From: Halobaculum roseum
GTDB lineage: Archaea; Halobacteriota; Halobacteria; Halobacteriales; Haloferacaceae
Reading direction: 5' to 3'
Length of the DNA stretch: 64,000 nt
Assembly (NCBI RefSeq): GCF_019880245.1
Contig: NZ_CP082286.1
Coordinates: 2,498,521-2,562,520 of the forward strand
Every line of letters starts with the position of its first letter. Positions within the stretch are counted from its first letter, which is position 1. Both the position numbers and the translations under genes were made by a program. Below are positions 1 to 64,000 of the stretch, piece by piece. The notes under the pieces were generated by a model. It was given only the letters and a program-made list of their open reading frames with translations, had not been told where the DNA came from and did not search any database.

Positions 1-317
1 TGCGGGCGGCGATGCACGCGGCGTACCTCGGCCCAGACGGACTCGTCGATCTGGCCGAGGACTGCGTCCGCGACGCCGCCTCGGTTGCGGCCTCGCTCGA
101 CGCGCTCGACGGCGTCGAGGCGCCGCTCGACGACCGCCATCACTTCCGTGAGTTCACGGTCGGCGTGGACGACGCGCCCGGCGTCGCCGCAGGGCTCGAA
201 GAACACGGATTCGCCGTCCACACACTCGACGACGGGACGCTGCAGGTGTGCGTGACCGACCTGAACGTCGACGCGGCCGACGACCTGGTCGCCGCGTTCG
301 CGGAGGTGACAGCATGA
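1..317 (+). CDS. gcvPA: Glycine dehydrogenase (decarboxylating) subunit 1, C-terminal part
   Basis: About 105 codons of an ORF that enters from the left edge and stops at a TGA at 315-317. The residues resemble the end of the GcvPA half of the split P-protein, which decarboxylates glycine with PLP and passes the aminomethyl group to lipoylated GcvH. The assignment rests mainly on position, because the partner subunit gcvPB follows at once on the same strand. An ATG at 314 overlaps the stop in the usual ATGA coupling, but that frame runs only 19 codons; the real partner starts 56 nt later (see the duplicated junction). Confidence 0.8.
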   Translation, partial: RAAMHAAYLGPDGLVDLAEDCVRDAASVAASLDALDGVEAPLDDRHHFREFTVGVDDAPGVAAGLEEHGFAVHTLDDGTLQVCVTDLNVDAADDLVAAFAEVTA

Positions 318-379
318 ACTACGTCGGACTCCGTCCGACGAGCTCACGCTCGCCACGGAGGTGGCTCGCGTGAACTACG
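301..379 (+). repeat. Duplicated ribosome-binding/start region with internal palindrome
   Basis: Two near-copies of a ribosome-binding and start segment: 301-323 (CGGAGGTG, 5-nt gap, ATGAACTACG) and 356-379 (CGGAGGTG, 6-nt gap, GTGAACTACG). Between them is a 17-nt perfect inverted repeat at 323-339 (arms GTCGGA/TCCGAC, loop CTCCG). The first copy couples by ATGA to the gcvPA stop but its frame closes at 371-373; the second opens gcvPB. This looks like a 55-bp insertion or duplication that moved a formerly overlapping start. Confidence 0.6.
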
Positions 380-1932
380 ACCAAGCTCGCTACGGCGACG
401 ACGACCGCAACGAGCCGCTGCTGTCGGAGAAGGACTCGACCGAGGTCGACCCCGGCGAGGGCTCCGCGCTCCCGGATGACCTGACGCGCGACTCGCTGGA
501 GCTCCCCGGACTCTCGGAGCCGGAGCTGGCGCGCCACTACACCCGCCTGTCGCAGATGAACTGGAGCGTCGAGGCGGGGCCGTACCCGCTGGGGTCGTGT
601 ACGATGAAGTACAACCCCTCGTTCGCCGACGACGTTGCGGCCGACCCGAACGCGGCGGTCCACCCAGACCGCGACCCCGAGACGGTGCAGGGGAACCTCG
701 AACTCCTCTACGGGCTCCAGGAGTACCTCGCGACCATCGGCGGGATGGACGCGGTGACGCTACAGCCGCCCGCGGGCGCCGCCGGCGAGTTCACGGGCAT
801 CGCCGTCGCGAAGGCGTACCACGAGCGCAACGGCAACGACCGCAGCGAGGTGATCGTCCCGGCCTCGGCCCACGGCACCAACTTCGCCACCGCGGCGATG
901 GCCGGCTACGACGTGGTCGAGCTCCCCTCCGGCGAGGACGGCCGCGTCGACGTGGAGGCGCTGGAGGCGGCCGTGAGCGACGACACCGCCGCGCTGATGC
1001 TCACCAACCCCAACACCGTGGGGCTGTTCGAGCGCGACATCGTCGAGATCGCCGAGATCGTCCACGACGCGGGCGGGCTGCTCTACTACGACGGCGCGAA
1101 CCTCAACGCGCTGCTCGGGCGCGCCCGTCCCGGCGACATGGGCTTCGACATCATGCACTACAACGTCCACAAGACGTTCGCCACGCCCCACGGCGGCGGC
1201 GGTCCCGGCGCCGGGCCGGTCGGCGTCGTCGAGGAACTGGCCGAGTTCCTCCCCCGGCCAAGAGTGCGGAAAGCCGGCGAGGCGGGACGCGTCGGCGCCG
1301 CCGACGGATCCGATACCGCCACCGCCGCCGACGGGGGCGCCCTGGCGGGTCACGACCACGACCACGGCAACGCGGACGACCACGACGACGAGGTCGAGTA
1401 CGAGCTATTCGACCCCGAACACTCCATCGGCAAGGTGCACGGCTTCTCGGGCAACTGGCTCGTGTTGATCCGGGCGTACGCGTACATCCGCCGGCTGGGC
1501 GACGAGGGACTGCTCGACGCCTCGGCGAAGGCGGTACTCAACGCGAACTACCTCGCGAGCCTGCTGGACCTGGATGTGCCGTACGGGCCGTTCCACCACG
1601 AGTTCGCCGCGACCGCGGGCGAGCGCGACGCCGCCGACGTGGCGAAGGGGATGCTCGATTACGGCGTCCACCCGCCGACGACGAAGTGGCCCGAGATGGT
1701 GCCGGAGGCGATGTTGACCGAACCGACCGAGGTCGAGAACAAGCGCTCGCTGGAGGACCTGGCGAACGCCTTCAACGAGGCGTTCGCCGACACCGACGAG
1801 GAGCTGCACGCGGCGCCGACGAAGACGGCGTCGCGTCGCGTCGACCAGACCTCAGCGGCGCGGAACCCGCGGCTCTCCTGGCACGCGCTGGACGAGTCGC
1901 GCAACGCCTCGGAGAACGCCAACGGGGAGTGA
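370..1932 (+). CDS. gcvPB: Glycine dehydrogenase (decarboxylating) subunit 2
   Basis: 520 residues, PLP-binding half of the two-subunit P-protein of the glycine cleavage system. The Schiff-base lysine is about K268 in HYNVHKTFATPHGGGG, followed by the glycine-rich loop. The GTG at 370 is preferred: it gives the N-terminus MNYDQARY typical of haloarchaeal homologues and has GGAGGTGG just upstream; a GTG at 361 in the same frame would add three residues. An insertion around residues 296-345 is low-complexity and His/Asp-rich (H-D-H-D-H about 328-332), lying between the PLP domain and the C-terminal domain. Likely cotranscribed with gcvPA. Confidence 0.93.
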   Translation: MNYDQARYGDDDRNEPLLSEKDSTEVDPGEGSALPDDLTRDSLELPGLSEPELARHYTRLSQMNWSVEAGPYPLGSCTMKYNPSFADDVAADPNAAVHPDRDPETVQGNLELLYGLQEYLATIGGMDAVTLQPPAGAAGEFTGIAVAKAYHERNGNDRSEVIVPASAHGTNFATAAMAGYDVVELPSGEDGRVDVEALEAAVSDDTAALMLTNPNTVGLFERDIVEIAEIVHDAGGLLYYDGANLNALLGRARPGDMGFDIMHYNVHKTFATPHGGGGPGAGPVGVVEELAEFLPRPRVRKAGEAGRVGAADGSDTATAADGGALAGHDHDHGNADDHDDEVEYELFDPEHSIGKVHGFSGNWLVLIRAYAYIRRLGDEGLLDASAKAVLNANYLASLLDLDVPYGPFHHEFAATAGERDAADVAKGMLDYGVHPPTTKWPEMVPEAMLTEPTEVENKRSLEDLANAFNEAFADTDEELHAAPTKTASRRVDQTSAARNPRLSWHALDESRNASENANGE

Positions 1933-2122
1933 CACGACCGGCGGTGAGGGCGAGGACGGGTACCGACCTCGCCGCTCACCCCACGGTTCCCGGGTTCGGA
2001 CGTGCCGCTCGACGTGACGAGCCGTCCACGACCGCCGGCCGCGACGCTCGGAGGCGAAGCGGTGTGTCGCGCCAAAATCGAAGTAACCGTTCACCGTCGC
2101 CCGAGGGCGACGCGAAATCGGC

Positions 2123-2317
2123 TTAGTTGCGGACGACGTTCGTCGCGCGCGGGCCCTTCGGGGCCTGTTCGATGTCGAATTCGATCTCCTCACCCTCCGT
2201 CAGATCCGGACCGCCAACGTCCTCCATGTGGAAGAACACGTCGTCGTCCTCGTCCTCGGTAGAAATGAAACCGTAGCCGCCAGTGTCTTTGAAGAAGTCA
2301 ACCTTTCCGTTTGCCAT
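2123..2317 (-). CDS. cspA: Cold-shock domain protein (CspA family)
   Basis: 64-residue single CSD beta-barrel, a nucleic-acid chaperone. RNP1 (GYGFIS) and RNP2 (VFFHM) are both present, and the protein ends in the usual ATNVVRN. The start at 2317 (MANGKVDFF) fits the family; an upstream in-frame ATG at 2326 would add MFA. It sits alone between gcvPB and uspA and is transcribed toward gcvPB. It is about two-thirds identical by eye to the second cold-shock gene at 13060-13254 and shares a promoter element with it. Confidence 0.95.
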   Translation of the reverse strand: MANGKVDFFKDTGGYGFISTEDEDDDVFFHMEDVGGPDLTEGEEIEFDIEQAPKGPRATNVVRN

Positions 2318-2344
2318 TGCAAACAAACGTATGGTCGACCGCGG

Positions 2345-2357
2345 GATAACCCTTCCG
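2345..2357 (-). promoter_or_regulatory. BRE/TATA-type promoter of the first cold-shock gene
   Basis: Read on the minus strand the sequence is CGGAAGGGTTATC, with the TTATC portion about 28-32 nt before the start codon at 2317, the spacing expected for a short-leader or leaderless haloarchaeal transcript. The identical 13-mer lies at the same distance upstream of the second cold-shock gene (13024-13036). Confidence 0.6.
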
Positions 2358-2416
2358 AGGGTCGTGGTACCACGAGGGTTCGACCCGATCCGATCACGCC
2401 GTCCGCGGCCGTCGCC

Positions 2417-2857
2417 TCAGCGAACGACCGTCACCGGAACCGACGACCGCCGCGTCACCTTCTCGGCGACGCTGCCCATGAGCACGCGGGTGAGCCCCCT
2501 GCGCCCGTGGCTCCCCATCACCACCTGATCGATGTCGTCGCCCTCGTCGTCGAGGTACTCGAGGATGGACTGGGCGGGTCCGCCGACCAGCCGGACGGTC
2601 TCCACGTCGACGCCGCGGTCGCGGGCGCGCTCGGCGGCCGATTCGAGCAGTTCGTCGCTCGCCTCCTTCGCCGATTCCTCCAACTCCTTCGAGTAGTACG
2701 GGTCCATCCCCTCGCCGTCGCCGGCGGACACCCATCGCGTGGGGTCGACGACGTTGACGAGCACGAGCGTCTCGTCCCCGTGGACCGCCAGCGCGTGGTC
2801 GAGCGCCTTCGTGGACTGATCGGACTGATCGAGCGCGACGAGTACGCGTCGTGACAT
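2417..2857 (-). CDS. Universal stress protein (UspA family)
   Basis: 146 residues, one Usp domain. It starts MSRRVLVALDQS with the first beta strand and ends with the ATP-binding signature G-x2-G-x9-G-S (GSHGRRG...MGS) and VPVTVVR. This is an ATP-binding cytosolic protein of the kind that occurs in many copies in haloarchaea; the specific client or stress is not known. Start chosen at the ATG at 2857 because the upstream frame runs through the crcB genes. It lies 80 nt downstream of the crcB pair on the same strand, so it could be read through from them. Confidence 0.9.
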   Translation of the reverse strand: MSRRVLVALDQSDQSTKALDHALAVHGDETLVLVNVVDPTRWVSAGDGEGMDPYYSKELEESAKEASDELLESAAERARDRGVDVETVRLVGGPAQSILEYLDDEGDDIDQVVMGSHGRRGLTRVLMGSVAEKVTRRSSVPVTVVR

Positions 2858-2937
2858 ACCCGCGACGACGCCGGGGAGGGACTCGGGCGTTTCGGTCGCG
2901 ACGGCGTCGATGGCTGTCTTCGGGGGTCGCCCGGCGC

Positions 2938-3378
2938 TCACACCGCGCCGACGAGGACGGCCGCGAGCCCGACGGCGCCGCCCGCGATGAGGGTGTTGCC
3001 GGCGACGAAGGCGACGGCGCGTCCGCGGTCGCCGCGGTCCCACAACTGCACCGTCGCCACGGAGAACGACGAGAACGTGGTGAAGGCGCCGCAGGCGCCC
3101 GTCCCGACCAGCAGGAGCACGTCGCCGCCGACGGGATGGAAGACGAGCAGTCCGAGCAGGAAGCTCCCGAGGACGTTCACCGTCAGCGTCCCCAGCGGGA
3201 ACGACTCGCGGTCGACCGCCGAGCCCACCAGGTACCGGGCGACGGCGCCGACGGCGCCGCCGCCGGCGACGAGCGCGGGGTCGGGAACCGCGGCGAGCAT
3301 GGCTGTCTGGAGGACGCCCCCGAGCGCGAACGTGTCGAAGGCTGCCCCGAGCGCGACGGCGGCGGTCGCGGGGGTCAC
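2938..3378 (-). CDS. crcB: Fluoride channel protein FluC/CrcB, second copy
   Basis: FluC-type fluoride exporter subunit with four membrane segments. Family motifs in order: GGAVGAVARY near the first helix, NVLGSFLLG, and the pore Phe box in TTFSSFS. Two starts are possible. The GTG at 3378 overlaps the stop of the preceding crcB by 4 nt (GTGA) and gives 146 residues; the ATG at 3300 gives 120 residues, nearer the family length. The overlap favours the GTG, the family length the ATG. FluC works as an antiparallel dimer, and adjacent paired genes usually encode opposite-topology halves. Confidence 0.88.
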   Translation of the reverse strand: MTPATAAVALGAAFDTFALGGVLQTAMLAAVPDPALVAGGGAVGAVARYLVGSAVDRESFPLGTLTVNVLGSFLLGLLVFHPVGGDVLLLVGTGACGAFTTFSSFSVATVQLWDRGDRGRAVAFVAGNTLIAGGAVGLAAVLVGAV

Positions 3379-3767
3379 ACCCGCACCACCCGGTCGTCCC
3401 GCGGGTCGACCCGCCCGGCGAGGTCGCGACCGACGACCGCCGCCCCGATCCCCAGTCCGTAGCTGCCGAGGAGGTACGCGACGCCGACGACAGGATCCGC
3501 GCGCGCCGTCTCGACCACGAAGGTACTGTAGGTCGTGTACGACGAGAGCACCCCCGTCGCCAGCAGCGTTCGCGTGCGGTCGCCCAGGCGATCGGTGCGA
3601 AGCGCCTCGTACAGGAGAAAGCCCAGCAGCAGGCTCCCCGAGACGTTCGCGGCGAGCGTTCCCCACAGCCCCGGGAGCGCCACGCCGACCGCGTGGCGGG
3701 CGGACGCGCCCGCGGCGCCGCCGACGGCGACGAGCGCGAGCGTGAGCACCCGAGGGTCCCGCGACAT
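3375..3767 (-). CDS. crcB: Fluoride channel protein FluC/CrcB, first copy
   Basis: 130 residues, four predicted membrane segments, and motifs GGAAGASARH, NVSGSLLLG and TTYSTF. The first Phe of the pore box is Tyr and the usual Arg-Tyr pair is Arg-His, so this half differs from its partner, as expected of a heterodimeric pair in which the pores have specialised. Start at the ATG at 3767 (MSRDPRVL); an upstream in-frame start would add a non-membrane tail across the promoter. Translationally coupled to the second crcB through a GTGA overlap. Confidence 0.88.
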   Translation of the reverse strand: MSRDPRVLTLALVAVGGAAGASARHAVGVALPGLWGTLAANVSGSLLLGFLLYEALRTDRLGDRTRTLLATGVLSSYTTYSTFVVETARADPVVGVAYLLGSYGLGIGAAVVGRDLAGRVDPRDDRVVRV

Positions 3768-4042
3768 ACGCGTCGCCTCTCGCGTGGGTCGTATCGGGTT
3801 GTCGGTTCGGCGTCCGCAACGTGTGGCAACTAATACCAAATAAGGGCTTCTCAGGGGTAAAAACCCGTTATAGAATATTATCATTATAGTTCGTTACATT
3901 TATTGTGTCCTCCCGACTCGACGCAGGTGAGGCGACACAGCATGGGTGTACATCACCGCAAATCCGCAGCAGGACACGCACAGGCCGTTACGACCGACCG
4001 CGACCCGCCGACGCCACCCACACCACCCGAACGACCCACACC
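3768..4042. promoter_or_regulatory. AT-rich divergent promoter region (crcB / aceA operon)
   Basis: The most AT-rich stretch nearby. It holds TATA-like runs around 3830-3838 (toward crcB) and 3865-3902 (toward the aceA operon), and a short perfect inverted repeat at 3855-3866 (GGGT/ACCC around AAAA). About 140 nt lie between the last AT-rich box and the first small ORF at 4043, so the aceA transcript may have a real leader. I looked for a fluoride-riboswitch (crcB motif) on the minus strand and did not recognise one. Confidence 0.5.
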
Positions 4043-4132
4043 ATGACGTTCAACCCGAATCCGAAGACCGACCTCGACGAGATCGACGACCGCGAACTGA
4101 GCCTGTTCTCCACGGAGGGCGACGACCGATGA
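4043..4132 (+). CDS. Small acidic protein (29 aa) upstream of aceA
   Basis: An ORF of 29 codons beginning [19 protein letters not shown]. It is acidic with no membrane segment or Cys. Its TGA overlaps the ATG of the next small ORF (ATGA at 4129-4132), and that ORF in turn overlaps aceA, so the three reading frames are chained. The chaining and the acidic composition are the evidence that it is translated; the function is not recognised. It could be a leader peptide or the remnant of a larger gene formerly in front of aceA. Confidence 0.5.
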
Positions 4133-4344
4133 GCCGTCGCGCCACCCGCCCCACCGCCGGCACCCGGCCGTCCCGGGAGACCGACGCGCCGCTGGTTCCC
4201 GACCTGGGGACGCGAACGGGCCGCACCGATACGACGACCGACACCGCGGACATCGCCGACACCGCAGACAGCCGCCGCGACCGCGCCGAGCGCCGCCGTC
4301 GCCGCGACCCGTTCGAGATCGCGCTCATGGAGGACTCCGAATAA
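4129..4344 (+). CDS. Small Arg/Thr/Asp-rich protein (71 aa) upstream of aceA
   Basis: 71 residues with a basic, Thr/Arg-rich N-terminal half, a [10 protein letters not shown] segment, and an Arg cluster (RAERRRRRD) followed by an acidic C-terminus. Composition is disordered-like and no domain is recognised. The start overlaps the previous ORF by ATGA, and the stop shares a base with the aceA start (TAATG at 4342-4346), which argues for coupled translation with isocitrate lyase. An antisense frame also exists here but has no such coupling. Confidence 0.5.
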
Positions 4345-5381
4345 TGCACCCCTCAGAACTCGACCAGGACGTCTTCACGAAGGACATCGACAACCCCCAG
4401 GGCGCGAAGCTGCGCCGGATGCTCGACGAGCAGGACTACGTCTTCGCCCCCGGGATGTACCACGCGCTCGACGCCCGGCTGGCGGAGATGGCCGGCCTCG
4501 ACGCCGCGTACATGTCGGGCTACTCCACCGTCCTCGGCCAGTTCGGCTTCCCGGACCTGGAGATGGTGACGATGACCGAAATGGTCGAGAACGCCAAACG
4601 CATGGTCGAGGCGACGAACCTGCCGGTCATCGCCGACTGCGACACCGGCTACGGCGGCACCCACAACGTCCGCCGCGCCGTCCGCGAGTACGAGAAGGCC
4701 GGCGTCGCCGCCGTCCACATCGAGGACCAGACGACGCCCAAGCGCTGCGGCCACATCGCGGGCAAGCAGATCGTCTCCCGCGAGAAGGCGCGCTCGCGCT
4801 TCGAGGCGGCCGTCGACGCCAAGCAGAGCGAGGACACGGTCGTCATCGCCCGCACCGACGCCTACGGCTCGGCCAACGGCGACTGGGAGGAGCACCTCGA
4901 GCGCGGCCGGATATACGCCGACGCCGGCGTCGACCTCGTCTGGCCCGAGATGCCCGACCCCTCGCGCGAGGACGCCGTCGAGTACGCCGAGACGATCCAC
5001 GAGACGCACCCCGACCTGGATCTGGCGTTCAACTACTCGTCCTCGTTCGAGTGGGGCGCCGAGGAGGACCCGCTCACGTTCGAGGAGCTGGGCGATCTGG
5101 GCTACACGTACCAGTTCATCACCCTCTACGCGCTGCACTCGGGCGCCCACGCGGTCTACGAGGACATGCAGAACATCGCCGAGAACGGCGCCGAGGCGCA
5201 GTGGGACCTGGAGGAGCGCTACATCGGCCACGAGACCGAGAGCCACCACGCGCTCTCGTTCGTCGACCGCTACCAGGACATCGAGACGCAGTTCGACCCC
5301 GATGCCGAGGAGCGCATCGAGGAGTCCGCCGGCTTCGCTGAGGACCGCTCGGAGCCGATCACCTCGAACGACGACGACTGA
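4344..5381 (+). CDS. aceA: Isocitrate lyase
   Basis: 345 residues of the ICL/PEP-mutase superfamily barrel. Isocitrate lyase cleaves isocitrate to glyoxylate and succinate in the glyoxylate bypass and allows growth on acetate or fatty acids. The catalytic-loop motif is KRCGHIAGK (about residues 132-140) instead of the bacterial KKCGH; the metal-site D-x-D-T-G-Y-G and the later [14 protein letters not shown] segment are present. It is the last gene of the small-ORF chain and is followed by a T-run terminator. Malate synthase, its usual partner, is not in this window. Confidence 0.92.
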
Positions 5382-5418
5382 TCGACGCGCCGTCCGCCGC
5401 GACCGAACCGCCGCTCCA

Positions 5419-5424
5419 TTTTTT
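5419..5424 (+). terminator. T-run terminator after aceA
   Basis: Six consecutive T residues at 5419-5424, after a C-rich segment and 38 nt past the aceA stop. Archaeal intrinsic termination needs a U-tract rather than a strong hairpin. In such GC-rich DNA the run stands out. Confidence 0.5.
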
Positions 5425-5581
5425 GAGTGACTCCCACCGGAACCGGGAGCGTTGGGATCGGGAGCGCCGGATCCGGGGGTACTGACCTCGGGAGCGGTGG
5501 AACTCCGCCGCTCACGACGGACGAGTCGCTCCGGGCGGTCGGAACGGGGGAACGAACGGAAGGGTCAGAACTGCCTCGCGC

Positions 5582-5752
5582 TTACGCTTCGATCGGGTCG
5601 GCGCGGTCGCCGTTGATCCGCGTGAGGCCGTAGTCGCAGTGGTTGCAGCGCCACTTCGTCTTCTCGCCCAGGTGCAGCGTCATCGCGGCGACGCGCCAGA
5701 AGTCCTGCGTCTCGCCGCAGTCGGGGCAGTGGAACTCCATCTCGAGGCTCAT
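5582..5752 (-). CDS. Small double zinc-ribbon protein
   Basis: 56 residues beginning MSLEMEFHCPDCGETQDFW. It has two CxxC knuckles (CPDC near residue 9 and CNHC near residue 42), enough to bind one zinc ion as a rubredoxin-like ribbon. This is a conserved small haloarchaeal family of unknown role as far as I recall. The start at 5752 is preferred to an upstream in-frame ATG at 5812 that would add a low-complexity tail. It stands alone between aceA and the thioesterase, transcribed divergently from the latter. Confidence 0.75.
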   Translation of the reverse strand: MSLEMEFHCPDCGETQDFWRVAAMTLHLGEKTKWRCNHCDYGLTRINGDRADPIEA

Positions 5753-5858
5753 ATTTCCCGGTGTGTGGGCGGACACTTTCAAGACTCCGGTCCCCGGCGG
5801 CGTCGCGCCCACGGTCGCGGAACGATAGCCCGAAATCCCCGGCAGCCGACCACCGCGT

Positions 5859-6245
5859 ATGACCTTCGAGACGACGGTTCCGGTCCGCTATCGCGACCTC
5901 GACCCGATGAGCCACGTGAACAACGCCGTCTACGCGACCTACTTCGAGGAGGTACGAACCGCCTTCTTCCGCGAGGAGGTCGGCATCGATCTGGCGGACT
6001 CGCAGGCGGCGCTGGCGTCGCTCTCGATCGACTTTCGCGCGCCGATTCAGGGCACCGGCACCGTCCGTGCGGTCCTCGAGGTGACCGACGTGGGGACGAC
6101 CAGCCTCACGTTCGGGTACGAACTGCACTACGAGGACCGTCTCGTCGCCGAGGGCGAGACCGTCCAGGTCGCGATCGGCGAGGACGGCCCCGAGCCGCTT
6201 CCGGACCCGGTCCGCACGGCCGCACAGCGACACGCGACCGAGTGA
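5859..6245 (+). CDS. Acyl-CoA thioesterase, hotdog fold (4HBT family)
   Basis: 128 residues, single hotdog domain. The active-site segment YRDLDPMSHVNNAVYATYFE is characteristic of the 4-hydroxybenzoyl-CoA thioesterase/YbgC group, where the Asp of RDLDPMSHVNN is catalytic. It probably hydrolyses short or medium acyl-CoA esters in the cytosol; the substrate is not shown by the sequence. It sits alone between the zinc-ribbon gene and the 3' end of the nitrate operon, which faces it. Confidence 0.88.
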   Translation: MTFETTVPVRYRDLDPMSHVNNAVYATYFEEVRTAFFREEVGIDLADSQAALASLSIDFRAPIQGTGTVRAVLEVTDVGTTSLTFGYELHYEDRLVAEGETVQVAIGEDGPEPLPDPVRTAAQRHATE

Positions 6246-6269
6246 CGACGGTCGCGCCGTCGCGCCCGT

Positions 6270-6947
6270 CTACTGTCCGGTCCGTTCCCCGAGCCGCCGG
6301 GCCGCCGCGGCGACCGCTTCGGGCGTGTCCACGCTGACGAACGGCTCGGCGGGAACGGCGGCCTCGACGGTTCGAAGGCGGTCGAGCACCGCCGTCAGGG
6401 GGCCGTCGTCGCGGACGGCCGCGCACGCCTCGACCGCCGGCGCGACACGGTAGACCGCTCCGAGCGGCTGGCGACGGCCGTCCGCGACGGGAACGACCGC
6501 GTCGGCGTCGGACCCGCCGCCGCCGGTGGCGTCGTTGGCGTCACGATGACCGCCGCCGCTATCGTTGTGGTCGCTATCGCCGCCGTCGAGGCGCGCCGCA
6601 AGCGCGCACGCGGTCGCGGCGTCGAGCCCCGGCATGTCGCAGCCGACGACGAGCGCTCGGGTCGCCCCGGCGTCGGCCGCTGCCTCCAGCCCCGTCGCCA
6701 TCCCCGCGACCGGGCCGGCGTCGGCGACGGGGTCGATCGCGAACCGGACCGGCCGCGACCCGAGCGCGTCGGCGATGACGGGCCGCTGGTCGCGCCGGCA
6801 GTTGACGACCGTCCTCCCGACCGCCGACGCGAGGCGGTCGATTACACGGACGATCATCGGCGCGCCGGCGACCTTGGCGACGGCCTTCTCGCGGTCGCCG
6901 AAGCGCGTCGACCGCCCGCCGGCGAGGACCACGAGCGCGTCGATCAC
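6270..6947 (-). CDS. mobA: Molybdenum cofactor guanylyltransferase (MobA-like)
   Basis: 225 residues, nucleotidyltransferase fold. It opens VIDALVVLAGGRSTRFGDREK, the GTP-binding loop of MobA (LAGGxSxRxGxxK), and continues with DPVADAGPVAG and the metal-binding GCDMPGLD. MobA attaches GMP to molybdopterin to make the MGD cofactor needed by nitrate reductase. The GTG start at 6947 overlaps the stop of the small membrane ORF by GTGA. A Gly/Asp/His-rich insertion lies around residues 125-150. It is the last gene of the nitrate operon and corresponds to nasC of Haloferax mediterranei. Confidence 0.85.
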   Translation of the reverse strand: MIDALVVLAGGRSTRFGDREKAVAKVAGAPMIVRVIDRLASAVGRTVVNCRRDQRPVIADALGSRPVRFAIDPVADAGPVAGMATGLEAAADAGATRALVVGCDMPGLDAATACALAARLDGGDSDHNDSGGGHRDANDATGGGGSDADAVVPVADGRRQPLGAVYRVAPAVEACAAVRDDGPLTAVLDRLRTVEAAVPAEPFVSVDTPEAVAAAARRLGERTGQ

Positions 6948-7162
6948 GCGATGAACCCCGCCCGCCCGGTGAACGCGAGGTACAGCGAGAACGCCGTGAT
7001 GAGGATCGCGAGGACCATCTCGGCGTACAACACGACCCGCCCCCACCGGTACCAGTCGTCGTACTCCGGGGCGGAGCCGGCGTCCCGTTCGGGGCCCGAC
7101 TCGGCGTCCCGTTCGGGGCCCGACTCGGCGTCCCGTTCGGGCCCCGACTCGACGTCGACCAT
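6944..7162 (-). CDS. Small single-pass membrane protein with octapeptide repeats, in the nitrate operon
   Basis: 72 residues. The N-terminal half is three near-identical copies of an eight-residue unit (ESGPERDA). A short aromatic linker (YDDWYRWGR) and one hydrophobic segment of about 22 residues (from VVLYAEMVLAIL onward) follow. Its ATG shares one base with the narK stop (TGATG at 7160-7164), and its stop overlaps mobA by GTGA, so it is embedded in the coupled operon. Function is not recognised; it could be an accessory or assembly factor of the NarK transporter or of membrane-associated nitrate reduction. Confidence 0.65.
   Translation of the reverse strand: MVDVESGPERDAESGPERDAESGPERDAGSAPEYDDWYRWGRVVLYAEMVLAILITAFSLYLAFTGRAGFIA
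7080..7151 (-). repeat. Three tandem 24-bp repeats within the small membrane ORF
   Basis: Three consecutive 24-nt units at 7080-7103, 7104-7127 and 7128-7151, differing at only one or two bases. Each is in frame and encodes one ESGPERDA-type octapeptide. Copy number is likely to vary between strains by slippage. Confidence 0.85.
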
Positions 7163-8520
7163 CAGTCGTCACCCCCCGCGGCTGCGACGCCGTCGCCGCC
7201 GCGGTCGCCGAGCCAGCGCCGCGCCGAGCCGATCCCGTGGTCGCGCGGGTCGTCGTCGTGGCGCATCGCCCACAGGTAGAAGGCCATGATCGGGACGAAG
7301 AAGACCACCGCCACGACGGCGTAGCCCGCGTGGATGTTCGGGACGTAGCCGTACACGAGCGGGTAGACGATCCCGCCGCTCGTGGAGACCCCGCCGACGA
7401 ACCCCGAGGCGGTGCCCGGGCGGTCCTCGAAGAGCACCGGCACGATGGCGAACACGCCGCCGGTGCCGAAGCTGACAGTCACGCCGAAGACGGCGAGCAC
7501 GACCACGGAGACGGGCAGCAGACCAGCCAACCCGGCGGCCGTCAGCGCCAGCATCGCGACCGTGATACAGATCAGCGCCGTCATCAGCCAGTGGACCCGC
7601 GGCGAGTACTCCTGACTCGTCGAGAGGACGGGGTACGGCGTCCACCCCTTGCGCTGCCACAGGTCGGACATGTACCCAGAGAACGGCCGGAACAGCGAGG
7701 CGTTGAACGACTGGACCGCCGCGAACGTCCCCGCAGCTGTCTGGACGGCCGCGACGCCCTCGAAGCCCAGATCCGAGATGGGGCCGGCGAACCCGTCGGC
7801 GTAGTAGGTGGGGAGCCACGAGTTCATCGCGATCTCCAGCCCGAACGACATCGCGTACGCCAGCATCAGCCCGACGGCGGCGTAGCGCGTCCAGACGTAC
7901 AGCGTGTCCCCGAGCGACGTGTTCGCCTTGGCGGTCTCGGCGGTCGCGCGGTCGCGGGCGGCCCGCCCGCGCCACTTGTAGACGACGGCGATCCCGATCG
8001 CCACGAGCCCCAGATGGAGGAACGCCTCCGAGAAGTTCGTCCCGTAGATCCGGGGGAGCAGCAGCGCGCCGACGCCGGCGCCGACGTTGCCCGTCCCGGC
8101 GTACAGCCCCTCGGCGGTGCCGATCTCGTGTTCGTCGAACCACTGGGCGACGTGCTGGATGCCGACGACGAAGGTCGCACCCGCGCTGGCGACGACCATC
8201 CGCTCGACGAACAGCACCTCGAACGCCGAGAGGAACGCCACCTCCGAGGCGTACGCCGACAGCACCGAGACGCCGCCCGTCGCCGCCAGCACGAACGCGA
8301 AGACGTTGTGCGCGCCGAAGCGGTCGGCGGCCCAGCCGGCGAGCACGCGCCCCGGCGGCGACAGCCAGATCGCCGAACTCGCCAGCAGCGCCAGCTGTCC
8401 CGTCGTCAGCCCGTAGAACTGGCCGATGCTGGGCGAGAACGCGGCCGTCGAGAACCACATGAGGAAGGCCCAGAAGAACGCGACCGTCGCCAGGATCAGC
8501 TGCTCGATCTTGTTAGTCAT
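7162..8520 (-). CDS. narK: Nitrate/nitrite MFS transporter (NarK family)
   Basis: 452 residues with about twelve hydrophobic segments. The two glycine-rich nitrate signatures are present: AGTGNVGAGVGALLLPRIYG in the fifth helix region and GGVSTSGGIVYPLVYGYV near the C-terminus. It imports nitrate across the cytoplasmic membrane for assimilation, and corresponds to nasB in the Haloferax mediterranei nas operon. The ATG at 8520 overlaps the end of nasA by 8 nt. A long cytoplasmic loop lies between helices 6 and 7 (RGRAARDRATAETAK). Confidence 0.92.
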   Translation of the reverse strand: MTNKIEQLILATVAFFWAFLMWFSTAAFSPSIGQFYGLTTGQLALLASSAIWLSPPGRVLAGWAADRFGAHNVFAFVLAATGGVSVLSAYASEVAFLSAFEVLFVERMVVASAGATFVVGIQHVAQWFDEHEIGTAEGLYAGTGNVGAGVGALLLPRIYGTNFSEAFLHLGLVAIGIAVVYKWRGRAARDRATAETAKANTSLGDTLYVWTRYAAVGLMLAYAMSFGLEIAMNSWLPTYYADGFAGPISDLGFEGVAAVQTAAGTFAAVQSFNASLFRPFSGYMSDLWQRKGWTPYPVLSTSQEYSPRVHWLMTALICITVAMLALTAAGLAGLLPVSVVVLAVFGVTVSFGTGGVFAIVPVLFEDRPGTASGFVGGVSTSGGIVYPLVYGYVPNIHAGYAVVAVVFFVPIMAFYLWAMRHDDDPRDHGIGSARRWLGDRGGDGVAAAGGDD

Positions 8521-10741
8521 CGCCGATCACCTCCGGGTCGGCCGCGGCGGCGTCGCGCGCGGCGGCGTCGGTCGACTCGCCCGTCCCGGCCGTCGCCGGT
8601 GCCAGCCGCACGGCACACTGCTTCAGGTTCGGCTCGTCCGATTTGGGGTCCGTCTCCGGCAGCGTCAGCTCGTTCGTGCGCGGGTGGTGGATCGGGAGCC
8701 AGACCAGCCCGCGCGGGACCGCGGGGTCGGCCTCCGGCCGCACCGGCACCGCCCCGCGGCGCGAGGCGACCGTCGCGGTCGCGTCGCCCTCGGCGGTATC
8801 GTCGCCGTCGGCGGTCGCATCGCTGTCGACTGTCGCGTCCCCGTCCAGCCCCGCCTTCGCGAGGGTGTCGGGATGGGCCCGCGCGAGCGGCGCGGGGTCG
8901 GTCACGTCCCCGCGCGAGCGGACGCCGGTGTTGTAGCCGTCGGCCTCGCGGGCGGTGGTCAGCGTGAGCGGGTAGTCATCGTCGACCGGCTCCGCCAGCG
9001 CGCCGTCGACGGCCGAGGAGAAGCGCGCGCGACCCGAGGGCGTCTCGAACGCCCAGCCGGCGTCGTCGCTTCCGGGGTCCTCGACCCCGCCTTCGTCGCC
9101 GTCGCCGTCCCCGTTTCCGTCGCCGTCGCGGTAGCGGTAGCCGCCCTCCGAGCGCGCGTCGGGTGCGGGCCACCGCACCGCGCCGGCGTCGTCGAGGCGG
9201 TCGTAGGAGATACCCGAACAGTCGGCCGGGGTGCCCGCCGTCAGCGCGGCGAACTCATGGAAGACCGCCTCGGGTTCGGTCGCGGGGAACAGTCCCGGGG
9301 AGAGCCGCTCCCCGAGCGTCGTGATCGTGTCGAGGTCGGTGCGCACGTCCGGCGGGAGGGCGGTCGCGGACCGCACCCGCGACACCCGCCGCTCCATGTT
9401 CGTCGTCGTCCCCGCGGACTCCCCCCACGTCGCCGCCGGCAACACCACGTCCGCGAGGGCGGTCGTTTCGGTGTGGAATGCGTCCTGCACGACGAGGAAA
9501 GCGTTCGAGAGGCGCTCGCGCACCGCGCCCGCGTCGGGCATCCCCGCGACCGGGTTCGTCGCGACCGCGTACACCGCCTCGACGGGGCCGTCCTCGATGG
9601 CCTCGACGGTTCCGACCGGGCCGGGCCCGGGGTCGTCCGGCAGGCGGTCGACGGGCACGTCCCACGCCTCGGCCAGCAGGCGGCGCTCGACTGGGTCGTC
9701 GAACGGGCGCTGGCCGGGCCACGACCCCTTCGAGGAACAGATCCGCGTCCCCATCGAGTTCGCCTGTCCGGTCAGCGAGAACGGCCCCGTGCCGGGGCCG
9801 AGGTTCCCCGTCGCGAGACAGAGATCGATCAGCGCGGCGGCGGTGTCGGTGCCCTGCACGCTCTGGTTCACGCCCATCCCCCAGTAGATCAGGGTGGGGT
9901 CGGCCAGGGCGGCGGCGAGGTCGTCCACGACCGCGGGGTCGACGCCGGCGGTCGCGGCCGCCGACCCGACCGACGGGAGCGACTCGCGCAGGGACTCGAA
10001 GCCCTCCGTCGCCCCGGCGACGAACCCCTCGTCGACCCCGTCGCGCTCGACGACCCGGGCGAGCACGGCCCGGGCGAGCGCGAGGTCCGTCCCGGGATCG
10101 GGGGCGACGTGCGCGTCGGCGACGCCCGCGGTCTTCGTTTCCACCGGGTCGACGACGATCAGCCGGGCGTCGTCCTCGCGGGCGCGTTGTTCGATCCACC
10201 GGAACATGACCGGATGGGCGACCGCGGGGTTGGCGCCCCAAACCACGTGAGTGACCGCGTCGTCGATGTCGTCGTAGGTGCACGGCGGCGCGTCGCTGCC
10301 GAAGGCGTCGTAGTAGGCGGTCACCGCGCTCGCCATGCACAGCGTCGTGTTGGCGTCGTAGTAGCGCGTGCCGAGGCCGCCGCGCGCGAGCTTCCCGAGC
10401 GCGTAGGCCGCCTCGTTGGTCTGCTGGCCGCTGCCGAGCACGGCGACGCCGTCGGGGTCGTCCGCGGCGGCCGCACGCAGGCCCGCGACCGCGCGGTCCA
10501 GCGCCACGTCCCACGTCGTCGGGTGCAGGTCGCCGTCCTCGCGCACGAGCGGCCGGGTGAGCCACTCGCCGTCGGGGTCTGCCGACTCGCTGATCCCGCG
10601 CTGGCACGCGAGGCCACGGTTCACGGGGTGGGACACGTCGCCGCGGACGGAGTCGACGCCGTAGCCCGCGTCGACCCCGATCTGGAGGTGTCCGCAGCCG
10701 ACCGCACACCGCATGCAGGTCGTCGGGACGGGGTCGGTCAC
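8513..10741 (-). CDS. nasA: Assimilatory nitrate reductase, Mo-bisMGD catalytic subunit
   Basis: 742 residues, molybdopterin oxidoreductase family. The N-terminal [4Fe-4S] ligands are TTCMRCAVGC (Cx2Cx3C) plus LACQRG about 30 residues on; the molybdopterin domains follow (GSGQQTNEA; ANPAVAHP; TGQANSMG) and then a molydopterin dinucleotide-binding domain near the C-terminus. It reduces nitrate to nitrite with ferredoxin as probable donor, since no NAD(P)H or heme domain is fused. A low-complexity Gly/Asp insertion lies around residues 525-550. Start at the ATG at 10741, overlapping the previous small ORF by ATGA. Confidence 0.92.
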   Translation of the reverse strand: MTDPVPTTCMRCAVGCGHLQIGVDAGYGVDSVRGDVSHPVNRGLACQRGISESADPDGEWLTRPLVREDGDLHPTTWDVALDRAVAGLRAAAADDPDGVAVLGSGQQTNEAAYALGKLARGGLGTRYYDANTTLCMASAVTAYYDAFGSDAPPCTYDDIDDAVTHVVWGANPAVAHPVMFRWIEQRAREDDARLIVVDPVETKTAGVADAHVAPDPGTDLALARAVLARVVERDGVDEGFVAGATEGFESLRESLPSVGSAAATAGVDPAVVDDLAAALADPTLIYWGMGVNQSVQGTDTAAALIDLCLATGNLGPGTGPFSLTGQANSMGTRICSSKGSWPGQRPFDDPVERRLLAEAWDVPVDRLPDDPGPGPVGTVEAIEDGPVEAVYAVATNPVAGMPDAGAVRERLSNAFLVVQDAFHTETTALADVVLPAATWGESAGTTTNMERRVSRVRSATALPPDVRTDLDTITTLGERLSPGLFPATEPEAVFHEFAALTAGTPADCSGISYDRLDDAGAVRWPAPDARSEGGYRYRDGDGNGDGDGDEGGVEDPGSDDAGWAFETPSGRARFSSAVDGALAEPVDDDYPLTLTTAREADGYNTGVRSRGDVTDPAPLARAHPDTLAKAGLDGDATVDSDATADGDDTAEGDATATVASRRGAVPVRPEADPAVPRGLVWLPIHHPRTNELTLPETDPKSDEPNLKQCAVRLAPATAGTGESTDAAARDAAAADPEVIGDD

Positions 10742-10932
10742 GGCTCCTCCTCCGTGGTCGCGGTCGTCTGCGCCGACGCGGCCGCCGCGGTCGTCGTCTC
10801 CGCGGGCGCGGCGGTCGTGCCCGCGTCGGCGCCGAACAGCTCCGGCGCCGCGTCCGCGGGCGCGTTCGTGGGCGCTCCACCGTCGCTGCCGGCCGCGTGG
10901 GGGTCGGCCGCCGGCGCGTCGTCCTCAGTCAT
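10738..10932 (-). CDS. Small Ala/Thr-rich acidic protein between nasD and nasA
   Basis: 64 residues of low complexity: acidic N-terminus, an Ala/Thr-rich second half (TTAAAASAQTT), no Cys and no membrane segment. It starts 8 nt inside the end of nasD and stops in an ATGA overlap with nasA, so its frame joins two essential nas genes without a gap. That arrangement is the only support for it; the protein may be disordered, and its main role may be to carry ribosomes from nasD to nasA. No family is recognised. Confidence 0.5.
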   Translation of the reverse strand: MTEDDAPAADPHAAGSDGGAPTNAPADAAPELFGADAGTTAAPAETTTAAAASAQTTATTEEEP

Positions 10933-12691
10933 CGCTCGGGAGGGGTTCGCCGCTGGCGTCCGTCGGGGCGGGGCTCTCGCCGTCCGCGAAGGGGTACCAC
11001 GACTGCTTCGCGTCGGCGAGACAGGGGTCCTCGTAGTCGGTCTCCTCCGGCTCGGCGAGTTCGACCAGCGTCTCGTGGCCGGTGGCGTCGACCCACTCGC
11101 GGAACGACTGCCCCTCGGTGCGCAGCGCGGCGAACGCCTCCACGAGGTTCCGGATCAGCCCCGGTACCTCGTCGGCGGGGACGCGCTGGCGCGTCCACTC
11201 GATGAACGACGGCTCCGGCCCGAGGCCGCCGCCGACGCCCACGTCCATCGCCTCGACCATCTCGCCGTCCTTGCGGGCGCGCATCCCCTGCAGGCCGATG
11301 TCGGCGGTCATCGCCTGCCCGCAGTCGGCGGTACACCCCGAGAAGTGGATCTTCAGTTGTGTCACATCCTGGGGTACCTCCACGTTGCGCCGGAGCCACC
11401 GGAGCATCACGGCCATCCGCGCCTTCGTCTCGGTGAGCGCTAGCGAGCAGAACTCCGTCCCCGTGCAGGCGACGGCGCCGCGGTCGAACAGCGTCGGATC
11501 GGGCGTGTGCGTCTCCAACAGCGGCTCGTCGAGCAGGTCGTCGAGCGCGTGGTCGGGCACGTCCACGATCAGGGGGTTCTGTCGGCGGGTGAGCCGCACC
11601 TCGCCCGAGCCGTACTCGTCGGCCAGATCGGCGAGTTCGATGGCCTCCTCGGCGCCCATGCGGCCGACGGGGACCGACAGGCCGACGTAGTTGCCTCCGT
11701 CCGCCTGCCCGTGGACGCCGACGTGGTCGTGTTTGCCGCGCGCGGGCGACCGCCCCGCGTTGTAGGTGTACTCGTCGCGGAGGTTCGTCCCCGCGTGGGC
11801 CAACTCGACGTCGACGCGCTCGGCGAGCGCCTCGCGGATCGCGTCGGTGCCGTGCTCGTCGACGAAGAAGCGGCCGCGGTTCTTGTTGCGGTTCTCGCGG
11901 TTCCCCTCCTCGTGGTAGTACTCGACGAACGTCCGGACGACCTCGTAAGCGTGCTCGGGCCGGACGAAGACGTCGAGCGACCGGGCGCGACGCGGTTCGC
12001 GGCCGCCGAGGCCGCCGCCCGCGCGGACGTTGAAGCCGCGGATCTCCTCTCCTCCCATCAGTTTCCGCGCGGGCTCCAGCGCTACGTCGTTGATCGCGTC
12101 CTGCGCACAGCCCTCGCGACAGCCCGTCACCGAGATGTTGAACTTCCGGGGCATGTTCGCGAGCGCGTCGTCGTCGCGCAGGTCCGTCTGGATGCGCTCG
12201 AGCAGCGGCCGCGTCTCGACGTACTCGCCGGCGTCCTTCCCGGCGACCGGACAGCCGGTGACGTTGCGCATGGTGTCGCCGCCGGCCGAGCGCGAGGAGA
12301 CGCCCACCGCCTCCAGTTTCTCCCATATCTCCGGGATGTCCTCCAGCTTCAGCCAGTGGAGCTGGATCGACTGGCGCGTCGTGAGGTCGACCCACGCGTC
12401 GCCGAACTCCGGGTTCGAGACGGGCCCGGACGCGTACTCGCGGGCCACCTCGCCGATGGCGCGCAGCTGCCCCGGCTCCAACACGCCCCCGCAGTTGGTC
12501 AGCCGCATCATGAAGTAGCTCTCCTGGCCGCCGCGGTGGTGGAACACCCCCCAGAACTTGAACCGCGAGAACCACTCCTCGCGCTCCTCCTCCGGGATCG
12601 ACTCCCACCCCCGCTCGGCGAACTCCTCGATCTTCTCGCGCACCGCGTCGCCGTACAACTCGTCCTTCCAGCGTTCTTTTTTGTTTGCCAT
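10925..12691 (-). CDS. nasD: Ferredoxin-dependent assimilatory nitrite reductase
   Basis: 588 residues, sulfite/nitrite reductase family with duplicated ferrodoxin-like and siroheme/[4Fe-4S] domains. The cluster and siroheme ligands are CTGTEFC (Cx5C) and, about 40 residues later, CTADC (Cx3C); the N-terminal repeat has the matching TGCREGC. It reduces nitrite to ammonium. The ATG at 12691 (MANKKERWKDE) is chosen over a longer frame because the upstream residues cross the promoter. First gene of the six-gene nas operon; nasA follows through a small ORF. Confidence 0.93.
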   Translation of the reverse strand: MANKKERWKDELYGDAVREKIEEFAERGWESIPEEEREEWFSRFKFWGVFHHRGGQESYFMMRLTNCGGVLEPGQLRAIGEVAREYASGPVSNPEFGDAWVDLTTRQSIQLHWLKLEDIPEIWEKLEAVGVSSRSAGGDTMRNVTGCPVAGKDAGEYVETRPLLERIQTDLRDDDALANMPRKFNISVTGCREGCAQDAINDVALEPARKLMGGEEIRGFNVRAGGGLGGREPRRARSLDVFVRPEHAYEVVRTFVEYYHEEGNRENRNKNRGRFFVDEHGTDAIREALAERVDVELAHAGTNLRDEYTYNAGRSPARGKHDHVGVHGQADGGNYVGLSVPVGRMGAEEAIELADLADEYGSGEVRLTRRQNPLIVDVPDHALDDLLDEPLLETHTPDPTLFDRGAVACTGTEFCSLALTETKARMAVMLRWLRRNVEVPQDVTQLKIHFSGCTADCGQAMTADIGLQGMRARKDGEMVEAMDVGVGGGLGPEPSFIEWTRQRVPADEVPGLIRNLVEAFAALRTEGQSFREWVDATGHETLVELAEPEETDYEDPCLADAKQSWYPFADGESPAPTDASGEPLPSDD

Positions 12692-13059
12692 GGTCGAGTG
12701 CCCGAATAGTCGGGAATCAAGCGCTATCGCGCCCGAACGTATTCGATATACGGATGATTCGAGCACGATCGTCGGTAAAAAGTCCTGTCCTGTACCGTCC
12801 TTAATTACATCCGATGACTTGTGATCCGCCACCGAACGGACGATCAACGATACGTATTACCATGACTAGTCGGTGATGAACATGGATCGTCCAATTCCTG
12901 AGGGAACCGACCGCCGGTTCGCGACCGTCCGTTGGATCCGGCCGCCGTCGACGCCGTCGACGGCACGGACCGCGCCCGTGTGTCCCGGACCCACGACGCT
13001 CAGTGACGCACGGAACCGCGGTACGGAAGGGTTATCAGTACACCTCGTCTCGAACGGGT
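12692..13059. promoter_or_regulatory. Divergent intergenic region: nas operon and second cold-shock gene
   Basis: 368 nt without a credible gene; an 82-codon plus-strand frame overlapping the cold-shock gene is not supported. Next to nasD there is a short inverted repeat at 12701-12714 (CCCGA/TCGGG, 4-nt loop) 10-23 nt before the start, and an AT-rich TATA-like element about 12750-12757 read on the minus strand. A second AT-rich patch lies around 12776-12812 and another at 12850-12860. Nitrogen control of nas genes is likely here but no known operator was identified. Confidence 0.4.
13024..13036 (+). promoter_or_regulatory. BRE/TATA-type promoter of the second cold-shock gene
   Basis: CGGAAGGGTTATC, with TTATC ending 24 nt before the ATG at 13060. 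The same 13-mer occurs at the same spacing before the cold-shock gene at 2123-2317, so both genes appear to share a promoter architecture. Confidence 0.6.
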
Positions 13060-13254
13060 ATGGCGAAAGGGAAGGTCGACTTCTTCAACGACACCGGCGG
13101 CTACGGTTTCATCGCGACTGACGACTCCGACGACGACGTCTTCGTCCACATGGACGACATCGAGGGCGGCGATCTGGAGGAGGGCGAGGAGCTCGAGTTC
13201 GACATCGAGACGGCCGAGAAGGGCCCGCGCGCGACGAACGTTACCCGCCTGTAA
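13060..13254 (+). CDS. cspA: Cold-shock domain protein (CspA family), second copy
   Basis: 64 residues with RNP1 GYGFIA and RNP2 VFVHM, ending ATNVTRL. Single CSD nucleic-acid chaperone. The ATG at 13060 (MAKGKVDFF) is chosen because it matches the family and is preceded at the right distance by the shared promoter element; an upstream in-frame ATG at 13003 would extend the protein through that promoter. The highly acidic middle (DDSDDDVFVHMDDIEGGD) is a halophilic adaptation. Confidence 0.95.
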   Translation: MAKGKVDFFNDTGGYGFIATDDSDDDVFVHMDDIEGGDLEEGEELEFDIETAEKGPRATNVTRL

Positions 13255-13395
13255 GGCACACACTACGAACGACCGCGCTCTCGGGCGCGACCCACGTTTC
13301 GGTTCTTTCACACTCCACAGCAGCGGCTCGCTCGGCGGCTTCGACGCCGGCCATACAGTTATCGCGAGCGACGGCGACGGTGTACGCGACCGACC

Positions 13396-14259
13396 ATGAG
13401 CCGCGAGACACAACGGCGACGCGCACGGACGCTCAGGGACCTGCACACGGACTCGACGGACGGACCGCTCCTGCTCGCGAACGCGTGGGACGCCGCCAGC
13501 GCCGTCGTGTTCGAGCGCCTCGGCGTCGCCGCCGTCGGCACCTCCAGCGCCGGCGTCGCGGCGTCGCTCGGCTACCCCGACGGCGAGCACGTCCCGCGCG
13601 AGGAGATGATCGCGGCGATCGAGCGGATCGCCGGAAACGTCGCCGTCCCCGTCAGCGCCGACATCGAGGCCGGCTACGGCGACACGCCCGAGGCCGTCGC
13701 CGAGACGGTCGCGCGCACGCTCGACGCCGGCGCCGTCGGCGTCAACCTGGAGGACGGCACCGGCGACCCCGAGAACCCGCTGCGGCCGACGGCCGAGCAC
13801 GCCGCCCGGATCCGGGCGGCCCGCGAGGCCGCCGACGACGCGGGGATCCCGGCGGTCGTCAACGGCCGCACGGACGTGTTCTGGGCCGGCGTCGGCGACG
13901 AGGCGGACCGGCTCGACCGCGCGGTCGAGCGCGCGAACGCCTACGTCGACGCCGGGAGCGACTGCGTGTTCGTCCCCGGCGTCGCGGACGCGGAGACGAT
14001 CGATGCGCTCGCAACCCGGATCGACGCGCCGCTGAACGTCCTCGGGGGCCCCGGCGCGCCGTCCGTTCCCGAGCTCGGCGACCTCGGCGTCGCGCGCGTC
14101 AGCGTCGGCTCCGGCCCGATGCGCGCGACCCTCGGGAAGCTGGAGTCGATCGGCGAGGAACTGCTGGAAACCGGGACCTACGAGGGGATGGAGGGCGGGG
14201 TGCCGTACGGCGACCTCGCGGAGTTGCTGTCGGCGGCGCGGGCGCGACGCGAGGAGTAG
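13396..14259 (+). CDS. Isocitrate lyase / PEP mutase superfamily protein
   Basis: 287 residues, alpha/beta barrel of the ICL/PEPM superfamily. Metal-site region SADIEAGYGD and NLEDGTGDPENPL are visible, but the KKCGH-type loop of true isocitrate lyase is absent, so it is not a second aceA. Relatives act as oxaloacetate decarboxylase, methylisocitrate lyase-like or carboxyPEP mutase; which one is not shown here. It stands alone between the cold-shock gene and the oppositely oriented S9 peptidase. Confidence 0.85.
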   Translation: MSRETQRRRARTLRDLHTDSTDGPLLLANAWDAASAVVFERLGVAAVGTSSAGVAASLGYPDGEHVPREEMIAAIERIAGNVAVPVSADIEAGYGDTPEAVAETVARTLDAGAVGVNLEDGTGDPENPLRPTAEHAARIRAAREAADDAGIPAVVNGRTDVFWAGVGDEADRLDRAVERANAYVDAGSDCVFVPGVADAETIDALATRIDAPLNVLGGPGAPSVPELGDLGVARVSVGSGPMRATLGKLESIGEELLETGTYEGMEGGVPYGDLAELLSAARARREE

Positions 14260-14324
14260 GCGGCGGGATCGGCCGGCATCCGGTGTCGCCGCCGTGCGTG
14301 GTTCGTCTCAGTCGCTCGGCTCGC

Positions 14325-16523
14325 TCACTCGTCCGCGTCCGGCTGGTGCGTCTCGAACCACTCCGTCAACTCCTCGATGCGATGGGTCGCCCGCTCGGGC
14401 GTCCCGATGTTGTGGTGCTCGTTCGGGTAGATCACGAGCTTCGCGTCCACCCCCTGCTTGCGCACGCTGACGTACAGCTGCTCGGCCTGCGTCGGCGGAC
14501 ACCGCCAGTCCTCCTCGCCGGCGGTGATCAGGAGGGGCGTGTCGATCTCGTCGACCCGAGTGATCGAGGAGATGTCGCGGTACAGCTCCGGGTTCTCCCA
14601 CGGCATCCCGAACTCCCACTGGTGCCAGTTGTGGTTGTCGTCGGTGCCGAAGTTGCTGTAGAAGTCGTAGATGCCGTGCTCGGGCGCGGCGGCCGCGAAC
14701 ATGTCGGTTCGGGTGACGACGTGCGCGGTCGTGATCCCGCCGTAGCTGAACCCCGTGCAGAACAGCCGGTCGGGGTCGGCGACGCCCTCGTCGACGAGGT
14801 GGTCCATCGCCGCGATCACGTCGTCGGACTCCAACTCGCCGCGCGTCCCCTTCAGCGACTCCGAGAACGCGCGACCGTAGGAGGTTGACCCGCGGTAGTT
14901 CGGCTTCGCGACGACGTACCCCTTGCTCGTCCAGTAGGTCACGTCGAACCGGAAGCCGGGGGCGTCGTAGCTCATCGGCCCGCCGTGGATCGCACAGATC
15001 GCGGGCCGAGGGTCGTCCACGTCGGCGTCGAAGTCGGCGGGGTAGTAGACGACCGCCTCGATCTCCTCGCCGTCATCGGAAGCGTCCGCTTCCGATTGGC
15101 TCTCGGGAGCTTCGCTCCCGCGAACGTCCGCGTTCTCGTAGGCGACGACCTCGCAGTCGGGCAGCGCGTCGGCGCGCTCCTCGAGCCACTCGGCGTTGAG
15201 CGCCGAGAGGCGCTTCGTCGGGCCGCCGGCGTCGTTCTCGCGCAACTCGGCGCCGGGGACGGCGTACACGTCCGGGGGCTGGTCGGCGCCCGTGAGGCCG
15301 AGCGCGACGGTGTCGCCGGCCATGTCGAACGCTACGATCGTGCGGTCGCGACCCTGCCGGGAGAACGCCCGCCGCGGCTCGCCGTCCAGCGGGCACACCG
15401 CGAGGCGGGTCCACGCCTCGTCGGCGATCGGCACGACGACGGTGTCGCCGTCGAGCCAGCGGGGGGCGGCGCCGCGCGCGAGCGTCCGGTCCAACGCGCC
15501 GGAGACGGACCGGAAGTCGGCGTCGGCCTCGTCGGGCGCGACGTACGCCTCGTTGGGCTCGTACCAGTTGTCGTAGTTGCTGCCGTCGAACGCGAGGCGG
15601 TCGCCGTCGGGCGACCACGTCGGCGAGGCACACCGGAGGCTCCCGTCGGTGACGACACGGCGGTCGGAGCCGTCGGGGGCGATGGTACACACGTCGTAGG
15701 CGCCCGAATCGTCGGGGTCGTCGTCGTCGACGCAGGTGGTGAAGGCGATGCGGTCGGTCGGTCCCCAGGCGGGCTGGAGCCCCGCGAGCGGCTCCGCGGA
15801 GCCGGCGCCGTAGGCGTCGTCGAGGCGCTCGAAGTCGGCGGCGTCGGCCCCGTCGGCGTCCACGTCGCCGACGAACAGGTAGGTGGTCACGTCGTCGAGC
15901 CAGCCGGCGCCGTCACGTTTGTGCTGGAGCCGCGTCACCTCGATGGGGCCGCCGTCCTCCCGGCGGTCGAGGTACTCCTCCTCCTCGTCGGTCGGATCGC
16001 GCGCGGCGACGACGAGGCGCTCGCCGTCGGGCGCGAGGTCGAACTCCTTGACGCCGCGCTCGAAAGCGGTCAACTGGCGCGCGTCGCCGCCGAGCGCGAG
16101 ATCGAAGGCCCACACCTGCGGCTTCGGCTTCTCGTCGCCGTTGCCGCCGTTGCCGTCGTCGCCACCGTTTCCGTCGTCACTGTCGTCCCCGTCGGACTCC
16201 GCCTCGTTAGCCTCGTCCGTCCCGTCGTCCCCGTCGTCGTCGCGGCCGCGTTTGCGGTCGAGGTCGTCGTCGCGGGCGGCGAGAAAGGCGAGCGTGTCGC
16301 CGTCTGGTCCCCACGTCGGCGACGAGGCGGAGGACGCGCGGGTGAGTCGGTGCGGGTCGCGACTCCCGTCGGCCGGCGCGACGTACAGGCCGGTCCGGTG
16401 TTCGTCGGCCGTCGGGTCCGACTCCTGTGCGGTGAACGCGACGCGCTCGCCGTCGGGCGAGACCGACACCTCCGAGAGCTGTCGCAGGTCGTAGTACGAC
16501 TCGAGATCGATCCCGTGCTGCAT
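14325..16523 (-). CDS. S9 family peptidase (acylaminoacyl-peptidase / prolyl oligopeptidase type)
   Basis: 732 residues. The N-terminal two-thirds is a TolB/PD40-like beta-propeller with repeated SPDGDRLAF-type blades. The C-terminal alpha/beta-hydrolase domain has nucleophile S593 in GFSYGG, an acid in GEEDWRCPP (about 671) and the His in NEHHNIG (703/704). It has no signal peptide and is probably a cytosolic oligopeptidase. The ATG at 16523 (MQHGIDLESYYDLRQL) is chosen over an upstream start at 16592. A long Asp/Gly/Asn-rich insertion near residues 105-145 is a low-complexity loop between propeller blades. Confidence 0.9.
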   Translation of the reverse strand: MQHGIDLESYYDLRQLSEVSVSPDGERVAFTAQESDPTADEHRTGLYVAPADGSRDPHRLTRASSASSPTWGPDGDTLAFLAARDDDLDRKRGRDDDGDDGTDEANEAESDGDDSDDGNGGDDGNGGNGDEKPKPQVWAFDLALGGDARQLTAFERGVKEFDLAPDGERLVVAARDPTDEEEEYLDRREDGGPIEVTRLQHKRDGAGWLDDVTTYLFVGDVDADGADAADFERLDDAYGAGSAEPLAGLQPAWGPTDRIAFTTCVDDDDPDDSGAYDVCTIAPDGSDRRVVTDGSLRCASPTWSPDGDRLAFDGSNYDNWYEPNEAYVAPDEADADFRSVSGALDRTLARGAAPRWLDGDTVVVPIADEAWTRLAVCPLDGEPRRAFSRQGRDRTIVAFDMAGDTVALGLTGADQPPDVYAVPGAELRENDAGGPTKRLSALNAEWLEERADALPDCEVVAYENADVRGSEAPESQSEADASDDGEEIEAVVYYPADFDADVDDPRPAICAIHGGPMSYDAPGFRFDVTYWTSKGYVVAKPNYRGSTSYGRAFSESLKGTRGELESDDVIAAMDHLVDEGVADPDRLFCTGFSYGGITTAHVVTRTDMFAAAAPEHGIYDFYSNFGTDDNHNWHQWEFGMPWENPELYRDISSITRVDEIDTPLLITAGEEDWRCPPTQAEQLYVSVRKQGVDAKLVIYPNEHHNIGTPERATHRIEELTEWFETHQPDADE

Positions 16524-16674
16524 ACGCGCCGGTGTGGTGAGGACCACTTCACCGTTCGGGAACCGGCCGGGGGCGCGGTCGGCCGGCGCCACGCCGCCGT
16601 CGCCCTCGTCTGCGATGCCGTCGGGGACGCCGGCCGTGACAAGCTACTTGCCGGCAGCGACCCACGGTCCGGAC

Positions 16675-16914
16675 ATGTCCATTACGCTGTACGCGCTGGA
16701 CGGCTGTCCGTGGTGCGAGAAGGTCCACGACGCGCTACAGGAGGCCGACGTCGAGTACGAGACGATCTGGACCGAGGCCCTGCACTCGAAGCGCGACGAG
16801 GTCGCCCGCGTCAGCGGGCAGCGCGGCGTCCCCGTGCTCGTCGACGACGAGCACGGCGTGACGATGAACGAGTCGGCGAACATCCTCGAGTACGTCGAGC
16901 GAACGCTCGCCTGA
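16675..16914 (+). CDS. Glutaredoxin-like protein
   Basis: 79 residues, thioredoxin fold. The redox motif CPWC is at residues 11-14, the cis-proline is in GVPVLVDD, and MNESANILEYVE matches the C-terminal part of glutaredoxin/GST-N domains. Haloarchaea use gamma-glutamylcysteine rather than glutathione, so the physiological thiol is likely that or a thioredoxin system. Start at the ATG at 16675 (MSITLYALDG), eight bases after a purine-rich stretch. It ends 11 nt before the cobalamin adenosyltransferase and may be cotranscribed with it. Confidence 0.88.
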   Translation: MSITLYALDGCPWCEKVHDALQEADVEYETIWTEALHSKRDEVARVSGQRGVPVLVDDEHGVTMNESANILEYVERTLA

Positions 16915-16925
16915 GCCCCGATCCG

Positions 16926-17462
16926 ATGCCCATCTACACCGGCCGCGGCGACGAGGGGAAGACCGACCTCCGCGACATGTCGCGGGTGTCGAAGACCTCC
17001 CCCCGAATCGAGGCGTACGGCACCGTCGACGAGGCGAACGCGCTCATCGGGACGATCCGCCCGACGGGGTACGACGACGTGGACGAGATGCTGCGCGCGG
17101 TGCAGGACCACCTCCACGTCCTCCAGGCGGACTTCGCAAACCCCGACCCCGACGAGGGCGACCCGGTGGTGCGCGAGCGCCACACCGACCAGTTGGAGGA
17201 CTGGATCGACGAGCTGGACGAGGAGCTGGAGCCGCTCCGGAGCTTCGTGCTCCCCTCGGGAAGCGAGGCGGGCGCGAAGCTCCACCACGCGCGGACGGTC
17301 GTGCGCCGGGCCGAGCGCCGCGCGGTCGATCTGGCGGACGACGAGCCGGTGAACGCCGAGGCAGTGGCGTACCTCAACCGCCTGTCGGACGCGCTGTTCA
17401 CGTTCGCGCGGGTCGTCAACGCCCGCGACGGCGTCCCCGAGGACGCCCCGGACTACGAGTAG
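16926..17462 (+). CDS. pduO: ATP:cob(I)alamin adenosyltransferase (PduO type)
   Basis: 178 residues. N-terminus MPIYTGRGDEGKTDL is the ATP-binding start of PduO-type corrinoid adenosyltransferases; later YGTVDEANALIG, LPSGSEAGAKLHHARTVVRR and AERRAVDLAD complete the signature. It transfers the 5'-deoxyadenosyl group from ATP to cob(I)alamin, giving coenzyme B12. It follows the glutaredoxin gene at 11 nt. The frame continues far upstream but only this segment has the family sequence. Confidence 0.92.
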   Translation: MPIYTGRGDEGKTDLRDMSRVSKTSPRIEAYGTVDEANALIGTIRPTGYDDVDEMLRAVQDHLHVLQADFANPDPDEGDPVVRERHTDQLEDWIDELDEELEPLRSFVLPSGSEAGAKLHHARTVVRRAERRAVDLADDEPVNAEAVAYLNRLSDALFTFARVVNARDGVPEDAPDYE

Positions 17463-17483
17463 CCGGCGCCCGGGCGAGGGGAG

Positions 17484-18548
17484 TCAGTCGTCCCCCGGCA
17501 CGTCGTCCGGCCGTCCCCTCTTTCCGGTGACTGCCGTTATCCTGTCCTCGTCGAACACGACGTGGATGAAGTTCTGATCGCTGTACTCGGTCGAAACCGG
17601 ATCGAAGGTCGGGGCGCCGTCATCGTCGAGCTTCACGGGCGGCAAGAGCAGGTCGGTTTGGTGGTCACGTCCGAGGTACGCGTCGTCTTCCGACAGTGGG
17701 AGGTCAGGCGTGATCGCGAGTTCGTAGTCTTCGTTGCGCACGCTCTGACTGGTCTTGATTCGGACCAGCCGGTCCTCGTCTTCCACGTCGCCGTCGATCA
17801 GTAGGTCACAGATCCCCCAAACCGCGCCGAGGGCGAGCTGGCGCGGCTCGAGGGGCGTCCCCGTTCCGGTTATCCCGTTGATGTAGTTACCGAGCAGGAC
17901 GCCGCCTCCGGTCTCGTAGTTGGGGTACGGTGGCTCATAGACCGACTTGAAGTCGATCTCGTACTCGGTGTCGTTCGGATCCTCGAACTCGACGGCGATA
18001 TCGGACTCGTCGTCCGAATCACCCGGATCCTGATCCAGGTCGTACGGCTGGCGATCCCGATAAACGACCCGGAGTCGGCCGTCGACCTCCTCGGTATCGT
18101 CGCTGAACGGCGTGTCGAAGTCCGTCTCGACGAACTCGCTTCCGTCTTCGACACGGCTTTCCAGGGGGACACCCGCGACGGGGAGTTCTTCCTGGTTCTC
18201 CTCGAGCAGGTCCGCGATATCTCCGTCGGCGATATCGATCCAGTGATCGGGCAACATGTAGGGGTCGTCCGGCGTCCCGAACGTGTACTCGCTGAGCCGA
18301 CGCTTCCCTGGCCGGATCCAGTGGACGCTCCGGTTCGGCGTCTGCTGGACCCGCAGGTTGATATCCGGGAAGTAGAACGAGTCTCCTCGTCCACTACCCT
18401 CGCCACTCTCGTGGGGCGTCGCGGCGGCCGTTTCGGAGAATCCGGCAACGCCGCCTCCGGCGGCCAGTGCGCCGGCGCTCTTCCGCATGAATGACCGGCG
18501 AGTGTCCTCATCAACGAATGATAAAACCTTGTCCAATCTAGCTGGCAT
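17484..18548 (-). CDS. Tat-exported protein of unknown function
   Basis: 354 residues. A twin-arginine signal is clear: TRRSFMRKSAGALAAGGGVAG near residues 16-36, then a small-residue cleavage region around ETAAATP. The mature part is acidic with no recognised domain; it has many aromatic/Pro motifs (YEPPYPNYETGGG) and a closing segment that reads NFIHVVFDEDRITAVTG. By eye the base composition is less GC-rich than its neighbours. No operon partner. It could be a cell-surface or extracellular protein specific to this lineage. Confidence 0.7.
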   Translation of the reverse strand: MPARLDKVLSFVDEDTRRSFMRKSAGALAAGGGVAGFSETAAATPHESGEGSGRGDSFYFPDINLRVQQTPNRSVHWIRPGKRRLSEYTFGTPDDPYMLPDHWIDIADGDIADLLEENQEELPVAGVPLESRVEDGSEFVETDFDTPFSDDTEEVDGRLRVVYRDRQPYDLDQDPGDSDDESDIAVEFEDPNDTEYEIDFKSVYEPPYPNYETGGGVLLGNYINGITGTGTPLEPRQLALGAVWGICDLLIDGDVEDEDRLVRIKTSQSVRNEDYELAITPDLPLSEDDAYLGRDHQTDLLLPPVKLDDDGAPTFDPVSTEYSDQNFIHVVFDEDRITAVTGKRGRPDDVPGDD

Positions 18549-18690
18549 ATGTGTTTAAACGTGCCGGTGATCATAGATTTGATCCTTCAATACGAAAGCC
18601 GTATATACGGATCGGCTGACGACATCGACTGTTTGCTTCGACATCGTTCTCCCCACAAACGATTTATTCGTCCTCCCGCAACGGACAGAT

Positions 18691-18957
18691 ATGTCCAAGC
18701 ACTTCGAGGACGCGCGATACTACCTCGGCCGTGCGGCGGACCACGCGAAGGAGGGGGTAAAGGAGGAGCTCGAACCGGTCGAAGAGCGGGTTCGCGAACT
18801 CGTGGGGCGCGAGAAGGAGCCGGAGCCATCGCGGCTCGACCGGCTCGAAGCCGATCTGACGGAGCTGTCGAGGAAGGCGGAGGGCGAGGCGAAGGAGGCC
18901 GTCCAGCAGGCGCGCGAGCGCCTCGACGAGTATCGGTCCGGGCGAAGCTCGGAGTAA
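18691..18957 (+). CDS. Small coiled-coil protein, conserved in haloarchaea
   Basis: 88 residues, strongly charged and helix-forming throughout, with heptad-like spacing (YYLGRAADHAKEGVKEEL; RLEADLTELSRKAEGEAKEA). No Cys or membrane segment. I recall close relatives across Halobacteria, annotated only as a domain of unknown function. It stands alone, preceded by an AT-rich promoter-like stretch around 18640-18670 (AAACGATTTATTCG about 24 nt before the start). Confidence 0.75.
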   Translation: MSKHFEDARYYLGRAADHAKEGVKEELEPVEERVRELVGREKEPEPSRLDRLEADLTELSRKAEGEAKEAVQQARERLDEYRSGRSSE

Positions 18958-19009
18958 CGCGGGCGCCCGTTTCGCGGTCGGCGTCGAACTCGGATCGGTC
19001 GGTCGAAAA

Positions 19010-19261
19010 TCAGAAGGTCGGCTCGTCGCCCATGTCGTCGTCGAGGGCGGCGGGGTCCTGTTGTTCGTCGATGGCGTCGGTGAAGAGGTCGCCGTCGGCC
19101 TCCCCATCGCCGGTCGTATCGTTCTCCACGTCGTACGCCTTGAGACCGCGGGTGAGGAAGTCCTCGATGGCCTCGTTGCGGTTGAGGAACTCCCCCTGCT
19201 CGGCGAGCCGCGAGATCTCGCTGTCGATTCGATCGGGCAGGTCGACTTCGATCTTCGTCAC
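19010..19261 (-). CDS. Ribbon-helix-helix DNA-binding protein
   Basis: 83 residues. The first 45 are a CopG/Arc-type ribbon-helix-helix: MTKIEVDLPDRIDSEISRL, then GEFLNRNEAIEDFLTRGLKAY. An acidic disordered tail follows (DDDMGDEPTF at the end). The GTG at 19261 is chosen because it starts at the beta strand; the frame upstream of it is Arg-rich and unlike the family. Probably a dimeric repressor, target unknown. It lies just upstream of, and divergent from, tRNA-Val. Confidence 0.8.
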   Translation of the reverse strand: MTKIEVDLPDRIDSEISRLAEQGEFLNRNEAIEDFLTRGLKAYDVENDTTGDGEADGDLFTDAIDEQQDPAALDDDMGDEPTF

Positions 19262-19364
19262 GCCCGCTCGTCGGTGGTCGGACGGGATTAATCCTCGGGT
19301 CGCTCGCGGCGACGCGGCCACGGACGGTAAGCCTTAAGCGTGCCACCGGGATACCTTTCGATGC

Positions 19365-19439
19365 GGGTTGGTGGTCTAGTCCGGTTATGACGGCTCCTTC
19401 ACACGGAGCAGGTCGGCGGTTCGAATCCGCCCCAACCCA
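19365..19439 (+). tRNA. tRNA-Val (CAC)
   Basis: 75 nt cloverleaf. Acceptor GGGTTGG pairs with CCAACCC, discriminator A at 19439. Anticodon stem GCTCC/GGAGC encloses the 7-nt loop TTCACAC, giving anticodon CAC (valine GUG codons). T-arm GGCGG-TTCGAAT-CCGCC. No intron, no encoded CCA. An AT-rich TATA-like segment (GCCTTAAGC) lies about 30 nt upstream. Its 3' end is copied downstream (see the repeat module). Confidence 0.95.
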
Positions 19440-19593
19440 GTTCTGCGGCGGCACGTCGCGACGAGGACTCGCTCGCGAGTCGAGGAGCCGTGCCGCCGGG
19501 CGGTGTCCGGCGGATTCGAAGCAGGGAGGTCGCGCGCGGGCGAACCGCGTGAGCCGAGCACGTCCGACCGGGGTTCAAATCCGCCCCGACCCA
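19440..19593 (+). repeat. tRNA-Val trailer module: stem-loop, inverted T-arm, 46-bp core, tRNA 3'-end copy
   Basis: In order: a stem-loop with 10-bp arms (19446-19455 and 19489-19498) and a nested GACTCG/CGAGTC palindrome; an inverted copy of the T-arm (GGCGGATTCGAA, 19509-19520); a 46-bp core (19523-19568); and a direct copy of the last 22 nt of the tRNA (19572-19593, 20 of 22 identical). The copy lacks the 5' half and anticodon, so it is not a second tRNA gene. The core recurs, inverted in the chromosome, beside the CAT tRNA at 48717-48762. The rest of 19440-19675 has no gene. Confidence 0.8.
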
Positions 19594-19675
19594 CTCGTCC
19601 TCCCGAGGCGACTCACCCACAACAGCGCCGTCGCGTCAGCGGGATTTACTACCCCGGTCCCGGTGAGTTCGCACG

Positions 19676-20392
19676 ATGCCCGGGCCGTCGACGATCGATC
19701 TCGCGGGCGAGACCGTCGCCTACGATGTCCGATACAGCTCGCGCGCCGAGCGCTCCCGCATCGACGTGGGGCTCGACGGCGTGACCGTCGTGATCCCGGA
19801 CGGCGCGGTCGTCGACCCCGCCGAGGTGCTCACCTCGCACGCCGAGTGGGTCGTCGACCGCGAGCGCGAGGCCGCGGCCCGGCGGGCGGACCTCCCCGAG
19901 CGCCGCTTCGAGGCCGCCGCGGCGTTCCCGTACCTCGGCGTCGACCGCGAGGTCGCCGTCGAGACGCGGCCGTACTCGGTCGTCGACGGCGACGCGATCC
20001 GGCTGGCGGCCCACCACGTGGACGAGACCTCGGTGAAGCGCGCGCTGGAGACGCTGTATCGACGGCTCGCCCGGGAGCGGTTCGAGGCGCTCGCCGAGCG
20101 CCACGCGGCGGCGATGGGGGTCGACTACGACCGGATCGAGGTGCGAAACCAGCGGACGAAGTGGGGAAGCTGCTCGACGACGGGGACGATCAGCCTCAAC
20201 TGGCGGTTGATGCTCGCGCCGCCGCGGATCAGCGAGTACGTGGTGGTCCACGAGCTCGCGCACCGTCGGGAGCTGAACCACTCCGACGCGTTCTGGGCGA
20301 TCGTCGAGGAACACGACCCGGCGTACGAGGCCCACCGCGAGTGGCTGCGTGAGAACGGCCTCCGTCTGGTGTTCGATCCGTCCGACCTGTGA
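19676..20392 (+). CDS. YgjP/M48-type metallopeptidase (DUF45 family)
   Basis: 238 residues. N-terminal beta-rich domain, then the zinc-protease core: HELAH (about residues 194-198) with downstream N-H-S-x2-F-W, the third ligand region typical of YgjP/SprT-like proteins. The preceding NQRTKWGSCSTTGTISLNWRL is the family hallmark. Likely cytosolic; substrates unknown, although relatives are often linked to restriction or DNA-repair loci. The ATG at 19676 follows the tRNA trailer module, with no operon partner. Confidence 0.88.
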   Translation: MPGPSTIDLAGETVAYDVRYSSRAERSRIDVGLDGVTVVIPDGAVVDPAEVLTSHAEWVVDREREAAARRADLPERRFEAAAAFPYLGVDREVAVETRPYSVVDGDAIRLAAHHVDETSVKRALETLYRRLARERFEALAERHAAAMGVDYDRIEVRNQRTKWGSCSTTGTISLNWRLMLAPPRISEYVVVHELAHRRELNHSDAFWAIVEEHDPAYEAHREWLRENGLRLVFDPSDL

Positions 20393-20406
20393 CTCCGAGT
20401 GCCCGA

Positions 20407-20769
20407 CTACGACGCGAGCGCGCTCTCGACTTCCGAGCGCAGCGTATCCTCCTCGACCGGCTTCGTGACGTAACCGTCGGCGCCGGCTTTCACCGCCTGC
20501 TTCATCTGATCGCGCTGTTCGACGCTGGTACACATCACGACGCACGTGCCGGGGTCGCGCTCCTTGATGTCGCTGGTCGCCTCGATGCCGTTCACCTCGG
20601 GCATCATGATGTCCATCGTGACCAGGTCCGGCCTGGTCTCCTCGAACAGCTCGACCGCCTCCGACCCGTTCTCGGCCTCTCCCACGACCTCGAAGTCGTC
20701 CTCGAGGATCCCCCGGATGAGCGTGCGCTGGAACCCGGAGTCGTCCACGATGAGGATCCGTCTCGCCAT
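20407..20769 (-). CDS. CheY-like response regulator (receiver domain only)
   Basis: 120 residues, a stand-alone receiver domain. Acidic pocket D9/D10, phospho-acceptor D53 (TMDIMMPEVNG), switch residues T81-S82 and K103 (VTKPVEED) are all in place. It is close in sequence to chemotaxis CheY, but no che or fla operon surrounds it, so it may serve another histidine kinase. Start at the ATG at 20769 (MARRILIVDDSG). Upstream, at 20834-20867, is a run of G-triplets with short TCGGG repeats. Confidence 0.9.
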   Translation of the reverse strand: MARRILIVDDSGFQRTLIRGILEDDFEVVGEAENGSEAVELFEETRPDLVTMDIMMPEVNGIEATSDIKERDPGTCVVMCTSVEQRDQMKQAVKAGADGYVTKPVEEDTLRSEVESALAS

Positions 20770-20958
20770 GGCCGACACTCCTCCGTCCCGCGGATAAGCG
20801 TTCACCCGGCGGATCCAGGCGTGAGATTTTGGACGGGTCGGGTCGGGACGAGTCGGGTCGGGCCGGGCTGGAACGGGCACGTGACTCGACCGCGTCGGCG
20901 ACTCGGTCGGCCGGCTCACGGACGGTTCGGGCAGATGATACGGAAAGCTTAGTAACTC

Positions 20959-20972
20959 AACTGCCCTCAGTT
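20959..20972 (+). promoter_or_regulatory. Inverted repeat in the nikR promoter
   Basis: AACTG/CAGTT arms around CCCT, ending five bases before the nikR ATG and lying just downstream of an AT-rich element at about 20947-20955. For a leaderless transcript this covers the transcription start, the usual place for a haloarchaeal repressor site. Autoregulation by NikR is an inference. Confidence 0.4.
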
Positions 20973-20977
20973 AATAC

Positions 20978-21397
20978 ATGGGCGTCGTCAGCGTCTCGAT
21001 GCCGGACAGCCTCGTCGACCGGATCGACGAGTTCACCGATGAACACGGCTACACCGGACGAAGCGAGTTCCTCCGGGAGGCGGCCAGGGACCTCCTCGGG
21101 GAGTTCGAGGACCGCAAGCTCGAGGACCGCGAGCTGATGGGGATCGTCACCGTCGTGTTCGACTACGAGGGGACGGCCGTCGAGGAGCGCATGATGCGGC
21201 TGCGCCACGAGCACGAGGAGATCGTCGCCTCGAACTTCCACAGCCACGTCGGCGATCACAACTGCATGGAGCTGTTCATCCTCGAAGGGAACCTGGAGCA
21301 GATCTCGACGTTCGTCGGAAAGATCCGCGCGACGACCGACACCAAGACGGTCGACTACTCTGTCACGCCCATCGGCGACGCCGAGGGGATCGTTTGA
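20978..21397 (+). CDS. nikR: Nickel-responsive regulator (NikR/CopG family)
   Basis: 139 residues. Ribbon-helix-helix at 1-45 ([30 protein letters not shown]), then an ACT-like domain with the nickel-site residues H77, H88, H90 and C96 (HSHVGDHNC), which match the four high-affinity Ni ligands of E. coli NikR. It should repress nickel or cobalt transport genes when metal is plentiful; none is in this window. Start at the ATG at 20978. A short inverted repeat sits directly before it. Confidence 0.9.
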
Positions 21398-21643
21398 GCG
21401 CGCGGGCCGACGGGACGAGTGTGGGGGGAGAGGATTGTGAATTTGACGAATAACTGCGTCCGCGTGCGACGAGTTCTCGTGGTCATCTCCGATCCGGTTC
21501 ACACGCGGTAGTGTCCGGGTTCCGTATGATATGCCCCGAGATATCCGCCACGATCAGGTCGCTGTCGCCCGATCGTCGCGAGCGCATTGATATCTGATCA
21601 CACACCGTCAGTTGCTGGGATCCGAACCAACCTTCAATACCTG

Positions 21644-21658
21644 GGGGATCGTATCCCC
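21644..21658 (+). promoter_or_regulatory. Inverted repeat just upstream of the CBS-HPF gene
   Basis: GGGGAT/ATCCCC arms around CGT, ending 11 nt before the start at 21670, with a TTCAATAC TATA-like element directly before it. It could be an operator or a short leader hairpin. The rest of 21398-21669 shows no gene. Confidence 0.4.
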
Positions 21659-21669
21659 GTGATGGAGTT

Positions 21670-22812
21670 ATGGACATTTCAAACATCGCCGTGCCGGAGT
21701 TCGTAGAGGTGGACGCGGGCAAACGACTCGGAAAGATCCGCGCCATCTTCGAACGCGAGAATCCGAAGGGAATCATCGTGATGGAGGACGGCGAATACGC
21801 GGGCGTCATCGGCGAACGGGAGCTGATCAACTCCCGCGTCGACGACGACACGCGGGCGGCGGCGCTGATGAAGTCCGCCCCGGAGGTCGCCCGCACCGAG
21901 GACGTACGCGAGGTCGCGCGTGTGCTGGTCGAGGGGAACGTCAAGGTCGCGCCCGTCTACGAGGGCGAGAAGCTGTACGGCATCGTCACCGTCGACGCCA
22001 TCCTCTCGGCGGTTCTCGACAACCTGGACGCGCTGACCGTCGAGGACATCTACACCGAGGACGTGGTCACCGTCACGGAGGACGCACACGTCGGCCAGGC
22101 GATCAACCGCCTGCGCGAGAACGGCATCTCGCGGCTCCCGGTCGTCAACGAGGGCGGCCGCCTGGAGGGCATCCTCACGACCCACGACATCGTGGACTTC
22201 GTCGTCCGCGACGGCGAGCGCCAGGGTCGCGGCGACCGGCGCGGCGACCTCGACCGCATGCTCGACCTGCCGGTGTACGACATGATGTCGTCGCCGGTGC
22301 TCACCGTCACCGCCGCGAAGTCGGTGCGCGAGGCGGTCGAGCTGATGATGGACAACGACATCAGCGGCCTCGTCGTCACCCCCGAGGAGCGCGACGACCT
22401 CGTCGCGGGCGTGCTCACCAAGACCGACGTGCTGCGCGCGCTCACGTTCACCGAGGAGGACGCGATGGACGTGCAGGTGACGAACGTCCGCCTGCTCGAT
22501 ACGCTCTCGCGCGAGGACATCCGCAACTCGATCGGCCAGGTGTCGGACAAGTACCAGGAGATGCGCGTGCTTCACGCGCACGTCCGCTTCCACGAGCACA
22601 AGGAGAAGCTCCGGGGCACGCCGCTCATCCAGGCGCAGATCCGCCTGCGCACCACCCACGGCCAGGTCGCCGGCTCCGGCGAGGGGTACGGCGCCGAGCA
22701 CGCCTTCCATGTCGCGCTCGACAAGCTGGAGCGCAACGTCCTCGAAGTGAAGGGCGTCACCGCCGACGAGCGCTACCGCGGTCAGCTCCTCCGGAAGCTC
22801 GGCGAGCTGTAA
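21670..22812 (+). CDS. Four-CBS-domain protein fused to an HPF/RaiA-like ribosome-hibernation domain
   Basis: 380 residues. Four CBS motifs form two Bateman pairs (about 5-60, 65-120, 125-185 and 207-265), as in VPEFVEVDAGKRLGKI and YDMMSSPVLTVTAAKSVREA. After residue 280 comes a beta-alpha-beta domain (MRVLHAHVRFHEHKEK, IRLRTTHGQ, GYGAEHAFHVALDKLERN) that resembles the ribosome-binding HPF/RaiA fold. CBS pairs commonly bind AMP/ATP, so the protein may link adenylate level to ribosome dormancy. CBS-containing hibernation factors are known in some archaea; the assignment of this one is by pattern only. Confidence 0.8.
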   Translation: MDISNIAVPEFVEVDAGKRLGKIRAIFERENPKGIIVMEDGEYAGVIGERELINSRVDDDTRAAALMKSAPEVARTEDVREVARVLVEGNVKVAPVYEGEKLYGIVTVDAILSAVLDNLDALTVEDIYTEDVVTVTEDAHVGQAINRLRENGISRLPVVNEGGRLEGILTTHDIVDFVVRDGERQGRGDRRGDLDRMLDLPVYDMMSSPVLTVTAAKSVREAVELMMDNDISGLVVTPEERDDLVAGVLTKTDVLRALTFTEEDAMDVQVTNVRLLDTLSREDIRNSIGQVSDKYQEMRVLHAHVRFHEHKEKLRGTPLIQAQIRLRTTHGQVAGSGEGYGAEHAFHVALDKLERNVLEVKGVTADERYRGQLLRKLGEL

Positions 22813-22941
22813 GCCGGTAGCCCCCACGAGCCGAACCAGCACGCCGAACCCGCGGCGGCACGGTCCCCGCCGTCTCTCGCTTTCTCGCTCTCTCGGTCTC
22901 GCGTCCGCCGAGGGATCCGTGTCCTCGCGTTGCCTCGCGCC

Positions 22942-23820
22942 CTACCGACCGAACAACCGCTGAAGCGTCCCGCTCGTCCGCTCGTCCCCGACCCCGGCTT
23001 CCGCACGGAACCGCTCGACCGCGTCGTCGTCGACGCCGGCGGCGTCGACGCGGAGCGTATCGGCCTCGCCCTCGGTCTCGACGACGACCTCGCGGCCGCG
23101 GGTGGCCGCGTACACGCCCATCAGCGCCACCCCCAGCAGCAGCGAGACCGCGCCGGCGACGCGGAGCGCGTCGTCGACGATCGAGAGGACCGAGAGCACG
23201 CCGCCGACCATCGAGAGGAGCCCGCCGAGGCCGGTCGCTCCGGCGGAATCCGGCATCGACGCGCCCATCGAGTCGAACGACACGACCGAGCCGCCGAGGA
23301 CCATCGCCAGCCCGCCGACGACGGTGTACGCGATGGGGCGAACGAGCCAGTCGGTCGCCGTCGACGACGGCGACACGTCCGTCACGTTGACGCGGTGGAC
23401 CGCGCGGAGGGTCGCGCGCTCGTCCGGGTCCGCGTCGGGCGCGTACGCGAGCACGCGGTGGTCGGTCGCCACCAGCCGTCCGTCGGCCACGGGGAGGCTC
23501 GCGCGGACCTCCTCCCCGGCGTACAGCAGCGGCTCGATCGGGTCCGTGCCCGAGGTCGGTACCGCACCGTCGCCGATCTCGTCGCCGGTTCTGTCGTCGG
23601 TTCCGTCGCCGCTATCGTCGAACCGGTCCTCCGTTCCGGCGCCGTCGCTCGTGGTGTCGTCGGTCGAACCGAGAGAACCGGGGTCATCGAGCGGCGACGG
23701 CTCGGCGGGCGAGACGACCGTGTCGGCGCCGTCGGTGCCGTCGGCACCGAACGAGACGCCGTCGTCGGTCGGCGGGTCGCGGTCGTCGTCCGCGTCGCCC
23801 CCGAAGTCGAAGCCGCCCAT
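22942..23820 (-). CDS. Membrane protein with acidic N-terminus, downstream of salactin
   Basis: 292 residues. The first 95 are acidic and disordered (DFGGDADDDRDP..., Ser/Asp/Gly rich). A soluble segment with a PH-like strand pattern (EEVRASLPVADGRLVATDHRVL) follows; the remainder has at least two hydrophobic hairpins (RPIAYTVVGGLAMVLGGSVV and GAVSLLLGVALMGVYAAT). No enzyme motif. It starts 7 nt after the salactin stop, so it is probably cotranscribed with it and could be its membrane partner. A conserved haloarchaeal family as far as I recall, with no assigned function. Confidence 0.75.
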   Translation of the reverse strand: MGGFDFGGDADDDRDPPTDDGVSFGADGTDGADTVVSPAEPSPLDDPGSLGSTDDTTSDGAGTEDRFDDSGDGTDDRTGDEIGDGAVPTSGTDPIEPLLYAGEEVRASLPVADGRLVATDHRVLAYAPDADPDERATLRAVHRVNVTDVSPSSTATDWLVRPIAYTVVGGLAMVLGGSVVSFDSMGASMPDSAGATGLGGLLSMVGGVLSVLSIVDDALRVAGAVSLLLGVALMGVYAATRGREVVVETEGEADTLRVDAAGVDDDAVERFRAEAGVGDERTSGTLQRLFGR

Positions 23821-23827
23821 CGACCCC

Positions 23828-24901
23828 TTACTGGCCGGCGAGCTTGTCGGCGATGCGCCGAGCGCCCTCCGCGGCCGCGAGGTCGGGCTCGTCGGGCACG
23901 ACCACGTTCACGTCGCGGTCGAGCTCCGCGCTGAGCCGGCGCTCGAACTCCTCGGCGAGCCCGGGGATGCACGCCATGCCGCCGGTGACGGCGATGTCGT
24001 TGTTCAGCGAGAGCTGGTACACCTTCATGTAGTCGTTGGCGAGCTCGGGGAGGAACTCGTTGGCGACCTCGTCGACGGCGGCGTCGAGGTACCAGTCGAG
24101 CGCGTCGACGACGCTGTCCTCGATGGTGAACTCGTGGGAGCCGCCGCCGGGCTGCTGGATCACGTCCGAGAACGGCTCGAAGTCCCCGACGTTGCCGTGG
24201 TCCTCCTTGTACTCGCGGGCGGTCGTCAGGTCGACGTGGACGCGCCCCTGCGTCTCCTCCTCGACGTTGGCGACGATGCGGCGGTCCACGTCGTTGCCCG
24301 TCACCGAGCCGGTGGAGAAGGGCACGAGCTGATCGCCGCGGCGGTAGGCGCACGCCTCGAGGTTCGTCGACCCCATGTTCACTGAGATGAACACGTCGTC
24401 GACGGCCTCGACGCCGCCGCCCATCGCGGGGATGGCGCCACACAGCGACTCGGGGTACGCGCGCATGGTGTGGGCGCCGATGTCCGAGGACTCGATGACC
24501 TCGGTGAGGTTCTCCAGCCCGGCGTCGTTGTCCATCGTCGGGATTGCGTACACGACCGCCGAGTCCGAGGGGACGCCGTTGGCCGAGAGCAGCTCGCGGA
24601 AGAACCGGCCCGCGAGCTCCGCGCGCTCGTCGTCCTCCGGCAGCCCGGAGCGGAGCATGTACTCGACGCGGTCGGGGTACTCGGCGGCTGCCTGCTCCCC
24701 GAACAGGGCCTTCTCGCTCCCGGTGATCGCGTCCTCGTACAGCGCGAGACACGTGAGCGTTCGCACCGTGGTGAGGTCGTCGCTCTCGGGCTCCTCGGGG
24801 TACCGGAGCACGGTCCGCGTGGACCCGAGCTTCACGCCGATGGGGGTCGGATTACTCGACTCGAAACTGTCGTCGTCTGCGGATTCGGATTCTGCTGCCA
24901 T
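23828..24901 (-). CDS. Salactin, actin-like filament protein
   Basis: 357 residues, actin/HSP70/MreB-like ATPase fold. N-terminal phosphate loop GVKLGSTRTVLRY, second phosphate loop FISVNMGSTNLEACAY, and adenosine region NNDIAVTGGMACIPGLAEEF are recognisable. Relatives in Halobacterium salinarum form dynamically unstable filaments growing from the cell poles and help distribute DNA at low phosphate. It sits 2 nt after the FlaD/E-domain gene and 7 nt before a membrane-protein gene, so the three probably form one transcript. Start at the ATG at 24901. Confidence 0.88.
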   Translation of the reverse strand: MAAESESADDDSFESSNPTPIGVKLGSTRTVLRYPEEPESDDLTTVRTLTCLALYEDAITGSEKALFGEQAAAEYPDRVEYMLRSGLPEDDERAELAGRFFRELLSANGVPSDSAVVYAIPTMDNDAGLENLTEVIESSDIGAHTMRAYPESLCGAIPAMGGGVEAVDDVFISVNMGSTNLEACAYRRGDQLVPFSTGSVTGNDVDRRIVANVEEETQGRVHVDLTTAREYKEDHGNVGDFEPFSDVIQQPGGGSHEFTIEDSVVDALDWYLDAAVDEVANEFLPELANDYMKVYQLSLNNDIAVTGGMACIPGLAEEFERRLSAELDRDVNVVVPDEPDLAAAEGARRIADKLAGQ

Positions 24902-24903
24902 GG

Positions 24904-25362
24904 TTATCGGAGCGCGGCGAGGCGGGCGACGAACAGCAGGCTCGTGCGATGGTGGCCGACGGTGAGCCGCGAGCCGTCGGTGTCGTCGAAGGCCTCGAGG
25001 TACGCCGCGAGGGCGTCCTCGACGGACTCGTCGAGCCACTCCACGTCCCGATAGAAGGCGAGCGCCTCGCGGGCGCGTTCGCGCCCGCCGACGCCGACGA
25101 GGTAGCGTAACCAGTCGAGCACGAGCTGGGTCCCGACCACCGAGTCCGGAAGACTCGGCAGGTAGGGCCTGCTCGCGCCGCCGGCCGCCGCCTGAAGGAG
25201 GAAGGCGTCTTCCACCTGCGCCGCCCGCACGCGCGCGTCCGCTCGACCGAGGAAATCGTCCGGCTGCGTCCACCGGTCGGGTTCCTCGTCGGCGTGCGTC
25301 GGCGCCGCCGCTCCCGTCAACGCTCGCAACTCCTTCGGGTCGTAATCGCTCGGTCTGAGCAT
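24904..25362 (-). CDS. FlaD/FlaE-domain protein (archaellum accessory-like), upstream of salactin
   Basis: 152 residues. The C-terminal ~95 residues match the FlaD/E fold: PYLPSLPDSVVGTQLVLDWL, then RYLVGVGGRERAREALAFYR, DVEWLDESVEDALAAYLEAF, and H-x2-SLLFVARLAAL at the end. In archaella ArlD/E-type proteins sit at the cytosolic motor/chemotaxis platform at the pole. No other arl/fla gene is here. The internal ATG at 25362 (MLRPSDYDPKEL) is preferred; an upstream ATG at 25380 would add six residues. Its stop is 2 nt from the salactin start, which implies coupling. Confidence 0.78.
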   Translation of the reverse strand: MLRPSDYDPKELRALTGAAAPTHADEEPDRWTQPDDFLGRADARVRAAQVEDAFLLQAAAGGASRPYLPSLPDSVVGTQLVLDWLRYLVGVGGRERAREALAFYRDVEWLDESVEDALAAYLEAFDDTDGSRLTVGHHRTSLLFVARLAALR

Positions 25363-25495
25363 GTCCTGGTTCGTCCGCACTCCCTGTGCCGCTACCCTCC
25401 CCTATCCGGAAACGGTGTAAATATGTACCCTCCCGAATATCACGGTTGAAACCGGAACGAAGGGTGCGTCGACCTGTCGCCGCTCCCGACTCTCC

Positions 25496-26236
25496 TCACG
25501 CGTCCGCGAGCGTGAACTCCACGCGTTCCTTCTCGCCGCCCTGCGTCGTCCGGCCCTCGACGGTCACCTCGCCGATCGCGTCGGTCGCGCCGACGTGGGT
25601 GCCCGCGCAGGCGGTGCGGTCGAACGGGTCGTCCGCGTCACCGATTTCCACGATCCGAAGCTCCGTGATCGAACTCGGAAGCAGGTCGATCCGCGTGCGC
25701 TCGGTGTCGAGCTCCGCCTCAGCGACCTCCCGGTCCATCGTGTAGTGGCGCACGGGAAGCGCGTCGTCGACGAGGGCGTTCATGCGCGCCTCGATGTCGG
25801 CCAGGTCGGTCTCGGAGAACTTCGGGTGCTCCGCGTCGAGGCGCGCGCGGTCGGCGTACAGTTGGTTGCCGACCGTCCGCGCGCCGAAGTCGTCCAGCAG
25901 GACCGCCGAGAGGAGGTGCTGTGCGGTGTGATAGCGCATGTGCGCGCGCCGACGGTCCCAGTCGAGGACGCCGCGGACGCGCGTACCCTCGGGCGGCGCC
26001 GCGCCGTCGAGGTGGTGGTAGACGGTGTCGGTCTTCTCCACGTCGGTGACGGCGAACTCGTCGGCCGTCTCGTCGCTCCCGTCGAGAACGCGCACCGTTC
26101 CCGTGTCGTTGGGCTGGCCGCCGCCGGTCGGGTAGAAGTGCGTCCGGTCGAGCACGACGCGCTCGTCGAGCGCGCGCTCGACGGTCGCCTCGAACTCCCC
26201 GACGGTGCTGTCTGCGAGATACAGCTGTTCGGTCAC
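25496..26236 (-). CDS. alaX: Alanyl-tRNA editing protein (AlaX type)
   Basis: 246 residues, stand-alone relative of the AlaRS editing domain. Zinc-site motifs are HTAQH (103-107) and, about 105 residues later, CAGTHVG. An N-terminal glycine-rich segment (FYPTGGGQPND) is like that of the AlaX-M/L type. It hydrolyses Ser-tRNA(Ala) or Gly-tRNA(Ala) in trans. Start at the ATG at 26236. No operon partner; the divergent HD-domain gene begins 172 nt upstream. Confidence 0.92.
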   Translation of the reverse strand: MTEQLYLADSTVGEFEATVERALDERVVLDRTHFYPTGGGQPNDTGTVRVLDGSDETADEFAVTDVEKTDTVYHHLDGAAPPEGTRVRGVLDWDRRRAHMRYHTAQHLLSAVLLDDFGARTVGNQLYADRARLDAEHPKFSETDLADIEARMNALVDDALPVRHYTMDREVAEAELDTERTRIDLLPSSITELRIVEIGDADDPFDRTACAGTHVGATDAIGEVTVEGRTTQGGEKERVEFTLADA

Positions 26237-26407
26237 GTCGGGACGTGGGCGACGGGCGCACTTAGCGGTTCGCGAGGCGGCCGTCCGGGCCGCCGCCGGC
26301 TTCGATTCGCCGGGTCCGACCTGTCGTAACGACTAAGGACGAAACAGGCCGTATCGTTCCGTAATGAGAACGACATTCGTCTCTTCCCGACTCGATCTTC
26401 ACAGGGG

Positions 26408-27112
26408 GTGGCCGCCGTGGGCGTCGAAATAAAGGGTTCGCGCGTCACCGCCGAGGAGTTCGCGGACATGGAGCACTTCGTCCGCGAGTACCTCGCGGCG
26501 TCCGTCGAGAGCGAGGACGACGGCGGCCGCATGCGGTGGTACCCGTGGCACTCCGCGGAGTACCGATTCAACCACATCCTGAACGTCGTCGACATCGCCG
26601 AGCGGATCGCGGCCAAGGAGGGCGCCGACGCCGACGTGGTGCGCGTGGCCGCGCTGTTTCACGACGTGTCGAAGCTGGAGGCCGACCAGGACGTCCACGC
26701 CGAGGAGGGCGCCCGCGTCGCCCGGCAGTACCTCGAAACCCACGGCGACTACCCGGAGTCGTTCGTCGCCGAGGTGTGCTCGTCCGTCGAGGACCACTCC
26801 TACCAGGGGCCGCTGTCGGACCTGTCGCTGGAGACGCAGTGTCTCATCGAGGCGGACCTGCTCGACAAGGTCGGCGCCAACGGCACCGCGCTCATGATCC
26901 TCCGGATGGGCTACGAGGCGCGCACGCACATGGACGCCGCCGAGATGGTCCAGCGCGTGCTGGAGCGCGGTCGCGAGCACGCCTCACGCGTCGAGAGCGA
27001 CACCGCCGAGTCCATCGCCCACGAGCGCATCAAGCGCGTGAAGTGGTTCCGAGAGTGGCTGGAGGACGAGGTGAGGGAGATGAGCCACGAGCGCGAGTTC
27101 GACGACGTCTGA
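26408..27112 (+). CDS. HD-domain phosphohydrolase
   Basis: 234 residues. Metal ligands follow the HD order: H in YRFNHILNVV, H-D in ALFHDVSKLE, a third His in DHSYQG, and the final D in EADLLDKVG. Relatives are nucleotidases or (p)ppGpp/cyclic nucleotide phosphohydrolases; the substrate here is unknown. The start is uncertain between GTG at 26408 and GTG at 26417 (VGVEIKGSRVTAEEF). Confidence 0.85.
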   Translation: MAAVGVEIKGSRVTAEEFADMEHFVREYLAASVESEDDGGRMRWYPWHSAEYRFNHILNVVDIAERIAAKEGADADVVRVAALFHDVSKLEADQDVHAEEGARVARQYLETHGDYPESFVAEVCSSVEDHSYQGPLSDLSLETQCLIEADLLDKVGANGTALMILRMGYEARTHMDAAEMVQRVLERGREHASRVESDTAESIAHERIKRVKWFREWLEDEVREMSHEREFDDV

Positions 27113-27233
27113 GGCGGCGACGGAGGCGAGGCGGAGGCGACCGCGCACGCACACGGTCCCTATAGCTCCCTGTACCGCGAGCCTGCCGTCGTCAGCGCCG
27201 CCGGAAGCGACGCCGAAAGTGACGGCACTGCAC

Positions 27234-28226
27234 TCACAGCGTGTCCAGCACGCCGAGCACGCGCTCCTCGGCATCGCGGCCCGGGTCGTGTTCGCTCCCG
27301 TCGCGGTCGCTCTCGCGGTGCTCGGCGACGGTCCGCTCCATCGCCTCCCCGAGGGGCGTCGACTCCCAGCCGAGCGCCGCGAGCTTGTTCGTGTCGAGGA
27401 CGTGGGGGTACTCGCGGTAGAGGATGAAGTCGTCCGGCGAGAGGTCGGCCGCCGCGAGCTCGCGCGCGCCGGCGTGGACGACCTCCACGTCGGCGTCGGC
27501 GGCGTCCGCGATCAGGTCGACCATCTCCTCCATCGTCACGAGCCGGCGATCGCCGACGTTGTACGCCTCGCCGGCCTCGCCCTCCTCGGCGACGATCCGC
27601 AGCGCGCTCGCCACGTCCTCGACGTACGCGCGGTGCCAGAGGTTCTGGCCGTCGCCGGGGACGACCACGCGGTCGTGGTTCAGCACGCGGTCGATCCAGT
27701 AGTCCAGCCGCTCGGTGTAGTCGTGCGGGCCGTAGACGATACACGGGCGGACCGCCATCGCGTTCACGCCGTCCTCGGCGGCCGCGAAGATCGCGCGGTC
27801 GCCCTCGGCCTTGCGCGGGCCGTAGGAGTCGTGGGAGTCGTCGGTCGCCTGCTCGTCGGTGCACTCGCACAGTTCCGTCTCGCCCTCGCGCTTCGGGATC
27901 TCCTCGACGCCGTAGGCCGCCCCCGAGGAGATGTACGCGTAGCCGTCGACATCGGAGAGCACGTCCGTGGCGACGCGCACGTCCTCCGGGTAGTAGGCGA
28001 CGCAGTCGATCACGATGTCGGGCGTCACCGAGAGGGCCGCCGCCTTCAGGTCCGTGTCGTCGCGGCGGTCGCCCTCGACGTGGGTCACTTCCTCGCGCTC
28101 CTCGAACGGGTTCTGGTGGTTGCCGCGGTTGAAGATCGCCACCTCGTAGTCGTGGTCGAGCAGGTCGTCGACGACGTGTCGCCCGATGAATCGGGTGCCG
28201 CCGATGACGAGCGCGGTGTTTACCAT
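27234..28226 (-). CDS. NAD-dependent epimerase/dehydratase (extended SDR)
   Basis: 330 residues. Rossmann start VIGGTRFIGRHVVDDLL (G-x-x-R-F-I-G), later a Y-x3-K-like catalytic pair in DSYGPRKAEGD, and a C-terminal substrate domain (EAYNVGDRRLVTMEEMVDL). The pattern GGTRFIG is frequent in RNA-binding-like chloroplast-type SDRs and in isoflavone-reductase-like archaeal epimerases; the substrate is not deducible. Cytosolic, with no sugar-nucleotide genes nearby. Confidence 0.85.
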   Translation of the reverse strand: MVNTALVIGGTRFIGRHVVDDLLDHDYEVAIFNRGNHQNPFEEREEVTHVEGDRRDDTDLKAAALSVTPDIVIDCVAYYPEDVRVATDVLSDVDGYAYISSGAAYGVEEIPKREGETELCECTDEQATDDSHDSYGPRKAEGDRAIFAAAEDGVNAMAVRPCIVYGPHDYTERLDYWIDRVLNHDRVVVPGDGQNLWHRAYVEDVASALRIVAEEGEAGEAYNVGDRRLVTMEEMVDLIADAADADVEVVHAGARELAAADLSPDDFILYREYPHVLDTNKLAALGWESTPLGEAMERTVAEHRESDRDGSEHDPGRDAEERVLGVLDTL

Positions 28227-28349
28227 ACGCGGGACGTCGCGCGCGGCGGTCGAAAAGGCCGCGATCCCCGGCGGGCTCGCCGGTTCGCCGTGGTCGTGTC
28301 GGCGGGGCGAGTCGGCCGCGGGGGCGTCCCGCGGACCGGCGTCGGAGCC

Positions 28350-28802
28350 TCAGATGATCGAGCTCCAGATCGGCTCGATGAGGAAGAACAGGGCCTGGTA
28401 GCCGGCGTACGCGATCACGAGCGCGGAGGCGACGATCGCGCTGTTGGGCTTGTCCATCTCCAGGTCGTTGCGCGCCTCGACGCGGCGGGACTCGTACTCG
28501 AAGAAGTCGGAGATGACCATCCCGACGACGAGCACGGACAGCACCATCCCCCCGTGCGGTTCGACGACCATGAACGCGAACGACAGCAGGACGAGCAGCA
28601 CGTTCACGATCTCGTGGGGGAGGTACCGGCTCAGCGCCTCGTCGTCGTCCCCCTCGGCGGCGGCCCGCTCGAAGCTCCGCTGTGCGAGCAGCCTGGTGAC
28701 CACGTTCACGAGCACGACCGCGAGGATGGCGAACGGCAGCACATCCGCCACGGACTCCAACGCCCCGAGCGGGACGAGGAACTCCAGCGGTGACGGTAAC
28801 AT
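28350..28802 (-). CDS. Conserved haloarchaeal membrane protein
   Basis: 150 residues with four hydrophobic segments (AILAVVLVNVVTRLL; IVNVLLVLLSFAFMVV; VLSVLVVGMVISDFF; and AIVASALVIAYAGYQALFFLI). Cytoplasmic loops are charged (ERAAAEGDDDEALSRYLPHE). No transporter or enzyme motif is recognised. The ATG at 28802 (MLPSPLEFLVPL) is preferred; an upstream ATG at 28820 would add MDRFPS. It stands between the epimerase and the NAD-kinase-like gene, all on the minus strand. Confidence 0.75.
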   Translation of the reverse strand: MLPSPLEFLVPLGALESVADVLPFAILAVVLVNVVTRLLAQRSFERAAAEGDDDEALSRYLPHEIVNVLLVLLSFAFMVVEPHGGMVLSVLVVGMVISDFFEYESRRVEARNDLEMDKPNSAIVASALVIAYAGYQALFFLIEPIWSSII

Positions 28803-28866
28803 AGAGGGAAATCGGTCCACGACTCATTAGAAGCTTTCCAATCCCGTGCGGGGGGACGCGTCCCCC

Positions 28867-29592
28867 TCAGCGCCGCGTCCGTCGCGGCCGATCGGGGAGC
28901 GGCACCCGGAGGAACGGCACGGCGCCGTCGACGGCGACGCGGACGTCCGCGTTCGGCTCGACGACGCCGACGGCCTCGCCGTCGACGATCAGGCGCACGT
29001 CGCAGTCGTCGCGCTCGACGCGCAGGACGACCTCGTCGTCGAGCACCCACGTGTCGACCGTCGTCGCGAACGGCGAGACGGGAACCACCGACAGTCCGGT
29101 TCCGGGCGAGAGCACGGAGCCGCCGGCGGCGCGCGCGTATCCGCTCGACCCCGCCGGCGTCGCGACGACGACCCCGTCCGACCGGACGCGGGCGACCGGC
29201 TCGGGGTCGTCGTCCGCGCGGACGGCGTACTCGGAGATGCGCGCCGGCTCGGCCGTCATCAGCGTCGCGTCCAGCACGGCGCGCGCGCGTCGGTCGCCGC
29301 CGACGGTCACCGACAGCGTCGCTCGCGACTCCGTCCGGCCCGCCCCCTCGGCGACGGCCGCGAGCGCGGCCTCGGCGTCGACCCGCGGGATCGAGTGGCG
29401 GCCGCCGCCGCCGTCGACCGGCAGGATCGGCGCCCGCGGGTCGCCGAGCGCCGCCTCGACGAGCGCGCGCTCGCCGAGGGTGACGACCGCGTCCGGGTCG
29501 GCGTCGGCGGCGACGACCGCGCTGCCGGCGGCCTCGACGGCCTCCCGAAGGGTCCCGTCGTCGCCGGCCAGCGCCGCGCGGAAGTCGGTCAT
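28867..29592 (-). CDS. NAD-kinase-like protein lacking the canonical GGDGT motif
   Basis: 241 residues. The C-terminal beta-domain motif of NAD kinases is present as VVATPAGSSGYARAAGGSV (canonical TPTGSTAYxxSxGGP), followed by PVSPFATTVDTWVL. The N-terminal GGDGT catalytic motif is not found where expected: the strand reads DAVVTLGERALVEAAL. That loss removes the essential Asp. It may be a degenerate or regulatory paralogue, or an NADK with an altered active site. Starts at the ATG at 29592; no operon partner. Confidence 0.75.
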   Translation of the reverse strand: MTDFRAALAGDDGTLREAVEAAGSAVVAADADPDAVVTLGERALVEAALGDPRAPILPVDGGGGRHSIPRVDAEAALAAVAEGAGRTESRATLSVTVGGDRRARAVLDATLMTAEPARISEYAVRADDDPEPVARVRSDGVVVATPAGSSGYARAAGGSVLSPGTGLSVVPVSPFATTVDTWVLDDEVVLRVERDDCDVRLIVDGEAVGVVEPNADVRVAVDGAVPFLRVPLPDRPRRTRR

Positions 29593-29647
29593 GGTGTCGG
29601 GGGTAGTTCGGGTGTGGACTTAACCGACGGGGTATCCCCGCGACGGG

Positions 29648-30994
29648 TCACCCGACGACGTTCCCGTCGTCGTCGTAGGGCCAGTCGCCGATCACCTTCA
29701 TCCCGGCCGCCTTGTCCTCCGCCTCCAGCGCGGCGGCGATCTCGCTCGGATCGCGGCGCGCGATTTCGGTGTCGGCATCCGCGAGATCGGCGACGAGCGC
29801 GGTCAGCAGGATCGCCTGCTCGCGGAGGTTCCGGACCTCCAGCTTCTCCAGCGTGTCCGCCTCGGTGTGACCCCATCCCCGGCCGCTCCCCTCGGTCTCG
29901 CCGGCGACCATGTAGCCCGGGACGCCGTGGATCACGAACGGCCAGTGGTCGCTGTGGGGGACCAGCTCCTCGCTGGTCGAGATCGGGTGGTCGAACCGGT
30001 CGGCGAGGCGATCGGCCGCCGCGGCGAGGTCGTCGAACCCGTGGGTCGACAGCGACAGCGTCCGGCCGAAGACGTTGGAGTCGACGTTGACGATCGCAGC
30101 GATGGCGTCGCGGTCCGCCCGGTCCGCCTCCACCGACGAGCCGACGAGGCCGACCTCCTCGGCGCCGTAGGCGACGAATCGAACCCGGGTGTCCAGTTCG
30201 TCCTCGATCCCGGCGAGTGCGTTCGCCACCTCGACGATCGTGGCGGTGCCGGCCCCGTTGTCCATCGCGCCCTCGGCGATGTCGTGGGCGTCGACGTGCG
30301 AGGAGACGAGGATCTCCTCGTCGGTGTCGGGACCCAACTCGGCCATCGCGTTGCCGCTGGTCGCCTCGGGCGTCTCGCAGTCGACGGAGACGGTCACGGG
30401 CTCGCCGGTCGAGCGGCGCGCGAGGCGCCCGCCGACCTCAGCCGAGACGCCGACTGCGGGGATGTCGCCGATCGGGTCGTCGTCGGTGCCGACGGAGCCG
30501 GTCGGCGGGAGACACCCCTCCACGTGGTTGCGGAAGACGAACGCCGCGGCGCCGTGCTCGACCGCGTAGTAGTACTTCTCCGTGCGGTGGATGAACCGGT
30601 CGAACTCGTCGGGGGTGTCCGAGGACACCATCACGACGTTGCCGTCCACGTCGCCCTCCTCGAAGTCCGACGGGAGGCCGTAGCCGAGGTCGACGAGATC
30701 GGCGGTCGCTTCGCCCGCCGGGGAGCGCGGCAGCGCGATGCAGCGCTCGTCGCGGCCGGCGGCGCGGAGGCCCGAGTCGCCGCGCTCCCACCCCTGCAGG
30801 TCGAACTCGTCGATCCGGGCGTCGCGACAGCCGGCGTCGGCGAGGGCGTCGCGTACGAGTTCGAGTCCCTCGCGCTCGCCGGGTTGGCCCGCCATCCGGT
30901 TGCCCACGTCGACGAGGTCCTCCAGCAGGTTCCACCCGGCATCGCTCGTGAACGCGTCGCCGATCCAGTCCGTCCGCTCGCTGAGGTCTGTCAC
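29648..30994 (-). CDS. M28-family zinc aminopeptidase
   Basis: 448 residues. A PA-like insertion occupies about 85-215. The M28 metal sites are HVDAHD (first His/Asp), MDNGAGTA, EEVGLVGS, VNVDSN, and HSDHWPF / GHTEAD near the end. No signal peptide is apparent. Start is uncertain: the GTG at 30994 (MTDLSERTDW) is favoured because the extra nine residues of the ATG at 31021 look like a promoter-proximal extension. Cleaves peptides or dipeptides; specificity not shown. Confidence 0.85.
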   Translation of the reverse strand: MTDLSERTDWIGDAFTSDAGWNLLEDLVDVGNRMAGQPGEREGLELVRDALADAGCRDARIDEFDLQGWERGDSGLRAAGRDERCIALPRSPAGEATADLVDLGYGLPSDFEEGDVDGNVVMVSSDTPDEFDRFIHRTEKYYYAVEHGAAAFVFRNHVEGCLPPTGSVGTDDDPIGDIPAVGVSAEVGGRLARRSTGEPVTVSVDCETPEATSGNAMAELGPDTDEEILVSSHVDAHDIAEGAMDNGAGTATIVEVANALAGIEDELDTRVRFVAYGAEEVGLVGSSVEADRADRDAIAAIVNVDSNVFGRTLSLSTHGFDDLAAAADRLADRFDHPISTSEELVPHSDHWPFVIHGVPGYMVAGETEGSGRGWGHTEADTLEKLEVRNLREQAILLTALVADLADADTEIARRDPSEIAAALEAEDKAAGMKVIGDWPYDDDGNVVG

Positions 30995-31099
30995 GCTCGC
31001 TCCCTCCGCGTGTCCGGGCAAAGAGGTTCGGAAGCCGGCCGGCCGGGCCGGGAGTCGCGGGAGCCGTCGACGGTGGGGGTGGCGGGCGCCCCTGCGGGA

Positions 31100-31741
31100 C
31101 TACCGCGCGACGCGGACGAACTCGTAGGCGTACACCCAGTTGAGCAGCACGTAGGTGACGACGCCGAGCGTCAGCGAGACGATCCACGTCCCGGCGGCCC
31201 ACCGCCCCACACGCCTGTGTGGCGTCTCCGTGCGCAGCTCCTCCGGGGTGTGGGTCCACCCGAGCACGATCGCGTACAGGACGACGGGGACGGTCACCAC
31301 CGACAGCAGGATGTGGATCGCGAGCATCGCGAGGTACGCGACCTCGACGGCGCCCGCGTACGCGCCGAGGAACGCCGTCTCGCGGATGACGATGTGTTTC
31401 TCCCCCGGGCCGCCGCCGACCCGCGCGAGGTACATGACGAGGAACACCATGATGAGGCCGAAGGCGGTGCTCATCGCGGCCGCGTGCTTGCGCACCTCGC
31501 CCGCGCGGATCCAGCGCCACCCGAGCACGAGCAGCACCGTCGTCACGGTGTTGACCGCCGCGATCGCGTGGCTGAGAAGGTTCACCTCGCCCTGCGTGAG
31601 CGACGGGAACACGGAGTCGGGGACGACGCCCGCGAACGTGCCGATGACGAGCGCGTAGCCGACGACCGACACCACCGCGACCGTCGCGCGCGGGTACTCC
31701 TTCACGGTGCCGAGCGGGCCGCTCGCGTCCGCTGTTGCCAT
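31100..31741 (-). CDS. DUF420-family membrane protein (cytochrome-oxidase-associated type)
   Basis: 213 residues with six hydrophobic segments (YPRATVAVVSVVGYALVIGT; AAVNTVTTVLLVLGW; AFGLIMVFLVMYLARVGGG; AYLAMLAIHILLSVVTVPVV; and AAGTWIVSLTLGVVTYVLLN). Several membrane histidines (LLSHAIAAVN, MLAIHILL) are in family-typical positions. DUF420/YozB proteins often lie near heme-copper oxidase genes; none is adjacent here. Start at the ATG at 31741. Confidence 0.8.
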   Translation of the reverse strand: MATADASGPLGTVKEYPRATVAVVSVVGYALVIGTFAGVVPDSVFPSLTQGEVNLLSHAIAAVNTVTTVLLVLGWRWIRAGEVRKHAAAMSTAFGLIMVFLVMYLARVGGGPGEKHIVIRETAFLGAYAGAVEVAYLAMLAIHILLSVVTVPVVLYAIVLGWTHTPEELRTETPHRRVGRWAAGTWIVSLTLGVVTYVLLNWVYAYEFVRVAR

Positions 31742-31850
31742 TGCACGGGGTTGGGTCGGCACCGACTTGCGTCTTCGGGTTCGGGGCCCGGCGTCGACCG
31801 CCCCGGGCGACACGGGGGCGCTTTTGTGATCCCGGCCGTCACCGGCGTGC

Positions 31851-32366
31851 ATGCTCACCGACGCCTCCCGCGCCGCCGTCGACGACGCGATCGCCCGCCT
31901 GCGCGAGGAGTGGGGCGACTGCCCCCTGGCGGAGCCCCGCTGGGAAATGTCCCCGCCGGAGTGGGACCGCGGCCGCGAGCGCTTCGAGGCCGACACCCTC
32001 GGGGGGGCCGGCGCGTGGGTTCGTCGGGGCGACGGCGCCGCGCTCGTGGTCAGACACGAGGGCGAGTCGACGTGGTCCGAGCCCGGCGGGAAGGACGAGC
32101 CCGGGGAGTCGCTCGCCGAGGCGGCCGTCCGGGAGACCCGCGAGGAGGCGGGCGTCGAGGTGAACCTTCGGGGGCTGGTGATGCTCCACCGGGTCGCCGT
32201 CGACGCCCCCGACAGGCCCAGGCTGTTCCGGCTGATCGCCACCTTCGACGCCGACTACGTCGCCGGCGACCCCGAGCCACGGGAGGGCGAGATCGCGGCG
32301 GTCCGGTGGGTGCACGAGCACCCGGACGACCTCATGTACCCGGAGGTGGCGGAGTATCCGCTGTGA
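31851..32366 (+). CDS. Nudix hydrolase
   Basis: 171 residues with a complete Nudix box, G-x5-E-x7-R-E-x2-E-E-x-G (GKDEPGESL ... RETREEAGV), around residues 80-102. A helical N-terminal extension of about 45 residues precedes the domain. It hydrolyses nucleoside-diphosphate-linked compounds; substrate not known. Starts at ATG 31851 and is divergent from the DUF420 gene, with 109 nt between. Confidence 0.88.
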   Translation: MLTDASRAAVDDAIARLREEWGDCPLAEPRWEMSPPEWDRGRERFEADTLGGAGAWVRRGDGAALVVRHEGESTWSEPGGKDEPGESLAEAAVRETREEAGVEVNLRGLVMLHRVAVDAPDRPRLFRLIATFDADYVAGDPEPREGEIAAVRWVHEHPDDLMYPEVAEYPL

Positions 32367-32477
32367 CCGTCGCGGTGTCGACCGCGACCCGTCTCCGGGG
32401 ACCGTGGTCGCGGCTCCGACGACCGCGATCCCGATTCCGGGGAAAAGCCTACACGCGCCGGCACGGACCCGACTGCT

Positions 32478-33257
32478 GTGTCCCCCGCTCCTCCGATCTC
32501 GTCGCCCGCCCTCCCGTCCCCGTTGCCGGCCACGCTCTCGTGGGCGGCCGACTGGTGGGAGCTGTGGGCGCTCATCGCGGCCGGCTTCCTCGGGGTTCGC
32601 CTCGCGCCCGTGTTGGTCTCGCGAGCCGAGCGTCCGGACGCGCTCCCCGAGGAGGTCGCCCGCGCGGTCGAACGCGCCGGCGTCCCCCCCGACCGGGTCG
32701 GCGTCCTCGGACGCGACGGGCGGGTGGTCGCGTACGCCGCCGGGCTGACGGCCGGGCACGGCCGGGTGTTCGTCTCGACGGGCCTCCTCCGCGAGCTCGA
32801 TCCCGAGGGCGTCGCGGCGGTCGTCCGCCACGAGCACGCCCACCTCGGCCGGGGGCACGTCCCGCTTCGGGTCGGCATCCCCTGCGCGTACGCGGTGGCG
32901 TGGGCCGTCGACGCGACGCTGTTCGGGCAGGCGGGGCTCGTCGCGGGCGCGGCGCTGGCGATCCCGCTGGCGTACCTCTCCGTGCGGGTCGCGCGGTGGA
33001 CCGAGTACGACGCCGACGCGGTCGCCGCCCGGGGGACGGGCGACGACTACCGGGAGGCGCTCGCCCGGCTCGCCGCCGCCGGCCACCTCGGTCGGACGGC
33101 CCCGGCAGGGGGACGGCTCCGCCGGCTGCTCGCGGCGCTGTCGATGCATCCGCCGCTGGGGGAGCGGCTCGACCGCCTGGACGAACCGCCGGGCAGCCGC
33201 GCGGACGCCCGGATCCCGACCGGCCCGAGGACGCGTGCGACCCGCAGCGACGACTGA
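32478..33257 (+). CDS. M48-family membrane metallopeptidase (HtpX-like)
   Basis: 259 residues. Zinc motif HEHAH (about residue 119) with the third ligand in EYDADAVAA about 60 residues later. A hydrophobic segment lies before the domain (WELWALIAAGFLGVRLAPVLV) and a double one between the motifs (CAYAVAWAVDATLF and AALAIPLAYLSV). HtpX-type proteases clear damaged membrane proteins. The GTG at 32478 is used because no better start is near; a later start could remove the low-complexity Pro/Ser N-terminus. Confidence 0.82.
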   Translation: MSPAPPISSPALPSPLPATLSWAADWWELWALIAAGFLGVRLAPVLVSRAERPDALPEEVARAVERAGVPPDRVGVLGRDGRVVAYAAGLTAGHGRVFVSTGLLRELDPEGVAAVVRHEHAHLGRGHVPLRVGIPCAYAVAWAVDATLFGQAGLVAGAALAIPLAYLSVRVARWTEYDADAVAARGTGDDYREALARLAAAGHLGRTAPAGGRLRRLLAALSMHPPLGERLDRLDEPPGSRADARIPTGPRTRATRSDD

Positions 33258-33314
33258 GTCGCCGGCGTCTCGCGCCCGCGTCCCCTCTCCTCGCCCTCGC
33301 TCGACCGCCGAACC

Positions 33315-34361
33315 TCAGATGACGCCCGTGAACGACGCGACCTCGATGGCTGCGTCCTCGTTGACGCCGTCGCCGAGGATCGTGTAGCGGTCGCGGATGG
33401 TGTGTGCCGTGGTCAACGCCTCGATCACGGTTTCGTCGTCGATCCCGAGCTCGGTCGCGGTCGTCGGGGCGCCGATCGCCTCCAGGGCGTCGCGGATGGC
33501 GCGCCACTGGCCGTTCTCGCCGGTGTGGAGGAACTCCGTGAGGATGGATCCGACGCCGACCTGGTGGCCGTGTAGCGCCGGCGACTCGGCGATCCGGTCC
33601 AGTTGGTGGGAGAAGAGGTGTTCGGCACCCGACGCCGGCCGCGAGGACCCCGCGATCGACATGGCGACGCCCGAGGAGACCAGCGCCTTCGAGACGATCC
33701 ACGACGACTCCTCGAGCCCCTGTTTGATCGAGTCGGCGTTGTCGACGAGCATCTCGGCGGTCATCTCCGAGAGCGCGCCCGCGTACTCGCTGTACTCGAC
33801 GTTCTTCAGCCGGCGCGCGAGGCGCCAGTCCTTGACGGCGGTGTAGTTGGAGATGATGTCGGCGCAGCCGGCGGTCGTGAGGTCCCACGGCGCGTTCGCC
33901 ATGATCTCGGTGTCGGCGATGACCGCCAGCGGCGGGTCGGCCGCGACCGAGTGGCGCGTGTCGCCCTCGGGGATCGACGACCGGCCGGAGACGATGCCGT
34001 CGTGGCTCGCGGCCGTCGGTACCGAGACGAAGCCGACGCCCAACTCGTCGGCGGCCATCTTGGCGAGGTCGATCGGCTTGCCGCCGCCGAGCGCGACGAG
34101 GAACGTCGCCCCGGCGTCCTCGGCGGCCTCGACGATCTCCGCGACCGCACCGAAGCTGGCCGAATCGACCGTGACGGTCTCCGCGCCGTCGAACTGTGCG
34201 CGCAGGCGGTCGCCCGCGAGTTCGTTCGGGCTCGGCGAGGTGACCAGCAGGGGTGTCCCGCCCAGCGACAGCTCCGCGACGGCCGTCCCCACGTCGTCGA
34301 GCACGCCGTGTCCGACGAGGACGTTCCGCGGGAGCTTGATCCACGTCGACTTCGCGAACAT
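33315..34361 (-). CDS. egsA: Glycerol-1-phosphate dehydrogenase (NAD(P)+)
   Basis: 348 residues. It reduces DHAP to sn-glycerol-1-phosphate, the backbone of archaeal ether lipids. Family sequence is continuous: GHGVLDDVG, VALGGGKPIDLAKMAA, SVPTAASHDGIVSG, and zinc ligands in AGCADIISNY (Asp), ASGAEHLFSHQLD (His) and ALHGHQVGVG (His). Start at the ATG at 34361 (MFAKSTWIKLPRNVLVGHG), a typical EgsA N-terminus. Essential for membrane synthesis. Confidence 0.95.
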   Translation of the reverse strand: MFAKSTWIKLPRNVLVGHGVLDDVGTAVAELSLGGTPLLVTSPSPNELAGDRLRAQFDGAETVTVDSASFGAVAEIVEAAEDAGATFLVALGGGKPIDLAKMAADELGVGFVSVPTAASHDGIVSGRSSIPEGDTRHSVAADPPLAVIADTEIMANAPWDLTTAGCADIISNYTAVKDWRLARRLKNVEYSEYAGALSEMTAEMLVDNADSIKQGLEESSWIVSKALVSSGVAMSIAGSSRPASGAEHLFSHQLDRIAESPALHGHQVGVGSILTEFLHTGENGQWRAIRDALEAIGAPTTATELGIDDETVIEALTTAHTIRDRYTILGDGVNEDAAIEVASFTGVI

Positions 34362-34634
34362 GGACGGTGGTTCCGCGTGGGGGTGTAAAGGGGTTGCCGT
34401 GTCGCCGGTACTCCTCGACCGCGGCCGTCGACGGCACGAACGACCGTCACGGGCGAGAGTTCATGTACGATGACGGGGCCAGCGTCGCCGATGCGGTAAC
34501 GAGCAACCCGGCGCGCCAGCGGGTGTGCGACCACGCGCGTCGGGGCGATCCGGTCGCCTGTTCGCCCCCCATCCCACGCAGCGACGGCGCTGGCGCCCGC
34601 GCCACAACCATCACGTCACACCACCCGCGTCAGG

Positions 34635-35321
34635 TCACACCAGCGGGCCGAGCGTGCGCGTCGCATCGAGTAGGAACGCGACGCCGAAGCCCGCCAACAG
34701 CAGCGCCGACAGCGCGGCGACCGCGGGCGCGAGCGCCTCGACGCGCCGCTTGGCCGCGACGAGCGCTCCCGGGAACCCCGTCACCCACAGCCCGATGCCG
34801 CCGAAGAAGCCGACGATCAGCGCGGGGCTTCCGGTCTCGACGACGAGCGTTCCCGCCAGCTCGCTCACTTCGGCGGCGCCGAACACGTCGATCTCCCCGG
34901 GTTCGAGCAGTCCGACGCCGACGGTGAGCCAGAACAGCACCTGGTAGGGGTTCGCCAGCGCCAGCGCCAGCGCCTTCCGGAACCCCGCGGACTCGTCGTC
35001 CACCATGTCGGTGTCGACGCTGAGAAAGGAGCCGCCGATCTCCCGGGCCGCGCCGTAGGCGTAATACAGCATGAGCACGCCGCCGACCCCGACCATCGCG
35101 CCACGGAGGAGCGGCGCGTCGTTCAGAAACCCGACGACGCCGACGAGCGACAGCACCAGGAAGATCGCGTCCGCGGTCGCCGCTCCGAGGCCGGCACGCA
35201 CGCCGGCGGTCCACCCGCGGAGCACGCTCTCCTCGGCGATGACGGCGTTCATCGGCCCCGGCGGCGCGGCCAACGCGAGGCCGAACACGACGCCGGCGGC
35301 CAGCGAGGCGACGACTGTCAC
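34635..35321 (-). CDS. LysE/RhtB-family amino-acid exporter
   Basis: 228 residues, six hydrophobic segments. The LysE signature is near the N-terminus: GLALAAPPGPMNAVIAEESV (helix 1/2 region, P-G-P motif). Exports amino acids or homologous small molecules; substrate unknown. The GTG at 35321 (MTVVASLAAGVVFG) is preferred to an upstream in-frame ATG at 35384, which would add a hydrophilic tail. The 273-nt gap upstream of egsA (34362-34634) shows no gene. Confidence 0.82.
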   Translation of the reverse strand: MTVVASLAAGVVFGLALAAPPGPMNAVIAEESVLRGWTAGVRAGLGAATADAIFLVLSLVGVVGFLNDAPLLRGAMVGVGGVLMLYYAYGAAREIGGSFLSVDTDMVDDESAGFRKALALALANPYQVLFWLTVGVGLLEPGEIDVFGAAEVSELAGTLVVETGSPALIVGFFGGIGLWVTGFPGALVAAKRRVEALAPAVAALSALLLAGFGVAFLLDATRTLGPLV

Positions 35322-35396
35322 GTCCGGTATCGAGGCGCGCTGCCGTGAACAATGCGCCGGTTCGTGCTCGCCCCGCCTCGACACGCTCCGACCGCG

Positions 35397-36098
35397 CTAC
35401 ACGAGCGCCAGGACGGCCGACGAGACGGCACCGACGACCGTCTCCCAGACGGAGAACCCGGTCGCCAGCGCCAACACCGTGTCGAGCCCGAAGAACGCGA
35501 ACAGCGCGGCGCCCGCGAGGTGCGCCTTCCGCACGTCGAAGCAGTGACTGAACCGGTGGAACAGATACGCGTTCGCGAGGCTCACCGGGATGATGACGGC
35601 CATCTCTCCCACCCAGATCGCCGGAGCGGCGCCGTACTGCGCGGCGAGGCTGATCGTCACCAGCTGCGTCTTGTCGCCGAACTCGCCGGCGGCCATCATC
35701 GAGAAGATGGACAGAAAGCTCCCGAGTCGGCCGGAGATCTCGTGGCCGAACAGGCTCACAGATCCGTCGACTCCGGGCAACACCTCCCCGCCGTCGGTCT
35801 CGACGGCGTGTACGCCGGCGCCGGCACCGGGCGCAGACCGGAACAGCAACACGGCGAACACGAGGAACATCGCGGCCGTGAACGCGTCCAGCATCGCTCC
35901 CGACAGCATCGACTGGAGCGCGGCGCCGAACCAGATCTCCAGCGCCGTCCAGCCGGCGAACGCCGTCCCCGCGGCGCCGACGACGATCGCCGGGCGGTAC
36001 CGGGTCGACAGCCCGGCGATGATGAACTGCACCTTCTCGCCGGGGAGCACCGCCAGCTGCGCGACGGCCGCGACGACGACGATCTCCCAGAAACTCAC
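35397..36098 (-). CDS. GDT1/TMEM165-family (UPF0016) cation transporter
   Basis: 233 residues with six hydrophobic segments in two inverted repeats. The second repeat has the intact family motif E-x-G-D-K-T (AGEFGDKTQLVTIS); the first is degenerate (LPGEKVQFIIAG, with E and D exchanged). Bacterial and plant relatives export manganese or handle Mn/Ca exchange. Its ATG at 36098 overlaps the stop of the DtxR-type regulator (ATGA at 36095-36098), which supports a Mn/Fe role. Confidence 0.88.
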   Translation of the reverse strand: MSFWEIVVVAAVAQLAVLPGEKVQFIIAGLSTRYRPAIVVGAAGTAFAGWTALEIWFGAALQSMLSGAMLDAFTAAMFLVFAVLLFRSAPGAGAGVHAVETDGGEVLPGVDGSVSLFGHEISGRLGSFLSIFSMMAAGEFGDKTQLVTISLAAQYGAAPAIWVGEMAVIIPVSLANAYLFHRFSHCFDVRKAHLAGAALFAFFGLDTVLALATGFSVWETVVGAVSSAVLALV

Positions 36099-36844
36099 GC
36101 CCCGCCCACCCCCGCGTCGGTCGCGGCGGTGCCGTTCACCTCCTCGACCGGGCGGACACGGACTGCGGCGGCGATCGTCTCGGGGAGGCTCTGTTCGCGG
36201 TCGTCGCCGTCATCCCCCGCGTCGCCGCCGTGCGACTCTCCGACGGGCTCGACGGCGACCGTCACCATCCCGAACGGCGCGATATCGACCACCTCGACGG
36301 TCGTTCCGGGGGTGATCCCCGCGCGGTCGAGGTACTCCAACTCCTCGTCGTCGCGGTCGCTGACGCGTGCGATGACGACGCGCTCGCCGACGGCGACCTC
36401 GGTGAGCGGGCGGGCGTCGTCGTCGGCCGGCGGCTCGAGATCCGCACCCGGGATCGGGTCGCCGTGCGGGTCGACGGCGGGGTCGCCCAGCGCCGCGGCG
36501 ACGCGACGCTCGAACTCCTCGCTGATGTGGTGTTCGAGCGCGTCGGCCTCCTCGTGGACCTCGCTCCACGAGTAGTCGAGGTGCTCCGCGAGATACGCCT
36601 CCAGCAGGCGGTGGTGCCGCAGCACCTCCAGCGCGACGGTCCGCCCCTCCTCGGTCAGCTCCGTCCCCTTGTACTTCTCGCGCTCGACGAGCCCGCGCTC
36701 CTCCAGCGTCTCCAGCATGCTCGTCACCGTCGGCGGCGTCTTCCCGACGCGCTCGGCGATGGCCGAGGTCGACACGGGCGGCCCGTTTTCGGTCTGGAGC
36801 ACGTAGATGGCCTTCAGATAATCCTCCATCACGTCGCTCAACAT
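36095..36844 (-). CDS. mntR: DtxR/MntR-family metal-dependent transcriptional regulator
   Basis: 249 residues. N-terminal winged helix (MLSDVMEDYLKAIYVLQTEN; TTP-type recognition helix KTPPTVTSMLETLEERG), a dimerisation/metal domain rich in His/Glu (RHHRLLEAYLAEHLD; EVHEEADALEHHISEE), then a FeoA/SH3-like domain about 130-245 (VVIARVSDRDDEELEYLDRAGITPG). It is cotranscribed with the GDT1 transporter and a perfect DtxR-type palindrome precedes it, so it probably represses its own operon when Mn(II) or Fe(II) is high. Confidence 0.9.
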   Translation of the reverse strand: MLSDVMEDYLKAIYVLQTENGPPVSTSAIAERVGKTPPTVTSMLETLEERGLVEREKYKGTELTEEGRTVALEVLRHHRLLEAYLAEHLDYSWSEVHEEADALEHHISEEFERRVAAALGDPAVDPHGDPIPGADLEPPADDDARPLTEVAVGERVVIARVSDRDDEELEYLDRAGITPGTTVEVVDIAPFGMVTVAVEPVGESHGGDAGDDGDDREQSLPETIAAAVRVRPVEEVNGTAATDAGVGGA

Positions 36845-36856
36845 CGGTTGCGGAAA

Positions 36857-36880
36857 TTAGACGTGTCTAACTGATATATG
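36857..36880 (-). promoter_or_regulatory. TATA box and DtxR-type operator of the mntR operon
   Basis: A palindrome TTAGAC-GT-GTCTAA at 36857-36870, arms perfectly complementary, ending 13 nt before the mntR start at 36844. Directly upstream (minus strand) is CATATATC (36873-36880), about 30-36 nt before the start. The operator therefore lies between TATA and the likely transcription start. The arms resemble DtxR/IdeR/MntR half-sites (TTAGxC). Confidence 0.75.
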
Positions 36881-36999
36881 CTGTGGCTCGAATACACGGA
36901 CGGCGGCCGACGGCCGGCGGTCGGTTGTCGACGGCAGCCGGCGGTAGACGACCGGCGTCCTGCGGATCGGCGGAAATCCGGCGGTCGTCGATTTCCCGG

Positions 37000-38178
37000 T
37001 CAGATCCCCTTGCCCATCAGGTGGCTTCGGAGCACGTCCGGCGTCTTCACGCCCGCGTCCGGGTTCACGACGACGACCTCGTCGTCGGGGCCGAGTGCGC
37101 CCGACTCCGCGAGCTGCCACGCGCCTGCGAGAGCGACGCCGCCGGCGCCGCCGACCTCGATGACCTCCGTCTGCGCGACGGTGACGGCGCTCTCCAGCGC
37201 GTCGTCGTCCTCGACGGTCAGGGCGTCGCCGTCGACGCGGTCCAGCGCCGCGAGCGCCAGGTCGCCCCCGGCGGGTTCTTCGATCTCCAGCTCGCCGACG
37301 ATGGTGTCGGGGCCGGTCCAGGCCTCGACCGCGTCCGCGCCGGACTCGAACGCGGTCGCGATCGGCGCACAGCCGGCGGCCTGCACGGCGTACACGTCCG
37401 GGACCGCCTCGGCGAGTCCGAGGTCGAGGAGGTCCTCCAGCCCTTGGACGACCCCGACGACGAGTTCGCCGGTGCTCGCGGGGAGGACCACCGCATCCGG
37501 GAGCGGGGAGTCGACCGCATCGAGGAGTTCGTACGCGACCGTCTTCGCCCCGTCGTGGCGGTACGGCGTCGTGAACTCCTGTAGCGAGTGGTACTCGGCG
37601 GCCAGTTGCTCGTCGACGGCCGCGGCGGCGTCGCCGTAGCGCCCGCCGACGACGCGCATCTCCCCGCCGTGGACGTTCACCATCGCCTTGTTCGAGAACG
37701 CCGTCCGCGAGGGGACGAACGCGTACGAACGCAGGTCGGTGCGGCCGGCGTAGGCGGCCGCCGACTGCCCGGCGTTGCCGGCGGCCGCGAGCGCCAGCGG
37801 CTCCAGTCCGCGCTCCGCGGCGGCCGTCACCGCGGGGCTCATTCCGCGGTCGACGTACGTTCCCGTGGGGTTGCGCCCCTCGTCTTTCACGTACGCGGCG
37901 GCGACGCCGAGTTCGTCGGCCAGGCGGTCGGTCGCCACGAGCGGCGTGGCGCCCTCGCCGGCGGTGATCGCCGCGTCCGCCGGGAACGGGAGGAGGTCGC
38001 CGAAGCGGTACTGTCCCGGGCCGTCGCGGTCGCCGAGGGCGTCGGCGTCGACCGCGTCGAGGTCGTACGTCGGCGACAGCGGCGCCCCGCAGTCGGGACA
38101 GCGGCCGTGCTCGCCGACGCCGAACGACTCCCCGCAGCCGGTGCACGACAGGCCGTCGAACGCGTCCGTCGTCTGCAT
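37000..38178 (-). CDS. Threonine-synthase-like PLP-fold protein lacking the PLP lysine
   Basis: 392 residues, fold-type II PLP enzyme. It has the archaeal N-terminal zinc ribbon (CTGC near residue 12 and CPDC near 27) and the substrate/PLP segments of threonine synthase, including AAAGNAGQSAAAYAG. The Schiff-base motif, normally NPTGSFKDRG, reads NPTGTYVDRGM: the lysine codon is GTC (Val). Without it the enzyme should not bind PLP normally. It may be a nonfunctional paralogue, a regulatory protein, or a different activity. Start at the ATG at 38178; not in an operon. Confidence 0.82.
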   Translation of the reverse strand: MQTTDAFDGLSCTGCGESFGVGEHGRCPDCGAPLSPTYDLDAVDADALGDRDGPGQYRFGDLLPFPADAAITAGEGATPLVATDRLADELGVAAAYVKDEGRNPTGTYVDRGMSPAVTAAAERGLEPLALAAAGNAGQSAAAYAGRTDLRSYAFVPSRTAFSNKAMVNVHGGEMRVVGGRYGDAAAAVDEQLAAEYHSLQEFTTPYRHDGAKTVAYELLDAVDSPLPDAVVLPASTGELVVGVVQGLEDLLDLGLAEAVPDVYAVQAAGCAPIATAFESGADAVEAWTGPDTIVGELEIEEPAGGDLALAALDRVDGDALTVEDDDALESAVTVAQTEVIEVGGAGGVALAGAWQLAESGALGPDDEVVVVNPDAGVKTPDVLRSHLMGKGI

Positions 38179-38374
38179 TTGCCCGCGGTTGGGACCGCCG
38201 CCGCATGGATGTGCTGGTTCGGGGCCGGATCGGGAAGGGTCGACGACGCGGTGACGCGGCGGCGACGCGACGGCAACGATCAGGCGGGCCAGCCGAGAAC
38301 GATCCTGCGAGGCAACCCGAGGATCCGGCGACGCGACCGGGTACGCCTATGTGTCACCCGGTCCAAGCGCGGGT

Positions 38375-39694
38375 ATGTCGGATTCCCCGAACGTCGCCGT
38401 CGCGGGCGCGGGGCTCGCGGGGCTGGTCGCCGCGCGGCACCTCGCCGACGCGGGCGCCGAGGTCACCGTCTACGAGCGCCGCCCCGAGGTCGGCGGCCGC
38501 GTGCGGACGCGACACGAGGACGGGTTCACGCTCGACCGCGGCTTCCAGGTGCTGTTCACCGGCTACCCCGCGGTGCGGCGCGAGCTCGACGTGGGCGCGC
38601 TCGACCTCCGCGAGTTCCGCCCCGGCGCCGTCATCTGCTCGACGGGCGAGGGGACCCGAAGCGTCCTCTCGGACCCCCTCCGGGACCCCCGATTGCTGGT
38701 CGAGTCGGCGTTCAACCGCCGGGTAACGACGAGTGACAAGCTCCGGACGCTCGCGCTCCGCCAGGACCTCTCGGGTCGCGATGAGTCGTGGTTCTTCTCG
38801 GGCCCGGACGCGAGCATCCGCGAGTACCTCCGCGACTGGGGGTTCTCCGAACGGTACGTCGAGAACTTCGTCGCGCCCTTCTACGGCGGCATCACGCTCG
38901 ACCGCTCGCTGTCGACCTCGAAGCACGTCTTCGCGTACACCTTCCGCGCGCTCTCGGAGGGCCGGATCGGCGTCCCGGCCGAGGGGATGGGCGCGATCCC
39001 GGAGCAGTTGCGGGCCTCGGCTGAGGCCGCCGGCGCGACCGTCGTCACCGGCGAGGGCGTCGAGGGGATCGAACGCGGCGGGACCGGTTCGGGTGCGGGT
39101 GCCGGGAGCGGCGGTGCCGCGGGGGTCACCGTCGAGACGACCGACCGCGCCGTCGACGCCGACGCGGTCGTCGTCGCCACCGACCCGAAGGCCGCCCGCG
39201 ACCTGACCGACGTGGACGCGATCCCGACCGAGGGCGTCCCGTCGACGACGCAGTACTACCGGCTGTCGGACGCGACCCCGGTTTCGACGGGTAGGAAGAT
39301 CCTGCTCAACAGCGACGAGGCGTCGCCGAACGTCGTCGTCCCGCTCACCGACGTGGCTCCCGAGTACGCGCCCGACGGCGAACAACTGCTGTGTGCGACG
39401 TTCCTCGGCGACGACGCGCGCTTCCGGGACGCCGAGGACCTCGCGGCCGACACGCGCGCGGCGCTGTCCGCGTGGTACCCAGAGCGAAGCTTCGGCGGCC
39501 TGGAGGCGATCCACACCGACCGCATCGAGTTCGCCCAGTTCGCCCAGCCGCCGGGCGTCCACCCGGAGCTGCCGGAGGCGACGGAGCCGGAGGGGCCGGT
39601 GTACCTCGCCGGCGACTACACGGAGTGGTCGTCGATCCAGGGGGCGATGAAGAGCGGGCGCGTCGCCGCCGAGGCGGTTCTCGACGGGAGATAA
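38375..39694 (+). CDS. FAD-dependent amine/phytoene-desaturase-like oxidoreductase
   Basis: 439 residues. Dinucleotide fold GAGLAGLVAARHLADAGAEV (G-x-G-x-x-G) near residue 10, then the GG-motif EVGGRVRT and the C-terminal FAD motif VYLAGDYTEWSSIQGAMKSG. The central substrate domain is helical. Homologues include carotenoid desaturases, protoporphyrinogen oxidase and amine oxidases; substrate not identified. ATG at 38375 (MSDSPNVAVAGAG) is chosen over 38351. A Gly/Ser-rich insertion is at about 227-240. Confidence 0.88.
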   Translation: MSDSPNVAVAGAGLAGLVAARHLADAGAEVTVYERRPEVGGRVRTRHEDGFTLDRGFQVLFTGYPAVRRELDVGALDLREFRPGAVICSTGEGTRSVLSDPLRDPRLLVESAFNRRVTTSDKLRTLALRQDLSGRDESWFFSGPDASIREYLRDWGFSERYVENFVAPFYGGITLDRSLSTSKHVFAYTFRALSEGRIGVPAEGMGAIPEQLRASAEAAGATVVTGEGVEGIERGGTGSGAGAGSGGAAGVTVETTDRAVDADAVVVATDPKAARDLTDVDAIPTEGVPSTTQYYRLSDATPVSTGRKILLNSDEASPNVVVPLTDVAPEYAPDGEQLLCATFLGDDARFRDAEDLAADTRAALSAWYPERSFGGLEAIHTDRIEFAQFAQPPGVHPELPEATEPEGPVYLAGDYTEWSSIQGAMKSGRVAAEAVLDGR

Positions 39695-39792
39695 CGCGAG
39701 GGGATCGCGCTGGACCGCCCCGGTCCGGGCCCGGTCTGCTCCCGACCGGCGAGGACCGGCTCGGGCCGGGTATCCGACCGGACCGAGCCGGA

Positions 39793-41478
39793 CTACTTCT
39801 CGATCGGCCGCGGCGACACGTCGAACGTCGTGAGGAAGCGCTGCACCGCCTCGTCGGTGCCGACGATCACCAGCCGGTCCTCGGCCGCGATCGTCCGATC
39901 GGGATCGAGGCTCGTGGTGAGTTCGCCCTCGTGTTCGAGGGCGATGACGCGACAGCCGGTTCGCTCGTAGATCCCGCTCTCGGCGAGCGTCTTCCCGGCG
40001 AACGGCTCGGCCGACACCCGGTCGATCCGGATCTGACTGCCGGCGCCGAGCACCTCCTCGCCGCGAAGCTCCCGGGCGACCATCCGGGCGCTGATCCGCG
40101 GGACCGAGAGCACGTAGTCGGCACCGGCGCGAAGCGCCTTTGTCGTCGCCTTCGCGTCGCTCATCCGCACGAGGATCTCGATGTCCGGGTTCAGCGACCG
40201 CGCGAGCACCGCGGTCAACAGCGCCGTCGAGTCGTTCGGGACGCACACGAGGATCACCCCGGCGTCCTCGATGCCCGCCTCCCGGAGCGTGTCGCGGGAG
40301 CTCACGTCGCCGACAACGTCGACGTCCGGACCGTCGGCGATATCGATCGTCGTGGCCGGGATGTCGCCCTCCTCCTCGACGACCGACAGCGCCGCCCGTC
40401 CGACCTCGCCGAGTCCCGCGACGACGACGCCCTCGTCGCGGCCGCGCGACCGGACCGGGCGGGCGGTCTCCCCGAGCTCCTCCAGCGCCTCGTGGTCGCC
40501 GGACACGAGCAGCACCGTGTTCGCGCCGATGACCGCGTCGGGGTCCGGCGGGAGCTGGAGCTCGCCGTCGATCCACGCGCCCACGACGTTGGCGCCCGTC
40601 CGCTCCCGGATGCGCGAGTTCCGGATGCTCGTCCCCTCGAGGGGGCTCCCGCGGCTGACGGAGATCTCCGTCACCTCCAGCCCCTCGGCGATGCCGACCG
40701 TGTCGTGCAGCTCCGAGGTGTACAGCGACATTGCCTTCCGCGCGAGACGCTGGCCGAGGACGGCACGCGGGGAGACGACGCTGTCGGCGCCGGTCGCGAG
40801 GAGCACGTCCCGCAGGGTGCTGTCGTCGGTCAGCGTGATGATCTCCACGTCGGAGCGGACCGACCGAACCGTGAGGATCGTGTCGACGTTGGCCTCGTCG
40901 GCGTCGGTGATGACCGCCCGGGCGCTGGCGATGGTCGCGCGTTCGAACGTGGCTTCCTCCTGCGGCGATCCGTGGATCGCCGAGTACCCCTCGTCGGAGA
41001 GATCGATCGCCTCCTCCTCGTCGGAGGAGATGAGCACGTAGTCGATCCCGAGCTGTTCGAGCTCGTCGAGCAGCACCGCGGAGTCCCGGTCGTACTCGCA
41101 GATGACGACGTGATCGCGCTTCGGGGAGAGCCGGCTGTCGAGGTCGACCTCGGCGCCGGTGAACAGCGGGATGACGATCACCCGGAGCGTGAAGAAGCCG
41201 ACGCCGATGCCGCTGAGCTGCATGAACACGACGAAGAGGTTCATGATCGGCGTCTCCCACGGGGAGTCGGCGCCGTACCCCGTCGTCGTCATCGTCTCGG
41301 TGACCGTTTGGAACGACCGGAAGATGGACTGCGGTCGCCCCTCGAACACGCGCATTCCCGTGTTGTAGAGGACGGTGTAGGTCAGGACGAGCGCGGTCAG
41401 CCCGATCAGGTAGTAGATGACGAGCCGGTGCCGGCGCGAGAGATCGCCGGTCCGGATCGAGCGAGGGAGGAGCGCCAT
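39793..41478 (-). CDS. Two-RCK potassium channel (TrkA-N/TrkA-C domains)
   Basis: 561 residues. A pore module of two membrane helices (YYLIGLTALVLTYTVLYNT; then NLFVVFMQLSGIGVGFFTLR) with the selectivity filter TTGYG at 65-69. Two RCK units follow: TrkA-N about 120-235, TrkA-C about 250-330, a second TrkA-N about 350-465 and a second TrkA-C to the end. Ligand-gated K+ channel of the cytoplasmic membrane, relevant to the high-K+ cytosol of halophiles. Start at the ATG at 41478; no partner gene. Confidence 0.92.
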   Translation of the reverse strand: MALLPRSIRTGDLSRRHRLVIYYLIGLTALVLTYTVLYNTGMRVFEGRPQSIFRSFQTVTETMTTTGYGADSPWETPIMNLFVVFMQLSGIGVGFFTLRVIVIPLFTGAEVDLDSRLSPKRDHVVICEYDRDSAVLLDELEQLGIDYVLISSDEEEAIDLSDEGYSAIHGSPQEEATFERATIASARAVITDADEANVDTILTVRSVRSDVEIITLTDDSTLRDVLLATGADSVVSPRAVLGQRLARKAMSLYTSELHDTVGIAEGLEVTEISVSRGSPLEGTSIRNSRIRERTGANVVGAWIDGELQLPPDPDAVIGANTVLLVSGDHEALEELGETARPVRSRGRDEGVVVAGLGEVGRAALSVVEEEGDIPATTIDIADGPDVDVVGDVSSRDTLREAGIEDAGVILVCVPNDSTALLTAVLARSLNPDIEILVRMSDAKATTKALRAGADYVLSVPRISARMVARELRGEEVLGAGSQIRIDRVSAEPFAGKTLAESGIYERTGCRVIALEHEGELTTSLDPDRTIAAEDRLVIVGTDEAVQRFLTTFDVSPRPIEK

Positions 41479-41580
41479 GACGCGTTGCCCTCGCTTCCGG
41501 GTGGGGCCACGAAACGTTTTCTGTCGATCCGCCCGGCACGGTCGTCGCCCCGGGGGTCGGTTCGGTCGCCGGCCCCTCGA

Positions 41581-42780
41581 CTACTCCTCGCGCAGGAACG
41601 CGTCCTCGCCGTGGCGCTCGATCGCCGCGAGCAGCCCCTCCCGCTGACGCTCCAACTCGGGCGTCGTCTCGGCGTACACGTCCGCGAACATGTCCGCGGG
41701 GTCGGCCTCGAAGTCCTCGGCGGCGTCGATGACCTCGGCGACCCGGTCGTCCGCCGCCTCGCGCACCGACTCGATCAGGTCGTCGTCGGCGATCCCCTCA
41801 CGGCGGAGGAACCCCTCCATCCGCGGGATCGGGTCCCACGCGCGCCACGGTTCCGACTCCTCGTCGTCGCGGTAGACGCTCGGGTCGTCGGCGGTCGTGT
41901 GCGCGCCGAAGCGGTACTCGACCGTCTCGATCAGCGTCGGGCGGTGGCCGTAGCCGCCGGCGTCGGGGTCGGCGGGAGCGTCATCGGCGTCCGTGTCACC
42001 CACGCTGTCGCCGCCGGCTCGCGCCTTCCGGGCCGCCTCCGCGACGACCGCGTACACGGCGAGGGGATCCATCCCGTCGACGCGGACGCCCTCGAAGCCG
42101 TAGGCTTCGGCCTTCTCCGCCAGCGTCGGGCTCGCGGTCTGCTCGTCACGGGGGATCGAGATGGCCCAGCCGTTGTTGTGACAGACGAAGACGCTCGGGG
42201 CGTCGAACACGCCCGCGAAGTTCAGCGCCTCGTGGAAGTCGCCCTCCGAGGTCGCGCCGTCGCCGAAGTGGGCACAGGCGACGCGGTCGTCGCCGCGGTA
42301 GTCGAACGCCATCGCCGCGCCCACGGCGTGCGGGAGGTGCGCGCCGATGCCGATGTTCAGCGGGAACACGTCGATGTCCGCGAGGCCGGCGGTCCCCGAC
42401 TCGTGGCCCATCCAGTAGGCGAGGTACTCGGCGGGGAACCCGCGGGCGATCACCGCGCCGTGTTCGCGGTACTGGTAGAAGACCGGGTCGTCCTCGCGGA
42501 GGGCGTGCGTGGCGGCCACGGAACTGGCCTCCTGTCCCTCGATGGCGGCGTAGGTGCCGATCCGTCCCTGTCGCTGGAGGCTGATCGCCCGCTCGTCGAA
42601 GCGGCGCGCGGTCACCATGTCGCGGTAGATGTCGACCAGCGTCCCCTCGGGGAGGTCCGGAACCTCGCCGACGACCTCGCCGTCGGGACCCAGCACGCGG
42701 TACACGTCGCCCATCGGGTCCGGCGGGGCGTCGGCGTCGGTCTCCCCGCCCGAGCCGGATCCGGCGTCGGCGTCGCTCAT
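41581..42780 (-). CDS. Orphan 2-oxoacid dehydrogenase E1 component, alpha subunit
   Basis: 399 residues. Thiamin diphosphate motif G-D-G-x(24-27)-N-N is complete: GDGATSEGDFHEALNFAGVF, ending FVCHNNGWAIS. The rest (FYQYREHGAV, YWMGHESGTAG, EYRFGAHTTADDPS) matches E1-alpha of the pyruvate or branched-chain complexes. An insertion rich in Gly/Asp is around 255-275. No E1-beta, E2 or E3 is beside it. The upstream neighbour on the same strand is a zinc alcohol dehydrogenase. It may pair with subunits encoded elsewhere. Confidence 0.88.
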   Translation of the reverse strand: MSDADAGSGSGGETDADAPPDPMGDVYRVLGPDGEVVGEVPDLPEGTLVDIYRDMVTARRFDERAISLQRQGRIGTYAAIEGQEASSVAATHALREDDPVFYQYREHGAVIARGFPAEYLAYWMGHESGTAGLADIDVFPLNIGIGAHLPHAVGAAMAFDYRGDDRVACAHFGDGATSEGDFHEALNFAGVFDAPSVFVCHNNGWAISIPRDEQTASPTLAEKAEAYGFEGVRVDGMDPLAVYAVVAEAARKARAGGDSVGDTDADDAPADPDAGGYGHRPTLIETVEYRFGAHTTADDPSVYRDDEESEPWRAWDPIPRMEGFLRREGIADDDLIESVREAADDRVAEVIDAAEDFEADPADMFADVYAETTPELERQREGLLAAIERHGEDAFLREE

Positions 42781-42867
42781 ACGGGCGTGTCAGAGTGCAA
42801 CAGGGTAGCCGTTTCGGCAGCGGCAGCGACGGATCGGCGGCGGCACCCTCCGGGAGGGTGCCTCGCC

Positions 42868-43908
42868 TCAGGGCGTGATGACCGCCCGCCCCTCGATCTC
42901 GCCGTGTTCGAGCCGCTCGGCGACGGTGTTGATCTCCGACAGCGGGTAGCGACTCGTGTGCAGGTCGACCTCGCCGCGGTCGACGAGCGCGACCAGCTCC
43001 TGCAGCTCGGTGTAGCGGCCGACGAGCGTCCCCTTGTAGCTGAACTCGCCGTCCACGAGCGACTGGGCCGGCTCGTGGATGTGGCCGCCGTAACCGATCA
43101 CGTGGTGGTCGCCGCCGGCGGCGACGATGTCGGGCGCCAGCGCGGTCGTCTGGTCCGCGCCGACGAAATCGAGCACCTGCTGGGCGCCCACGTCGTCGGT
43201 GAGGTCGGCGATCACGCCCGGCACGTCCTCGCTCGCGGGGTCGACGGTGTGGCGTGCGCCCAGCCCGGCGGCCAGGTCGCGCGCGGACTCCTTCAGGTCG
43301 AGCGCGACGATGTCGGCCGCGCTCATCGCGTCGAGGCACTGGAGCCCGATGTGGCCGAGGCCGCCGACGCCGATGACGACCGCGGTGTCGCCGGGGTTCA
43401 GTTCCCGGACCGCCTTCTTGGTCGCGTGGTACGCCGTGATCCCGGCGTCGGCGTGGGGCGCGATGTCGGTGGTGTCCACGTCGCCGGGGAGCGGGATCAC
43501 CGCGCGTTCGTTCGTGTGGAGGAACTCCGCGAACCCGCCGTCGTGTGTCAGCCCCGGGAAGCGGACGTTCTCGCAGTACATGTCCTCGCCCTGCCGGCAC
43601 GGCCGGCAGGTCCCGCAGGTCATCACCGGGTGACAGATCACGCTGTCGCCGACCTCGACCGTGTTCACCTCCGAGCCGACCTCGACGACGGTCCCCGCGT
43701 TCTCGTGGCCAAGCGTGAGCGGAAGCTCCTGCGGGACGTACTCCTGCCACATCCCCTCGATGATGTGGTTGTCAGTCTGGCACCACCCCGCGCCCTCGAC
43801 CTCGACGACCACGTCGTCGGACGCCTCGGCGGTCGGTCGATCCACCTCGTCGATGCTGAGGGCGGTCGCCATGTCGTCGGTGTACTCGTGGAGTCTGGCT
43901 GCTTGCAT
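42868..43908 (-). CDS. Zinc-dependent alcohol dehydrogenase (MDR family)
   Basis: 346 residues. Catalytic zinc ligands in GWCQTDNH (Cys) and GHENAG (His-Glu), structural zinc Cys set CGTCRPCRQGEDMYC, and Rossmann motif GVGGLGHIGLQ. NAD(P)-dependent oxidation of alcohols, or reduction of aldehydes/ketones. The internal ATG at 43908 (MQAARLHEYTDD) is used, since the 51 upstream codons look non-coding. It is divergent from the amidohydrolase / DUF59 pair, 162 nt away. Confidence 0.92.
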   Translation of the reverse strand: MQAARLHEYTDDMATALSIDEVDRPTAEASDDVVVEVEGAGWCQTDNHIIEGMWQEYVPQELPLTLGHENAGTVVEVGSEVNTVEVGDSVICHPVMTCGTCRPCRQGEDMYCENVRFPGLTHDGGFAEFLHTNERAVIPLPGDVDTTDIAPHADAGITAYHATKKAVRELNPGDTAVVIGVGGLGHIGLQCLDAMSAADIVALDLKESARDLAAGLGARHTVDPASEDVPGVIADLTDDVGAQQVLDFVGADQTTALAPDIVAAGGDHHVIGYGGHIHEPAQSLVDGEFSYKGTLVGRYTELQELVALVDRGEVDLHTSRYPLSEINTVAERLEHGEIEGRAVITP

Positions 43909-44070
43909 CCTGTTAGCACCTATCAGGGGTTCGAAAGCTGAGACCAAAAAGCCTCGCGGTCGTGTGACCCGCGTCAGCGTCGTTTCCCGGGCGTCGCGAT
44001 CCCGGCCGACGAGGTCGGAGCGTCGGCGACGGGCGTCCGCCCCGATAACTGTGCGAAACAATCATGATGT

Positions 44071-45165
44071 ATGGAAACAAGTCCCACACGGACCATGTAC
44101 GTCACCGACGACGGGGAGGAGCTGTTCGTGATCGACTCGCACCTGCACCTGTGGGACGCAAGCGAGGAGAACATCACCCACGAGGGAGGCGAGCAGTTCA
44201 TCCAGTGTTTCTACGACTACCACACCGGGTTCACGCCGGAGGAGAAGCAGTGGGACCTCGACGAGTACCGGCAGTACGGCGCCGACCGGATGGCCGAGGA
44301 CCTGTTCGGCAACGCCGCCGTCGACATGGGGATCTTCCAGCCGACGTACCTGAACGACTTCTACGCCGACGGGTTCAACACGATCGACGACAACGCCGAG
44401 CTCGCCGAGCGATACCCCGAGCGGTTCGTGCTCAACGGACGGTTCGACCCCCGCGACGGCGAGGCGGGCATGCGGGAGCTGGAGCGCCAGAAGGAGGAGT
44501 ACGACATCCAGGGCGTGAAGCTGTACACCGCCGAGTGGAACGGCGACTCGAAAGGGTGGCGCCTCGACAGCGAGGAGTCGTTCGAGTTCCTGGAGAAGTG
44601 TTCGGAGCTGGGCATCGAGAACATTCACCCGCACAAGGGGCCGACGATCCGCCCGCTCAACCGCGACGCCTTCGACGTGGCCGACGTGGACGACGCGGCG
44701 ACCTCGTTCCCGGAGCTGAACTTCGTGGTCGAGCACGTCGGGCTCCCCAGGCTCGACGACTTCTGCTGGATCGCCGCCCAGGAGCCGAACGTCTACGGCG
44801 GGCTCGCGGTCGCCGCGCCGCTGGCGGTCCACCGGCCGCGGAAGTTCGGCGAGATCATGGGCGAACTCCTCTTCTGGCTCGGGGAGGATCGGTTGCTGTT
44901 CGGCTCCGACTACGCGCTGTGGAACCCCGACTGGCTCGTCGAGACGTTCATGAACGCCGAGCTCACTGACGAGCAGCGTGACGAGTACGGCGTCGAGCTC
45001 GATGTCGACACCAAACGGAAGATCCTCGGCGAGAACGCGGCCGAGCTGTACGACATCGACATCGAGGCGAAGAAAGAACAGTTCCGCACCGACGGCGTGG
45101 CGGACGACTTCGGGCTCGCGGACCACTACGCGGGCGGAACGAGCGCCGCGCCCGCGGACGACTGA
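44071..45165 (+). CDS. Amidohydrolase-family metal-dependent hydrolase
   Basis: 364 residues, TIM-barrel amidohydrolase (amidohydrolase_2). Metal ligands are recognisable as DSHLHLWD near residue 22, a mid-barrel GVKLYTAEW, HPHKG, VEHVGLPR, and the catalytic Asp in FGSDYALWNPDW. Its stop shares the ATG of the DUF59 protein (overlap at 45165), so the two are coupled. Family members decarboxylate or hydrolyse small rings and acids. A second ATG at 44095 would remove eight residues. Confidence 0.85.
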   Translation: METSPTRTMYVTDDGEELFVIDSHLHLWDASEENITHEGGEQFIQCFYDYHTGFTPEEKQWDLDEYRQYGADRMAEDLFGNAAVDMGIFQPTYLNDFYADGFNTIDDNAELAERYPERFVLNGRFDPRDGEAGMRELERQKEEYDIQGVKLYTAEWNGDSKGWRLDSEESFEFLEKCSELGIENIHPHKGPTIRPLNRDAFDVADVDDAATSFPELNFVVEHVGLPRLDDFCWIAAQEPNVYGGLAVAAPLAVHRPRKFGEIMGELLFWLGEDRLLFGSDYALWNPDWLVETFMNAELTDEQRDEYGVELDVDTKRKILGENAAELYDIDIEAKKEQFRTDGVADDFGLADHYAGGTSAAPADD

Positions 45166-46073
45166 TGCCGTCGGAGCACTCGGCGTCCGATCACTCGTCG
45201 TCGACGAACACGGAGCCGGCCGGCGCGACGACGCCCGCCGCGGTCCGGGAGCGCCTCGACCGCGTCACCGACCCGGAGCTGGACACCTCCATCGTCGAGC
45301 TGGACTACGTCGAGGAGATCCAAATCCACCCCGCCGGCGACGAGGGGAACGCCGACCGCACGGGGGACGCCGACGGCGACGAGGTGTTCGTCGCGTTCAC
45401 GCTCCCGACCGCGTGGTGTTCGCCAGCGTTCGCCTGGATGATGGCCGGCGACGCCCGCAGGGAGGTCGAATCGCTTCCCGGCGTCGCTCGCGCGGCGATC
45501 GAACTCCGAGACCACATGCACGAGCGGGAGATCAACCGCGGCATCAACGAGGGGCTTCCCTTCGAGGACGCGTTCCCCGACGCCGACGGCGGCGTCGAGT
45601 CCGTCCGGCTGGAGCTGGACCGCAAGGCACGCACCGCCCGTCAACACGACGCCACGGGCGCGCTGCTGGAGGCGGGACTGACCCGCGAGCAGCTCGCCGG
45701 GGTGACCCGTTCGGATCTCGACTTCGAGGGCGCGCCCGAGGGGAGGGTCCGCGTGTGGGTCCGCGAGGGCGCGGTCGCGGTCGAGACGGACGCCGACCCC
45801 GTCGAGCGATACCTGCGGAAGGCCGAGGCGACCGGCGTGCTCGACGACGAACACCCCGAGCTGTTCCGGACGCCCGAGGAGGAGCCCTTCGACGGCGACG
45901 AGGTGGAGCTCGTGCGCCAGCGGACCCGGCTCGCCGGGGTCAACATGGGGGGACAGGGGACCGTCTGCGACGCGCTCAACGACGCCCGCCACGCCGAGGA
46001 CCGACCGCCGCTGTCGACGCGTGAGGGCGCGCCGGTCACCCCGGGCGAGGACGACCGGGCGGACGCCGACTGA
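45165..46073 (+). CDS. DUF59 (MIP18/PaaD-like) iron-sulfur assembly domain protein
   Basis: 302 residues. N-terminal half is a MIP18/DUF59 fold: VTDPELDTSIVELDYVEEIQ, then FTLPTAWCSPAFAWMMAGDA containing the Cys, and ALRD... (LRDHMHEREINRGI). The C-terminal half is unlike small DUF59 proteins and is acidic. In propane-monooxygenase operons of actinobacteria a DUF59 protein and an amidohydrolase sit together with an alcohol dehydrogenase, matching the three genes here. The monooxygenase itself is not in the window. Confidence 0.82.
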   Translation: MPSEHSASDHSSSTNTEPAGATTPAAVRERLDRVTDPELDTSIVELDYVEEIQIHPAGDEGNADRTGDADGDEVFVAFTLPTAWCSPAFAWMMAGDARREVESLPGVARAAIELRDHMHEREINRGINEGLPFEDAFPDADGGVESVRLELDRKARTARQHDATGALLEAGLTREQLAGVTRSDLDFEGAPEGRVRVWVREGAVAVETDADPVERYLRKAEATGVLDDEHPELFRTPEEEPFDGDEVELVRQRTRLAGVNMGGQGTVCDALNDARHAEDRPPLSTREGAPVTPGEDDRADAD

Positions 46074-46313
46074 TCAGAAGCCGAGCAGTCCCTTCGGCCC
46101 CGGCGGCGGGCCGCGCGATCCCCCGTCGCGGTCGTCGCCCGCGCCGTCACGGTCGGCGTCGCCCCCGTCCTCCGGTTCGCCGTGGCCCTCCTTGGCCAGC
46201 CCGTAGCGCCCGCGCTCGCTGAACTCGGCCGGGCTCCACCCGCACTCGGGGCAGTCGCCGTCGCTGTGGTCGAAGTCCACGCCGCACCCGAGGCACTCGT
46301 TGATCGCGGCCAT
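46074..46313 (-). CDS. Small zinc-ribbon protein
   Basis: 79 residues. Two CxxC knuckles, CLGC (7-10) and CPEC (20-23), form a putative zinc ribbon at the N-terminus (MAAINECLGCG). The C-terminal half is Gly/Asp/Pro-rich and disordered. Start at the ATG at 46313; the in-frame ATG 18 codons upstream is less plausible. Its stop is immediately adjacent to the DUF59 gene on the other strand (convergent). Role unknown. Confidence 0.65.
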   Translation of the reverse strand: MAAINECLGCGVDFDHSDGDCPECGWSPAEFSERGRYGLAKEGHGEPEDGGDADRDGAGDDRDGGSRGPPPGPKGLLGF

Positions 46314-46373
46314 CGGTAGCTCGTCACACGCCTCGACGCAAAAGCGTTGCTCGCACGGCACGCTCACCGACGA

Positions 46374-47114
46374 TCACAACAGTCGCCGGAACTCGCGGAG
46401 CGGCGGGAACGTCATCGCCTCGCCGTCCTCGCGGGCGACAACGGGGCACAGCGCGCCGGCGTCGGTGACGAACGGCGACTGGAACTCCCGGGCGGTCATG
46501 CCGTTCACCGCGACGCCGGCGGCCAGGCGTGTGAACGCCGGGAGCATGAGCACGTCCGCGTCGCGGAACCCGCGCTCGGCGTAGAGCCAGCAGGGGTGGC
46601 GCTTCCCCTCGATCTCGATGGTCGGGTGGTCGTGGCCGACGACGTACAGCCCCGCGGACTCGTCCTCGGGCGGCGCCTCGTGCCCGTGGCGGACGACCAC
46701 GGGAGCACCGCGAACGCTCGCGTCGAGTTCGTACGCGTCGTGGACGGGGGCGTCCCAGCCGTTCGAGGCCGTCGCGTCGCCGACGGCCGTCCCGCCGAGA
46801 GCCCCGTCGTGGTTGCCGCGGACGAACACGGGTCGCGCGCCTGCGTCGCGGCAGGCGTCGACGAGCCCGGCGAGCGACCGTTCGGCCGCGACCGAGACGC
46901 GATCGAAGCGGTGGAGCGCGTCGCCGGCGACCACGACCTCGCTCGGCTCGAACCGGTCGAGCAGCGATCGGAGCCGCCCCGACAGGTCCGACGCCTCCCC
47001 CAGCGGATACGACACGTCGGAGGCCTCCGCGCGGCCGACGTGGAGGTCGGCGACGACGAGCGCGTCCGCCGCCGGGAGGTACGCGCCGCGGTCGTGGAAG
47101 GCGGCGTTCAACAC
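46374..47114 (-). CDS. Metallophosphoesterase (archaeal exonuclease-linked type)
   Basis: 246 residues, calcineurin-like fold. Metal motifs in order: VADLHVG, VAGDALH, VRGNHDG, HGHE and VGHDHPTIEI, which together fit the archaeal Lhr- or Hel308-associated and YfcE-like families. Cytosolic; nucleic-acid or nucleotide phosphoesters are probable substrates. Start at the ATG at 47114. An archaeal helicase gene (often adjacent) is not here. Confidence 0.88.
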   Translation of the reverse strand: MLNAAFHDRGAYLPAADALVVADLHVGRAEASDVSYPLGEASDLSGRLRSLLDRFEPSEVVVAGDALHRFDRVSVAAERSLAGLVDACRDAGARPVFVRGNHDGALGGTAVGDATASNGWDAPVHDAYELDASVRGAPVVVRHGHEAPPEDESAGLYVVGHDHPTIEIEGKRHPCWLYAERGFRDADVLMLPAFTRLAAGVAVNGMTAREFQSPFVTDAGALCPVVAREDGEAMTFPPLREFRRLL

Positions 47115-47172
47115 GGGACACCGTCGGGCGCGCTCGGGGGTAGCGTTGACGGCTTCGGGTCACGGCAGCGGC

Positions 47173-47670
47173 TCAGTCCTCGCGCTCCCGTCCGGCGCCG
47201 GGTCGGTCGTCGCCGCCGTCGCCGGCGAGCGAGTCGCGCGTCACCGCGTCGGTGTCGACCCGGCGGACGACGAAGTACGCCGCGACGAGCACGCCCAACA
47301 GCAGCGCGAACGCGACGGCGGCGACGAACGCGTCATTGATGTTGGCGTACTCGCCGGGACGAAACGAGATCACCTTCCGCGTGATCGCGATCAGCGCGGC
47401 GCTGATGACGATCCGAACGACAGGCTCGTCGCGCGAGAACGCCACCACGGTCTGGTGGATCTCGACGATGATCAGCAACACGAGCACGGTGTCGATGATG
47501 TCGATCACCTGGTTCGGGTCCGTGAACTCGCCGCTGGCGAGCAGCTCGACGAGCACGAGGATGAGATCGAGAAACCCGATGGCGAACAGCGCCAGCAGGA
47601 AGTACGCCGTACCGACCTCGAGCAGCTTCATCCCGCGCTCGGACGGTTCGACGGCGTCTTCGATCCGCAC
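47173..47670 (-). CDS. PsiE-like phosphate-starvation-inducible membrane protein
   Basis: About 165 residues with four hydrophobic segments (AYFLLALFAIGFLDLILVLV; VIDIIDTVLVLLIIVEIHQT; RIVISAALIAITRKVIS; VAAVAFALLLGVLVAAYFVV). The FIx3D/IEIHQT and RKVI features match the PsiE family, known only for phosphate-starvation induction. The GTG at 47670 is used (MRIEDAVEPSERG); the ATG at 47631 would shorten the N-terminus. The C-terminus is acidic and disordered. Confidence 0.78.
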   Translation of the reverse strand: MRIEDAVEPSERGMKLLEVGTAYFLLALFAIGFLDLILVLVELLASGEFTDPNQVIDIIDTVLVLLIIVEIHQTVVAFSRDEPVVRIVISAALIAITRKVISFRPGEYANINDAFVAAVAFALLLGVLVAAYFVVRRVDTDAVTRDSLAGDGGDDRPGAGRERED

Positions 47671-47754
47671 ACGGGCCCATCGAACGCCCCGCGAGTAAAC
47701 GCTACGGCTCCCCGAAGCGACACGCGCTTGCCTCTCGGGCCGGTTGCATCGAGC

Positions 47755-48630
47755 ATGGACGAGCACGACGAGGAATCGGCCCCCGTCGACCCGTGGGCCG
47801 GCGACGGCGACGACGACTGGGTCGAAACCGCGGACGACGCGGAGACCGACACCGACGGAACCGCAGCCGACGCGGGCTCTTCGGACGCCGCGGGCGCGCA
47901 GGACGTCGCCGACGGTTCGACCGGCGCCGGCTCGGACCCCGCCGCCTCGACTGACGCCGACGGCCTCGGCCCCCGATGCTACCGCGTGCTCGACCGGGCC
48001 GACGGGTCGCTGGTGTTCGTCGACCTCGACACCCCCGAACCCGGACCGGGACCGGAACCCGACGAGGGGTTCGAGCCGGTCCGCGTCGCGGCCGACGGCG
48101 ACGCCGCCGACGGCTACGACGAGTCCGTCGCCGACGCGGTCGCGGAGCTGGAACCCGGGTACGTCGTCACCGCGACGCTGCGGTGGCCCGACTCGACGGC
48201 CGGTGGCGACGGGGCCGCCGACGGCGACAGCCCCCTCGCGCGCGTCGAGTCGCTGACCGTCGAGCGCGAGAGCCGCTACCGCTTCATCGACGACGCGGAG
48301 CCGATGTTCGAGGCCGCCCGCGACGCGTGGCGCGACGCCAGCGCCGCCGGCGACGGGATGGGCTCGCGGGTCACGCGCGACACCGACGGCGAGCCCAACG
48401 GCGCGCTGTACGTGTTCGGCGAGGCCGGCGCCCGCGACCTGTTCGGGGAGTTCCGCTCGGGGACGACGCCGCTGGAACCGCTGGTCGAGCGCGTGAACGA
48501 CGACCTGGACGACGACGACCCACGCGAGGTGTTCGTCCTCCGCCCGCCGGACGGCGCGTTCGTCGCCGTCTACATCGCCTTCGAGAGAGACGGCCTGCTC
48601 GCGCGGACCGTCCGCGACACGTACCTGTGA
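47755..48630 (+). CDS. Conserved haloarchaeal protein of unknown function
   Basis: 291 residues. The first 75 are disordered and acidic (ending STDADGLGPRCYRVLDR). The rest has regular alternation of strands (GSLVFVDLDTPEP; YVVTATLRWPD; SLTVERESRYRFIDD) and ends with a compact domain (NGALYVFGEAGARDLF; REVFVLRPPDGAFVAVYIAFER). It resembles a family I associate with Halobacteria only. Start at the ATG at 47755. Next to the tRNA block, which may be coincidental. Confidence 0.75.
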   Translation: MDEHDEESAPVDPWAGDGDDDWVETADDAETDTDGTAADAGSSDAAGAQDVADGSTGAGSDPAASTDADGLGPRCYRVLDRADGSLVFVDLDTPEPGPGPEPDEGFEPVRVAADGDAADGYDESVADAVAELEPGYVVTATLRWPDSTAGGDGAADGDSPLARVESLTVERESRYRFIDDAEPMFEAARDAWRDASAAGDGMGSRVTRDTDGEPNGALYVFGEAGARDLFGEFRSGTTPLEPLVERVNDDLDDDDPREVFVLRPPDGAFVAVYIAFERDGLLARTVRDTYL

Positions 48631-48680
48631 GCGTCGCCGGCTGCGTCGAAGCAGGGGTGGCCTGACGCTCCTCGCACTGC

Positions 48681-48886
48681 GCCGCTACAACTGGGCCCAG
48701 AGGGATTCGAACCACCGTCGGACGTGCTCGGCTCACTGCGTTCGCCTGCGCGCGACCTCCCTGGCTCGAATCCCTCCCATGCCACAGACGCGGCACGGAC
48801 TCGTCGCTTCGCTCACGGCTCGTTGCACTCGCCGTTCGCATCGCGGCCTCGCGGCCGCACGCTCCTCGTCGTTGTGCCGCTACAAC
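48681..48886 (-). repeat. tRNA(CAT) trailer module: stem-loop, inverted T-arm, 46-bp core, tRNA 3'-end copy
   Basis: Read away from the tRNA on the minus strand: a stem-loop with 7-bp arms (48874-48880 and 48790-48796, GCGGCAC/GTGCCGC); an inverted T-arm copy (about 48764-48777, GAGGGATTCGAGCC on the minus strand); a 46-bp core (48717-48762); then a direct copy of the tRNA 3' end. That copy plus its flank forms a 33-bp perfect direct repeat, 48681-48713 versus 48876-48908. The core is 43 of 46 identical by eye to the one beside tRNA-Val. No gene lies in 48631-48886. Confidence 0.8.
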
Positions 48887-48990
48887 TGGGCCCAGAGGGA
48901 TTCGAACCCTCGACCGCCCGGTGTCCCATCCGACGGCCGAAACCGGTCGGAGTATGAGCCGGGTGCTATACCAGACTAAGCTATGGGCCC
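48887..48990 (-). tRNA. tRNA with CAT anticodon, probably elongator tRNA-Met, with 30-nt intron
   Basis: 104 nt with a 30-nt intron at 48923-48952. Acceptor GGGCCCA/TGGGCCC; anticodon loop CTCATA-A after splicing (anticodon CAT). A canonical BHB: outer helix CCCGG/CCGGG, 3' bulge ACA, central 4-bp helix CTCA/TGGG, 5' bulge TAC, inner helix TCCGAC/GTCGGA. Elongator Met is favoured because this is the CAT tRNA that classically carries an intron in haloarchaea; tRNA-Ile2 (agmatidine-modified CAT) is the alternative. Confidence 0.88.
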
Positions 48991-49095
48991 TCGTCGCCGT
49001 CGTTGTCGGGCCGCAGTCAAGTAGTTTCCCTTCCGGCGAGCGCGTGCGCGTGTCGGCTTACCTCCGGCTCACGGGTCGGAACGAAATCGAGGAAG

Positions 49096-49198
49096 CGCCG
49101 AAGCCAGGACTCGAACCTGGGACCACCTCGTTTCTGCGGGAAACAGGGGACCTGAATCCCGTAACAGCGAGGCGCTCTACCAGCTGAGCTACTTCGGC
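49096..49198 (-). tRNA. tRNA-Asn (GTT) with 30-nt intron
   Basis: 103 nt; removing a 30-nt intron (49132-49161) leaves a standard cloverleaf. Acceptor GCCGAAG/CTTCGGC, discriminator G, anticodon loop CTGTTA-A with anticodon GTT. A BHB is clear: outer helix CCTCG/CGAGG, 3' bulge AAA, central helix CTGT/GCAG, 5' bulge TAC, inner helix GGGA/TCCC with a further CAGG/CCTG stem. It lies 105 nt upstream of the CAT tRNA on the same strand. Unlike its neighbour it has no trailer repeat module. Confidence 0.9.
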
Positions 49199-49357
49199 TC
49201 GCACCTGCATGTACTGGAGTGAATTTGAAAGTGCTTTCGTTTCGCCCCGACGCGAGCGGGTGATTCGCACACCGATTCGGTCCCCGGGTTCAACGGACTG
49301 TGTGTCCCTCGTCGCGCGACCGACACGCTCGTTACCCGTCCGGCGGAACCCCGTCGT

Positions 49358-50827
49358 ATGACCGACCCGGACGCCGAGGCCGACGGCGACGAGGACGCCG
49401 ACGATCCCGGCGACGAACCCGCCGCCGGCGACGACCTCGACGCGGTGCTTGCGGCGGTGTGCGAGCGGGTCACGCCCGACGCCGACGAGCGCGCGCGGAT
49501 GGAGGCGGCCGCCGCCGACCTTGCCAAGCGCGCCCGCGACGCCGTCGCGGATCTCCCGTCGCCCGCCGACGAGGCCGACGTGCTCACCGTCGGGTCGACC
49601 GCCCGCGGCACGTGGCTCGCGGGCGACCGCGACATCGACCTGTTCGTCCGGTTCCCGACGGCCCTCTCCCGGGAGGACCTGGAGCGGCTCGGCCTGCGCG
49701 TCGGCCACGCGGTGCTCCCCGACGGCGAGGAGGAGTACGCCGAACACCCGTACGTCGTCGGCGCCGTCGACGGCTTCGACGTGGACCTGGTCCCCTGCTA
49801 CGACGTCGACGCCGCCACCGAGATCCGAACGTCCGTCGACCGAACGCCGTTCCACAACGAGTACCTTCTCGACCGGCTGACCGACGACCTCGCGGACGAC
49901 GTTCGCGTCCTCAAGGCGTTCCTGAAGGGCGTCGGCGTCTACGGCAGCGACCTCCGGACCCGGGGATTCTCGGGGTATCTCACCGAGCTGCTCGTTCTCG
50001 AACACGGCGGCGCCCGCGGGACGCTGGAGGCGGTCGCCGACTGGCACCCGCCGGTCCGGTTCGACCCGGAGGACCACGGCACCGCCGAGTTCGACGACCC
50101 GCTCGTCGTCGTCGACCCGACCGACCCCGAGCGCAACGTCGCGGCCGTGCTCTCGGGCGACAACCTCGCGCGTCTCCAGCACCACGCGCGCGACCTGCTC
50201 GCGGACCCGCGGACGGACCCGTTCTTCCCCGAGCCGGCCGAGCCGATCTCGCCCGAGGAGGTCCGCGAGCACGTCCGCCGCCGCGGCACCGCCCCCCTGG
50301 CGGTCGCGTTCGACGCGCCCGACATCGTCGACGACCAGCTGTACCCCCAGCTCCGCCGGTCGCTGGCCGGTATCGAGCGGGAACTCGACGGGCTGGGGTT
50401 CGACGTGCTCCGGACCGCGACGTTCGCGGCCGAGCGCGACGAGGGGGACGAGGGGGAACGCGACCGGCGTGCGGTGCTGCTCGTCGAACTCGCCGATCGC
50501 GAACTCCCCGCCGTCGAACGTCACGAGGGGCCGCCGGTCCACGTCCGCGAGCACGCGGCCGGCTTCTACGGGAAGTACGCCGACGACCCCGACGCGTACG
50601 GCCCGTTCGTCGCCGACGGCCGCTACGTCGTCGAACGCGAGCGCGACCCCGCCGAGCGCGACGCGGTCGCGGTCCTCGAATCCGAGCGGATCTTTGAGGC
50701 CGCCCTCGGCGCGCGCGTGGAGTCGGCGCTGGAGCGCGGGTACGACGTCCTCGCCGGCGAGGCGGTCGCGACCCTGGCCGACGAGTTCGGCGCGGACCTG
50801 CGCGAGTACTTCGAGCCGTCGGTGTAG
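49358..50827 (+). CDS. cca: CCA-adding enzyme (archaeal class I tRNA nucleotidyltransferase)
   Basis: 489 residues. It adds or repairs the 3'-CCA of tRNAs; none of the tRNA genes here encodes CCA. The nucleotidyltransferase head has LTVGSTARGTWLAGDRDIDLFVRF (G-S and D-x-D, residues about 75-98) with a third Asp in DVDLVPCY; the central and tail domains of class I archaeal CCases follow (KAFLKGVGVYGSDLRTRGFSGYL). An acidic tail of about 25 residues precedes the domain. Starts at ATG 49358, divergent from the tRNA pair. Confidence 0.93.
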   Translation: MTDPDAEADGDEDADDPGDEPAAGDDLDAVLAAVCERVTPDADERARMEAAAADLAKRARDAVADLPSPADEADVLTVGSTARGTWLAGDRDIDLFVRFPTALSREDLERLGLRVGHAVLPDGEEEYAEHPYVVGAVDGFDVDLVPCYDVDAATEIRTSVDRTPFHNEYLLDRLTDDLADDVRVLKAFLKGVGVYGSDLRTRGFSGYLTELLVLEHGGARGTLEAVADWHPPVRFDPEDHGTAEFDDPLVVVDPTDPERNVAAVLSGDNLARLQHHARDLLADPRTDPFFPEPAEPISPEEVREHVRRRGTAPLAVAFDAPDIVDDQLYPQLRRSLAGIERELDGLGFDVLRTATFAAERDEGDEGERDRRAVLLVELADRELPAVERHEGPPVHVREHAAGFYGKYADDPDAYGPFVADGRYVVERERDPAERDAVAVLESERIFEAALGARVESALERGYDVLAGEAVATLADEFGADLREYFEPSV

Positions 50828-50882
50828 GACCCCCGACCGCCGGGTCTGTCCATCGCGGTGTGCCCGCGTCGATCACCGGTCC

Positions 50883-51896
50883 TCAGTCCAGGTCGAACCG
50901 CTCGCGAAGCTCCGCGACTATCGGGACGCTCTTCTCCTCGGGGTCTTTGTCCGGGTCGATCGGCGGGCGGCCGTCGAACGTCTCGTGGACCATCGCGACG
51001 CCCTCCGACAGCGTGTCGAGCCCGTACCCGCCCTCAAGCACGAACCCGAGGCCGGCGTCGATCTCCTCGGCGATGGTGCGCACGCGGTCGGCCATCAGCG
51101 CGTACCCCTCCGAGGAGACCCGCATCCGCGAGATCGGGTCGTGGCGGTGGGCGTCGAAGCCGGCGGAGACGATCAGGAGGTCGGGATCGAACCGATCGAG
51201 CACGGGGTCGAGCAGGTCGTCGATCGCGAGCAGGAAGTCGGCGTCGCCGGCGCCGGCGGGCAGCGGGACGTTCAGGGTCGTCCCCTCGCCGGCGCCCTCG
51301 CCGACCTCGGTCTCGTCGCCGGTGCCGGGGTAGAGGCCGTCCTCGTGGATCGACGCGTACAGCACGTCGCCGCGGTCGTAGAAGATGTCCTGCGTCCCGT
51401 TGCCGTGGTGCACGTCCCAGTCGAAGATCGCGACGCGGTCGGCGCCGGCGTCGTCGAGCGCGGACTGGGCGGCGACGGCGGCGTTGTTGACGAAACAGAA
51501 GCCCATGGCGTCGTCGTAGACGGCGTGGTGGCCCGGCGGCCGGCCGAGCGCGAACGGGGTGTCGCGACCGGGGGCGCCGGCGTCCGCGAGCGCCTCCTCG
51601 GCGGCCCACTGGGCCTGGCCGGCTGCCGCGCGGGCGGCGTCCCAGGTGCCGCCGGAGGCGACGGTGTCGGGATCCCAGTTGCCGCCGCCCGATTCGCAGA
51701 AGTCGACGACCTCGTCCACGTAGCCGGACTCGTGGACCGCGTCGATGGCGGCGCGCGAGGCGGGGTCGGCCTCGACGTACTCGACGCCGTGTTTTCGCTT
51801 GAGCCCCTCCCTGATCGCGCGGAGACGGTCCGGATTTTCGGGGTGTCGGTCGCCGGTGTCGTGGTCGAGACACGCCTCGCTGTAGCCGAACCGCAT
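50883..51896 (-). CDS. Histone deacetylase family protein (class II-like)
   Basis: 337 residues, arginase/deacetylase fold. Zinc and catalytic residues are intact: LGRPPGHHAVYDDAMGFC, then FDWDVHHGNGTQDIF, SAGFDAHRHDP and LEGGYGLD. It should remove acetyl groups from lysines (or a small-molecule acetamide). It starts 2 nt after the histone stop on the same strand, so the two are almost certainly cotranscribed. In Haloferax a deacetylase (HdaI) lies near the histone gene, as I recall. Confidence 0.92.
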   Translation of the reverse strand: MRFGYSEACLDHDTGDRHPENPDRLRAIREGLKRKHGVEYVEADPASRAAIDAVHESGYVDEVVDFCESGGGNWDPDTVASGGTWDAARAAAGQAQWAAEEALADAGAPGRDTPFALGRPPGHHAVYDDAMGFCFVNNAAVAAQSALDDAGADRVAIFDWDVHHGNGTQDIFYDRGDVLYASIHEDGLYPGTGDETEVGEGAGEGTTLNVPLPAGAGDADFLLAIDDLLDPVLDRFDPDLLIVSAGFDAHRHDPISRMRVSSEGYALMADRVRTIAEEIDAGLGFVLEGGYGLDTLSEGVAMVHETFDGRPPIDPDKDPEEKSVPIVAELRERFDLD

Positions 51897-51898
51897 CG

Positions 51899-52333
51899 CT
51901 ACCCCTCGAACAGCGCGAAGTACGTCTCGATGTCGTCGGCCTGGACGGTTCTGCGGTCGGCGTGGCGCGCGAGGAGGGCGGCCGCCCGGGCGACGTTGTC
52001 GGCGTAGTCCTCGAGGATGTCCGCGAGCGCGATGCGGGCGTCCATCGAGACGCGGTAGGAGTCGTCGATGTCGAGGCGCGCGATCCGGTCGACGGGCGCG
52101 ATGGGCAGCGTCAGCGTCGAGCGCTCGACCACCTGCTCGACGCCGAAGTCGGCCGGCATCAGCGTCTTTCTCCCGTCCTCGGCTGCCTGCTCGGCCGCGT
52201 CGACCGCCAGCGACGCCCCGTGCCGTTGCACGCGTCCGGCCAACTCCTCGGCCGCGCCGGCGCTGACCCGGAGGTCACCCGCGTTCCGTCGGATGACGTC
52301 GTCGACGGGTGCGAACGGCAACTCGACAGTCAT
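51899..52333 (-). CDS. Doublet archaeal histone (two fused histone folds)
   Basis: 144 residues containing two histone folds in tandem: VELPFAPVDDVIRRNAG ... LMPADFGVEQVVE (about 1-67) and TLPIAPVDRIARLDI ... VQADDIETYFALF (about 73-142). Each has the LPxAPVDR-type first helix and the T/Q-A-D-D-x-E ending of HMf histones. Haloarchaeal histones are of this fused, acidic type and behave as sequence-selective regulators more than as packaging proteins. Start at 52333 (MTVELPFAP); followed by the deacetylase gene. Confidence 0.92.
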   Translation of the reverse strand: MTVELPFAPVDDVIRRNAGDLRVSAGAAEELAGRVQRHGASLAVDAAEQAAEDGRKTLMPADFGVEQVVERSTLTLPIAPVDRIARLDIDDSYRVSMDARIALADILEDYADNVARAAALLARHADRRTVQADDIETYFALFEG

Positions 52334-52432
52334 ACACATACGCCGGTGTGTGGCGTGTATAACGCTTTCCGTTGGCGTGGTTACCGCCCCCACGCGGCCC
52401 GCGGATCCGGCGCGGCGATCCGCAAGTTCCCG

Positions 52433-53884
52433 TCAGAACACGTCGTCGGCGTCGATGGTCCCGTCGCGCTCGACGCCGCGGACGGTTACCTCCTCGCCGA
52501 GGCGGAGGTTCGCCGAGGTCTCGACCGACCGCGTCTCCGTGCCGTCGTCGAGGACGACCGGGTCGCCCGCCTGCACGACCGTCCCGGTGAACTCCACGAC
52601 GCCGCCGTCGTCGCTCGCGTCCGCGCCGGTCGCCTCGTCGCCGTCGGCCTCGGCCGTCGCCGCGGCGGTCGACTCGGACGAACTGTCGGCGGACGAACCG
52701 GTCGACTCGAAGGAATCGAGGCCGCCCTGACCCGCGTCGCGGCCGCTCGCCCCGGCCGCGTCGTCGGCGGTTCCGCCGGCGGCGTCCTCCAGCACGGTCA
52801 CCGAGGAGCGCCAGCCGGCGGAGGCTTCGAGGTCGTCCTGCCAGCCGTCCTGGACCTCCACGTCGGTGAAGACGACGCGGTCCGCGAGGTCGATGTCGCG
52901 GTCGGCCTTGTCGCCCCACAGGGCCACCCGGATCTCGCCGGTGTCGTCCTTGATGCGGACGTTCCTGACCTGTCCCTGCGAGCCGTCGTCGCGGTCGAAC
53001 GTACGCTTCTCGCTCGTCTCGATGACGCCGCCGGCGATGTCGACCACGTCCTCCAGCTCCAGGTCGTCGATGTCGGTCGTCTCGGGGACGTACTCCACGT
53101 CCTCGTCGACCTCCTCGATGGCGCCCCGGGAGCCGACGTGGAGCTCGAGGTCGCCGTCGCGCTCGCGGACGTAGCCGTCGACGACCTCGACCGTCGTGCC
53201 GGCCGCCAGTTCCTCGACGCGGTCGGCCATCTCGTCCCACATGGTGACGCGCACGCGACCGGTCTCGTCGCCGACGGTCATGTTCGACACCTTCCCCTCG
53301 GTGCCGTCGTCGCGGTCGAACGTCCGGACGGTGTCGGTGTCGAGGATCACGCCCAGCAGGTCCACGTCGGAGGCGCCCATCGTGAGGTCCTCGACGCGGT
53401 ACTGTTCGACCGCCTCCACGTCGACCTCGGCGTCCGGGTCGGGTTCGACCTTGTCGACGGCGACCTCCAGCCCGCTGTACCCCTCCTTCGGGCGACCCAT
53501 GATCCGGAGCACGTCGCCCGCCTGGAGGTTCTCCTTCGCGTCGACGGCGACCTGGTCCCACAGCGAGATGGTGATCCGGCCGGACTCGTCGGCGACCTCG
53601 ACGTTGAGGACGTGGCCGTCCTCGTCCTCGCCGTCGCGCTCGAAGGTGCGCACCTCGCCGACGGTCATCACCTTCGCGAGGAACTTCACGTCGTCCATCC
53701 CCGGCTCGATGTCGGCGACGCTGTTGACCTCCTCGTCGCGCAGCTCGTGGGCGATGAGCATCGCCGCGGTCTCCTCGTCGGCCAGCCCGCCCATGTCCTC
53801 GACCTTCTGCTCGACGGCGGCCTCGAACTCCTCGAAGGGGACGTCGGCGTCCAGGTCGTCGTAGACGTCCTCGATAGCGCCCAT
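52433..53884 (-). CDS. rpa2: Replication protein A, stand-alone multi-OB-fold type (Rpa2-like)
   Basis: 483 residues, single-stranded DNA-binding protein. Three OB folds are repeated at about 80-165, 175-265 and 285-365; each has the same core (VRTFERDG..., VRTFDRDDGTEGKVSNMTVG, KRTFDRDDGSQGQVRNVRIK) ending in a Trp-containing strand (ISLWDQ, VTMWDE, VALWGD). A Ser/Ala-rich linker follows and a fourth, short OB-like domain closes the protein. Start at 53884 (MGAIEDVYDDLD). Rpa2-type, since no Rpe partner gene is adjacent. Confidence 0.9.
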   Translation of the reverse strand: MGAIEDVYDDLDADVPFEEFEAAVEQKVEDMGGLADEETAAMLIAHELRDEEVNSVADIEPGMDDVKFLAKVMTVGEVRTFERDGEDEDGHVLNVEVADESGRITISLWDQVAVDAKENLQAGDVLRIMGRPKEGYSGLEVAVDKVEPDPDAEVDVEAVEQYRVEDLTMGASDVDLLGVILDTDTVRTFDRDDGTEGKVSNMTVGDETGRVRVTMWDEMADRVEELAAGTTVEVVDGYVRERDGDLELHVGSRGAIEEVDEDVEYVPETTDIDDLELEDVVDIAGGVIETSEKRTFDRDDGSQGQVRNVRIKDDTGEIRVALWGDKADRDIDLADRVVFTDVEVQDGWQDDLEASAGWRSSVTVLEDAAGGTADDAAGASGRDAGQGGLDSFESTGSSADSSSESTAAATAEADGDEATGADASDDGGVVEFTGTVVQAGDPVVLDDGTETRSVETSANLRLGEEVTVRGVERDGTIDADDVF

Positions 53885-54042
53885 AGTCGTACCGGGACCC
53901 AGGCAACTCCCGCGCATAAGGGTTCTCGTTCGTCCGGATCCCTCGCTCGCGCTGCCGGTCCCGGCGTCGTCGGTGCCCCCCGCGCTCGGCGACTCGTCGG
54001 TCATACGCGGGCTGTGTCGGGATCGTATTTGAGGCTACGCGC

Positions 54043-54561
54043 TCACCGCGTCACGTCGGTCACGGTTCGGACCTCGTCCATCGACTCGTGTTCGACGACG
54101 ACGCTCGTCGGGAGGCCGCCCTCGAAGGTGACGGACGCCTCGTACTCGCGGTAGACGATCTGCTGGGTGCAGACGTCCCCGCCCTCCCGGACCGTCTCCA
54201 CGCGGACGCGGAGTTCGTCGGCGTCGGCATCGTACTCGACCGACTTCAGCGACGCCTGCATGCAGCCGTTCTTGCCCGAGATGACGCCCGATACCGTCAC
54301 CGCGTCGCCGCCGAACGCGACGCTTGCGGACTCACCGGGCTCGCTCGCGTCGCCGGTGCGAGCGAACGACCGGTCGACGACCGACGGCGATCCCGTCCCC
54401 GTGTCGGTCGGCGGCCCCGTCCCGGCTGGCGTCTTCGTGGGCGTCTCCGACGGTTCGGTCGTCGGTTCGTCGCCGCCGCCCGATCCACCGCCGCCGGTAC
54501 AGCCCGCCAGCGCGGTCGACCCGGCACCGGCCACGAGCGTGAGGACGGTGCGTCTGTCCAT
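54043..54561 (-). CDS. Tat-type lipoprotein, unknown function
   Basis: 172 residues. N-terminus MDRRTVLTLVAGAGSTALAGC carries a twin-arginine pair and a lipobox (L-A-G-C, Cys 21), so it is exported folded and lipid-anchored. A Gly/Thr/Pro spacer follows (about 22-65), then a small beta domain with one Cys pair (GKNGCMQASL and GGDVCTQQIV), possibly a disulfide. Widespread haloarchaeal type; function not assigned. Start at the ATG at 54561. Confidence 0.85.
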   Translation of the reverse strand: MDRRTVLTLVAGAGSTALAGCTGGGGSGGGDEPTTEPSETPTKTPAGTGPPTDTGTGSPSVVDRSFARTGDASEPGESASVAFGGDAVTVSGVISGKNGCMQASLKSVEYDADADELRVRVETVREGGDVCTQQIVYREYEASVTFEGGLPTSVVVEHESMDEVRTVTDVTR

Positions 54562-54691
54562 GTTTCACCGGTCCTCGGCTGAACGCAAAAGTTCGACGTA
54601 GACACAAGCGGGCCTTTGTGCCACGGCGGTCGGTCGCACGGGTCGGTCGGATCGGAATCCCTTTACGTGGCCCCGGCGTCGGTTGAGTTGA

Positions 54692-54764
54692 GTCCGGGTA
54701 GGGTAGTGGACTATCCTCTTGGCTTGCGGAGCCAGGGACCGGAGTTCAAATCTCCGTCCGGACG
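54692..54764 (+). tRNA. tRNA-Arg (GCG)
   Basis: 73 nt cloverleaf without intron. Acceptor GTCCGGG pairs with TCCGGAC (one G-T pair), discriminator G. Anticodon stem TTGGC/GCCAG encloses TTGCGGA, giving anticodon GCG (Arg CGC/CGU). T-arm CGGAG-TTCAAAT-CTCCG. No CCA encoded. Its T-arm and acceptor end recur several times in the repeat array immediately downstream. Confidence 0.95.
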
Positions 54765-55500
54765 TTTTCGGCGACACAACGCGACGAGCGAAGCGAGGAG
54801 CAGTGTCGCCATTGGAGTCTATACACGGAGATTTGAATCGAACAGTCGCAGCCCGCGAGCGAAGCGAGCGGGACCGTCTGTTCAGAGTTCAAATCTCCGT
54901 CCGGACGTTCCTTCACTCACTTCGTTCGTTCAGTCACGTCCGACGTGCCCACGCTCACTTCGTTCGCGTGGACTCCGTCCGGACGTTCTTACCGCGCCGC
55001 CACACTGCGAGCGACTTCTGTCGCTCGCACGACGCGGCGCGGTTATCGCTCTGCATACGGAAATTTGAGCAGCGAACGAGCGAGCGTCAGCGAGCGAAGT
55101 GAGTGAGTTCAAATCTCCGTCCGGACGTTTTCGAGGCGCAACGACGACGAGCGAAGCGAGTCGTCCGCGCCGAATTTCAGTCTATACACGGAGATTTGAA
55201 TCGAACAGTCGCAGCCCGCGAGCGAAGCGAGCGGGACCGTCTGTTCAGAGTTCAAATCTCCGTCCGGACGTTCCTTCACTCACTTCGTTCGTTCAGTCAC
55301 GTCCGGCCGTGTTCACACTCGCTCGTTCACGGGTCGCTTCGCTCCCCGTTCACGGTCGCGGTCTCACTTCGTTCGACCGCGCACCGCTCGCGTGAACTCC
55401 GTCCGGACGTTCTTACCGCGCCGCCACACCGCGAGCGACTTCCGTCGCTCGCACGACGCGGCGCGGTTGTCGCTCTGCATACGGACAATTGCACAGCGAG
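54765..55500 (+). repeat. Tandem tRNA-Arg-derived repeat array
   Basis: Direct copies of the tRNA 3' end (T-arm plus acceptor, 25 nt with the gene's own at 54742-54766) lie at 54885-54909, 55105-55129 and 55248-55272; shorter 15-nt copies (CTCCGTCCGGACGTT) at 54973-54987 and 55397-55411. Inverted T-arm copies (ACGGAGATTTGAA) are at about 54827-54839 and 55186-55198, with weaker ones near 55058 and 55480. The full copies recur at 363 bp, so the locus is a tandem duplication. Stem-loops (54770-54777 with 54803-54810) and GCGAGCGAAGCGAGC palindromes fill the spacers. No gene is supported. Confidence 0.85.
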
Positions 55501-55546
55501 CGACCGCCACGGACAGACTGAAACGCGCGCCCGTCCGAGTTCCGCT

Positions 55547-56284
55547 GTGACCACCAGCGACGCCCCGGCACCGGACGACTCGGCCCGCGTCGCGGCGCTG
55601 CGTGCCGGCCTCGCGCTGTACGCGGCCGGCGAGTACCACGCCGCCCACGACCCGTGGGAGGCGGTGTGGCTCGACATCAGGAGCGCCGTCGCCGCCGCGG
55701 GAGACGGCGCCGGCGACCCGGACGCGTCCGCCGACATCGACACCGCCGACGACGCGGCGGCCGACACCCTCGTTCGCGACGAGGCGCTGTTTCACGGGCT
55801 GATCCAGTTCACCGCCGCCCAGTACCACGCCCGCGAGCGCAACTGGTCGGGCGCGGTCGGCCTCGCCGAGAGCGGACGCGGGTACCTCGCCGACGTGCCG
55901 GACAACTACCGCGGCGTCGACGTGGCGGCCGCGCGCGACGCGCTCGCCCGACTGCGGGCCGACCCGGAACGCGTCGAGCGCGAGCCGGCGCCGCCGCTGA
56001 CCCACGAGGGCGAGCGCGTCGCCGCCGAATCGCTGTCGCTGGAGGCGGTCGCGCTGGCGGCCGAGGCGCTGGCGGAGGAGCACGGGCTCGACGCCGACGC
56101 GGTCGCGGACGCGGCGCGGTTCGCCAGCGAGGAGGAAGCGGCCGGCCGTTCGCGCTTCGCGGCGCTGCTGTTCGACTTCGTCCGCGCCGGCGACGCGGGA
56201 TCGCGGGGGATCGTGTACGACCGGCTCACGGGGTTGGTCGAACAGGAGCGGCGCAAGGAGGAGGACGTGGAGGGGCTGTTCTGA
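55547..56284 (+). CDS. DUF309-family protein
   Basis: 245 residues, all-helical. The DUF309 signature is at the N-terminus: GLALYAAGEYHAAHDPWEAVWL, with H/E residues that may bind metal; a second motif, FHGLIQFTAAQYHARERNW, follows. Biochemical role unknown. The GTG at 55547 is chosen since the in-frame sequence upstream runs through the tRNA-Arg repeat array and lacks family features. Confidence 0.82.
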   Translation: MTTSDAPAPDDSARVAALRAGLALYAAGEYHAAHDPWEAVWLDIRSAVAAAGDGAGDPDASADIDTADDAAADTLVRDEALFHGLIQFTAAQYHARERNWSGAVGLAESGRGYLADVPDNYRGVDVAAARDALARLRADPERVEREPAPPLTHEGERVAAESLSLEAVALAAEALAEEHGLDADAVADAARFASEEEAAGRSRFAALLFDFVRAGDAGSRGIVYDRLTGLVEQERRKEEDVEGLF

Positions 56285-56324
56285 GCGTCGTCGCGTCGGG
56301 GACGGCGGCGCGGATCGAGGGCGA

Positions 56325-57128
56325 CTACGCCGAGTCCGGCTCGACTTCCTCCCGCGGCTCCCCGCCGAAGGTGTACTCCGCGGAGTTGTCCTGCGGGTCG
56401 TAGCCGAGCACCTCACGGGCGCGCTCGATGGAGTAGTACTTGCGGTCGTTGTCGGAGATGCCGTAGACGATCTCGTAGCCGTAGTCGGCCGCGAGACAGC
56501 GGTCGAACAGGTGCGCGCAGTCGCGGTGGGAGAGCCACATCGCCTGCCCGCGCTCGTACTCCTTCGGCGGGTGGCCCTTCGTGAGGTTGCCGATGCGGAC
56601 GCACGCGACCGTCAGGTCGTGCGTGTCGTGGTAGTAGCGTCCGAGCGTCTCGCCGGCGGCCTTCGAGACGCCGTAGAGGTTCGAGGGTCGGGGAAGCTCC
56701 GAGCCGTCCAGGCGGAACTCGTCGTCCTTGCGGTACATGTGGGGGGTCCGGTCGTCGGTCTCGTAGGCGCCGACGGCGTGGTTCGAGGAGGCGAAGACGA
56801 ACCGGTCGACGCCGGCGTCGACGGCGGCCTCGAACATCGTCTGCGTGCCGTCGATGTTGTTCGCGAGGACGGAGTCCCACGGGGCGTTCGGCCGCGGGTC
56901 GCCAGCGAGGTGGACGACCGCGCCGACGCCCTCGACGGCCTCGCGGACGCCGGCGTCGTCGGTCACGTCCGCGACGAACACGTCGTCGTCCGTGACGCCG
57001 TCGGGCAGCGCGTCGGCGGCGACGGGCTCGCGGTCGAGGAGTCGCCAGTCGTACGCCTCGCCGATGCCGGCGAGGATAGCGCGGCCGACGCGGCCGCCCG
57101 CCCCGGTGAGCAGTACCGGTTCGTCCAT
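56325..57128 (-). CDS. azf: NAD-dependent glucose-6-phosphate dehydrogenase (Azf type), extended SDR
   Basis: 267 residues. Rossmann motif LLTGAGGRVGRAIL, SSNHAVGAYE with the catalytic Ser/Asn region, and Y-x3-K in SNLYGVSKAAGE. It matches the archaeal zwischenferment, Azf, of Haloferax volcanii, which starts the oxidative pentose phosphate pathway and is derived from the uronate-dehydrogenase-like SDR group. From memory azf is close to rpa2 and histone genes in Haloferax, as it is here. Start at the ATG at 57128. Confidence 0.85.
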   Translation of the reverse strand: MDEPVLLTGAGGRVGRAILAGIGEAYDWRLLDREPVAADALPDGVTDDDVFVADVTDDAGVREAVEGVGAVVHLAGDPRPNAPWDSVLANNIDGTQTMFEAAVDAGVDRFVFASSNHAVGAYETDDRTPHMYRKDDEFRLDGSELPRPSNLYGVSKAAGETLGRYYHDTHDLTVACVRIGNLTKGHPPKEYERGQAMWLSHRDCAHLFDRCLAADYGYEIVYGISDNDRKYYSIERAREVLGYDPQDNSAEYTFGGEPREEVEPDSA

Positions 57129-57275
57129 TCGGTGAGATATCCGACGAGCGCGGGTAAGTAAGGTGCGGTTCGACCGGCGTTCTCATCCCGGCTGACACGT
57201 CGCTCGGACGGACGACCCGCGGTTCGGACGCAGTCACTCGGTACGCCTTTGCCCGAGCCCCGTCCACCGTCTGCC

Positions 57276-57626
57276 ATGGCTACCGACGCCCAGCAGGCGT
57301 GTTTCGAGGCCGGCATCAAGTTCGGCTCGCTGTACCATCAGTTCGCGGGAACGCCCGTTTCTCCCCGGAGCACACGCTCGCTGGAGACGGCGATCGCCGA
57401 GTCGATCGAGAACCAGCCGTACTGCGAGTCCGTGACCGTCGCCATCGACGACGACGCCGTCGCGGCGGACATCGACCACGAGAACGGCTACACCGAGCTG
57501 TCCGGGCACCTGATGGAGGTCGAGATGCGCGTCGCGTACGAGGGCGTCACCGTCCGCACGCGCATGGAGATGGAGGACGGCTACCCGCTGATGAAGCTCG
57601 TCGAGGTCGTCGAACCGGACGACTGA
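57276..57626 (+). CDS. mptD: Dihydroneopterin aldolase, archaeal type (MptD)
   Basis: 116 residues. The family start MATDAQQACFEAGIKFGSLYHQFAGTPVS matches archaeal MptD, which cleaves 7,8-dihydroneopterin to glycolaldehyde and 6-hydroxymethyl-dihydropterin for pterin/folate-like cofactor synthesis (tetrahydrofolate in haloarchaea). The catalytic-type EAG-IKFG-LYHQ segment and a later GHLMEVEMRVAYEG are intact. Start at the ATG at 57276; alone in its neighbourhood. Confidence 0.85.
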   Translation: MATDAQQACFEAGIKFGSLYHQFAGTPVSPRSTRSLETAIAESIENQPYCESVTVAIDDDAVAADIDHENGYTELSGHLMEVEMRVAYEGVTVRTRMEMEDGYPLMKLVEVVEPDD

Positions 57627-57719
57627 CGGCCGGATTCGACCGGCTCGGTCCGCGCCGCCGCCGATTTCACTTTCACTTTCGGGCGACCGCTTAAGAAGGT
57701 CCCCGGCGAATCCGGAGGT

Positions 57720-58163
57720 ATGCCGCAGTCTACCTTCGACGACGACGACCTGTTCGGGGAGGCGGCCGACGAGATGCGCGAGGACGTGGAGACGCACCTC
57801 CGGGCCGCGAAGGCGACGCTGCCGGACGCCGACGCCGTCTGGGAGACGGACGCCGACAACGTGCTCGGCGCGCTCAACGGGCTCCGGTCGGCGCTGGACA
57901 CCGGCGACGCCGTCGAGGAGCTCCGGCAGGCGAAAAAGCAGTACGTGCTGGGCGAGCGCGCCGGCGCGTTCGAGGACGACGAGGAACTGGCCGCGGAGAT
58001 CGACGAGCTCCAGGAACTGGTCGAGACCCTCGAGGAGGCACACGAGCAGGTCGGCGAGCTGACGAGCGTCGTCCCGCAGATCAAAGGCGACCTGGAGGAC
58101 GCCCACGCCGAGGGCGTCGACCCGGACGCGGACGCCGACGACGCGGAGGAGGCCGAGGCGTAA
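57720..58163 (+). CDS. Haloarchaeal DUF5790-like protein
   Basis: 147 residues, acidic and helical. N-terminus MPQSTFDDDDLFGEAADEMRED and the following DADAVWETDADNVLGALNGLRSAL are shared by a family conserved across Halobacteria, which I associate with DUF5790. Two helices with coiled-coil character follow (ELAAEIDELQELVETLEEAH). Function unknown. Starts at ATG 57720, after a 93-nt gap. Confidence 0.82.
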   Translation: MPQSTFDDDDLFGEAADEMREDVETHLRAAKATLPDADAVWETDADNVLGALNGLRSALDTGDAVEELRQAKKQYVLGERAGAFEDDEELAAEIDELQELVETLEEAHEQVGELTSVVPQIKGDLEDAHAEGVDPDADADDAEEAEA

Positions 58164-58218
58164 CCGTCGACCTCGGCTGGCCGTTCCCGACGATCTCAGC
58201 CGGCCCTCCCCGCCGTTC

Positions 58219-58983
58219 TCAGCGTTCTCGGTCGACGACCGCGCGGGCGACGTCACACAGCGCGTCGCTCGCGCGCTCCAGCAGTTCCGCCCCGAGTTCG
58301 GCCGTCCCCTCCGTCGGGTCGCCGACGACGCCGTTCCCGGTGAACTCGTCGCTGTCGTGCGCGAGGTTCACCCCGCGAACCCACTCCCCCCAGCGGTCGC
58401 TCCCCCCGTCGCGCGCCTCCTCGACCCGGTCCTCGCGAACGAGATCGGGTGCGACGTGGCGCACCATTGCCGTCTCCAGCGGCCCGCCGTGGCCCATCCT
58501 GCTCGCGTGCTCGCCGACGGCCTCGAACCACGTGAACGAGACCGCGTAGGCGTCGGTCGTGTCGTCGCGCGAGACGCGGCGGGCGACCTCCGCGAGCGCC
58601 TCCACGTTGCCGCCGTGGCCGTTGACGAGGACGACCCGGTCGATCCCGTGGCTCGCGAGGCTCTCCACGGTCTCGCGGACGTACGCGCGGAACGTGTCGG
58701 GCGACACCCACAGCGTGCCGTCGAACGCGCGGTGCTCCTCGGCGACGCCGACGTGGACCGGCGGCGCGACGAGCAGGTCGCCGGCGGCGACGGCGTCGTC
58801 CGCGTCGCTCGCGCGGTCGTCCGCCCACCGGTCGGCGGCCGCGTCGGCGACGGCCTCCGCGGTCAGCGCGTCGGTCCCCAGCGGCGCGTGCGGGCCGTGC
58901 TGTTCGGTGCTCCCGACGGGGAGCAGCGCGGCGGCGAGGTCGGCGTCGCGGACCGCCGTCCACGTCGCCTCCGAGAGCTTCAT
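58219..58983 (-). CDS. Creatininase-family amidohydrolase
   Basis: 254 residues. Metal-binding motifs of the family are intact: LPVGSTEQHGPHAPLGTDAL near residue 20, and VLVNGHGGNVEALAEVAR about residue 122, plus EAVGEHASRMGHGG with E/H. Members include creatininase, ArfB (formamide hydrolase of archaeal riboflavin and F420 synthesis) and mycofactocin-type proteins; ArfB is a plausible assignment but not proven. Start at the ATG at 58983. Confidence 0.85.
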   Translation of the reverse strand: MKLSEATWTAVRDADLAAALLPVGSTEQHGPHAPLGTDALTAEAVADAAADRWADDRASDADDAVAAGDLLVAPPVHVGVAEEHRAFDGTLWVSPDTFRAYVRETVESLASHGIDRVVLVNGHGGNVEALAEVARRVSRDDTTDAYAVSFTWFEAVGEHASRMGHGGPLETAMVRHVAPDLVREDRVEEARDGGSDRWGEWVRGVNLAHDSDEFTGNGVVGDPTEGTAELGAELLERASDALCDVARAVVDRER

Positions 58984-59111
58984 GACTACCCCTCCGTCCC
59001 GGTCCGACTTGTAGCCGGCTATGCCGACGTGCGAGCCGCCGATAGCTCACGTTCCCTCGCCCGGACGGGGTTCCGTGGGGGTTATGACCGGCGCGTCCCA
59101 ACGCGAGCACA

Positions 59112-59753
59112 ATGGGTATCCTCGAGGACAAGGACAACGCGCGGCTGTTCTACCGGTACTTCTCGCGCGTCTACGACACGATCAACCCCTACATCTGGGA
59201 CGACCGGATGCGAAACCAGGCGCTGGAGTGGTTCGACGCCGACCGCGACGACCGCGTGCTCGACGTGGGCGCCGGCACCGGGTTCGCCACCGAGGGGCTG
59301 CTCAATCACGTGGACGAGGTGTACGCGCTCGACCAGTCGCGCGGCCAGTTCGAGCAGGCGTTCCGGAAGTTCGGCAAACACGGGAAGGTCCACTTCCACA
59401 TGGGCGACGCCGAGCGCCTCCCGTTCACGGACGACAGCTTCGACAAGCTCTGGTCGTCGGGCTCGATCGAGTACTGGCCCGACCCCGTCGCCGCGCTGCG
59501 GGAGTTCCGCCGCGTCGTCAAGCCCGGCGGCACCGTGCTCGTCGTCGGCCCCGACTACCCGAAGCTGCGCGTCTTCCAGAAGCTCGCCGACGCGATCATG
59601 CTGTTCTACGACGCCGAGGAAGCCGAGGAGATGTTCAGCGAGGCCGGCTTCGAGGGGACCCGTCACTTCATCCAGCAGCGCCACCGCGGCTCCCCGCGGG
59701 CGATAACGTCCGTCGCGACTGTGCCGGAGTCGGACGAGCCGAACGACGACTGA
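59112..59753 (+). CDS. SAM-dependent methyltransferase (UbiE/MenG-like)
   Basis: 213 residues, class I methyltransferase. SAM motif I VLDVGAGTGFATEGLL (about 48-63), acidic DQSRGQFE, GDAERLPFTDDSFDKLW and the post-motif GSIEYWPDPVAALREFRRVVKPGG. The N-terminal Y-x-D-x-I-N-P helix resembles methylbenzoquinone or demethylmenaquinone methyltransferases, so menaquinone methylation is a fair guess. Start at the ATG at 59112; on the same strand as nothing else nearby. Confidence 0.82.
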   Translation: MGILEDKDNARLFYRYFSRVYDTINPYIWDDRMRNQALEWFDADRDDRVLDVGAGTGFATEGLLNHVDEVYALDQSRGQFEQAFRKFGKHGKVHFHMGDAERLPFTDDSFDKLWSSGSIEYWPDPVAALREFRRVVKPGGTVLVVGPDYPKLRVFQKLADAIMLFYDAEEAEEMFSEAGFEGTRHFIQQRHRGSPRAITSVATVPESDEPNDD

Positions 59754-59773
59754 ACTACCCGTCGCGCGTTCGC

Positions 59774-60331
59774 TCACGTCGCCGCCGCGGTCGGCGCGGC
59801 CAACCGCTGGGACCCGACGAACACCGTCACCTCGACGGTCGATCCCGGCCGGATCCGCGGTCGATTCGTCCCGGCGGGCGTCAGTGTCGTCGACTCCCCG
59901 GCCGACCACGCGTGATCGCTCGCGAGGTTGAACGGCCCCGTCGGCCCGCTCGCGAACCCCCGCGCCGCGAAGAACGGGACCGGCGGCTGGTGGCGCATGC
60001 TCGACCCGTTGACGCGGATAACGACGCGCAGTCGGCGCACGTCGAGCGTGTCGCCGCCGCGGTGGGTGAGTGTAATCGTTCCGTCCGCGACCGTGAGCCC
60101 GATGACGGCGGCGACCGGCGCCGACCGCGGTTCCGATGTAGACGGGTCCTGTGGGCCCGCGCCGGGCTCCGTCACCCCGGCGGTCGACAGCGTCGCCGCC
60201 CCGACCGTCGCCGAGAGCGCGACCGCGGCGAGCACTAACAGGACGACGCCGATCGAAGAAGCGGCGGCTCGCCGGTCACGGTCGCCCGCGGAACCGCGTG
60301 CTGTCGATCCCGCCGTGGCGTCTCGATCCAT
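59774..60331 (-). CDS. Type IV pilin-like surface protein
   Basis: 185 residues. A single hydrophobic N-terminal segment (SSIGVVLLVLAAVALSATVGA) follows Arg-rich residues RDRRAAA, as in haloarchaeal PilA-type pilins cleaved by PibD, although the typical GVSPVIGVILM sequence is altered. The exported part has strand-rich sequence (AVIGLTVADGTITLTHRGGD; TVEVTVFVGSQRL). Alternatively it is a secreted or membrane-anchored protein of the DUF1628 kind. Start at the ATG at 60331. Confidence 0.7.
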   Translation of the reverse strand: MDRDATAGSTARGSAGDRDRRAAASSIGVVLLVLAAVALSATVGAATLSTAGVTEPGAGPQDPSTSEPRSAPVAAVIGLTVADGTITLTHRGGDTLDVRRLRVVIRVNGSSMRHQPPVPFFAARGFASGPTGPFNLASDHAWSAGESTTLTPAGTNRPRIRPGSTVEVTVFVGSQRLAAPTAAAT

Positions 60332-60403
60332 CGACGGCGGAAGGTGGTGCCGCTATCGGTGATAAACGATCGCCGCGGACGACGAGCGACCGGGCGCCGA
60401 TCG

Positions 60404-61747
60404 TCACCCGGTGGCGTTCGACGACCCGGAATCGTCGGCCGAGGTGAACGCCTCGTCGACGGTGACGTCGTCGGTCGGCGCGACGTTGATCGTCGACACC
60501 TCGGTCGAGCCCACCTCGACGACGGTGACGACGAACTCCCCACGCGGGGAGACCGTCCACAGGATGCCGTCCTCGCCGGTCGTCCCGACGTCGGTGCTCT
60601 CGCCGCCCTCGCGGCCGATCTTCACGACCGCGTCGACGGGTTCGCCGGTCTGCGGGTCGGTGACGGCGACGCGCAGCGGGCCGCCGGGGAACGTCCGGTT
60701 CACGGTTAGCGTGAGATCGAGCGTCCTCGTGACGGCCTCGCCGCCGGAGACCGCCGCGAGGTCGACGCGCTGGTGCTCCATGAACACCCGCTCGGTCCCG
60801 CCGCCGACGAACGCGGTCAAGGTTCCGTTCGGATACGCGAGATCGAACAGGAACGTCCCGCCCGACCCCTGCCCGGCGACCGAGCCGCCGGTCGCGGCCC
60901 ACACCTCGGGGTAGCTCCGCGCCGTGACGTTCTGGGCGGTCTCCTCGTCGATGCTCGTGTCGTCGCGCTCGCGGAGGTCCCCGCGGAACGCCTCACGAAC
61001 GAACTGGCCGTCAGAAACAGTCGAGAGGACGATCCCCGACTCGGTCGCCTCGACGTACACCCGCGTCGACGCACCGGGTTCGCCGTCGAGCGCCGCGGCG
61101 GTCCGCGAGCGAACCGGCCCGTCGAACGTGCGGAGATCGTACACCACCGGGAACACGCGGCTGTCGTCCAGGGCGAAGTCGTCCGTCCCCTCGGCGAGCC
61201 GGTCGAGCATGAGCACACGCTCCTCGAGAACCGCCGCGCTGGCGCGGATCCGCGCCAGCTCGACGAGGAACTCCCGCGCGGAGATCTCGCCCGCGTGGTA
61301 GGCGGCGACCGCCTCGCGGTGACGGCTGTGGAGGCTGATGAGGTCCTTGTCGACCTCGTTCAGCCCGTCGAGGATCCGTATCTGCCGCTCGTCACTGGTG
61401 TTCGCGCTATCGATCCGCTCGCGCAACGCGATCGTCTCGATGCGTGCGGCCGAGGCGTTCGCGCCGAAGGTGGTCGCGGTTCCCGCGTCGACGGTCACCA
61501 CGTCGATGTCGGAGGCGACGCTGCCGTTGCCCTCCAGCGAGAGGACCCGTATCGGCGCCGTCCCGTTGATCGCGGCCACGGTTGCCGTGGACGCCGATCC
61601 GGCGGCGGCGGGCGTATCGGTCGCCGTTGTCGTGGCGGAGCTGTCGGGGACCGTGGGCGTCGTTCCACCCCGGTCGGGGACCGCGAGCGCGCCGCCGACG
61701 GCCACGGACACCAGGAGGACCGCAACGAGGACGGGGATGACTCGCAT
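60404..61747 (-). CDS. Exported cell-surface protein, unknown function
   Basis: 447 residues. Signal peptide MRVIPVLVAVLLVSVAVGGALAV, a Thr/Ser/Pro/Ala spacer, a helical charged domain (RQIRILDGLNEVDKDLISLH; SRHREAVAAYHAGEIS), then a beta-rich C-terminal part. No catalytic motif. A strong TATA-like GTTTTTTATC (61771-61780, minus strand) lies 24-33 nt before the ATG at 61747, which favours that start over 61768. Divergent from a membrane-anchored HTH regulator and possibly controlled by it. Confidence 0.75.
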   Translation of the reverse strand: MRVIPVLVAVLLVSVAVGGALAVPDRGGTTPTVPDSSATTTATDTPAAAGSASTATVAAINGTAPIRVLSLEGNGSVASDIDVVTVDAGTATTFGANASAARIETIALRERIDSANTSDERQIRILDGLNEVDKDLISLHSRHREAVAAYHAGEISAREFLVELARIRASAAVLEERVLMLDRLAEGTDDFALDDSRVFPVVYDLRTFDGPVRSRTAAALDGEPGASTRVYVEATESGIVLSTVSDGQFVREAFRGDLRERDDTSIDEETAQNVTARSYPEVWAATGGSVAGQGSGGTFLFDLAYPNGTLTAFVGGGTERVFMEHQRVDLAAVSGGEAVTRTLDLTLTVNRTFPGGPLRVAVTDPQTGEPVDAVVKIGREGGESTDVGTTGEDGILWTVSPRGEFVVTVVEVGSTEVSTINVAPTDDVTVDEAFTSADDSGSSNATG

Positions 61748-61925
61748 CGCTGGTGAGTACCGAGCCATCCGATAAAAAACCGGTCCACACGAACGGGTGT
61801 GGCTGCGAGGACCGACGGCCGGGCGACGGACGGCCCGACCGCGGCCCGGAAGTCGGTGCTGGCGCCGCGATCGCGACCCCCGATGGAAAGGGTTTTGCCA
61901 AAACGCCAAGAGTCGCATACACAGC
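61748..61925. promoter_or_regulatory. Divergent promoter region of surface protein and membrane-HTH genes
   Basis: 178 nt. The minus-strand TATA candidate is at 61771-61780. Toward the plus-strand gene a GGTTTTGCC segment lies at about 61891-61899, 27-35 nt before its ATG. No repeated operator was seen. Confidence 0.5.
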
Positions 61926-63398
61926 ATGCGGTACGTCGCCCTCCTCGCCGCGCTCGCCCTCATCGTCTCGCTTGCCGCGGGCGCGACGGCCGCGGGCGCC
62001 GTCCAGTCGGCGAACTCGCCGTCACCCGCGGACCTCCCCGTCGGCGGGGCAGATACCGGTCAGGCGATCGCGTCGTCGCCTGGCGCTGCGTCCCCCCAAC
62101 TCGCCTCGACCGTCGGCGCGCCGCGAACGAACTTCACCGTCTCCCTCCGGGAGGACCGCTCGGCCCGGTGGACCGTCGAAACGCGGGTCCGGCTCGACGA
62201 CGAGCACGCCCGCGACGCCTTCCGTGAGTACGCCAGCGAGTACGAGGCGGGCGACGCGGAGGGTGGACCGACGGTCGAGCCGTTCGAGAACGCCGCGGCC
62301 GCGGCCGCGGAGGCGACCGGCCGCGAGATGTCGATCGAGCGGGTGAACCGGACGGCGACGCTGACGAACCGATCCGGCGTCCTCCGGCTCCGGTTCACCT
62401 GGACGAACTTCCTCGAACCGGGCGACGACGGCGTCCTCGCGCTCGGGGACGCGTTCCGGACACCGAGCAACGGCACGTGGTTCGGCTCGCTGTCGGCCTC
62501 CCAGCGGCTCGTCATCGAGCCGCCCGCGGACTACGAGGTCAGCGACGTATCGCAAGGGTTCAGCTACTCGATCAGCGACCGCCGGATCGTCGCCGAGGGT
62601 CCCCAGCGGTTCGAGGCCGGGGACATCTCGGTCCGGTACGAGCCCGGCGATCCCGAGCCGGAGTCGTCGTTCCTGCTCGAACTGCTCGCCGGCGCCGGCG
62701 TCGTGTTGCTGTTCGTCGTCGCGGTGTTGGCGTACCGCCGCGGCAACGTCGCCGGCGCCGGTGCCGGCGGGAGCGCCGACGCCAACGCCGACGCCGGGAC
62801 GGGATCGACGCCCGGGGGCGCCCGTGGGTCGACCGAGGGTGCCGCCGCCGACCCCGGTCCGAACGACGGCAACGGGCGCGATGGCGGATCCGCGGGCGCC
62901 GCGCCCGATCGAGCGGAGACCGGTGAGGGATCGACCGGCGGTGCCGTCGGCGCGACCGCCGCGGGCGACGGGACGACGGCCGACGGAACGGACGGCGACG
63001 GTACTGCCGCCGCAGGCGAAGAACGGGACGACGGCGCCACTGAACCCGAGGAGGACCTTGAACTCCTCTCGGACGAGGAACGCGTCGAACGGCTCCTCGA
63101 CGGTCACGGCGGCCGGATGCGCCAGGGAACCATCGTCGACGAGACGGGGTGGTCCGACGCGAAGGTGTCGCAGCTACTGTCGGCGATGGCCGACGAGGGG
63201 CGCGTCGAGAAGCTGCGGCTCGGCCGGGAGAACCTCATCTCGCTGGTCGACGACGGGGACGACGACGGAGGCGACGACGACGGGAGCGAGGGCGACGGGT
63301 CGGGCGGGAACGGGAGCCGCGATGACGGAGACGGCGGAGGCGGATCGGGCGACGACGGGGGCGACGCGGTCGGTCCCGGACCCGGCGGCTGGTCGTAG
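61926..63398 (+). CDS. Membrane-anchored HTH regulator with exported sensor domain
   Basis: 490 residues. Signal peptide (MRYVALLAALALIVSLAAGA), an extracellular beta-rich sensor of about 210 residues (NFTVSLREDRSARWTVETRV; LRLRFTWTNFLEPGDDG), one transmembrane helix (LLELLAGAGVVLLFVVAVLAY), a long Gly/Asp/Ser linker, and a C-terminal winged HTH (DEERVERLLDGHGGRMRQGT; SDAKVSQLLSAMADEGRVEK). So it appears to be a one-component transmembrane regulator. It is divergent from an exported surface protein gene. Confidence 0.8.
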   Translation: MRYVALLAALALIVSLAAGATAAGAVQSANSPSPADLPVGGADTGQAIASSPGAASPQLASTVGAPRTNFTVSLREDRSARWTVETRVRLDDEHARDAFREYASEYEAGDAEGGPTVEPFENAAAAAAEATGREMSIERVNRTATLTNRSGVLRLRFTWTNFLEPGDDGVLALGDAFRTPSNGTWFGSLSASQRLVIEPPADYEVSDVSQGFSYSISDRRIVAEGPQRFEAGDISVRYEPGDPEPESSFLLELLAGAGVVLLFVVAVLAYRRGNVAGAGAGGSADANADAGTGSTPGGARGSTEGAAADPGPNDGNGRDGGSAGAAPDRAETGEGSTGGAVGATAAGDGTTADGTDGDGTAAAGEERDDGATEPEEDLELLSDEERVERLLDGHGGRMRQGTIVDETGWSDAKVSQLLSAMADEGRVEKLRLGRENLISLVDDGDDDGGDDDGSEGDGSGGNGSRDDGDGGGGSGDDGGDAVGPGPGGWS

Positions 63399-63509
63399 TC
63401 GCCGGGGCCGTCCGGCCCGGTCGACGGGGACCGTCGACCTCGACCGACGCCTCGCCCGTTGCCGGCGGTTCCGAAACTGTTTACCCCCGACCATGGCAAC
63501 GTTTGCGCG

Positions 63510-64000
63510 ATGAAGATCCTCGTCACGGTCAAGGAGGTCGCGGAGGCGGCCGACGACTTCGAGATCGAGGGGACAGACATCGGGGAGCAGTTCCTCGAGT
63601 ACGACCTCAACGAGTGGGACGACTACGCCGTCGAGGCGGCCGTCCAGCTCTCGGAGGAGTACGACGACGTGGAGGTCGTCTCGGCCACCATCGGTCCCGA
63701 GCGCTCCGAGGAGACGATCCGGATGGCGCTCGCGAAGGGCGTCGACCGCGCGATCCGCGTGTGGGACGACGACGTCGCGGGCGCCGACCTCGACGTTGCG
63801 GCCAAGACGCGGCTGTTCGCGGCCGTCGTCGAGGAGGAGGAGCCCGACCTCGTGCTCTCGGGCGTGCAGGCGGCCGACGACGGCTTCGGCGCCACCGGCG
63901 TCTCGCTGGCCGACGAGATCGGCTTCGACTGGGCGGCCGTGGTCAACCACCTCGACACCGACGACGACCTTTCGACGGCGCACGTCCACCGCGAGCTCGA
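63510..64000 (+). CDS. fixA: Electron-transfer flavoprotein beta subunit (FixA), N-terminal part
   Basis: About 163 codons up to the right window edge. The N-terminus MKILVTVKEVAEAADDFEIE and the AMP-binding region (LSGVQAADDGFGATG; VSLADEIGFDWA) are typical of ETF-beta/FixA. With FixB it accepts electrons from dehydrogenases and passes them to quinone. ATG at 63510 is chosen; an earlier ATG at 63492 stops after six codons. FixB, and possibly fixCX, should follow. Confidence 0.9.
   Translation, partial: MKILVTVKEVAEAADDFEIEGTDIGEQFLEYDLNEWDDYAVEAAVQLSEEYDDVEVVSATIGPERSEETIRMALAKGVDRAIRVWDDDVAGADLDVAAKTRLFAAVVEEEEPDLVLSGVQAADDGFGATGVSLADEIGFDWAAVVNHLDTDDDLSTAHVHREL

Follow-up and report, generated by a model that had tools for sequence, protein, structure and literature searches.

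Tandem arrays of tRNA 3'-end copies and hairpin modules behind tRNA genes in Halobaculum roseum and other Halobacteria

The closest described counterparts of the DNA reported here are the rtT repeats (RttR, RF00391) of the tyrT and tyrV loci of Escherichia coli, which lie in tandem 3' of a tRNA gene, each with the tRNA 3' end; the tail copy of each repeat pairs with an inverted stretch in it, which closes a hairpin-like RNA. At the tyrT locus of E. coli MG1655, the tail copies are present, and GGGGAAGGAT pairs with ATCCTTCCCC within the 171-nt rtT RNA. Integrons hold cassette arrays at a primary site, whose attC sites are imperfect one-strand hairpins of fixed orientation with the core consensus GTTRRRY. 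Direct repeats of tRNA parts downstream of a tRNA are also found at the attachment sites of archaeal tyrosine recombinases (SSV, pNOB8, pT26-2 and SNJ2 types), and archaeal integrases commonly use tRNA sequences for integration (PMC8371274). In Haloferax volcanii, transcription terminates at T stretches and also at hairpins, and two RNA 3' ends have been mapped downstream of tRNA-Pro (PMC7237163).

The locus examined here lies behind tRNA-Arg(GCG) in a stretch of 64,000 nt of the Halobaculum roseum genome (the window), and it is best explained as belonging to a family of tRNA-tail arrays that spans the haloarchaeal class. In these arrays, direct copies of the tRNA 3' end that stop at the discriminator base (T) alternate with inverted copies that span the T-loop and T-stem without the acceptor strand (T'). 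The E. coli tyrT/rtT system is the nearest known case and has a like plan; however, its inverted arm consists of T-stem and acceptor, and the haloarchaeal arrays occur on many tRNAs per genome in nearly all Halobacteria, with a library of hairpin modules termed h1 and h2. A cmscan search of positions 54500-55600 with E values up to 5 returned only the tRNA and a sub-threshold mascRNA, leaving RF00391 unmatched, and assignment to a known RNA family was therefore rejected. The units resemble attC sites in being imperfect one-strand hairpins of fixed orientation, arrayed at a primary site and subject to module turnover, but their core is GTTCRAATC rather than GTTRRRY, the modules are gene-less, no integrase was found with the arrays, and the arms track the host tRNA. 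Unlike tRNA attachment sites, the repeats are separated by only ca. 60-200 nt, have inverted copies in between, and enclose hairpin modules alone, with no integrase-bearing element. H. volcanii terminators likewise consist of a stable hairpin and then a U-rich stretch (PMC7237163), whereas the hairpin arm of the arrays copies the host tRNA tail and the units are tandem. Kink-turn, C/D and H/ACA guide motifs were sought by eye in h2, and none fitted.

The first-pass annotation had described the tRNA-Arg region as a 363-bp tandem duplication of a unit derived from the tRNA 3' end, with alternating inverted T-arms, two partial copies 424 nt apart and a second unit lengthened by ca. 61 nt, and our results bear out its coordinates, the 363- and 424-nt spacings, the alternation and the extra length. 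In the window, the 21-mer GTTCAAATCTCCGTCCGGACG from the tRNA-Arg 3' end has exactly four occurrences, one within the tRNA itself (54744) and the others at 54887, 55107 and 55250; the chance expectation is 0.02, and no shuffled sequence gave four. The spacings of 143, 220 and 143 nt yield the 363-nt period. The array thus comprises three exact 21-nt tail copies, matching the tRNA 3' end at 20/20 positions, and two partial 13-nt copies with a spacing of 424 rather than 363 nt, in alternation with four 13-nt stretches that repeat T-loop and T-stem in inverted form (Table 1). Positions 54811-54942 and 55174-55305 are 98% identical, and positions 54961-55082 and 55385-55506, again 424 nt apart, are 91% identical; the 363-bp repeat is nevertheless uneven, with the segment directly 3' of tRNA-Arg unlike that at 55128. 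The long hairpins and the shift in composition that had been proposed were also recovered: the hairpin at 54815-54907 has a predicted folding energy of -46.2 kcal/mol against -25.6 kcal/mol for shuffled sequences (z = -5.9), and GC drops from ca. 0.70 to 0.56-0.62 in the array. The architecture is not an assembly artefact, because independent genomes hold the same modules in other arrangements.

Table 1. Coordinates of the tRNA-tail array behind tRNA-Arg(GCG) and of the single units at two further tRNAs in the window.
Feature	Position	Strand	Detail
tRNA-Arg(GCG), parent of tail copies	54692..54764	+	ARAGORN, Rfam RF00005
Module h1 type a	54765..54824	+	U-rich trailer TTTTC, then hairpin
T' 1, inverted T-arm copy ACGGAGATTTGAA	54825..54837	+	0 mismatches
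Module h2 type e	54838..54887	+	hairpin, inner motif AGTCGCAG..GACCGTCT
T copy 1	54888..54907	+	20/20 with tRNA 3' end
Module b	54908..54972	+	T-to-T type
Partial T copy	54973..54985	+	CTCCGTCCGGACG
Module h1 type c	54986..55056	+	
T' 2	55057..55069	+	2 mismatches
Module h2 type f	55070..55107	+	
T copy 2	55108..55127	+	20/20
Module h1 type d	55128..55187	+	
T' 3	55188..55200	+	0 mismatches
Module h2 type e, second copy	55201..55250	+	
T copy 3	55251..55270	+	20/20
Module b'	55271..55396	+	longer form of b
Partial T copy	55397..55409	+	CTCCGTCCGGACG
Module h1 type c, second copy	55410..55480	+	
Decayed T', closing the array	55481..55493	+	3 mismatches
tRNA-Val(CAC), one unit downstream	19365..19439	+	
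T' of tRNA-Val unit	19508..19520	+	
T copy of tRNA-Val unit	19574..19593	+	2 mismatches
tRNA-Met(CAT), intron-containing, one unit downstream	48887..48990	-	
T' of tRNA-Met unit	48765..48777	-	2 mismatches
T copy of tRNA-Met unit	48692..48711	-	20/20

Inside module b', positions 55313-55395 (TTCACGGGTCGCTTCGCTCCCC..TCACTTCGTTCGACCGCGCACC) correspond to a dispersed intergenic repeat with ca. 20 further matches in the genome. In its long-intron mode, ARAGORN joins a tRNA body to a distal tail copy (54692-55127 and 48692-48990), and the arrays can therefore mislead tRNA annotation.

When the H. roseum genome was searched with the region, a second array of the same plan emerged behind tRNA-Ser(GGA), whose own tail supplies the copies, and the tRNA-Val(CAC) and tRNA-Met(CAT) genes of the window carry one unit each. 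The surroundings of all 52 tRNA genes found with Rfam in the assembly, 43 of them on the main chromosome, were then surveyed over 1200 nt downstream and 1000 nt upstream, counting as a downstream copy any match to the tRNA's own 3' end with at most 3 mismatches in 18. At least one downstream copy was present at 21 of the 43 chromosomal tRNAs, and 30 tail copies in total lay within 1200 nt downstream of tRNAs, with none within 1000 nt upstream of those surveyed. Contig C2 has eight tRNAs, all of which lack a downstream tail copy. These eight form a cluster (L049, G000:C2:102000-107000) on a 240-kb contig, and a comparable cluster lies on the main contig of the sister species G005 (722172-724011). 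Two GGTTCAAATC matches 3.1 kb apart (G000:C1:2879954 and 2883098) fall outside every Rfam tRNA of the genome and could be the tails of an integrated element.

The units share one grammar, in which T is followed by a U-rich trailer, an h1 hairpin, T', an h2 hairpin and again T. T' and T close a long hairpin (T'-h2-T), and h1 forms a second one between T and the following T'. The h2 modules fall into recurrent types according to the sequence beside the T:T' duplex (NNAGAC/GGCGTGG, NCAGGGA/GACCGTGG, CCCTG/CTCCGG, NGAGAGAA/TTCGCGTGG and NTACGGAA/TTCAGGTGG), with 12 of 95 left in no type by the simple patterns used. All seven genome matches of the inner motif AGTCGCAG..GACCGTCT lie downstream of tRNAs in sense orientation, and a near-identical 40-nt h2 module stands behind Gly(GCC), Gly(TCC) and Met(CAT) at C1:2017042 with different arms. 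The eight nucleotides after T copies contain on average 3.5 T, as compared to 3.4 after real tRNAs and 1.3 in the background; U-rich trailers are also found at tRNAs without units. Arrays (L001, L075-L084) often end partway through an h1 or h2 hairpin, inside one of its two halves, which gives the appearance of truncation at the hairpin tip.

The sequence of the arms depends on the host tRNA. Direct copies share 19.5 of 20 positions with their own tRNA, against 12.6 with other tRNAs, and T' can pair with its own tRNA at 294 of 325 positions, against 255.5 ± 4.5 when the tRNAs were permuted (0 of 5000 permutations as good). Among 72 distinct arm pairs from H. roseum and other Halobacteria, T and T' covaried with a score of 0.258 (0.114 when shuffled) and 109 two-sided changes (47 when shuffled), a signal that is partly built in, since the class-wide loci were chosen by a pattern fixing the inner eight positions and leaving the outer five pairs free. 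Matched arms can arise from selection or from templated correction, and both fit these data. Folding of 95 h2 hairpins from across the class favoured the strand of tRNA sense over the antisense strand by 5.7 kcal/mol, of which composition accounts for 2.4 kcal/mol, and apical C-GNA-G loops numbered 62 in sense and 13 in antisense; these sequences belong to few module types, and their shared ancestry inflates the strand bias. The simplest source of such a bias is RNA, as a folded single strand in tRNA sense, but folded single-stranded DNA would account for it equally well.

Comparison with relatives indicated that units come and go. At tRNA-Arg(GCG), 11 congeners with identical tRNAs have between 0 and 3 full extra T copies, as the suggestion of copy-number variation in the first-pass annotation had implied, and modules assigned by eye are shared among them in altered order; two congeners (G004 and G006) have no unit there. 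Between H. roseum (G000) and G005, a two-genome comparison in which insertion and deletion look alike, the Tyr array of H. roseum has one extra block with T' copies at both edges, Met(CAT) at 48887, Leu(GAG) and Val(GAC) each have one unit more in H. roseum, bounded by T copies, and at Ser(GGA) an h1 module stands in third position in one species and in first position in the other. Modules therefore move as intact blocks whose breakpoints lie at T and T'. Extra units adjoin the tRNA in H. roseum relative to G005 at Gly-TCC, Arg-TCT and Arg-GCG. Polar growth beside the tRNA, which these three loci suggest, was rejected, as the extra unit at Val-TAC is distal and that at Tyr is an internal block. 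T copies diverged by 3.2% and modules by 6.9% (P = 0.035), which only weakly supports slower divergence of T copies. At the G005 ortholog of the Met(CAT) locus G000:C1:2017042 (L268), the array is absent and other, seemingly AT-richer DNA, possibly an integrated element, is present instead.

The class-wide search used the pattern GATTYGAA-N25-55-GTTCRAATC. Of the 292 Halobacteria genomes sampled, 284 had matches (75 of 77 genera), and the reversed control gave none; in many genomes, about one of the matches is tRNA-Ser(CGA) itself. Among the other genomes of the phylum sample (n = 93), three had matches, at no more than one place each. When 30 class-wide loci were inspected, ca. 24 lay downstream of a same-strand tRNA with a similar tail, and two were tRNA-Ser. 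A stricter type-1 pattern, run against 84,980 bacterial and archaeal species, hit 19 places, in haloarchaea only (genera including Halosimplex, Haloarcula, Halorientalis, Halovivax, Haladaptatus, Halorussus and Halovenus), and all type-1 units (20/20) were 35-376 nt downstream of a same-strand tRNA. Inversion switching of the shufflon kind was not supported, as the units located with a tRNA always had its orientation. The period and origin given in the first-pass annotation thus stand, while its reading of the region as a 363-bp duplication of a tRNA-Arg unit is too narrow, because the segments between the copies are interchangeable modules common to tRNAs and species; a duplication private to one tRNA is excluded by the genome-wide and class-wide recurrence. 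A phage or plasmid origin was likewise rejected, as annotated records held no similar DNA and viral-contig matches were mostly tRNA-Ser or chance. One viral-contig record (L128:13865-13908) contains a genuine-looking NCAGGGA-type unit 47 nt behind tRNA-Glu, which is probably the host flank of a provirus.

The best supported explanation, which we hold tentatively and on sequence evidence, is that the arrays may be structured 3'-trailer RNAs that provide tRNA transcripts with a series of back-up ends or terminators and are turned over by tail-copy recombination. It is preferred because the fold is of RNA sense, the copies end exactly as the tRNA does, and the U-rich trailer is repeated; as in intrinsic-type terminators, a stable hairpin (z = -5.9) precedes a U-rich run (on average 3.5 T within 8 nt, against 1.3 in the background). 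The array would be transcribed with the tRNA as its 3' trailer, and each stable hairpin with its U-rich trailer would offer, as a back-up, a further terminator or RNA 3' end, stopping read-through and protecting or shaping the trailer, while units would be gained, lost and homogenised as T copies recombine with each other, and T' copies likewise, on the template of the tRNA. Against this explanation, termination has no need of the exact host acceptor sequence, and the units are dispensable, given that G004 and G006 have none at tRNA-Arg and half of the H. roseum tRNAs have none. Nor does termination explain the recurrent non-Watson-Crick internal loops, which keeps an rtT-like RNA, a passive origin and folded cassettes under consideration. 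A passive origin, in which strongly transcribed tRNA genes undergo tandem duplication and template switching that leave functionless direct and inverted tail copies, with arms kept matched by hairpin-templated repair, is unlikely but deserves weight: the h1 of the tRNA-Met(CAT) unit starts like the native trailer, copy number is variable and dispensable, and arrays often end within a hairpin half, but a by-product would hardly be near-universal in one class and almost absent from the rest of the phylum sample, fixed in orientation, and furnished with the same h2 modules at different tRNAs and genera. A little less probable, on the sequences at hand, is a processed trailer RNA of the rtT kind, in which T'-h2-T would be freed from the pre-tRNA and act in trans, for example as a sponge or decoy for tRNA-binding proteins; the shared plan, with the tRNA-Tyr 3' end in the E. 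coli repeats, and the recurrent internal-loop types of h2, which would suit protein binding, agree with it, but the arrays match no Rfam family and a single tRNA may have 0 to 3 units.

The fold fits DNA as well as RNA, and T'-h2-T could in principle be an attC-like single-stranded recombination site, with the tRNA 3' end as primary site and a recombinase adding modules beside the tRNA. The presence or absence of exact unit lengths and the permutation of modules between sister species, the extra units adjoining the tRNA at Gly-TCC, Arg-TCT and Arg-GCG, the one-strand hairpins with recurrent internal loops, and the occurrence of almost the same h2 module behind several tRNAs within a genome would be expected of such sites. 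We nevertheless consider them unlikely, for the extra unit at Val-TAC is distal, no recombinase was identified with the arrays themselves, the attC core is absent, and ordinary recombination between T or T' repeats accounts for loss and permutation. The fuller version, a haloarchaea-wide gene-less cassette system in which a dedicated enzyme adds, permutes and removes modules at folded T'-h2-T sites, with any tRNA 3' end as landing site and an evolving array at each tRNA, appears more doubtful again. Least probable by our estimate, and very improbable, is a link to integrating viruses and plasmids whose attachment sites are tRNA 3' ends, with the arrays as their scars or decoys. Archaeal integrases do commonly use tRNA sequences (PMC8371274), and the T copies stop exactly at the tRNA 3' end; yet ca. 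60-200 nt of hairpin modules without element remnants separate the copies, phage and plasmid records lack similar DNA, and the viral-contig matches inspected included only one genuine-looking unit, that beside tRNA-Glu.

No published description of haloarchaeal tRNA-tail arrays was found among open-licence papers. If these findings hold, almost all haloarchaea have tRNA genes with a feature that annotation has missed. The tRNA loci with zero to several units provide a natural series for the study of archaeal tRNA transcript ends and of the origin of trailer RNAs, and the arrays could inform why E. coli has rtT-like repeats. If the arrays move, they would represent a new type of tRNA-associated genetic element.
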